Positions 1-23,355 of a stretch of 23,355 bases of DNA are shown here, piece after piece. Location of the stretch: positions 1 through 23,355 of the IMG/VR virus record IMGVR_UViG_3300035725_000010. One strand, 5' to 3'. The notes below the pieces were generated by a model that was not told the DNA's origin, ran no database searches, and saw only the letters and a program-made list of their open reading frames with translations. Origin of the DNA: a virus. How positions within the stretch are numbered: the stretch's first letter is position 1; each line of letters begins with the position of its first letter. The position numbers were made by a program, and so were the translations under genes.

Positions 1-209
1 CAGAACGCCTTGCACTGGGCGACCGCGGCTGCCTGGGCATCAGACAACCGCGGGTCGTCCAGACCTTTTTCCGCCGCGTCGTGTTGCAGCGTGCCCGCCT
101 CCGCCGCCTCGTTGGTGCCCCCTGACGGGGTCCAACATGGGCAGGCCTCCCGAGCCTGTAGCGTGCTCGGAGAATAAGGGTGGTGAACTCGGGTCGCTGC
201 GTTGCTCAT
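1..209 (-). CDS. PD-(D/E)XK (RecB/Cas4-like) nuclease, N-terminal part
   Basis: Partial gene: it starts with ATG at 209 and runs off the left edge, so only 69 codons are visible. The N-terminus carries the pattern SPSTLQARE-CP (residues 13-25), then NEAAEAGTLQHDAAEKGL. This corresponds to the 'SpSxLxxxxxCP ... ExAxxGTxxHxxxE' start of RecB/AddB/Cas4-type PD-(D/E)XK nucleases, which phages use for recombination or DNA end processing. The catalytic D...ExK motif would lie outside the window, so the activity is inferred. It is the first gene after promoter P1, with the ATG 6 nt beyond the GGGATA element, implying a leaderless or near-leaderless mRNA. Alternative: another phage protein with the same N-terminal motif (DUF2800-type). 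Confidence 0.7.
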   Translation of the reverse strand, partial: MSNAATRVHHPYSPSTLQAREACPCWTPSGGTNEAAEAGTLQHDAAEKGLDDPRLSDAQAAAVAQCKAF

Positions 210-215
210 TACATC

Positions 216-247
216 TATCCCAGTGTAGGTTTTTCTGGAATTGTCAA
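216..247 (-). promoter_or_regulatory. Promoter P1, class I (TTGACA-N20-GGGATA)
   Basis: On the minus strand TTGACA is followed after 14 nt by TACACTGGGATAG. The same block with the same 20-nt spacing between TTGACA and GGGATA occurs at 4484-4515, 15272-15303 and 16405-16436, each directly ahead of a minus-strand gene. Here the ATG of the nuclease gene follows GGGATA by 6 nt. No sigma70-type -10 box sits at the usual 16-18 nt spacing. Confidence 0.75.
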
Positions 248-251
248 GGGG

Positions 252-428
252 TCACTCCCCCATGACGCGCTTTTTCATCTTTTCGTGCGAAGGCACGAAC
301 CCGTGGTCCGCGGCATTTAAGAGCCGCTTCTGGGCCGCAGCGTTTTTCTTGGTCATGCACTTCCCCTTGCTTCCGCCGGGCGTGCTGTTGCTGTAGCCAC
401 ACTTGGTCTTTTTGGTTTTTACTGGCAT
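252..428 (-). CDS. Small basic protein, unknown function (58 aa)
   Basis: ATG at 428, stop TGA at 252-254. The 58-residue product is lysine-rich (starts MPVKTKKTKCGY, ends MKKRVMGE) with two cysteines (C10, C24) and no recognised domain. A strong Shine-Dalgarno (AGGAGG) lies about 10 nt upstream of the ATG, inside the end of the preceding gene, whose stop overlaps this start by 10 bp. That placement supports it as the last gene of the operon headed by P8. Its stop is only a few bases from the -35 element of P1. A nucleic-acid-binding role is possible from composition only. Confidence 0.75.
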   Translation of the reverse strand: MPVKTKKTKCGYSNSTPGGSKGKCMTKKNAAAQKRLLNAADHGFVPSHEKMKKRVMGE

Positions 429-634
429 AACGTGTTCACCTCCTCTTCGAAATACGGTCCGAACATCCAGTGGATGTCTCGGTAAGTTGTCAGCCGTTCA
501 GGCTCGATGCGTTGTCGCCAACGTCGCAGGAACTTCGTCCTCCGCTTGTGCGACCAGCCGGCGCGCAGCTGCCCCGGACGGAAAAGCAGCCCGGCCTCTT
601 CGGTGGTGACGCACCACGCGGTGTTAATATTCAA
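419..634 (-). CDS. Hypothetical protein, basic, 71 aa (TTG start assumed)
   Basis: This open frame lies between two well-supported genes. The only start that fits is TTG at 634, which overlaps the preceding stop (TAA at 624-626); no ATG or GTG lies nearby in frame. The protein is rich in Arg, Trp and Tyr, with a basic middle (AGWSHKRRTKFLRRWRQR) and an acidic tail. No family recognised. The last codons contain the ribosome binding site of the next gene. Coding status is supported by operon packing and the absence of any other explanation for the space; the start is uncertain. Confidence 0.5.
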   Translation of the reverse strand: MNINTAWCVTTEEAGLLFRPGQLRAGWSHKRRTKFLRRWRQRIEPERLTTYRDIHWMFGPYFEEEVNTLCQ

Positions 635-1175
635 GACGGAGGATTTCGATGCTGCCTTCATAGATGAAGGAGGACACCTCGGCCACGCAGCCGGTCTGCG
701 GCTCGATGAAGAAAACTTCGCCATCGCTCCGCACCACAAAATTCAATACGTGATACCCGTGCGCCCACTTGCCCGCGGACGCGGGGGCCAGCGCGGAGTA
801 GTCCCCGTCGATTTTCACGTAGGCCTTGCCGATGAGCACGCCGGGCGCCTCGCCGTGCCACTTGCGCACGCTCCAGACCGCCGCGAGATATTTCATCTCG
901 GTCGCCTTGTCGTCGCAGTCGAACACCTCGGGCAGCCAGGGGATTTGCTCTCGCTTCGCCTCGTAGAAGCGGAGGAAGTCCTCTATCAGCGCCTGGGTAG
1001 GCGCGACATAGAGCCCGTCCTCGGGACCGGTGTAGGGGGAGTCCGGCTCGAAGTGCATCCGCGCCGAGATGGCGGCGACGGCATCCAGGGCATCCACGAC
1101 TTCGGGGGTTTGGGGAGGGTTTTCGTCGGCGAAGAGAGTCGCCGCCGCCAGCAGGAGAATTGCTATCAATTTCAC
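624..1175 (-). CDS. Secreted papain-like protein (lectin MOA-related type)
   Basis: GTG start at 1175 gives 183 aa beginning with a typical signal peptide (MKLIAILLLAAATLFADE), so export is expected. The mature part has a Cys in FDCDDKATE (C87), a His in GYHVLNFVV (H142) and a Glu in FFIEPQTG (E158). This spacing resembles the Cys-His-Glu arrangement of the papain-like domain of the Marasmius oreades agglutinin family, which recurs in phage proteins. Enzymatic activity is inferred. A longer in-frame TTG start at 1202 would put extra polar residues ahead of the signal peptide and is less likely. It heads an operon under P8; GGAAG lies just upstream of the GTG. A role at the cell envelope (lysis, entry or superinfection) is possible but not shown. 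Confidence 0.7.
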   Translation of the reverse strand: MKLIAILLLAAATLFADENPPQTPEVVDALDAVAAISARMHFEPDSPYTGPEDGLYVAPTQALIEDFLRFYEAKREQIPWLPEVFDCDDKATEMKYLAAVWSVRKWHGEAPGVLIGKAYVKIDGDYSALAPASAGKWAHGYHVLNFVVRSDGEVFFIEPQTGCVAEVSSFIYEGSIEILRLEY

Positions 1176-1183
1176 GTTCTTCC

Positions 1184-1215
1184 ATAAGAAGTGGTGAGGC
1201 AATTCGATTTGTCAA
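1184..1215 (-). promoter_or_regulatory. Promoter P8, class II (TTGACA-N16-CACTTCTTA)
   Basis: Minus-strand TTGACA (1210-1215) is followed after exactly 16 nt by CACTTCTTAT. The same block is found on the plus strand at 17778 and 21931, and with CACCTCTTAA at 16594. The start codon (GTG, 1175) lies 34 nt after TTGACA. The TGA stop of the upstream metallopeptidase gene is embedded inside the TTGACA hexamer. Confidence 0.7.
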
Positions 1216-1556
1216 CGGGCTTTTTTGCACAGCCGGCGGAGGTCGTCATACACGCCGTCGTCCAACAGCCTGTGCAGGATTATTACGTGCAGGGAAAACC
1301 ATAGCCGCTTATGGTTCTGGTGTTCCAGGTGCGCCAGCTCGTGCGCCATGGTGTCGATGATTTGGTAGGCGATGGGTCGGTCCCCGTTGCGGCGAAGCTG
1401 AATGCGGATGCGGCCGTCGCTGGAGCAGTCGCCGTAAAAGTTTTTGTGCGGCGCCATCCGCCCCACCTTACGCAGCGGCAAACCGAACTCGCGCGCGTAA
1501 ACGTGCAGCGTGCGACGGACGTAGCGCCACAGCTCAGCGTCGGATGGTGCGGACAT
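1212..1556 (-). CDS. SprT/YgjP-like zinc metallopeptidase
   Basis: 114 aa from ATG 1556. The zinc-binding motif HELAH is at residues 72-76 (DTMAHELAHLEHQNH), with a further His at 82 and the aromatic W86F87 that typically follows in WLM/YgjP/SprT-like peptidases. The short length suggests little beyond the catalytic core. Eukaryotic SPRTN relatives cleave DNA-protein crosslinks, but the phage role is unknown. It overlaps the preceding gene by 23 bp and is the last gene of the P2 operon. Its stop codon lies within the -35 hexamer of P8. Confidence 0.75.
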   Translation of the reverse strand: MSAPSDAELWRYVRRTLHVYAREFGLPLRKVGRMAPHKNFYGDCSSDGRIRIQLRRNGDRPIAYQIIDTMAHELAHLEHQNHKRLWFSLHVIILHRLLDDGVYDDLRRLCKKAR

Positions 1557-1950
1557 AGCGGTGCTTGTGGTCGTAGAGTCGGCCGCTATCGGCGTCGTAG
1601 TAGCCGGCCGGCGGCGCGATGCGCGCGTTGCGGTCCTCGGGGTCCCACTTGGGCCACAGCTTTTCCATCAGCCACTCCGACGGAAAAAGCAGCGCGAGGA
1701 TTTCCTTGGGGTTGGGCCAGCCGAAGGCCGCGCGAAATTCCTTGAACCGCGCCAGCACGCCCGTCTTGTTCGGGCGCCGGACCAGGGACACCCGGCGGCG
1801 GTCGGTCCGGTTGGCCTCGGCCAGGATTTCGTCGAGCTGGTCCGCGGGCGACTTGTGCGCACTCCCTACCCGCGGCAGTGCGGCGTAGTAGCCGCGCTCG
1901 CGGTCCCGCTGCGCGCGTGACTTGAACTTGGATTTGAGCCAGCTAAACAT
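1534..1950 (-). CDS. Hypothetical protein, 138 aa
   Basis: ATG at 1950. Basic N-terminus (FSWLKSKFKSRAQRDRERGYY), a Trp-rich middle (ALLFPSEWLMEKLWPKW) and a Tyr/Asp-rich end (PAGYYDADSGRLYDHKHRYV). No family recognised. It overlaps both neighbours (8 bp upstream, 23 bp downstream), which supports translational coupling in the P2 operon. Confidence 0.75.
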   Translation of the reverse strand: MFSWLKSKFKSRAQRDRERGYYAALPRVGSAHKSPADQLDEILAEANRTDRRRVSLVRRPNKTGVLARFKEFRAAFGWPNPKEILALLFPSEWLMEKLWPKWDPEDRNARIAPPAGYYDADSGRLYDHKHRYVRTIRR

Positions 1951-2176
1951 GCTTCAAGGTGGCGTTGAAGGGTTTGATGATGTCGAGCCCGGGGACGTGG
2001 TGCAGGCAACCGTTCTTCAGTTCAACGGCGTTGTAGTCCTGCACAAACGCATCGTTGCCGGTCACGGCGGCGATTTTTATCAGCGACAGGCTCACGTCAT
2101 CCTTGAACCAAGTGAAGGTCTCTCCGACCTTGATTTGGTTAAAACAAAACGGCGGGGGGAATTCAATGGTTAACAT
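1943..2176 (-). CDS. Hypothetical protein, 77 aa
   Basis: ATG at 2176, one base after the TAA of the fusion gene (TAATATG). The sequence alternates hydrophobic and polar residues (GETFTWFKDDVSLSLIKIAAV), suggesting a small beta-rich domain. No family recognised. Overlaps the next start by 8 bp. Confidence 0.75.
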   Translation of the reverse strand: MLTIEFPPPFCFNQIKVGETFTWFKDDVSLSLIKIAAVTGNDAFVQDYNAVELKNGCLHHVPGLDIIKPFNATLKHV

Positions 2177-2177
2177 A

Positions 2178-3122
2178 TTACTTGGTGGTCAGTTCGTTGA
2201 TGACTTTCGTGGCCGCACCTTTTATCGGTCGGTCGTCCACCAGCGTCCCGCACGCGTGCGCGTCCAGGATGATGGCGAAGCAGGCCATGGCGTGGGCGGC
2301 GTGCGGCTGGTTGCTCTCCGAGTCGTTGTCCTCTCCATCGAGGATTTGCAGCAGGTGCCGCCAAGCCGCGGACAGATAGACCGTCAGCTTCACGGGCGTC
2401 GCGGGATTGCGCCAGTTGAAGGGCGTGTATTTCTTCGCGCCCAGTTCCATGACGCGTGACAGATAGACCAGCGACGCGGTGGGAATGAGCGTCATCGGCG
2501 GCTTCTTCATGCCGAGCACGTCCTTGGGGTTCGTGCCGACAGTCACTGCCGGTGCGGTGTCGTTCGCGATTTGCAGAAACGGTCCGTCGCCGGTATGGAC
2601 GGAAAAATACTCCAGCCGCTTTGCGCCGCGCCAGTCGAACACCGCCTTCTCCGCGGTGGCGCCCTTGGACTTTTCGTAGCCCGGGAGCGCGACGTAGCCA
2701 GCGCACGACATGATGGCCTTGAGGTCGCGACGCACCACCTGCTCCGCGTCCATGCCGGCGGGATACGTGGTGAAGTCGTGGCCGGGCTTCAGTGATTCAA
2801 TTTCGAAACCGTCTTCGCGGTCCAGCTCGGCGGGGTTCACGGCCTCGTAGCCGGCGTTGCGAAGGTTCTCGGCCATGCCGTAGAACGCGGGGAAGTTGTA
2901 TTTGTCAAAGCCCCGCATCGGCCCAAGGATGTAAATGCGCTTGGGGTTCACTGTCGGCGGAAGCTCCAGCGAGTCGTTGCCACTCATAGAACCACTCGGT
3001 GTGGGTCCAGTCGGCGTGGCCGGCGCGACGCCACACGTTGCCTTGACCTGTTGGATGATTCGATGCAGCTCCGCAAAAGTCTGCGGGCCATTCTTCGTTT
3101 GTGCGATGTCTTCGATGCTCAT
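2178..3122 (-). CDS. Fusion: DUF4406 (nucleoside deoxyribosyltransferase-like) + dATP/dGTP diphosphohydrolase domain
   Basis: 314 aa from ATG 3122. Residues 61-172 read as a DUF4406 Rossmann-like domain related to nucleoside 2-deoxyribosyltransferases: KRIYILGPMRGFDKYNFPAF at the start, then GYEAVNPAEL, then GYEKSKGATAE with the conserved late Glu. Residues 197-298 match the dATP/dGTP diphosphohydrolase N-terminal family: NPKDVLGMKKPP, MELGAKKYTPFNWR, AAWRHLLQILDGEDND and HAAHAMACF, with the acidic and histidine residues expected for metal binding. Known relatives of the second domain (MazZ-like) hydrolyse dGTP to dGMP in phages with modified purines. Linking both in one chain suggests nucleotide-pool remodelling. 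No PurZ or DatZ is present in the window, so a modified genome cannot be claimed. The first 55 residues are Pro/Ser/Thr-rich linker. Confidence 0.8.
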   Translation of the reverse strand: MSIEDIAQTKNGPQTFAELHRIIQQVKATCGVAPATPTGPTPSGSMSGNDSLELPPTVNPKRIYILGPMRGFDKYNFPAFYGMAENLRNAGYEAVNPAELDREDGFEIESLKPGHDFTTYPAGMDAEQVVRRDLKAIMSCAGYVALPGYEKSKGATAEKAVFDWRGAKRLEYFSVHTGDGPFLQIANDTAPAVTVGTNPKDVLGMKKPPMTLIPTASLVYLSRVMELGAKKYTPFNWRNPATPVKLTVYLSAAWRHLLQILDGEDNDSESNQPHAAHAMACFAIILDAHACGTLVDDRPIKGAATKVINELTTK

Positions 3123-3124
3123 GT

Positions 3125-3310
3125 TCAGTGGGTTGGTCCGACGATTTCATTGAGGGAATTCGGTTCGTCGCCACGGGGGCGGTCGAGGCCCGACGGTGCC
3201 AGGGGTTGTTCGGTCCGGGGAAACACAGGACGAGCGAGGGCACGCAGGCGCTCAGCACTTTTTGCCTCCACGATAATTCTGCGCAGCTCACGATAGAATT
3301 CTCGGTTCAT
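3125..3310 (-). CDS. Hypothetical protein, 61 aa
   Basis: ATG at 3310; stop TGA two bases before the start of the fusion gene. Basic, helical N-terminus (MNREFYRELRRIIVEAKSAERL) and Pro-rich C-terminus. No family recognised. Supported by position in the tightly packed P2 operon. Confidence 0.6.
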   Translation of the reverse strand: MNREFYRELRRIIVEAKSAERLRALARPVFPRTEQPLAPSGLDRPRGDEPNSLNEIVGPTH

Positions 3311-3343
3311 TTTGGATTTGAATTGGGGTCCGTTCGACTTTCA

Positions 3344-3739
3344 TTAACCGACTTTTTGCAGCCGGCGCAGGCGGGCTGTGCGGGTGTCCCTTTTGGCCGG
3401 CGTCCGGGTCCGTTTCACGATAAGCCCTTGAACCAGAGCCAGTTGCCGTTCCCAGGTCGCGCGGTCGCGGGCAACTGCTTGGTCGATGACCGACCCGGCG
3501 CCGCCGTGTTCCGCAATGAGACGGTCACAATTTGCCAGGAGGCGAAGGAGGCGCGTTTGTTGCCGTCCCAGGTAGGACAGTGGCCGGGCTTCCAGGCGCG
3601 CGAGAAAAGCCGTCTCGGTGTAGCGCGAGGGGAGCAGGTATCGCGGCGTCCGCTTAGCCGCCTTGCGTGCTGTCGCGCGGTGTTGCTGGCGCGTCAGGCG
3701 CAGGCTCGGGATTCGTTCTTCGTTGTGATTCGTGTTCAT
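3344..3739 (-). CDS. Basic hypothetical protein, about 131 aa
   Basis: Very Arg/Lys-rich and probably helical, with a long amphipathic stretch (RRQQTRLLRLLANCDRL-like) near the middle and a basic tail (RLRRLQKVG). Possible DNA-binding or structural role from composition only. ATG at 3739 is chosen; ATG at 3763 is also in frame. Either start overlaps the preceding gene strongly (86 bp or 110 bp), which is unusual in this window, so the true start may be further in. Confidence 0.6.
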   Translation of the reverse strand: MNTNHNEERIPSLRLTRQQHRATARKAAKRTPRYLLPSRYTETAFLARLEARPLSYLGRQQTRLLRLLANCDRLIAEHGGAGSVIDQAVARDRATWERQLALVQGLIVKRTRTPAKRDTRTARLRRLQKVG

Positions 3740-3992
3740 CGTTCTTTTGTTGGTCGTTGGCAATGGCTACGGCGTTCCCGCATATCTCGCACAGGCGAAG
3801 CAGGCGCCCCGTGGCCGAATCTTTTATGACGATGCGCCGGACCTCCAGGTTCGCCAGCGCGTCGGACGGCGTAACGTCACGGTCCGCGAAATACGATGTC
3901 GGCCGGGCCGTCGTCAGGTATGCCAGCCGGTTGCAAGTCCGGTCGCACTCGATATGCCAGCGGCAAAGCGGGTTCTCGCAAAACTTGCTCAT
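3654..3992 (-). CDS. Small zinc-finger-like protein, 112 aa
   Basis: ATG at 3992 overlaps the preceding stop (ATGA). Two cysteine clusters suggest metal binding: CENPLCRWHIEC near the N-terminus and LCEICGNAV around residue 77. The C-terminal 35 residues are Pro/Asp/Gln-rich and look disordered. Function unknown. The 3' end overlaps the next gene by an unusually long 86 bp. Confidence 0.7.
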   Translation of the reverse strand: MSKFCENPLCRWHIECDRTCNRLAYLTTARPTSYFADRDVTPSDALANLEVRRIVIKDSATGRLLRLCEICGNAVAIANDQQKNDEHESQRRTNPEPAPDAPATPRDSTQGG

Positions 3993-4477
3993 TCGATGCG
4001 CAGCTTCAGGTCCCGCGCGGTGTTGCCCAGCAGGCCGGCAATGGACTGCGCGAGGTTCGCCGCCAGCGCGCCGCCCAGGATGTAGCCGCCGGTGATGTTC
4101 ACGGGCGTGCCCCGCAGGCGGTCGCGCAGGGTGATGTGGGCGCGGTCCTGGCCGCGGCTGAAGCGAAGCATGATGACGCACGCGGCCCCGTGGAAGAACA
4201 CTTGCCCCACGTCCAGCACGGGGGAGGCATCGCCCTCGCGCGGGAACAGCTGCCGGACGGTCTGCCCGTCGGTCAGGCGGATTAGCCCCTTGTCGCGCTT
4301 CTCGATTTTGCTGCCCACGCGCGCGACCTGTTTCGCGTCCGGGTGCAGCTTGCGCACTTCGCGCAGCAGGTCGTTATAGACCTCCTTCGCGGCTGCCCCG
4401 ACGGCGTTGCAGGGGACCTCAACGGTGCAGGGCGCGCCGTCAACCAGAAATTCACCGACGATGACGTTGTTACTCAT
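3989..4477 (-). CDS. Hypothetical protein, 162 aa, head of P2 operon
   Basis: ATG at 4477, 6 nt beyond the GGGATA of promoter P2, so the mRNA is probably leaderless. No family recognised. The C-terminal part has a Gly/Ala-rich segment (NITGGYILGGALAANLAQSIAGLL) that is moderately hydrophobic and could be a single membrane-associated helix. It starts a run of nine overlapping genes. Confidence 0.75.
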   Translation of the reverse strand: MSNNVIVGEFLVDGAPCTVEVPCNAVGAAAKEVYNDLLREVRKLHPDAKQVARVGSKIEKRDKGLIRLTDGQTVRQLFPREGDASPVLDVGQVFFHGAACVIMLRFSRGQDRAHITLRDRLRGTPVNITGGYILGGALAANLAQSIAGLLGNTARDLKLRIE

Positions 4478-4482
4478 TCTAC

Positions 4483-4722
4483 CTATCCCAGTGTGGACTT
4501 TTTCGGAAATGTCAACCCCCCGGGATTAGGATTCGCGCGGGCGTAGATGCGCAGCGCGTTCCCGCGGCGGTCCACGACGAGCACCTCGCCGCTGTAAAAG
4601 CGCGCGATGCAGTGCGCCAGCTGTATCCGCATGGCGGGCGGGATGGTTGGGTCGTCGTGGCTCGGGAAGCCGATGTCCGCGAACCGGGCGTCTAGTTCTT
4701 TTTCGAGTTTGTTGAGTTTCAT
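4483..4722 (-). CDS. Hypothetical protein, 79 aa, 3' end runs through promoter P2
   Basis: ATG at 4722 overlaps the preceding stop (ATGA). Helical N-terminus (MKLNKLEKELDARF). The last ten codons are the promoter P2 sequence itself, read as LTFPKKSTLG and ending at the TAG within GGGATAG. The reading frame therefore doubles as a promoter. No family recognised. Confidence 0.7.
   Translation of the reverse strand: MKLNKLEKELDARFADIGFPSHDDPTIPPAMRIQLAHCIARFYSGEVLVVDRRGNALRIYARANPNPGGLTFPKKSTLG
4484..4515 (-). promoter_or_regulatory. Promoter P2, class I
   Basis: Minus-strand TTGACA (4510-4515), 20 nt, GGGATA (4484-4489), with CACACT directly before GGGATA. ATG of the 162-aa gene follows by 6 nt. 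It lies inside the 3' end of the previous gene. Confidence 0.8.
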
Positions 4723-5150
4723 GTGCGTTGAAAAATTCGCCACGCGTAAGCCACGCGGCGGCGTCGGAATTGTTTTGGTGCGTCAGAAAAAGGCACGGGC
4801 GTCTTGGTCCACGAGTCGCAGAATAGGCCCCCGTTTAAAAGGACAAAGTGGCCGGTCAGCGCGACAAGCGTGTCAGAATTTCCTCCGCCCCACCATGCGG
4901 ACAATTGCTTCAATGTCGGCTTGGCGTAGGCGGACAACTCGTGAAGATTCCACACTGTCTCAAACCCGTAGCCCATTGTCTCAAGCACGCACAGCACTTC
5001 GCTGGGGCGCATGCTCGATACCGGCTTGGCATCGCCGCGCCAATGCTGCACGGCGTCGCGTATCTCGCGCGTGCCGCGGCCGGTGATGGCGCTGATGGCC
5101 GCAGGGCCGCACCAAAGTTTTCCGCGCAGGTCGTGTTTGACGGTGTGCAT
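4719..5150 (-). CDS. C39-like cysteine peptidase
   Basis: 143 aa from ATG 5150, 2 nt after the previous stop. Catalytic candidates follow the papain/C39 order: Cys14 in KLWCGPAAISAITG, His101 in LTGHFVLLNGG and Asp112 in FCDSWT. C39 domains cleave after double glycines in bacteriocin exporters, but stand-alone phage and bacterial copies with this 'WCGPAA' pattern are of unknown target. No signal peptide. An in-frame start at 5180 would add a basic extension and is less likely because it overlaps the preceding gene. Confidence 0.7.
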   Translation of the reverse strand: MHTVKHDLRGKLWCGPAAISAITGRGTREIRDAVQHWRGDAKPVSSMRPSEVLCVLETMGYGFETVWNLHELSAYAKPTLKQLSAWWGGGNSDTLVALTGHFVLLNGGLFCDSWTKTPVPFSDAPKQFRRRRVAYAWRIFQRT

Positions 5151-5152
5151 AA

Positions 5153-5290
5153 TTATTCGGCTTCGTTTACAAAAACCCACTGGTCATCGGTTGCCAGCTC
5201 CAGCGCCTCTTCTGCTCGCTCAAAGTGCGGGGTGATTTCCACCCAGTTGTGGTAGGTGATTTTGTCCACCGTGGTGATGATGTATATCAT
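5153..5290 (-). CDS. Small hypothetical protein, 45 aa
   Basis: ATG at 5290, stop TAA at 5153-5155. Begins MIYIITTVDKITYHNW and ends DDQWVFVNEAE: a compact beta-rich, acidic protein. It fills the space between two coupled genes with TAA-A-ATG on one side and TAA-TT-ATG on the other. No family recognised. Confidence 0.75.
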   Translation of the reverse strand: MIYIITTVDKITYHNWVEITPHFERAEEALELATDDQWVFVNEAE

Positions 5291-5291
5291 T

Positions 5292-5471
5292 TTATTGGGT
5301 TCCCGGAAACCAGCCAGTGTGGGCGGTTGCCGAGATTTTTGCCGCGGTTAGCGCGCGGTCATACATTTCCAAAGAAACCAACGGCTGCGAACGACGCCCG
5401 GTGCGGAGCCGGACGTGCTCCGGCTGCACCGCGCGAATTTTCAAACAGATTGCGTAAACAGAATTTTTCAT
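5292..5471 (-). CDS. Small hypothetical protein, 59 aa
   Basis: ATG at 5471, preceded by a perfect Shine-Dalgarno (AAGGAG, 4-5 nt spacing) formed by the last codons of the helicase gene. Basic (KIRAVQPEHVRLRTGRR). No family recognised. The strong ribosome binding site shows that the host ribosome uses SD pairing for internal operon genes. Confidence 0.75.
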   Translation of the reverse strand: MKNSVYAICLKIRAVQPEHVRLRTGRRSQPLVSLEMYDRALTAAKISATAHTGWFPGTQ

Positions 5472-5472
5472 G

Positions 5473-7479
5473 TTACTCCTTCGTAGCTGCCGCGGCCTTC
5501 AGCTCCGCGATGAACGCGTCACCGAGTTGGCGATGATACTTGCAGAGGATTCTCCAGCCCAGCGCGGCCTGCTTCTGCGTGATGGACGTGCGGTGCGCGA
5601 GGGCGTGGCCGATGCGAACGTCAACCGCAGAGAAGCCCACGTCGTCCAGCTTGCAGGCCCCGTCGCACACGCCCGCAAGCATTTTCATTCCCTGATGGAC
5701 CAGCTCCACGCAGCGGTCCGACACCAGCCGGGCCTCGGCGGCGACGCGCTCGAACGTGAGACGGACCTTGGTCACGGGTTCGACGTCTTCCACGTCCGCT
5801 TCCGCCCAGTCGGTGATGCGGTCCAAGCACGAGTCGATGGTGTTCAGCTTGTCCACGTTCGTGCGCGCCATGTGGGAGTCTAGGCTGCCCTCAAGCACGA
5901 GGTAGCTGCACAGCACGCTGTCCTTTTGCCCGATGCGGTGCGCGCGGTCCTCCATTTGCGCGTGCTTGCCGGGCACCCATTGCAGCTCCACAAAAATGAC
6001 GTGCGTGCCGGCGGTGAGCGTCAGCCCCTCGGCCGCGGCAAGGTTGCCCACAAAAATGTTGCAGTCAGCGTCCGTCTGGAAGCGGTCCACCTGCTCCATC
6101 CGTTTCGGCGCGGGCGTGTTGCCCGTGATGACCGCGGCCTGGGGGAACTTCGCCACGATGCCGGCGACGATGTCCAGGTGGTGCGCGAACACCAGCACCT
6201 TGCCGGATTCCATGGCGTCCTCGATGAACGCGAGGCACTGCGGCAGCTTGGCGGCGGCGACCTTGTGCCGCAGCTCGGCCATGTCTTCGAACGCCGCGCC
6301 TTGCCCCTGGCGCAGCGCGTGGACCGCTTCCGCGTAGTCCTCGCGGCTCTCGCCGGCACGGGCCAGCTCCACCCGCGCACGTAACTCAACCAGCGCGGCC
6401 TCGCGTTCCTCCACCATGTGCGCCTCCAGCTCCAGCAGTTCTTTGCAGCCCGCGGCGTCCAGCTCGATGACCTGCCGCTGTTTCGGCGGTAACTCTTTCA
6501 GGACGTCCTTTTTCAGGCGGCGCACCATGATGGAAGAACGCAATTTGTGTTGCAGCTCGGCCTCGTTCGAGTGGCCGGAAAAGTCCCAGCCGAAGCCGTT
6601 CTGCTTCGCCGCGCAGTAGCGGCGCGCGTATTGGAAAAAGTTTCCCTTCGGCCACGCGGACGGGTCCAGGTCGTTCAGGACGGGCCACAGCTCAATGGGG
6701 CGGTTCTCAATGGGCGTGCCGGTGAGCGCGACCTTGCGCGCGGCGCGGATGACCAGCGTGGACTTCGTGCGACGCGCCTTGGGGTTCTTGATGTATTGGC
6801 TCTCGTCCACAATGCGCAGGTCCCACGTCCGGTCATTCAACGCGGGAAGGAACTTGTGGACGATGTCAAAATTCACAATGACGATGTCCGCGCGGGAAAA
6901 CGGCTTGTTCGAGTATTGGACCTCGACCGACATGGGGCGGGTCAGCCACTTCTTCAGCTCGCGTGCCCAGTTCAGCTTAAGCGTGTTCGGGCAAACGATG
7001 ATGACCGACTTGATGTCGGCGGTGCAGTTCATCAGGCCGATGGCTTGGATGGTTTTGCCCAGGCCCATTTCGTCGCCGATAAGAACGCCACGCTTCGCGG
7101 CCCAGCACTCCAGCCCGAACGCGACGCCCGCCTTCTGGTAGGGGAGGTAATCCAGCCCGGCCGGGCGGGGAAGGTCCACGTTCGCATCGGTCGCGCGCGA
7201 CGCCTCGGCCACGACGGACCGGCGCGCCTGCTCGGCCTTGGCGGCGACGGGGTCAACCGCAGCCCAGTGATTCACAATCCACGAGCCGTTCGGCTGGCGC
7301 TTGGGAGAGATGCCGGCCGCTTGCAGCGTGGCCTTGTTCTGCTTCCAGGCGTCCCAGAAGGACGCCGGCACGGTAAAAGCCGTGCGGAGGATGCGTTCGC
7401 TGCCGTCCTGCAAGCGGACCCGCTTGGGGGCGCCCCAGGGGAGCAGGGTTTCGATTGAAATCTCTTTGATGTCGCTCAT
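5473..7479 (-). CDS. SNF2/SWI2-family DNA-dependent ATPase (SMARCAL1-like helicase)
   Basis: 668 aa from ATG 7479 (the in-frame ATG at 7539 would start upstream of the promoter). Helicase motifs appear in order: YLPYQKAGV (Q-like, about 110), Walker A DEMGLGKT (136-143), VCPNTLKLNW (motif Ia), Walker B DESQ (225-228), ALTGTP (251-256, motif III), then FAHHLDIV, ITGNTP, and motif VI region MEDRAHRIGQ (509-518). HRIGQ and DESQ are typical of SNF2 proteins of the SMARCAL1/annealing-helicase type common in phages. It remodels DNA or protein-DNA complexes using ATP and probably acts in replication or recombination. A C-terminal extension of about 130 residues has no recognised motif. Expressed from the sigma70-like promoter at 7487-7515; heads an operon with two small genes and a peptidase. 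Confidence 0.92.
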   Translation of the reverse strand: MSDIKEISIETLLPWGAPKRVRLQDGSERILRTAFTVPASFWDAWKQNKATLQAAGISPKRQPNGSWIVNHWAAVDPVAAKAEQARRSVVAEASRATDANVDLPRPAGLDYLPYQKAGVAFGLECWAAKRGVLIGDEMGLGKTIQAIGLMNCTADIKSVIIVCPNTLKLNWARELKKWLTRPMSVEVQYSNKPFSRADIVIVNFDIVHKFLPALNDRTWDLRIVDESQYIKNPKARRTKSTLVIRAARKVALTGTPIENRPIELWPVLNDLDPSAWPKGNFFQYARRYCAAKQNGFGWDFSGHSNEAELQHKLRSSIMVRRLKKDVLKELPPKQRQVIELDAAGCKELLELEAHMVEEREAALVELRARVELARAGESREDYAEAVHALRQGQGAAFEDMAELRHKVAAAKLPQCLAFIEDAMESGKVLVFAHHLDIVAGIVAKFPQAAVITGNTPAPKRMEQVDRFQTDADCNIFVGNLAAAEGLTLTAGTHVIFVELQWVPGKHAQMEDRAHRIGQKDSVLCSYLVLEGSLDSHMARTNVDKLNTIDSCLDRITDWAEADVEDVEPVTKVRLTFERVAAEARLVSDRCVELVHQGMKMLAGVCDGACKLDDVGFSAVDVRIGHALAHRTSITQKQAALGWRILCKYHRQLGDAFIAELKAAAATKE

Positions 7480-7486
7480 GGCGTGG

Positions 7487-7515
7487 AATGTCGCACCGGC
7501 GGGCCGGGCTGTCAA
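7487..7515 (-). promoter_or_regulatory. Sigma70-like promoter, leaderless helicase mRNA
   Basis: Minus-strand TTGACA (7510-7515), 17-nt spacer, GACATT (7487-7492), then 7 nt to the helicase ATG. The expected transcription start coincides with the start codon. The TGA of the upstream zinc-ribbon gene lies inside TTGACA. Confidence 0.65.
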
Positions 7516-7679
7516 ATTAAATCGGCGCAATGCCGGCACAGAATCGTCTGGCCGTCCTCGGCCAGGGTGGCGGCGTCCCCCACCGTCGTCCAGTTCAGGA
7601 TGACGCGATTGCAGACGTCGCAGGACTCCGTTAGGCCAGACTCATCGGTGGCCAGGAGGTTCTCGTTAAAGGCATTCAC
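7512..7679 (-). CDS. Small zinc-ribbon protein, 55 aa (GTG start)
   Basis: Four cysteines in two CxxC pairs (SCDVCNRV and LCRHCADLI), separated by about 30 residues, suggest a zinc ribbon. GTG at 7679 lies 5 nt downstream of the CCA end of the tRNA-like RNA. No Shine-Dalgarno is visible, and an in-frame ATT is nearby. It appears to be co-transcribed with the RNA. Function unknown. Confidence 0.6.
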   Translation of the reverse strand: MNAFNENLLATDESGLTESCDVCNRVILNWTTVGDAATLAEDGQTILCRHCADLI

Positions 7680-7684
7680 AAAAA

Positions 7685-7865
7685 TGGTGACGACGGGGAG
7701 GAATCGAACCTCTGAGGCAGCTCGCGAACCGCCCCTTCCGGACCAATCCGGGGGATTAAACCCCGGCAGCCCACCAGCTTTCAGACCGCGCAGGCGCTTT
7801 GCTCCGGGGACAAACCCGGCCCTTCGCCACCTGTTGTCTCGCGTCCTGTCCACTGTTCCCGCGTC
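7685..7865 (-). ncRNA. 181-nt structured RNA with tRNA-like ends
   Basis: The 3' part has a T-arm (stem 7697-7701/7709-7713 with one A-C mismatch, loop TTCGATT), then an acceptor strand (7689-7696), then ACCA (7685-7688). The acceptor strand pairs over 7 bp, with one bulged U, to GACGCGG at 7859-7865, which is where transcription from the upstream promoter should begin. Between the ends lie further hairpins: CAGGTG/CGCCTG enclosing CCGGG/CCCGG, CCGGGG/CCCCGG, and GGGGCGG/CTGCCTC. No D-arm or anticodon arm can be drawn, so it is not an ordinary tRNA. At 181 nt it is short for a tmRNA, and no convincing tag frame is seen. The frame readable through it is not needed by any gene. Confidence 0.6.
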
Positions 7866-7871
7866 ATAAGT

Positions 7872-7900
7872 AAAGTGCCACATGTCCCCCCGCCCGTCAA
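7872..7900 (-). promoter_or_regulatory. Promoter of the tRNA-like RNA
   Basis: Minus-strand TTGACG (7895-7900), 17-nt spacer, CACTTT (7872-7877). Position +1 is predicted at about 7865, the first base of the acceptor-like stem. The TGA stop of the upstream gene lies within TTGACG. Confidence 0.6.
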
Positions 7901-8262
7901 GCGGGTTTCGCGACATATCTTTTCCGGTCCAAACTGCGGTGGCGGTCCGTCGTCTCGTTAAGCCAGACCGTTTTGACCCGGCAGTCGGGCACCGACACCG
8001 CCAGCACGAGGTCCCAGCCCGGGCGGGACGGCAGCGTGCGACGCACCAGGACGCCCGTGGCGCGACCGGACCACGTCTCGACGTGAATGATGCCCCAGTC
8101 GTCCAAAGACAGCGCCCGGGGCAGCTCGTGCGCGCGCAGGCCGTCTGCCGCGGCCTCTCGGACGGCGTGCATGCTGTAATCCAGCCGGGAATAGTTCACG
8201 GCGCGGACCTGGGCGATTAGGTCCGCCGGCAGGTAGATGTCGCGATGGAAGTCTAGGCGCAT
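7897..8262 (-). CDS. Hypothetical protein, 121 aa
   Basis: ATG at 8262, 4 nt after the preceding TAA. The order HAVREAAADGL ... DDWGIIHVE ... VKTVWLNETTDRH ... LDRKRYV resembles a widespread small bacterial/phage family of unknown function with a compact alpha/beta fold, similar in outline to DUF4258/RelE-like proteins. Toxin activity is not indicated. Ends inside the -35 box of the RNA promoter. Confidence 0.7.
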   Translation of the reverse strand: MRLDFHRDIYLPADLIAQVRAVNYSRLDYSMHAVREAAADGLRAHELPRALSLDDWGIIHVETWSGRATGVLVRRTLPSRPGWDLVLAVSVPDCRVKTVWLNETTDRHRSLDRKRYVAKPA

Positions 8263-8266
8263 CGGG

Positions 8267-8503
8267 TTAGCCCTTCAGGGATGACAGCGCCGCCAAGTCC
8301 GCGGCGCGGCGCCCGGCGGGACTGAGCGCCGCATACACGGCGTCGCGCAGGTCCGTCGGCATTACGCTGCGGCCACGCTCCCACATTTGTTGCTGGTCCC
8401 AGGCGCGCACCGCTTGCAGCACTACCTCGGGAGTAAGACCGGCTTCGCCATCCGCGGAGCGGAGGACGGGCCACAGGATTTGGGAAAACCAGGGTTCGCT
8501 CAT
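8267..8503 (-). CDS. Hypothetical protein, 78 aa
   Basis: ATG at 8503. Helical, Ala/Leu-rich (PEVVLQAVRAWDQQQMW, DAVYAALSPAGRRAADLAAL). No family recognised. Coupled to both neighbours with gaps of 4-5 nt. Confidence 0.7.
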   Translation of the reverse strand: MSEPWFSQILWPVLRSADGEAGLTPEVVLQAVRAWDQQQMWERGRSVMPTDLRDAVYAALSPAGRRAADLAALSSLKG

Positions 8504-8508
8504 GGTGT

Positions 8509-8745
8509 TTAATCTCCCAGCGAACGCCAGCCGTCCGCCACAATTTTCTGCTCCAGGGTGTCCATCAGGCCCGCGAGCAGCGCGGGGTCGATGGGTTCGT
8601 GCGCATAGGCCCGCACGAGGTAGCCGTTCGGCTCGGCGTGCCGGAAGGCCGCGAGCGCGTCCGCGAGGGTGGGCACGTTCTCCACTTCAAAGCGGAACGT
8701 GACCAGCCCGCCCTCGCGGAGTTTCCAAACAATCGAATAATTCAT
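8509..8745 (-). CDS. Hypothetical protein, 78 aa
   Basis: ATG at 8745 chosen because it lies 5 nt after the -10-like element of its own promoter (an in-frame start at 8760 would precede the predicted mRNA start). Starts MNYSIVWKLREGGLVTFRF; a small alpha/beta protein. No family recognised. Confidence 0.72.
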   Translation of the reverse strand: MNYSIVWKLREGGLVTFRFEVENVPTLADALAAFRHAEPNGYLVRAYAHEPIDPALLAGLMDTLEQKIVADGWRSLGD

Positions 8746-8750
8746 GGCGT

Positions 8751-8779
8751 AAGGTCGCACGGGTTCAGGCCCCGCGCAA
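8751..8779 (-). promoter_or_regulatory. Sigma70-like promoter (TTGCGC-N17-GACCTT)
   Basis: Minus-strand TTGCGC (8774-8779), 17-nt spacer, GACCTT (8751-8756), 5 nt, ATG at 8745. The -35 lies within the last codons of the upstream gene. The downstream ten bases (CCTTACGCCATG) match the promoter at 8941. Confidence 0.5.
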
Positions 8780-8935
8780 GTGGTTTTGTGCTTTTTTGTA
8801 GGCTGCCCACCGCGCGCGGCGGTCGGCCCACTGCTTCGCGACGCGCTCCTTGCGACGCAGTTCCCACTCCTGGGAAGTCAGCTCGGGCGCGGGCACCCGC
8901 ACCGCGCTCGGCTCGTTCTTTGTTTCGTTGCTCAT
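8765..8935 (-). CDS. Small charged protein, 56 aa
   Basis: ATG at 8935, stop TGA at 8765-8767. Highly charged, helical C-terminal half (EWELRRKERVAKQWADRRAR), Arg/Trp-rich. No family recognised. Monocistronic under its own leaderless promoter at 8941-8969; its end carries the -35 of the next promoter. Confidence 0.7.
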   Translation of the reverse strand: MSNETKNEPSAVRVPAPELTSQEWELRRKERVAKQWADRRARWAAYKKAQNHLRGA

Positions 8936-8940
8936 GGCGT

Positions 8941-8969
8941 AAGGTAGCCCGGGCGGGCCGGTTTGTCAA
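8941..8969 (-). promoter_or_regulatory. Sigma70-like promoter (TTGACA-N17-TACCTT)
   Basis: Minus-strand TTGACA (8964-8969), 17-nt spacer, TACCTT (8941-8946), 5 nt to ATG 8935. Best single example of the leaderless arrangement. Confidence 0.65.
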
Positions 8970-8970
8970 A

Positions 8971-9291
8971 TCAGGCGCCCTCCGGCAGGCGGGCCAGAAG
9001 GTCCTCGCGCGTGCGCACGCCGGCGCGAAATTCGCGCTCGAAAAACTTGGGCGAGAAGGGCTTGCCGACCTTCGGCGCGTCCACCCAGACCCGCTCCAAC
9101 GGCTCGGGCGCGAGGTGCCGGAAGTGGGCGTGCCCCTTGTCGAAGAAGTAGCACACGCCCCCCACGCGGGCGCTGACGCGCACGTAAAGACCGCCGCCGA
9201 AGCCCCAGGCGTTGTTGGTGTTTATGGTTTCCTCCGCAAAAAGGAACCCGCCGGCATCGGTGATTAGCTTGGTGAATTGTGGGATGTTCAT
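8971..9291 (-). CDS. Hypothetical protein, 106 aa
   Basis: ATG at 9291 in the junction TAA-TCCC-ATG. Gly- and aromatic-rich (NAWGFGGGLYVRVSARV, VCYFFDKGHAHFRHL), likely beta-rich. No family recognised. Stop TGA is 2 nt from the TTGACA of the next promoter. Confidence 0.72.
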   Translation of the reverse strand: MNIPQFTKLITDAGGFLFAEETINTNNAWGFGGGLYVRVSARVGGVCYFFDKGHAHFRHLAPEPLERVWVDAPKVGKPFSPKFFEREFRAGVRTREDLLARLPEGA

Positions 9292-9295
9292 GGGA

Positions 9296-9535
9296 TTAGT
9301 CTTTGCAAAGGAACCGGCCCAGGCCCAGCGCGTGGGCGTGCTGCTCGCCGGCAGCCGTCAGTTCAATCCAGTCGTCGCCGTCGTTGCGGAAGGTGGTGAC
9401 CAGCCCGAGCTTTTTCAGGTCGGTCAGGTTGCCACGGCGCGCGGCGTTCAGGTGGTTGAAGCAGGGCGTCGTGCCTGTCCAGTTCGGGAGGTCCTCGACG
9501 ATGCTGCGGAAAAGTTTGGCGGTCTCGTCGGTCAT
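9296..9535 (-). CDS. Small winged-helix-like protein, 79 aa
   Basis: ATG at 9535 (TAA-TCCC-ATG junction; an upstream in-frame start would overlap the previous gene). The order CFNHLNAARRGNLTDLKKLGLVTTFRN followed by WIELTAAGEQHA resembles the recognition helix and wing of small winged-helix proteins, where 'LT.aG' often closes the wing. DNA binding is a tentative inference. Confidence 0.65.
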   Translation of the reverse strand: MTDETAKLFRSIVEDLPNWTGTTPCFNHLNAARRGNLTDLKKLGLVTTFRNDGDDWIELTAAGEQHAHALGLGRFLCKD

Positions 9536-9539
9536 GGGA

Positions 9540-9680
9540 TTAGCGGGGAAGGATGGCCGCGGCAATCAGGTTAGAGAGGACGTAGATGGCCGCGGTCACG
9601 ACCACGACCATGGCCACGACGACGTAGCCGTTCGGGAAGAGAATCGCGTCCCGCACCGCGTTGAGGATGTTTTTCATCAT
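9540..9680 (-). CDS. Small single-span membrane protein, 46 aa
   Basis: ATG at 9680 (or the adjacent ATG at 9677), directly after the -10-like TATCTT. One strong transmembrane segment (YVVVAMVVVVTAAIYVL) follows a short positive N-terminus. No family recognised; holin or envelope function would be speculation. Confidence 0.7.
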   Translation of the reverse strand: MMKNILNAVRDAILFPNGYVVVAMVVVVTAAIYVLSNLIAAAILPR

Positions 9681-9685
9681 GGGGA

Positions 9686-9713
9686 AAGATACCACGGCGG
9701 CGCCAGGACGCAA
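9686..9713 (-). promoter_or_regulatory. Sigma70-like promoter (TTGCGT-N16-TATCTT)
   Basis: Minus-strand TTGCGT (9708-9713), 16-nt spacer, TATCTT (9686-9691), 5 nt to ATG 9680. The block CCGTGGTATCTTT is shared with the promoter at 11757. Confidence 0.55.
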
Positions 9714-9723
9714 GTCCGTATTT

Positions 9724-9894
9724 TTACGGTTCGTAGATTCGGCCGGTAAGGATGTCCACAATTTGGAAGTGGTCGCGCTTCAGCCGGAAGGCCTCGGTCA
9801 GCGCCTCGTCGCGCGTCGCGTAGCTGCCGACGTAGTCCTTCATGCCCCCGCCGGGATACCAGTCGTCGAAGCAGAAAAGTAGGTAACGGCTCAT
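9724..9894 (-). CDS. Small hypothetical protein, 56 aa
   Basis: ATG at 9894 (TAA-TCCC-ATG junction). MSRYLLFCFDDWYPGGGMKD then a DEALTEAF helix and FQIVDILTGRIYEP. It resembles small phage/bacterial proteins with a 'D.YYPGGG' motif of unknown function. Last gene of its operon. Confidence 0.72.
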   Translation of the reverse strand: MSRYLLFCFDDWYPGGGMKDYVGSYATRDEALTEAFRLKRDHFQIVDILTGRIYEP

Positions 9895-9898
9895 GGGA

Positions 9899-10237
9899 TT
9901 AAATGTCGTCGGCGCGATTCTGGCAGCACGCGTCACAAATGATGACTATGTGGCCGGGGTCGTTGTCCACGTCGGCCGCATAGGGGCAAGCGCGCGCGCG
10001 GACGTCGTCGTGCGTGCTGCCGCAGTCCTGGCACTTCAGCCGCTTAACGTGCGTCGCCACGAGGAACGGGTTGGCGTTGCCCGGGCCGACCACGGCGGCG
10101 GCGCGGGTGAGCGCGTCCTGCATGATGCCGGCCGGACCGCCGGTCAGGCGGAGATGGTTCTCGGCAGACTTGCGCGCGAGGTAGGTGAAAAACTCCGCGT
10201 CTTCCAGGGACGGGAACGAGATAGTGACAGTGTGCAT
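9899..10237 (-). CDS. Hypothetical zinc-binding protein, 112 aa
   Basis: ATG at 10237. N-terminal alpha/beta part (MHTVTISFPSLEDAEFFTYL), then a C-terminal cysteine-rich part with KCQDCGS, RACPYA and CDACCQ, suggesting a zinc ribbon. Function unknown. Confidence 0.72.
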   Translation of the reverse strand: MHTVTISFPSLEDAEFFTYLARKSAENHLRLTGGPAGIMQDALTRAAAVVGPGNANPFLVATHVKRLKCQDCGSTHDDVRARACPYAADVDNDPGHIVIICDACCQNRADDI

Positions 10238-10257
10238 AGTGGTGCGGCTTGGAGGGT
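10238..10257 (-). repeat. 20-bp intergenic leader, copy 1
   Basis: The 20 bp upstream of the ATG at 10237 match the 20 bp upstream of the ATG at 10550 (10551-10570) at 18 positions. Either a shared translation signal or a trace of gene duplication. Confidence 0.6.
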
Positions 10258-10550
10258 TAAAAGTCGCCCAAGTAAATGCGCACCGCGCGCAACCAGTCGG
10301 AACGGTGGACTTTGCCGTTCACGACGGCAAAAATCGCCATTGCACTGCGGGTGCCGAGTCGTTCGGCAACCCGGTTCTGGATGACGATGACGACAACGCG
10401 ATGGTCTGGCGTCGTGATGGTGTGGTTGTAGGTTTCCCAGACCCGGCCGCAAACTAGTTCGCGTTCATCGGCCCGGGTGACGGTCGCCCCCGCCTCTTTC
10501 AAGCGGTGGATATAGGCCAGGGCTTCGGAGCGTTTCTGGTTGATGGTCAT
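10257..10550 (-). CDS. Hypothetical protein, 97 aa
   Basis: ATG at 10550. Helical start (NQKRSEALAYIHRLKEAGA), then beta-rich middle (RVVVIVIQNRVAERL, MAIFAVVNGKVHRSDW). No family recognised. Second gene of the operon that begins at 10807. Confidence 0.72.
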   Translation of the reverse strand: MTINQKRSEALAYIHRLKEAGATVTRADERELVCGRVWETYNHTITTPDHRVVVIVIQNRVAERLGTRSAMAIFAVVNGKVHRSDWLRAVRIYLGDF

Positions 10551-10570
10551 AGCGGTGCGGCTTAGAGGGT
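10551..10570 (-). repeat. 20-bp intergenic leader, copy 2
   Basis: Near-identical to 10238-10257 (18 of 20). Lies just upstream of ATG 10550 and overlaps the end of the preceding gene. Confidence 0.6.
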
Positions 10571-10807
10571 TTCGAGCACGAGGAACTTGCTGTCCTTGGG
10601 GAAGGCCGTGATGCGCCCGTAGTCCGCACGCTTGACCAGCACGCGCTCCATTTTCGGCTCCATGCGGCCGTTGATGATGCGGCTGCCGGAGCAGTAGCCC
10701 ACGCGGACCGCGTCCGGAAGCACCGCGAGAATCGTGGCCGAGACGCTGTCACCGTTGAACGCGCGGAAAACCACCGCGTCGCCGATACTGAATTTGGTTT
10801 CTTTCAT
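10562..10807 (-). CDS. Hypothetical protein, 81 aa
   Basis: ATG at 10807, 5 nt after the -10-like GACATT. MKETKFSIGDAVVFRAFNGD and VSATILAVLPDAVRV suggest a small SH3-like beta barrel ('G..V.....' pattern), followed by a basic segment. Function unknown. Confidence 0.72.
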   Translation of the reverse strand: MKETKFSIGDAVVFRAFNGDSVSATILAVLPDAVRVGYCSGSRIINGRMEPKMERVLVKRADYGRITAFPKDSKFLVLETL

Positions 10808-10812
10808 GCAGG

Positions 10813-10841
10813 AATGTCGCCCAGGTCGGGCGGGTTGTCAA
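10813..10841 (-). promoter_or_regulatory. Sigma70-like promoter (TTGACA-N17-GACATT)
   Basis: Minus-strand TTGACA (10836-10841), 17-nt spacer, GACATT (10813-10818), 5 nt to ATG 10807. Same hexamers and spacing as the helicase promoter. Confidence 0.65.
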
Positions 10842-10842
10842 A

Positions 10843-11268
10843 TTATTCTTTCGCCTGTTTGAAGGCGCGAAGCTCGGCCTCGCCGCGCGTGCGCAGGTCG
10901 CACAGCCGGACCACGTCGTCCAGGTCCAGATTGACCCCGTGGTCATCCAGCATGGACCAGACCCCGTCTGCGTCAGCAGGCATCATCTCAATGGACGTTG
11001 CAAGCATCCCGCGGTGCTTCAGGGACACCGTTCGGCACAACAGGCGGACATACGCGTCCCAGGTCGGGCAGGCCACGCGCCGGGCTTCGAAGCGCGCCCG
11101 CCGCTCGGCCGCGATGGTCTCAGCGGCCACGCCCGGCTTGGCATGCCGGTAGCGCTTCCAGCCGTCGCCTTGGTTCCGGAGCACGCGGCCGTTGGACATT
11201 ACCACGAGGGTGCCCGATTCGTATTCGAACCGCGCCAGCTCCGTGCCGTTTCGTTTGAGGGTGGCCAT
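10843..11268 (-). CDS. Hypothetical protein, 141 aa
   Basis: ATG at 11268 chosen; the open frame extends upstream through the previous gene but there it is out of phase with coding. Beta-rich start (LKRNGTELARFEYESGTLVV), then a basic helical region (AAERRARFEARRVACP) and an acidic stretch (DDHGVNLDLDDVVRLC). No family recognised. Stop TAA is 1 nt from the next TTGACA. Confidence 0.72.
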   Translation of the reverse strand: MATLKRNGTELARFEYESGTLVVMSNGRVLRNQGDGWKRYRHAKPGVAAETIAAERRARFEARRVACPTWDAYVRLLCRTVSLKHRGMLATSIEMMPADADGVWSMLDDHGVNLDLDDVVRLCDLRTRGEAELRAFKQAKE

Positions 11269-11272
11269 ATAG

Positions 11273-11503
11273 TTAGGCTCCAATGACTTCGGTGGAACCG
11301 ATGCCGCACGCTTTGATGAAGCGCGCGTCGGAAAAGTTGGGGTTGCTGTCCGCGCAGACGCGGGCGATGCGTCCGGCCAGCCGGGCGATGCGTCCGGCCA
11401 GCCGGGCGATTGCCTCGGCGGCGGGAAAATTGTCGTAGGTGCGGGCGCAGGTGTATTCGGCGCGGATTTCCGCGGCAAGGGCTTCGAAGTGTTTGCGTGT
11501 CAT
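11273..11503 (-). CDS. Small phage protein, 76 aa, with 7-residue duplication
   Basis: ATG at 11503. KHFEALAAEIR at the start and CADSNPNFSDARFIKACG at the end resemble a small protein family common in phage genomes, of unknown function. The middle contains ARLAGRI twice in tandem, encoded by an exact 21-bp duplication, so the protein is 7 residues longer than an unduplicated version. Confidence 0.75.
   Translation of the reverse strand: MTRKHFEALAAEIRAEYTCARTYDNFPAAEAIARLAGRIARLAGRIARVCADSNPNFSDARFIKACGIGSTEVIGA
11364..11405. repeat. Tandem duplication of a 21-bp unit
   Basis: Two identical 21-bp copies (GCGATGCGTCCGGCCAGCCGG on the plus strand, followed by the start of a third, GCGAT) lie in frame within the 76-aa gene. 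Confidence 0.8.
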
Positions 11504-11522
11504 GGTATTGGATTGGTTGAGG

Positions 11523-11750
11523 TTAGAAATTGATGCAGACCAAAAACGGGTTGCCGTCGCTGTGCAGGGTGATGCACTCCGCGGTGGCGGCGGTCGCGCG
11601 AGTGACGAGGTGGCTGCCGGAGCAGCAGCGGCCGAGGGCGCGGGTGATGCGCAGGCCGTTGAAGGTGTCAGGCACGCGGAACATGTTCTCGCCCGAGGGA
11701 AGAACTTCCACCAGGGTCATTGGAACCGTAAGAATCGTTGTATCTTTCAT
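11523..11750 (-). CDS. Hypothetical protein, 75 aa
   Basis: ATG at 11750, 6 nt after the -10-like TATCTT. Beta-rich (TTILTVPMTLVEVLP, FRVPDTFNGLRI, NPFLVCINF). No family recognised. Confidence 0.72.
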   Translation of the reverse strand: MKDTTILTVPMTLVEVLPSGENMFRVPDTFNGLRITRALGRCCSGSHLVTRATAATAECITLHSDGNPFLVCINF

Positions 11751-11756
11751 GCCCCA

Positions 11757-11784
11757 AAGATACCACGGCGCGGCCCGCGCGCAA
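11757..11784 (-). promoter_or_regulatory. Sigma70-like promoter (TTGCGC-N16-TATCTT)
   Basis: Minus-strand TTGCGC (11779-11784), 16-nt spacer, TATCTT (11757-11762), 6 nt to ATG 11750. Confidence 0.55.
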
Positions 11785-11807
11785 GTTACGATTGTGTGAC
11801 GGGAATG

Positions 11808-12152
11808 TTACGAAGCCGTCCGCGCCTGCAACCACTCCGGGTCCCGGCGGGTGAAGTTTTTCTCGATGGGGCACCACTGAAAACAGTTCGCCTCCGCACC
11901 GGCTTGCGCGTAGAACGGCGCGAGCAGTGCGGCCGTCGCCGCAGAGGCAAACCCGTAGGGGCCGAGGATGAACAACGCGATGCCGCACTGCGCCGCGCCC
12001 GCGTCATGGTGGAAGTTTGACGCGCCGCCCTGCGTCAGCCAGCGCGCGAGCGCTTCCTCGGGCACGCCCGGGCACACGAAAACGTCCATGCGCCGTTCGG
12101 TTGGGATGATGGCCTGGACGACGTGGCCCAGGCTGCCGGCGACGTCAGACAC
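11808..12152 (-). CDS. Hypothetical protein, 114 aa (GTG start)
   Basis: GTG at 12152 preceded by a strong Shine-Dalgarno (GGAGGAG) and overlapping the stop of the tiny upstream gene. Ala/Gly-rich with a moderately hydrophobic middle (CGIALFILGPYGFASAATAALLAPF). No family recognised. Last gene of the long P3 operon. Confidence 0.75.
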   Translation of the reverse strand: MSDVAGSLGHVVQAIIPTERRMDVFVCPGVPEEALARWLTQGGASNFHHDAGAAQCGIALFILGPYGFASAATAALLAPFYAQAGAEANCFQWCPIEKNFTRRDPEWLQARTAS

Positions 12153-12222
12153 CTTTACTCCTCCAGAGGATGAACATGAGGAGCGCCACGGCCAGCGCGC
12201 AGAGGACGAAGGTGTTGCTCAT
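12145..12222 (-). CDS. Tiny membrane peptide, 25 aa
   Basis: ATG at 12222 overlaps the preceding stop (ATGA), stop TGA at 12145-12147. Almost the whole peptide is one transmembrane helix (FVLCALAVALLMFILW) with a short basic tail. Its last codons carry the ribosome binding site of the next gene, so it could act partly as a translational coupler. Confidence 0.6.
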   Translation of the reverse strand: MSNTFVLCALAVALLMFILWRSKGV

Positions 12223-12404
12223 GGCATGTCGCTCCCACCGTCATCAGGTCCGATTCCCCCGACGGCATACGCAAGCACCAGCACGCACACGCCGGCCAGC
12301 GCCAGCGGGCACAGCCACGTCAGAAAAACCCCCGTGGCGATAACTGCGGCCACGATGCCGAGGGCGGATAGCCCGCGAAGCAGACGCTTGAGATGTGAAT
12401 TCAT
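12219..12404 (-). CDS. Small two-span membrane protein, 61 aa
   Basis: ATG at 12404 overlaps the previous stop. Two hydrophobic segments (LSALGIVAAVIATGVFLTWL and LALAGVCVLVLAYAVGG) follow a basic N-terminus. Holin-like in size and topology, but nothing else supports lysis function. Confidence 0.68.
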   Translation of the reverse strand: MNSHLKRLLRGLSALGIVAAVIATGVFLTWLCPLALAGVCVLVLAYAVGGIGPDDGGSDMP

Positions 12405-12604
12405 GGGCGCGTGCGCTCCATGGGCAGGAGCCTGTTGAGAAATTGCACCACCCGTTCCGCGAGCGCGCGGTCGTGCGAATGCAGCCCATGGCCACTCTCC
12501 GCAATGAAAGCAAAGTTGAGCTGGTTCTCCACGTCGCGGATGATGCATTGATATGGCTCGTCCACCAGCTCAAACCGGGACGGTTTCCATGTCGGCGGGT
12601 TCAC
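12401..12604 (-). CDS. Hypothetical protein, 67 aa (GTG start)
   Basis: GTG at 12604 overlaps the preceding TGA (GTGA). Compact sequence with FELVDEPYQCIIRDVENQ and DRALAERVVQFLNRLL. No family recognised. ATGA overlap with the next gene. Confidence 0.68.
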   Translation of the reverse strand: MNPPTWKPSRFELVDEPYQCIIRDVENQLNFAFIAESGHGLHSHDRALAERVVQFLNRLLPMERTRP

Positions 12605-12846
12605 AGCGGCACCCCATTGATTCTCTCAGGCTTCGTGGGCCAGGAAAATTTAAACCAGAACGTGCGATGGTAGAGCGTCAGATAGATGGTGCGCGAGCGC
12701 GCTTGTGCGCAGTGGCCAGGGTAGCCGCACGAGAGGCAGAATTCCCAAGGGCTGTGTATCCAGCGATACGTGCCGCACTCAAAAAGTTTGAAGGGTTTCA
12801 TTTGGGCATTGATGTGCAGGTCACGCACAGCGGACAGAACCACCAT
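12601..12846 (-). CDS. Hypothetical protein, 81 aa
   Basis: ATG at 12846 chosen by packing (15 nt after the previous stop); ATG at 12801 (66 aa, MKPFKLFECGTYRW) is also possible. Rich in aromatic residues and Cys (PWEFCLSCGYPGHC, YHRTFWFKFSW), so metal binding is possible. Another frame in 12798-12864 ends in an ATGA overlap with 12801, but no start for it can be seen. Confidence 0.6.
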   Translation of the reverse strand: MVVLSAVRDLHINAQMKPFKLFECGTYRWIHSPWEFCLSCGYPGHCAQARSRTIYLTLYHRTFWFKFSWPTKPERINGVPL

Positions 12847-12861
12847 ACGCGGAACGCGATG

Positions 12862-13188
12862 TCATACGACTTCGTCGCGTAGTGCGCGCATCTCCACCGC
12901 CAGCTCAGACGCCGCACTTGAAAGTGGTGCCGGCCCCACGACCAGCGGAAAAGTAGCGGCGAGAGCCGATGCGTGTTGTTCTTTGGTAACTCCATAAACT
13001 TTTTTGTAGCCCCTTCGGGACTTGGTGAATGCTTCATCTAACGAGGGATGCACTCGCGGGAATTCTATCTCCATTAGTCGCTCGTTATACGCGGTCACGT
13101 CGCTCGTTCTGTCGGCGTCGCCCTTGCCCGCACCATGCAGGCCGAAGCTGCGGTTGCCGCCTGCCGCGGATTTGATGTTGGGGTTCAT
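12862..13188 (-). CDS. Conserved-looking phage protein, 108 aa
   Basis: ATG at 13188 overlaps the previous stop. Contains GLHGAGKGDADRTSDVTAYN and EIEFPRV; the 'GKGDxDRTxD' stretch recurs in small phage proteins of unknown function. Helical C-terminus. Confidence 0.72.
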   Translation of the reverse strand: MNPNIKSAAGGNRSFGLHGAGKGDADRTSDVTAYNERLMEIEFPRVHPSLDEAFTKSRRGYKKVYGVTKEQHASALAATFPLVVGPAPLSSAASELAVEMRALRDEVV

Positions 13189-13391
13189 TCGTAGCGATTC
13201 GTGTTAAGGTCTCGCGCTCGTCTGCGTTCAGCCGCGGCCTCACGTTCACGCTCGTGGGCGCGTGCGTCGTCCTGAATGCGCGCGATTAATTCGAGCGTAA
13301 GTCGGCGTGGCTCGGTGCTAAAGTCGCCGTGGCCCATGCACACCCCGCGGTCGTAGCCGTGCTCGTCCATCCATTCTTGCGGCGTCTTCAT
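13185..13391 (-). CDS. Hypothetical protein, 68 aa
   Basis: ATG at 13391, one base after the previous TAA. Starts MKTPQEWMDEHGYDRG and ends in a long charged helix (DDARAHEREREAAAERRRAR), probably coiled coil. No family recognised. Confidence 0.7.
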   Translation of the reverse strand: MKTPQEWMDEHGYDRGVCMGHGDFSTEPRRLTLELIARIQDDARAHEREREAAAERRRARDLNTNRYE

Positions 13392-13392
13392 C

Positions 13393-13470
13393 TTAATGCG
13401 TGCGGTTCCACCAGCCCTTGGCGTGCCCGATTAGATACACGACCACCAGCACGAGGAGGAAAAATTTCAT
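13393..13470 (-). CDS. Tiny membrane peptide, 25 aa
   Basis: ATG at 13470 overlaps the preceding stop (ATGA). MKFFLLVLVVVYLIGHAKGW: a single transmembrane segment or uncleaved signal. Short but precisely coupled on both sides. Confidence 0.6.
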   Translation of the reverse strand: MKFFLLVLVVVYLIGHAKGWWNRTH

Positions 13471-13730
13471 TTGCGGAAGTCGTCCTTGGTGAACTTGACT
13501 TTGCGTGCGAGCCACAGCCAGAACGCAGCACCAAGGCCCGCTGCAAAAGGGATGGTGCAGACGCCGACGAGTATGACCACGACAAGCGCGGCAGTGCCCC
13601 AGAGCGGCGCCGTCACCCACCACCAGGACCAGTCGATGACGTGGCACAGCTTCAGTGCGGTGAACAAGAGGAACAACCAGCCGGCGATGCCTATGCCGCT
13701 GGACGATGACGAGGATTGTTTTTCACTCAT
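13467..13730 (-). CDS. TM_Fragile-X-F-type membrane protein, 87 aa
   Basis: ATG at 13730, overlapping the MazG-like gene by 8 bp. After a Ser-rich N-terminus come two membrane segments joined by LCHVIDWSWWWVTAPLWG (residues 28-45). The 'IDWSWWWVxxPLW' signature is characteristic of the phage/bacterial family named after the transmembrane Fragile-X-F protein. Molecular function unknown. Basic cytoplasmic-looking tail (ARKVKFTKDDFRK). Confidence 0.78.
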   Translation of the reverse strand: MSEKQSSSSSSGIGIAGWLFLLFTALKLCHVIDWSWWWVTAPLWGTAALVVVILVGVCTIPFAAGLGAAFWLWLARKVKFTKDDFRK

Positions 13731-14028
13731 AGTGTTGTGGATTTCGGTCCATGCATTCAATGATGGCGAGCGCGACAGCCGTCGCTTGCACCAGCTCAGC
13801 GCGCAGGTTCCCCGGGTTCGGCCGCGTGGCACCGCCGAAACGTTGGCGCAGGATTTCCTGCGCGAATTCGCCAATTTCCTCGGTGAGGATAGTTAGCCAC
13901 AACTCCAGGCTGTGGTTCTGTTCACCAAACCGCGCGTCCTGGCGTGCGCGCTCCCGGAGCACGTCGGCCACGGCGCACGATTGAATGACGCCCGCCGTGT
14001 CGATGGTTAGTGCGTGAGTCGCGGTCAT
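13723..14028 (-). CDS. MazG-like NTP pyrophosphohydrolase
   Basis: 101 aa from ATG 14028 (ATGA overlap). VLRERARQDARFG then LTEEIGEFAQEIL (EExxE, residues 50-54) and RAELVQATAVALAIIE match the all-alpha MazG/dUTPase fold in which the first acidic cluster binds Mg-NTP; the usual second ExxD appears as E78 with no matching Asp at +3. It would hydrolyse a (d)NTP to the monophosphate and PPi, fitting nucleotide-pool control alongside the fusion enzyme at 2178-3122. Substrate unknown. Confidence 0.78.
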   Translation of the reverse strand: MTATHALTIDTAGVIQSCAVADVLRERARQDARFGEQNHSLELWLTILTEEIGEFAQEILRQRFGGATRPNPGNLRAELVQATAVALAIIECMDRNPQHYE

Positions 14029-14798
14029 AGGCTGGGCAGTTGCTCGATTTCACTCGGCTCACCCACCGCGCTGATAGGCTGGCCCGTGATGGCGTCGGTC
14101 TCTTCGACCAGCGGCGCGCCGAACGCGTCCGCGTCATTGGCTGCGGCTGCTTCGGCCGCTTTGCGCGCTTCCTGCTCGGCTTGGTGTTGCATCACCGCCT
14201 GAAAATAAGTGTTGAGCGCGTTACTCAGGAGGTTCGCCACGCTTTCATCCATCGCGATGGCGAAGGGCTGGCTGTCGTGCGTGGCCAGGAACTTTTGCGT
14301 CCACGGCTGGTTGAGCGGATGATTCGCCGGGCGCGGACGGTCTGCGATTTTGCAAAACGTGCCGTCGGGTGCCGGCGAGAAGGACAGCTTGCGCGGTGCG
14401 GCCGCGGGCCGGGTGTCAGCCACCGGTGCGCCTTGCGCGTTTACGGGGACGATTAGATTTTTCGACATGGTCGGTTGTGGTTTCGGTTGTGGTTGTGGCT
14501 TCAAAAACTGGGCGCCAATCGGCGTCGGTGGCGTCACCGCACTTTTGGTAGGCGATAACCCGAGCTGCCGGCCCTTCGGTTGCGGGGCGCGCTTGCCCGT
14601 GGTTACCCCCGGGAGTTTTCCGAACTTCGCGCCGAACGAGGCGGCTGCGCCCTTCACACTCTCCGTCGCTTCCGGACTGGTCAGTTGTGCTGCTCGGTGT
14701 CGTAGCATCCTCCGTTCGCGTTCGATTTGTGAAAGCGGGTCTGAAAAAATGGGTTGGATTGGGCCGGGCGGTGGCGGACCCTTTACGTCGTCTTGCAT
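14025..14798 (-). CDS. Proline-rich hypothetical protein, 257 aa
   Basis: ATG at 14798 (the frame is open further upstream, but a coupled small gene occupies that part). Disordered-looking N-terminal half, Pro/Gln-rich (PPPPGPIQPIF; KPQPQPKPQPT near residue 105), then a more ordered region with AMDESVANLLSNALNTYFQ and an acidic Ala-rich C-terminus. Could be an adaptor or DNA-binding accessory protein; no family recognised. Confidence 0.72.
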   Translation of the reverse strand: MQDDVKGPPPPGPIQPIFSDPLSQIERERRMLRHRAAQLTSPEATESVKGAAASFGAKFGKLPGVTTGKRAPQPKGRQLGLSPTKSAVTPPTPIGAQFLKPQPQPKPQPTMSKNLIVPVNAQGAPVADTRPAAAPRKLSFSPAPDGTFCKIADRPRPANHPLNQPWTQKFLATHDSQPFAIAMDESVANLLSNALNTYFQAVMQHQAEQEARKAAEAAAANDADAFGAPLVEETDAITGQPISAVGEPSEIEQLPSL

Positions 14799-14899
14799 AA
14801 AAATGTCTCCAGGTATTCGAGCGCTGCGCGCACCAGCGCAACCCAGAACTCTGGGGTGGCGGGTTTCGTTTCTCCGCAGTGGGGGCAGCGTTTGGTCAC
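14783..14899 (-). CDS. Tiny zinc-finger protein, 38 aa (GTG start)
   Basis: GTG at 14899 overlaps the previous TGA (GTGA); stop TAA at 14783-14785. KRCPHCGETKPATPEFWVAL is the CxxCgetKp..F pattern often found at the start of phage endonuclease VII-type or ribosome-associated zinc fingers. Only one CxxC plus a later Cys is present, so metal binding may need a partner. Overlaps the next gene by 16 bp. Confidence 0.65.
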   Translation of the reverse strand: MTKRCPHCGETKPATPEFWVALVRAALEYLETFLCKTT

Positions 14900-15264
14900 G
14901 GCAATTCGAATTGGATTTCCACGGTGGCGAAGCAGGAACACCCCGCGCCCTCTTCGGCGTCTTCGCGCGTGACGAAAACCCCCGCGCCCGGATACACTTC
15001 ACCCGTGCCCTTCCGGTAAAGGTTGAGGTAGCGCGTGACGGTTTCCACGGGCGTGAGCAGGTCGTTGCCGTGCTCGCGGTCCGTGAAGAAACTGCCGTTG
15101 GAATACCAGCCGGTGAGCGTTTCCCCATGTTCGGTCATCCTGGCGCCCGCGATGTCGTTGTTCGTGCCGAGGTCGAACGCGAAAAGGCGCACCTGTTCGC
15201 CGTCGCGGGTTACCGCGCGCAGGGTTCGTTTGGCTTCGTCAAGGTTGAAGGGTTTCGTTTTCAT
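14896..15264 (-). CDS. Hypothetical phage protein, 122 aa, head of P3 operon
   Basis: ATG at 15264, 7 nt beyond the GGGATA of P3. Begins MKTKPFNLDEAKRTLRAVTRDGEQV, the 'KPFdLe.A......VTRDG..V' pattern of a widespread small phage protein family of unknown function. Beta-rich. Confidence 0.78.
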   Translation of the reverse strand: MKTKPFNLDEAKRTLRAVTRDGEQVRLFAFDLGTNNDIAGARMTEHGETLTGWYSNGSFFTDREHGNDLLTPVETVTRYLNLYRKGTGEVYPGAGVFVTREDAEEGAGCSCFATVEIQFELP

Positions 15265-15271
15265 CTCTACC

Positions 15272-15303
15272 TATCCCAGTGTGGACTTTTTGGAAAATGT
15301 CAA
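15272..15303 (-). promoter_or_regulatory. Promoter P3, class I
   Basis: Minus-strand TTGACA (15298-15303), 20 nt, GGGATA (15272-15277) with CACACT before it, then 7 nt to ATG 15264. The 28-bp core is nearly identical to P2. Confidence 0.8.
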
Positions 15304-15307
15304 GAGG

Positions 15308-15994
15308 CTACCGGCAGGCGTGAAGAGAAATGGGCAGGCATCCGCGCCGTTCCGCCAAGGCATTCTCTTCGTCGCGCTGGTCGCATCGTTGCAGCCACGC
15401 CAGCAGGTGCGCGTGTAGTGGGTTCTCTTGGTCCAGGTCCGCAGACTCACAGCCCAAGCGTTCCTTTGCGAGGTCCACGGCGTTCCATGACGAGTGTTTG
15501 GTGCCGATGACGAGGAACCCCCGAAGCACAAGGGCGCACTTCATGTGGTCGATTTCACATGCCAACCGCCCCCACGACAGCGCATGCGTGTTCGTGTTCA
15601 CATAATTACCGCGGCTGGTCTGAATGCGAATGGCCCAGCGCCCGGCCTTATGGCACCAGAAAAGCCCGCGGATGCGTCGCTCAGGTTCGTTTTCATCCAG
15701 GCCGCGCCATGTCGGTCCATCGTCCGGCCGCTCATACCGACGCGCCAGGGTAGGCGCGGCAACCAACGGCGGCGCGGCTGCCCGCTCCACCTCACCATTC
15801 CAGCGGTCACGCGTCTCGGGTTTCATACGCGAATCCGAAATGCGTTTGAGCACCGCTTCCTTCCACTCGGCTAGCCGCTTGGCGGCGAATTCCACCGGCC
15901 CGCCGGTGCGTGTGTAGAGGTCCCATTCCCTCCACATCAGGCGCAGGGTATGAAGGTCCGCGTTTAGGATGCGGGTGGTTTTGTAAGAGCGCAT
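15308..15994 (-). CDS. Hypothetical protein, 228 aa
   Basis: ATG at 15994, overlapping endonuclease VII by 31 bp. Trp/Arg-rich (LRLMWREWDLYTRTGG, RIRGLFWCHKAGRWAIRI), with a central beta-like region and a charged C-terminus (LQRCDQRDEENALAERRGC). No family recognised. Second gene after P4, and the last before P3. Confidence 0.72.
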   Translation of the reverse strand: MRSYKTTRILNADLHTLRLMWREWDLYTRTGGPVEFAAKRLAEWKEAVLKRISDSRMKPETRDRWNGEVERAAAPPLVAAPTLARRYERPDDGPTWRGLDENEPERRIRGLFWCHKAGRWAIRIQTSRGNYVNTNTHALSWGRLACEIDHMKCALVLRGFLVIGTKHSSWNAVDLAKERLGCESADLDQENPLHAHLLAWLQRCDQRDEENALAERRGCLPISLHACR

Positions 15995-16401
15995 GCTTCA
16001 GCGATGTCTGTGCGGTGTTCGTCGTGGTATTCCATTGCGCGCCGGCACCGCTCCCGGTCTTTCAGGAAACCGATTCCAGTGTTGCAGTTTTTGCAAAGCA
16101 TCGCGCGAAACTTGCCGGAAGAATGACAATGGTCCACCACCAACTCCTCGAAAGGAAAAATGGTGCGGCAGATTGGGCACTGATAGGCTTGGTCCCGGGC
16201 TTTCTGGCGCACTTGTTCGGGCGTCACCCCATAGTGGTGCTTGCGGGCATACTCCAGCGTCTTGTGCGGGTTTTTCTTTTGCCACTCCTTGGTCTTCTCA
16301 AGTGCGCACTTGCGACAGTAACCCGCGCCCTTGTCCACAATAGAGGGTGACGCGGTCGCGCTATTCAGATGCACTCCGCAGTTTGAGCATTCACATCTCA
16401 C
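15964..16401 (-). CDS. Recombination endonuclease VII-like HNH nuclease
   Basis: 145 aa from GTG 16401, 3 nt beyond GGGATA of P4; the frame is open further upstream but that reads through the promoter. Two zinc-type Cys pairs at the N-terminus (CSNC at 5-8; CRKC at 29-32) precede the nuclease: CPIC (75-78), VVDHCHSSGKFRAMLC (88-103) and CKNCNTGIGFLKD. The C-C / DH / C-x2-CN layout is that of T4 gp49-type endonuclease VII, which resolves Holliday junctions and branched DNA before packaging. It could also be a free-standing homing endonuclease. It is the first leftward gene beside the divergent inverted repeat. Confidence 0.9.
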   Translation of the reverse strand: MRCECSNCGVHLNSATASPSIVDKGAGYCRKCALEKTKEWQKKNPHKTLEYARKHHYGVTPEQVRQKARDQAYQCPICRTIFPFEELVVDHCHSSGKFRAMLCKNCNTGIGFLKDRERCRRAMEYHDEHRTDIAEACALTKPPAS

Positions 16402-16404
16402 ACC

Positions 16405-16436
16405 TATCCCAGTGTGGCATTTTCCCAGATTGTCAA
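16405..16436 (-). promoter_or_regulatory. Promoter P4, class I
   Basis: Minus-strand TTGACA (16431-16436), 20 nt, GGGATA (16405-16410), CACACT before it. The GTG of endonuclease VII follows by 3 nt. The left arm of the inverted repeat begins 3 bp upstream of this -35. Confidence 0.78.
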
Positions 16437-16438
16437 GA

Positions 16439-16560
16439 CCGGAAGTCAACCAACTAACGCCGCCCCATATCCCCAGGGCCTACCACTTCTCTTTTTTTCT
16501 AATTTTTTATAATACCCTTTGGATTGGGATATGGGGCGGCGTTAGTTGGTTGACTTCCGG
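16439..16560. repeat. Perfect 35-bp inverted repeat around an AT-rich 52-bp spacer
   Basis: Arms 16439-16473 and 16526-16560 are exact reverse complements over 35 bp. The spacer (16474-16525) holds T-tracts (CTCTTTTTTTCTAATTTTTT) and TATAAT at 16508-16513, and stands out sharply from the GC-rich surroundings. It lies between the outward-facing promoters P4 and P5. Candidates: replication origin, bidirectional terminator/insulator, regulator binding site, or a small mobile (MITE-like) insertion; no flanking target duplication is seen. Confidence 0.9.
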
Positions 16561-16593
16561 CTTCGCCCCCTTTTCTGAGCTGAGGATGCGGGC

Positions 16594-16625
16594 TTGACTT
16601 TTCACCGTTTCGCCCCACCTCTTAA
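16594..16625 (+). promoter_or_regulatory. Promoter P5, class II
   Basis: TTGACT (16594-16599), 16 nt, CACC, TCTTAA (16620-16625), then 6 nt to ATG 16632. The spacing from hexamer to start codon (32 nt) is identical to P1 and P2. Confidence 0.72.
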
Positions 16626-16631
16626 ACGGAC

Positions 16632-16793
16632 ATGCAAGACCCCAAAGACATCGAACGGGAACTTTTCAAGGCGGCGCCTCACGCGGCACAGAAGCTGCAC
16701 GCTGAAGCCAAGAAGCTGATACGCAAGCAGAAACGTGAGCAGTGGTGGAAGGTCCACGCGACCGACCGCGCGAAGAAGCCGCTCGGCAGCTGA
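16632..16793 (+). CDS. Small basic protein, 53 aa
   Basis: ATG at 16632, stop TGA 16791-16793. Helical and Lys/Arg-rich (LHAEAKKLIRKQKREQWWK). First gene of the rightward arm, 3 nt ahead of the next ATG. Might be a small regulator; no family recognised. Confidence 0.72.
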   Translation: MQDPKDIERELFKAAPHAAQKLHAEAKKLIRKQKREQWWKVHATDRAKKPLGS

Positions 16794-16796
16794 CCT

Positions 16797-17447
16797 ATGT
16801 TGCTCAACAAGAACAAGTTAGACGTGAGTCAAATCCTACTGACCTACGTTGCGCTGTGCGGCGACGTCGCCCGCACGGCCGAGGCGCTGAACCTCGAACC
16901 GGCAGTTGTCCAAGCCCTGGCCGATGCCGAGAACTGGGGAACGAAGATTCAACGAGTTACGATGCTGGCCAAGTCCGGCAAGCCGGGCGATTTCGAACGT
17001 GCTCAGAACCGGGCACTTGCATTCGTTCAGGGCCACCGCATCCGCTCCCTGTTGGACAGCGTAATCCGTCGCTTCGACGGCATGACGCCCGAGGAGATGT
17101 GCGACGCGGTGTCCAGCGTGAGCAAGAATGGCACACGCATCCTGTCGGCCCGCTATTTTACGGACCTCGCAGCCGCGGCCGAGAAGGCTAACGCTATGTG
17201 CTACAGCGCCTTGGGCGATACTGCCGGCGAGCGCGTGGCCCGCGATGATGAGCCGGACCAGATGAATGTCTCTGCGCTGCATAGTGCTGTGATTCAGTCA
17301 CTTAACGCGGCCAATAGCCACGGCAAGCCGGCAGACCAGATAGTCAAGGAGCTGGCTGACGCAGTGTGCCAAGCTGTCACACCCATCGAGCGAACCGAGG
17401 TCGAGCCGCGTCCCGACCCCGCCGTCCCAGCCAGTGTGCCAACTTGA
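16797..17447 (+). CDS. HTH protein, possible terminase small subunit
   Basis: 216 aa from ATG 16797. The N-terminal region VSQILLTYVALCGDVARTAEALNLEPAVVQALA reads as a helix-turn-helix like those of phage terminase small subunits and related DNA-binding proteins. A conserved-looking middle follows (DFERAQNRALAFVQGHRIRSL, RYFTDLAAAAEKANAMCY), then an acidic segment and a Pro-rich tail. The terminase large subunit is 5 kb away rather than adjacent, so the TerS assignment is tentative; a transcription regulator is equally possible. Confidence 0.55.
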   Translation: MLLNKNKLDVSQILLTYVALCGDVARTAEALNLEPAVVQALADAENWGTKIQRVTMLAKSGKPGDFERAQNRALAFVQGHRIRSLLDSVIRRFDGMTPEEMCDAVSSVSKNGTRILSARYFTDLAAAAEKANAMCYSALGDTAGERVARDDEPDQMNVSALHSAVIQSLNAANSHGKPADQIVKELADAVCQAVTPIERTEVEPRPDPAVPASVPT

Positions 17448-17777
17448 CCCACCTCATGCGCCAATCTGACACACCCCGAAGCGCGGCCTGGAGGTCCTTG
17501 GCGCTCAGCACCTTGGCCGCTCTACAACGGCCTAGACTCGCAATGGGACACGAGCCGGGTCACTCGGCACTTATTGCCGAGCACCTCGGTCCTCGTGCCC
17601 AGGTTCGAGACACTCGTGCCAAGGTCCTCGGTCCTAGGCACTTGCGCTGGCGAAACGATTTTCTGGGCGGACAAGCAGAAATCATGCCACCCGGCCACGG
17701 GGGCGGGCTGCGGGGACGGCGTCGCTTGCTGAAGTTCGACGGCTGAATGAAAAATTGCTCGCGCGAGATTTGGGGGA
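17448..17777. other. 330-bp stretch without a confident gene; 21-bp period repeat
   Basis: No ORF here has clear coding bias or a family match. A plus-strand frame from ATG 17456 to 17746 (96 codons) has third-position GC no higher than the local average. Around 17571-17634 the sequence has an imperfect 21-bp period: CTCGTGCC recurs at 17592 and 17613, and CTCGGTCCT at 17585 and 17627. A 7-bp hairpin (CTCGGCA/TGCCGAG, 17563-17581) precedes it and could act in termination or processing of the upstream mRNA. A 10-bp palindrome (CTCGCGCGAG, 17758-17767) sits 10 bp before promoter P6 and may be an operator. Confidence 0.55.
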
Positions 17778-17809
17778 TTGACAATTCCTAATTTCCCCCC
17801 ACTTCTTAA
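17778..17809 (+). promoter_or_regulatory. Promoter P6, class II
   Basis: TTGACA (17778-17783), 16 nt, CACT, TCTTAA (17804-17809), then 2 nt to the GTG of the HNH gene. Total TTGACA-to-start distance (28 nt) is close to that of P4, which also precedes a GTG-started nuclease. Confidence 0.75.
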
Positions 17810-17811
17810 GA

Positions 17812-18258
17812 GTGAGAACACTGGAATCTGAACGGGAGCGCGACAGGGCGCGATACGCAAAGGAAAAGGAACGCCGGTCAGCCGCCTACCGGGCGAGGTG
17901 GGCCAAAATGTCTCCGGATGAACGCAAGGCGCGGCGACGGGAGGATTGGCATAAACATGGAAAGCCTTCTGCTGCGCGCCGAATCCAAGAAAAACGTGCC
18001 TTGGTCCGGGAGCTGAAGAAAGCGCCGTGTGTCGATTGTCACGGGGTTTTCCCCACTGCTGTGATGGAATACGACCATCTGCGAGACAAGGTCCTGAATG
18101 TGTCGAGCATGACTCACTCAAAACGATGCGGCCCCAGACGGGTGATAGAGGAAATCGCGAAGTGCGACCTTGTGTGCGCCAACTGCCATCGAATTCGTTC
18201 TATACGCCGCCGTGCCGGGCTGCCCGCCACGCTCCCGCCACCCGACTACGAAATCTGA
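17812..18258 (+). CDS. HNH endonuclease
   Basis: 148 aa from GTG 17812. Residues 1-70 are a highly basic helix (RARYAKEKERRSAAYRARW). The nuclease part has CVDC (73-76), MEYDHLRDK (85-93) and KCDLVCANCHRIRS (117-130), the C-C / DH / C-x2-CH layout of small phage HNH enzymes. It may be a homing-type endonuclease or serve in DNA processing; position beside the divergent region mirrors endonuclease VII on the other strand. The start fits promoter P6 and no ATG is near in frame. Confidence 0.88.
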   Translation: MRTLESERERDRARYAKEKERRSAAYRARWAKMSPDERKARRREDWHKHGKPSAARRIQEKRALVRELKKAPCVDCHGVFPTAVMEYDHLRDKVLNVSSMTHSKRCGPRRVIEEIAKCDLVCANCHRIRSIRRRAGLPATLPPPDYEI

Positions 18259-18264
18259 AACAAA

Positions 18265-18465
18265 ATGGCACACCTACCCCTGAAATACCGACTGTCCCCG
18301 CCGGAGGTGGCTCAGCTCCAACAAGTGATGTTGGGGGAGCCGCTCCCGCAGTCTAAGGTGACCGACCCGCCGGCGTTGGTGGACCTCATTGGCAAAGGTC
18401 TTGTGCGCCTGGAGCATGGGTTCTATTGGCCTGAGTGGTCGCTGATTCCTAAATCTTCCGTTTGA
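18265..18465 (+). CDS. Hypothetical protein, 66 aa
   Basis: ATG at 18265. LPLKYRLSPPEVAQLQQVML then VDLIGKGLVRLEHGFYW resembles a short helix-rich domain with a wing-like end. No family recognised. Confidence 0.65.
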   Translation: MAHLPLKYRLSPPEVAQLQQVMLGEPLPQSKVTDPPALVDLIGKGLVRLEHGFYWPEWSLIPKSSV

Positions 18466-18498
18466 CATCCGCCGAAGGCGGTGCGAAGTTACGGGGTG

Positions 18499-18729
18499 AT
18501 GAAGAACGAGCTACCCAAAGACTGGCCGCAGGCGCCGGGTCGCCGGCTGCTTACCCGGCGCATGATGCATCGGATGCTTTTCGAACTGAACATGCCGCTC
18601 TACTTTTACGACCGCGCCTGCACTCGCTTTTTCTACACCACCCGCACCCCGAAGTCGCTCAACGACTTCATGGGGCGCGAGAACATAGACACGTTCCCCC
18701 GCGGCACGGGTCCCATCGTAATCCCATGA
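18499..18729 (+). CDS. Hypothetical protein, 76 aa
   Basis: ATG at 18499 (an in-frame GTG at 18481 is possible). Basic with an aromatic run (MPLYFYDRACTRFFYTTRTP). Stop overlaps the next ATG. No family recognised. Confidence 0.65.
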   Translation: MKNELPKDWPQAPGRRLLTRRMMHRMLFELNMPLYFYDRACTRFFYTTRTPKSLNDFMGRENIDTFPRGTGPIVIP

Positions 18730-18923
18730 AAATCGAAGTCACCTACATCGAGAACCCCGTGACCCAGTTCGAGCGCGACCACCCTTTTCGGGTGACCCTC
18801 GGCCCAGGTGCCGGGGGACGATACATCCAGCGCGCGTTCCTCACCGACCGTGAGGTGGCCGAGCTGCGCGAAGCGTTGTCCCTGGCCTGTGAAGTCTCAA
18901 TCCGAATCAACTTGACGAAATGA
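18726..18923 (+). CDS. Hypothetical protein, 65 aa
   Basis: ATG at 18726 in an ATGA overlap. Beta-rich start (MKIEVTYIENPVTQFERD) and helical LTDREVAELREALSLA. No family recognised. Confidence 0.7.
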   Translation: MKIEVTYIENPVTQFERDHPFRVTLGPGAGGRYIQRAFLTDREVAELREALSLACEVSIRINLTK

Positions 18924-19069
18924 AGTATCAAGTCTTCAACCAATATGGTCGTCCGCTCGGCGGCGGAGAAACACTCGCCCAGGCCAAGGAAAAGGCCCGG
19001 GGCGGCCGCTCAGTAAACCCCGACGGTTTTATGAAAAATCCTCGCACGCGACTTTTTGACACCCCATGA
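18920..19069 (+). CDS. Hypothetical protein, 49 aa
   Basis: ATG at 18920 in an ATGA overlap, stop TGA 19067-19069 overlapping the next ATG. MKYQVFNQYGRPLGGGETLA then a basic C-terminus. Short, but coupled on both sides. Confidence 0.65.
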   Translation: MKYQVFNQYGRPLGGGETLAQAKEKARGGRSVNPDGFMKNPRTRLFDTP

Positions 19070-19323
19070 AACTCCGTGACCGGCTATCGGACCGAGAAAT
19101 CGCGCAACTTCACCTGGAAGCGTATCACGCCATGCTGCCGCCCTACGACCTGCTCAAGCCGGACCAGGATCTTTTGCCCCCGCCGGTGGTGGCGGGGCAA
19201 ACGCTGCACCCGGCGTTCTGGTTCGCCGGCCAGCTGTTACAGGAGGGCGAACCGCTCACCGCGTTTTTCGTCCGGGGAAAACTGACATGGCTCTTGACTT
19301 CTACGGAAACTCTGGCACTGTAA
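19066..19323 (+). CDS. Hypothetical protein, 85 aa
   Basis: ATG at 19066 in an ATGA overlap. Helical start (LRDRLSDREIAQLHLEAYHAM), Pro-rich middle and a more hydrophobic end. No family recognised. Confidence 0.65.
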   Translation: MKLRDRLSDREIAQLHLEAYHAMLPPYDLLKPDQDLLPPPVVAGQTLHPAFWFAGQLLQEGEPLTAFFVRGKLTWLLTSTETLAL

Positions 19324-19331
19324 GGGGCGAC

Positions 19332-19571
19332 ATGAAATACCACCTTGTGACTTATACTGATATGAACCACTACCACGTTTACGCCAGCCACGAAGCCCGG
19401 GCCACCGCGCTCATTTCCGAGTTGACGGACGCCGGGCTTCGCATCATCGACCGCGTCGGTTCGGAAATCCTCGTCGAGGGAACCGCGGACCAAATCGCAC
19501 AATTCATCTCAAACCATCGAGCGGGCCTTGACATCCCGCCAATCTATGGCACTGGTAAGGATAGAATATGA
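19332..19571 (+). CDS. Hypothetical protein, 79 aa
   Basis: ATG at 19332, 8 nt after the previous stop with GGGG upstream; an in-frame ATG at 19287 would overlap the preceding gene. MKYHLVTYTDMNHYHVYAS then alternating helix/strand (ALISELTDAGLRIIDRV, EILVEGTADQIAQF). Small ferredoxin-like fold possible. No family recognised. Confidence 0.7.
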   Translation: MKYHLVTYTDMNHYHVYASHEARATALISELTDAGLRIIDRVGSEILVEGTADQIAQFISNHRAGLDIPPIYGTGKDRI

Positions 19572-19816
19572 ACATCTACCTCATCGAACGAACCGACTGC
19601 TGCGACTACGACGAATTTGACTCGGCGGTTGTCTGCGCCGAGGACGAGGAATCCGCGCGGGACCGGCACCCGAATGGGAGCCAAGTGGACTGGGCAGCTC
19701 TCCCGAAGTGGGGGACCTGGGTGACGAGCCGGGACATGGTAACTGTCCGGCTCGTAGGAGTGGCCGCGCCTTTTTCGGTGGCGGGGGTTATCCTCAGCTC
19801 TTTCAACGCCGGCTGA
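19568..19816 (+). CDS. Hypothetical phage protein, 82 aa
   Basis: ATG at 19568 in an ATGA overlap. MNIYLIERTDCCDYDEFDSA, then EDEESARDRHP and MVTVRLVGVA: the 'YLIER....YDE.D..VV.A..EE.AR..HP' pattern occurs in small phage/bacterial proteins of unknown role. Confidence 0.75.
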   Translation: MNIYLIERTDCCDYDEFDSAVVCAEDEESARDRHPNGSQVDWAALPKWGTWVTSRDMVTVRLVGVAAPFSVAGVILSSFNAG

Positions 19817-19830
19817 AACCATCAAACCAA

Positions 19831-19989
19831 ATGAACGACCTAGCTACAATCCAACGAATCAACAACGCCATCGAATCCGCCAAGCAGCGGAAACTCGCCA
19901 AGGCGACGAACGCCCGCAAGAAAACCGTCAAGGCCACCGCGGAAGCCCGCGCTGCCGCGGAGCGCAATCGCACCGGGAGGGGAAACTAA
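19831..19989 (+). CDS. Small Ala/Lys-rich helical protein, 52 aa
   Basis: ATG at 19831, stop overlaps the next ATG (TAATG). Predicted as one long basic helix (KQRKLAKATNARKKTVKATA). May bind nucleic acid; no family recognised. Confidence 0.68.
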   Translation: MNDLATIQRINNAIESAKQRKLAKATNARKKTVKATAEARAAAERNRTGRGN

Positions 19990-20303
19990 TGGGCCACTAC
20001 GCCAGCGAGATGTGTTGCCCCGAGGACCGGTCAAAGAAGGACCCGGGGGAAATCGACCAGCTCGAACTAGACTACGCCCTGGGGCAGCGGCGGTTCGTGC
20101 GCCACCTGGACGACTGCATGCGCATCGTGAAGGTGGTGCGCGCGGCCGGCGCCGAGCTGATGCACTACCAAGCGGAGCGCATCTGGCAGTGGCATAGCGA
20201 TAGTCGGAGCGTCCCGTGGGTGAGCGTAGCGGCTTGCTCGGACCGGGACATCCTGGGGGCGGTCCGCGCGTTTATCAAACACCACAACCGACTCGACTCG
20301 TGA
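19989..20303 (+). CDS. Hypothetical protein, 104 aa
   Basis: ATG at 19989 (TAATG) with GGGAGGGGAAAC just upstream as ribosome binding site. MCCPEDRSKKDPGEIDQL then helical RFVRHLDDCMRIVKVVRAAG. No family recognised. Confidence 0.7.
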   Translation: MGHYASEMCCPEDRSKKDPGEIDQLELDYALGQRRFVRHLDDCMRIVKVVRAAGAELMHYQAERIWQWHSDSRSVPWVSVAACSDRDILGAVRAFIKHHNRLDS

Positions 20304-20656
20304 AGACCAAAGCCAAGAAGAAATTGCGAAAGCGCATCGCGCGCAAGCTGGCCACCGCCTTGCCCGCGACGCCGCTCCGCATCGAGGTCTCCCATCTCAC
20401 GCACTGGCGCACCAAGACCGGCGAGGTGTTGCCTTTTCGCGACATGGAAATCAATCACCTGCTCAATGCGCGCCGGCTGGTGAGCCGACGCATCGCGCGG
20501 ATGATAGAGGTGGAAGCGGCCATGGCGCGTGAGGTGGCGCTCCGGCTACTCGCCCAGCACGACGACAAAGGGAAGTATCCGGCGCCGGACCCGGGCGACG
20601 CGCGGGACTGGTGGGATGCCTACGGGTGGAACGGCGAAACGCCCATACTGAGCTAG
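20300..20656 (+). CDS. Basic hypothetical protein, 118 aa (GTG start)
   Basis: GTG at 20300 overlaps the previous TGA. Strongly basic N-terminus (KTKAKKKLRKRIARKL), a hydrophilic helical core, and an aromatic acidic tail (DARDWWDAYGWNGETP). No family recognised. Confidence 0.7.
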   Translation: MKTKAKKKLRKRIARKLATALPATPLRIEVSHLTHWRTKTGEVLPFRDMEINHLLNARRLVSRRIARMIEVEAAMAREVALRLLAQHDDKGKYPAPDPGDARDWWDAYGWNGETPILS

Positions 20657-20672
20657 ACGACATCGCAAAATT

Positions 20673-20891
20673 ATGACGACCATGACCATGGCTGAAGTGG
20701 AAGCCGCCTTCAGGGCGGACCTGAAGGCGCTGCTCTTGAAGTGGAACGCGGAACTTTCCGCCGAGGACCACTACCCAGGCTGGCCGGAGTGCGGCGAGGA
20801 CGTCCGCATGACCGTGACGGTGCCCGCCATCTACGAGGCCGGCGAGACGGTGCGCGAGTGGACCAACATCGACCTGGGGAGGTGCGTGTGA
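20673..20891 (+). CDS. Conserved-looking phage protein, 72 aa
   Basis: ATG at 20673. Helical start (MAEVEAAFRADLKALLLKW), then DHYPGWPECGEDVRMTVT and YEAGETVREWTNIDLG, a pattern seen in small phage proteins of unknown function. Third-position GC is clearly higher than in the RNA region at 21965-22250. Confidence 0.75.
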   Translation: MTTMTMAEVEAAFRADLKALLLKWNAELSAEDHYPGWPECGEDVRMTVTVPAIYEAGETVREWTNIDLGRCV

Positions 20892-21046
20892 AACAGCTCG
20901 GTCGCGGGCTGTTCGCCCTTGTGGGCCTGCTAGTGGTCTTTGCCGCAATCCTCGCGCCGGGGCTACTGGCTGCCTACGTGCATTGGACTTTTTTGTTCCT
21001 TTACGTTTTGCCCATCGCGTATATACTGGGCGACGAGGACCTTTGA
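20888..21046 (+). CDS. Small two-span membrane protein, 52 aa (GTG start)
   Basis: GTG at 20888 overlaps the previous TGA. Two hydrophobic segments (LFALVGLLVVFAAILAPG and VHWTFLFLYVLPIAYIL) separated by a short turn. Holin-like topology, but lysis function is not demonstrated. Confidence 0.7.
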   Translation: MKQLGRGLFALVGLLVVFAAILAPGLLAAYVHWTFLFLYVLPIAYILGDEDL

Positions 21047-21072
21047 CGGGCTATTGAAATGAGAACCTTCGT

Positions 21073-21273
21073 ATGAGTGACCTGTTGCAATTTATCAAGG
21101 AAACCGAGGCGGCGCATTTTCGCACGGTCCACGACACGGGCGCGAATCTGAACGCGCTTCTCGTTTGGAATCTCGTGCGTGAACACGCCGGCTTGCCGCG
21201 ATTGCGGCTGAGCGACCTGCGGTCGTATTGTTCCAAGTGCGCTTGCTACCACACTACCCCGCATTGCCATTGA
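21073..21273 (+). CDS. Hypothetical protein with Cys/His tail, 66 aa
   Basis: ATG at 21073. Helical N-terminus (DLLQFIKETEAAHF) and a C-terminal CSKCACYHTTPHCH, a likely zinc site. Stop overlaps the TTG start of the recombinase. Confidence 0.7.
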   Translation: MSDLLQFIKETEAAHFRTVHDTGANLNALLVWNLVREHAGLPRLRLSDLRSYCSKCACYHTTPHCH

Positions 21274-21962
21274 GGACCTTCGCATATCTGCGCGTCAGCA
21301 CCAAGGAACAGCTCGACATGAACGGGCTGGACCGGCAGCGCGACGCGGTGCGCGCGTATGCGGACCGCGCCGGGTTCACCATCGCGCGCACGTTCGAGGA
21401 ACAACAGTCCGGCGGCGCGGCGTTCGAGGACCGGCTCATGCTAATTGAGATGCTGGAACTCGCGGTAGCCTGCGACGTGGGCGCCATCATCGTCGAGCGC
21501 GCGGACCGCGTGGCGCGCGACCTCATGGCCCAGGAACTTTTTTTCGTGAAGTGCCAGGAGCAGAACGTCAAGGTGTTCGCTGCGGACACGGGCCAGGAGC
21601 TTACCTGCAAGGACGGCGACCCGACCCGCGTGTTGCTGCGGCAACTGCTCGGCGCGCTGGCGCAGTGGGAGAAGGCCGTCATTGTTAAGAAGCTGCAAGA
21701 CGGCCGGCGGCGCACGGCGGCGAAGACCGGCCGGCCCTGTGGCGGGCCGCGGCGGTTCGGGGATAACCCGGACCCGGCCGAGAACGCAGACGAGCGGCAT
21801 ATCCTCGTCGTCATCCGCGACCTGCGCCGGCGAGGGATGACCTATCAGGTCATCGCGGAGCGGCTGCGGCAGCTCGGGCACCGGGCGCCGTCGGGCCAGA
21901 CTTACTGGCATTCCAGCACCGTGATGAGGCTTGACAAATCACCAGAACCGCCCACTTCTTAG
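21270..21962 (+). CDS. Serine recombinase (resolvase/invertase family)
   Basis: 230 aa; TTG at 21270 overlaps the preceding TGA and puts the resolvase domain at the N-terminus. FAYLRVSTKEQ carries the catalytic Ser10; IIVERADRVARD and the helix around LGALAQWEKAVI fit the catalytic domain, and residues 157-222 (PCGGPRRFGDNP ... MTYQVIAERLRQLG) look like a short recombinase/HTH DNA-binding domain. It lacks the long zinc-ribbon and coiled-coil extension of large serine integrases. It could integrate the phage, invert a segment or resolve multimers. The 3' end encodes promoter P7. Confidence 0.88.
   Translation: MRTFAYLRVSTKEQLDMNGLDRQRDAVRAYADRAGFTIARTFEEQQSGGAAFEDRLMLIEMLELAVACDVGAIIVERADRVARDLMAQELFFVKCQEQNVKVFAADTGQELTCKDGDPTRVLLRQLLGALAQWEKAVIVKKLQDGRRRTAAKTGRPCGGPRRFGDNPDPAENADERHILVVIRDLRRRGMTYQVIAERLRQLGHRAPSGQTYWHSSTVMRLDKSPEPPTS
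21931..21962 (+). promoter_or_regulatory. Promoter P7, class II
   Basis: TTGACA (21931-21936), 16 nt, CACT, TCTTAG (21957-21962). Nested in the last codons of the recombinase gene (the TAG is its stop). Predicted start of transcription near 21965-21971. Confidence 0.75.
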
Positions 21963-21966
21963 GTGG

Positions 21967-22250
21967 CACTATGAATTTTTTCGCCGAGCCTCCAGCTAAC
22001 GCTGGTCGTCGAAGGTCCTGCCCCCAGGATTCGGTAACGGGGCAGGCGGTCAGGGGCACCGCATTCCAGCCAAAGAAAGTCTCCACCAATTTGACGGGAC
22101 GAAGCGTTTTGGCCGAGCACCTAAATGGTCCGGCAAGGGGCGTTGAGTCTTCGGACCGTCAGCGGGTCAATGATGACAGCGGGGTATTAAGCCCGCAGCC
22201 CGTCATCCGAGGCAGCCTGCGTCAGTGGCTTAAACAACGCGCCCCTTACT
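21967..22250 (+). ncRNA. Candidate large structured RNA with pseudoknot, upstream of terL
   Basis: Mutually compatible helices: 21992-21996/22001-22005 (UAAC tetraloop); 22017-22024/22039-22046 (8 bp, CCTGCCCC/GGGGCAGG); 22047-22050/22058-22061; 22069-22075/22107-22113 enclosing 22079-22083/22096-22100; 22127-22132/22152-22157 (GGTCCG/CGGACC); 22172-22177/22202-22207 (GATGAC/GTCATC) enclosing 22179-22183/22192-22196; 22214-22217/22227-22230. The loop of GGTCCG/CGGACC (22135-22142, AAGGGGCG) pairs perfectly with 22240-22247 (CGCCCCTT), extended by TTG/CAA past a 2-nt bulge: a pseudoknot closing the 3' end. An ORF (21971-22276, 101 aa) spans it but its third-position GC is only about 60%, unlike neighbouring genes. 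No match to tmRNA, RNase P or group I intron cores was recognised. Confidence 0.7.
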
Positions 22251-22254
22251 TTCT

Positions 22255-22425
22255 ATGCGCGGGTTGGACAACCTGAAGCTGTGGTTCCTCCTAACGGTGA
22301 TGCCGACCGTCGTCGCCATCGGCGAGGTCTGGCTGGCCCTGCGGCGCCGGCCACGCAACACCTACCTCGTCGCGCTGGGCCAATGTTACTTTCGGCTGGC
22401 CCGTGCGCTGAAGAAAATCCGGTGA
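22255..22425 (+). CDS. Small single-span membrane protein, 56 aa
   Basis: ATG at 22255, stop TGA 22423-22425. LKLWFLLTVMPTVVAIGEVW is a transmembrane helix, followed by a basic tail (LRRRPRNTYL; RLARALKKIR). It is in the same frame as terL, separated by TGA-CCC-GTG, so the TGA is the only thing preventing a membrane-anchored fusion. No clear Shine-Dalgarno; the start is 8 nt after the pseudoknot. Confidence 0.6.
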   Translation: MRGLDNLKLWFLLTVMPTVVAIGEVWLALRRRPRNTYLVALGQCYFRLARALKKIR

Positions 22426-22428
22426 CCC

Positions 22429-23355
22429 GTGGCGCTCCCCGATTCACACCCGGCCAAAGGTTTGCTTCGCGAGACCGCGAAGCTGGTGCATGCCGGCGAG
22501 ATTTTCGATGCGGCCCGGCTCGTGCGCGCCTGGGCGGCGCAGACGACGCCATCGGTCGCCAAGCAGTCGGTGGACACCAAAGCAAAAGCATTTGAACTCC
22601 TCAACATTCTTCTCCACTGGGCGCTGGCCAACGGGGCTTTTGAAGAAGCCGCACAGCTTCTCTGGACTCCCAACCAGTTCGACCCCCGACCCAATCATAC
22701 GAAGCGGGTATGGTCTGCGGTGGACGAGCACGACTTTGGACTCCTCATGGGCGCCGGCAAACAGTCGAAGTCGTTCAGCATGGCCATTCGGTTTTTCCTC
22801 GAATGGTTGCGCGACCCGGAATACACCTCCGTCCGCGTGCTCGGCCCGAGCGAGGACCATCTTGAGGCCAACCTTTTTTCGCACCTAGTCACGTTGCACC
22901 GGGAGTCCGCCATCCCGCTCCCGGGCGAAATCGGCAAGCTGTTCATCGGGCTCGACCTTCGCAAGCGGCGCGGGTCCATCAGCGGCGTGGTGATTCCCCA
23001 GGGCAAGAAAGCCGCCGGCCGGTTGCAAGGTGTCGCCCGCTTCCGGCGCAAGGAATCCCACCCCGAGTTCGGCGAGACGTCGCGGCTGTTTGTGTTCGTG
23101 GACGAAATCAGCAACCTTCCCAAAGGCCTCTGGCACGACATCGACAACCTGCTCTCAAACACGTCGAAGCGCGGCGGGCTGAAGGTCTATGGCGCGTTCA
23201 ACCCCGACGACCGGAACAACGACGTGGGCATCCGCACTGAGCCACAATTCGGTTGGTCCTCGTTCGACCCGGAGCTGCACTTCGAATGGATGTCCACGCG
23301 CGGATGGTTTGTGGTGCGCCTGGACGCGATGCAGTCGGAGAACATCAAGGAGAAG
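22429..23355 (+). CDS. terL: Terminase large subunit (TerL), N-terminal ATPase part
   Basis: Partial: 309 codons to the right edge of the window. GTG at 22429 is 3 nt after the previous stop; the first in-frame ATG (22747) would delete the region just ahead of Walker A. Walker A-like GAGKQSKS (residues 108-115), an adenine-region pattern before it (RPNHTKRVW), Walker B LFVFVDE with catalytic Glu226 (220-226), and GAFNPDD (255-261) as the coupling motif. This is the packaging motor that translocates DNA into the capsid; the RNase H-like nuclease domain should follow outside the window. About 100 residues precede the ATPase core. Confidence 0.9.
   Translation, partial: MALPDSHPAKGLLRETAKLVHAGEIFDAARLVRAWAAQTTPSVAKQSVDTKAKAFELLNILLHWALANGAFEEAAQLLWTPNQFDPRPNHTKRVWSAVDEHDFGLLMGAGKQSKSFSMAIRFFLEWLRDPEYTSVRVLGPSEDHLEANLFSHLVTLHRESAIPLPGEIGKLFIGLDLRKRRGSISGVVIPQGKKAAGRLQGVARFRRKESHPEFGETSRLFVFVDEISNLPKGLWHDIDNLLSNTSKRGGLKVYGAFNPDDRNNDVGIRTEPQFGWSSFDPELHFEWMSTRGWFVVRLDAMQSENIKEK

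What the first reader, a model, noticed from the sequence alone, without database searches (positions are those of the whole stretch)
21967..22250. Large structured RNA with a closing pseudoknot just upstream of the packaging terminase
Within 284 nt at least eight perfect or near-perfect helices can be drawn without conflict. The loop of one (AAGGGGCG, 22135-22142) pairs with CGCCCCTT about 100 nt downstream (22240-22247), which is hard to expect by chance. A promoter of the phage's own class sits at the right distance, and the spanning ORF lacks coding bias. Position between recombinase and terL is unusual; the best-known packaging-associated RNA is the unrelated phi29 pRNA. Possible roles: a terL regulator, a packaging or capsid RNA, or a new ornate phage RNA. 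Alternatively the inverted repeats could be the attachment site of the adjacent recombinase.
Basis: partly seen in the sequence, partly recalled or inferred. Interest (0 to 1): 0.88.

Follow-up and report, generated by a model that had tools for sequence, protein, structure and literature searches.

The report
New pseudoknotted phage RNA near tRNA genes
A stretch of about 160 bases beside a phage's DNA-packaging gene encodes a previously uncatalogued folded RNA, held together by two pseudoknots, that a whole group of about 70-kb environmental phages has kept for a long time, often right after a transfer-RNA gene, although what it does is unknown.

Summary
The RNA is real. Its conserved part is window 22088-22251, not all of 21967-22250. 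Twelve distinct relatives give 40 base pairs, 99.2% of cells paired, 17 pairs with changes on both sides, not reached by any of 500 shuffles; slid registers pair only 31-47%. A covariance model that does not contain this pseudoknot finds the RNA in distant phages, where it again closes perfectly with other letters. A second pseudoknot is also conserved (22163-22167/22198-22202 crossing 22172-22176/22203-22207). The 101-aa ORF shows no coding signature (TerL control). No Rfam family fits. Link to terL: not supported. Distance to TerL runs from 7 nt to about 3 kb, with other genes between; in distant relatives the RNA lies in tRNA arrays, four times directly after a tRNA's CCA. Best reading: an independent ~135-170-nt phage noncoding RNA of a tRNA-array locus, comparable in setting to GOLLD and ROOL but smaller and unrelated by any test made here. 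Its function was not shown.

The parts
22088..22251 (+). conserved structured RNA ('RNA-A'), the finding proper
   Evidence: CM R1 match 161.5 bits; covariation
22083..22091 (+). 5' boundary CCACCA-ATT; in L051, L143, L147 and L180 the same place is the CCA end of a tRNA followed by a T-rich spacer
22092..22104 (+). helix H1, 5' arm (TGACGG - GA - CGAAG)
   Evidence: 11 pairs, 7 with changes on both sides, 100% paired
22149..22161 (+). helix H1, 3' arm (CTTCG - GA - CCGTCA)
22112..22134 (+). hairpin H2 inside H1 (GCCG...CGGC invariant in the 12; upper stem variable, longer in L018)
22135..22142 (+). long-range pseudoknot PK1, 5' strand AAGGGGCG
22240..22247 (+). long-range pseudoknot PK1, 3' strand CGCCCCTT
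22163..22167 (+). second pseudoknot, stem S1 5' strand CGGGT (pairs 22198-22202 GCCCG)
   Evidence: G-C, A-T, T-G at the last pair across lineages
22198..22202 (+). second pseudoknot, stem S1 3' strand GCCCG
22172..22176 (+). second pseudoknot, stem S2 5' strand GATGA (pairs 22203-22207 TCATC)
22203..22207 (+). second pseudoknot, stem S2 3' strand TCATC, directly joined to S1
22179..22196 (+). hairpin in the S2 loop, lineage-specific (other lineages have other hairpins or none here)
22214..22230 (+). hairpin H6 AGCC-[UGCGUCAGU]-GGCU; its loop has a recurring GCG
21963..22082 (+). variable 5' region, present only in the window's nearest relatives; not part of the conserved RNA
21228..21962 (+). 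serine recombinase (resolvase N-terminal domain), flanking gene
   Evidence: PF00239 E 8e-22
22255..22425 (+). 56-aa ORF (probable small membrane protein) following the RNA; its homologue lies about 100 nt further downstream of the RNA in L018
22429..23355 (+). TerL-like gene, open at the window's end (Walker A GAGKQSKS, Walker B FVFVDEI); profile support weak

Best explanation
The element is an independent noncoding RNA gene of about 135-170 nt. Shown: it is conserved as an RNA structure of the + strand, with helix H1, an 8-10-bp long-range pseudoknot (PK1) between the loop of H1 and its 3' end, and a second pseudoknot S1/S2 whose two 3' strands are joined directly; one copy was found in each record that the model detects. 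Shown: in distant relatives it lies next to or among tRNA genes, in four cases directly after a tRNA's CCA. Inferred: it is transcribed with the neighbouring RNAs and genes, its 5' end is made by processing at the CCA-AUUU boundary, and PK1 closes and protects the 3' end, giving a compact stable RNA. Inferred: it acts in trans, most likely by binding a protein or the translation machinery during infection, and not on the terminase gene. The window's lineage appears to have lost the tRNAs and kept the RNA.
For: Covariation in 12 distinct relatives, 40 pairs, 17 with changes on both sides. Distant homologues found by a model without PK1: L153 33 bits, L149 22 bits, L051 22 bits, with weak hits in L180 and L124 of 12 bits; all five have a perfect 8-9-bp PK1 in the right place, L051 with wholly different letters (GAGACAACG/CGUUGUCUC). 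S1/S2 in L051 is GCGG/CCGC with GCCGGG/CCCGGC, same topology. Across 16 lineages 11 different PK1 sequences, 134 of 134 pairs Watson-Crick (partly selected, see evidence against). A tRNA lies directly upstream in L051, L143, L147, L180. Records of about 71-74 kb from the window's clade have no tRNA match yet keep the RNA. Distance to TerL 7 nt to 3.3 kb. No coding signature: changes by codon position 176/201/179 against 608/336/2077 in TerL.
Against: No expression data, so an independent transcript is not shown. In the window's own clade the RNA is close to TerL or to a small ORF, as a leader would be. L143, L145, L147, L152 and L155 were recognised partly because their PK1 strands match, so their PK1 is not independent evidence. 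The 5' and 3' ends are inferred. No promoter or terminator was found.
Confidence: 0.6

Rival explanations
1. A cis-acting leader: the structure sits in the late mRNA and controls translation or transcription (for example RNA-mediated antitermination, as by HK022 put) of the terminase operon or of the gene just downstream.
For: Same strand as TerL in every lineage; in L024, L026 and L046 PK1 ends about 7 nt before the TerL ATG, and in the window 7 nt before the ATG of the 56-aa ORF; no separate promoter was found.
Against: The downstream gene changes (56-aa ORF, TerL, HNH-like gene, tRNA-like sequence, glycosyltransferase-like gene) and TerL can be 3 kb away; in L051 further tRNAs follow the RNA.
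Confidence: 0.2
2. A packaging RNA comparable to phi29 pRNA, binding the terminase or portal.
For: Same gene neighbourhood as TerL in all lineages found, though most lineages were found through TerL or its neighbours, which biases this.
Against: Distance to TerL is not conserved and the recurring neighbour in the distant clade is a tRNA; no match to the pRNA or any other Rfam family.
Confidence: 0.07
3. A catalytic RNA (self-cleaving or processing ribozyme) that cuts the polycistronic tRNA-array transcript at its own boundaries.
For: Compact double-pseudoknot fold, invariant unpaired bases, recurrent CCA-AUUU boundary upstream and U-rich 3' flank.
Against: No match to any ribozyme family in Rfam; kept in lineages without detected tRNAs.
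Confidence: 0.05
4. A protein-coding gene of 101 aa with incidental pairing.
For: The frame is open in the window and partly in relatives.
Against: Frame shifts between relatives, no codon-position signal, more nonsynonymous than synonymous codon changes (323 to 76), no protein family.
Confidence: 0.02
5. DNA inverted repeats used as attachment or resolution site by the adjacent recombinase.
For: Adjacent serine recombinase in the window's clade.
Against: Two pseudoknots, and strand-specific G-T tolerance with almost no A-C.
Confidence: 0.02

Closest known systems
GOLLD RNA
   Same: Phage-borne, near tRNA islands; conserved 3' part with a less conserved 5' part; one GOLLD was first found downstream of a Met-tRNA (PMC12286853). 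Here too a variable stretch precedes the conserved part and a tRNA-Met is the usual neighbour in distant relatives.
   Different: GOLLD often exceeds 800 nt; this RNA is 133-171 nt. No GOLLD match at E<=10 in window, L046 or L018, nor at E<=5 in L124 or L145.
ROOL RNA
   Same: Phage and prophage RNA near tRNA islands, multiple pseudoknots, unknown function (PMC12286853).
   Different: Size and sequence; no ROOL match in the same Rfam searches.
phi29 packaging RNA (pRNA)
   Same: Small structured phage RNA; here a terminase-like gene is nearby.
   Different: No Rfam match; no constant link with the packaging gene.
HK022 put RNA
   Same: Structured phage RNA; put acts in cis on RNA polymerase at early genes (PMC9378689, abstract seen).
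   Different: From general knowledge put is short with simple stem-loops; this RNA has two pseudoknots. Not tested by model.

Membership tests
GOLLD | match to its Rfam covariance model | tested here: not met
   no match at E<=10 or 5
GOLLD | phage location near tRNA genes | tested here: met
   in L051, L143, L147, L180, L124, L145, L153, L155; not in the window itself
GOLLD | length of several hundred to over 800 nt | tested here: not met
   conserved part 133-171 nt
ROOL | match to its Rfam covariance model | tested here: not met
GOLLD / ROOL | assembly into RNA-only nanocages | not testable with these tools
   needs cryo-EM or native gels
phi29 pRNA | match to its Rfam covariance model | tested here: not met
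phi29 pRNA | required for DNA packaging | not testable with these tools
   needs a packaging assay
cis-acting terL leader | constant position directly upstream of terL | tested here: not met
   distance 7 nt to about 3.3 kb
structured RNA | compensatory changes beyond controls | tested here: met

The most novel reading that the evidence does not exclude
A previously unknown class of phage noncoding RNA, part of an array of several unrelated structured RNAs (this one, a second conserved stretch of about 125 nt, and tRNA-like segments ending in CCA) that a whole phage group carries as a non-protein module alongside or instead of tRNAs.
Probability: 0.4. Interest if true: 0.88.

Novelty: new variant of a known kind. 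Interest (0 to 1): 0.74.

Why it matters
Some phages carry structured RNAs of unknown purpose beside their tRNAs; GOLLD and ROOL are the best studied. This adds a far smaller RNA with strong covariation, two pseudoknots and many divergent homologues. At 135-170 nt it is a convenient size for structure determination, chemical probing and pull-downs, so the open question of what tRNA-island RNAs do for phages becomes easier to test.

Tried and rejected
Folding energy as evidence: not significant. Rfam at gathering and at loose thresholds: nothing that fits the RNA, apart from the neighbouring tRNAs. Bacterial genomes by DNA pattern: 42 stretches, in which the model finds only weak matches, the best 20.5 bits and confined to the region of the pattern itself, so regarded as chance. 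L139, found by pattern: 10 bits, regarded as chance. Phage and plasmid collections by blastn: no meaningful match. L027 and L028: no homologue found even with filters off. Structure prediction of the TerL-like protein failed (pLDDT 34), and PHROGs and Pfam give at best weak support, so TerL rests on its motifs. A sequence-free structural descriptor is not specific by itself, roughly one chance match in 40 kb of these GC-rich sequences. MAFFT cannot align the divergent set, so those helices were checked by hand; the S1/S2 assignments are firm in the 12 close sequences, L051 and L147, fair in L124, L143, L149 and L153, tentative in L145, L155 and L180, and not assigned in L152. In one search the window's S1/S2 spacing of 7 is an artefact of string matching (a first GCCCG lies in the inner hairpin); one search gives the true position, with no gap.

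Full report
Observation. The window is a viral record of 23,355 bases. The folding energy of 21967-22250 is not unusual (z -1.43), so the claim had to be tested by comparison. There is no Rfam match.

Relatives. Searches with the recombinase, the TerL-like protein and the 101-aa ORF gave several lineages of the same phage group. Between recombinase and TerL all lineages used in alignment A1 share a stretch of about 165 nt, 64-78% identical between the main groups, while the rest of the gap is largely replaced.

Structure. On twelve distinct sequences the proposed 40 pairs are formed in 99.2% of cells; 17 pairs have changes on both sides, against a shuffled mean of 7.2 and no shuffle as high; registers slid by 1-3 columns pair in 31-47%. 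These sequences are related, so the shuffles alone are not a probability, but the slid registers keep relatedness. Paired columns diverge less than unpaired ones (0.197 against 0.349). Non-Watson-Crick pairs are G-T (17 cells), hardly ever A-C (2 cells), which points to RNA of the + strand. The structure is H1 (two stems around a 2x2 internal loop) enclosing hairpin H2 and the 5' strand of PK1; then S1 and S2 crossing each other with directly joined 3' strands; then hairpin H6; then the 3' strand of PK1 and a U-rich flank.

Not coding. In the ORF's frame changes fall evenly on the three codon positions (176/201/179), with 323 nonsynonymous and 76 synonymous codon differences; TerL in the same lineages gives 608/336/2077 and 618/1722. 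Indels shift the frame between lineages.

Distant homologues. The model R1 contains H1, H2, S2 and H6 but not PK1 or S1. It nevertheless finds L051 (22 bits), L153 (33 bits) and L149/L150 (22 bits), with weaker hits in L180 (12 bits, E 0.15) and L124 (12 bits). All five close a perfect PK1 of 8-9 bp at the right place. In L051 most letters differ, yet H1, PK1, S1 and S2 are all present. Five more (L143, L145, L147, L152, L155) were recognised by the descriptor or by eye, with PK1 as one criterion, so for them PK1 is not independent evidence; for L143 and L147 the place directly after a tRNA's CCA is. Sixteen lineages show 11 PK1 sequences.

Setting. In the window's clade the RNA lies 7 to 246 nt before TerL; in the distant clade 1.5 to 3.3 kb, with other genes between where that stretch was read. 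There it lies downstream of or between tRNAs: directly after tRNA-Met in L051, L143 and L147 and after tRNA-Trp in L180. The stretch before the RNA ends in CCACCA-ATT in the window too. Four records of 71-74 kb of the window's clade have no tRNA match at E<=0.001 yet have the RNA once each. Completeness of these records is not stated, so the absence of tRNAs is provisional.

Explanation. Best reading: an independent phage RNA belonging to a tRNA-array locus, processed at the CCA boundary and closed by PK1, acting in trans. Structure and setting are shown; transcript, processing and function are inferred. The cis-leader reading remains possible, chiefly for the window's clade. Packaging RNA is unlikely given the variable distance.

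Known relatives. GOLLD and ROOL share phage origin, tRNA islands, complex folds and, for GOLLD, a conserved 3' and less conserved 5' part (PMC12286853, read). Neither matches by covariance model and GOLLD at least is much larger. This is therefore filed as a new RNA family, like GOLLD and ROOL in setting and not a member of either.

Noticed in passing
L046 about 3696-3828; L023 about 4420-4550; L124 about 1780-1910; L145 about 1600-1730: A second conserved, probably structured stretch of about 125 nt (GCAAGGCAGCCCGCGACGGCGGA...CAACGGTGCTTCCGTTG...) upstream of or near the RNA in the same arrays, ending near CACCAATTT; alignment A4. Covariation not tested; no Rfam match.
   Followed up: partly
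L180 2854-2925; L051 about 2552-2627: tRNA-like genes with enlarged anticodon loops: ARAGORN reads a four-base anticodon (ttga) in L180, and the L051 one appears to have an 8-nt loop by eye. Possible frameshifting tRNAs.
   Followed up: no
L124 1200-2040: Several tRNA-like segments in a row, most ending in CCA followed by ATT(T), with weak matches to tRNA-Sec and permuted tmRNA below cut-off.
   Followed up: no
L023 about 4725-5220: A gene with HNH-endonuclease-like sequence lies between the RNA and TerL (seen by eye).
   Followed up: no
L012 4699-4974 and equivalents: A 91-aa fibronectin-III-like protein gene between recombinase and RNA in most relatives, missing in the window (Pfam fn3 E 0.013, below cut-off).
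   Followed up: partly
L046 248-1357: A 370-aa ORF made largely of repeats of the type VNNFPATQPVSG.
   Followed up: no
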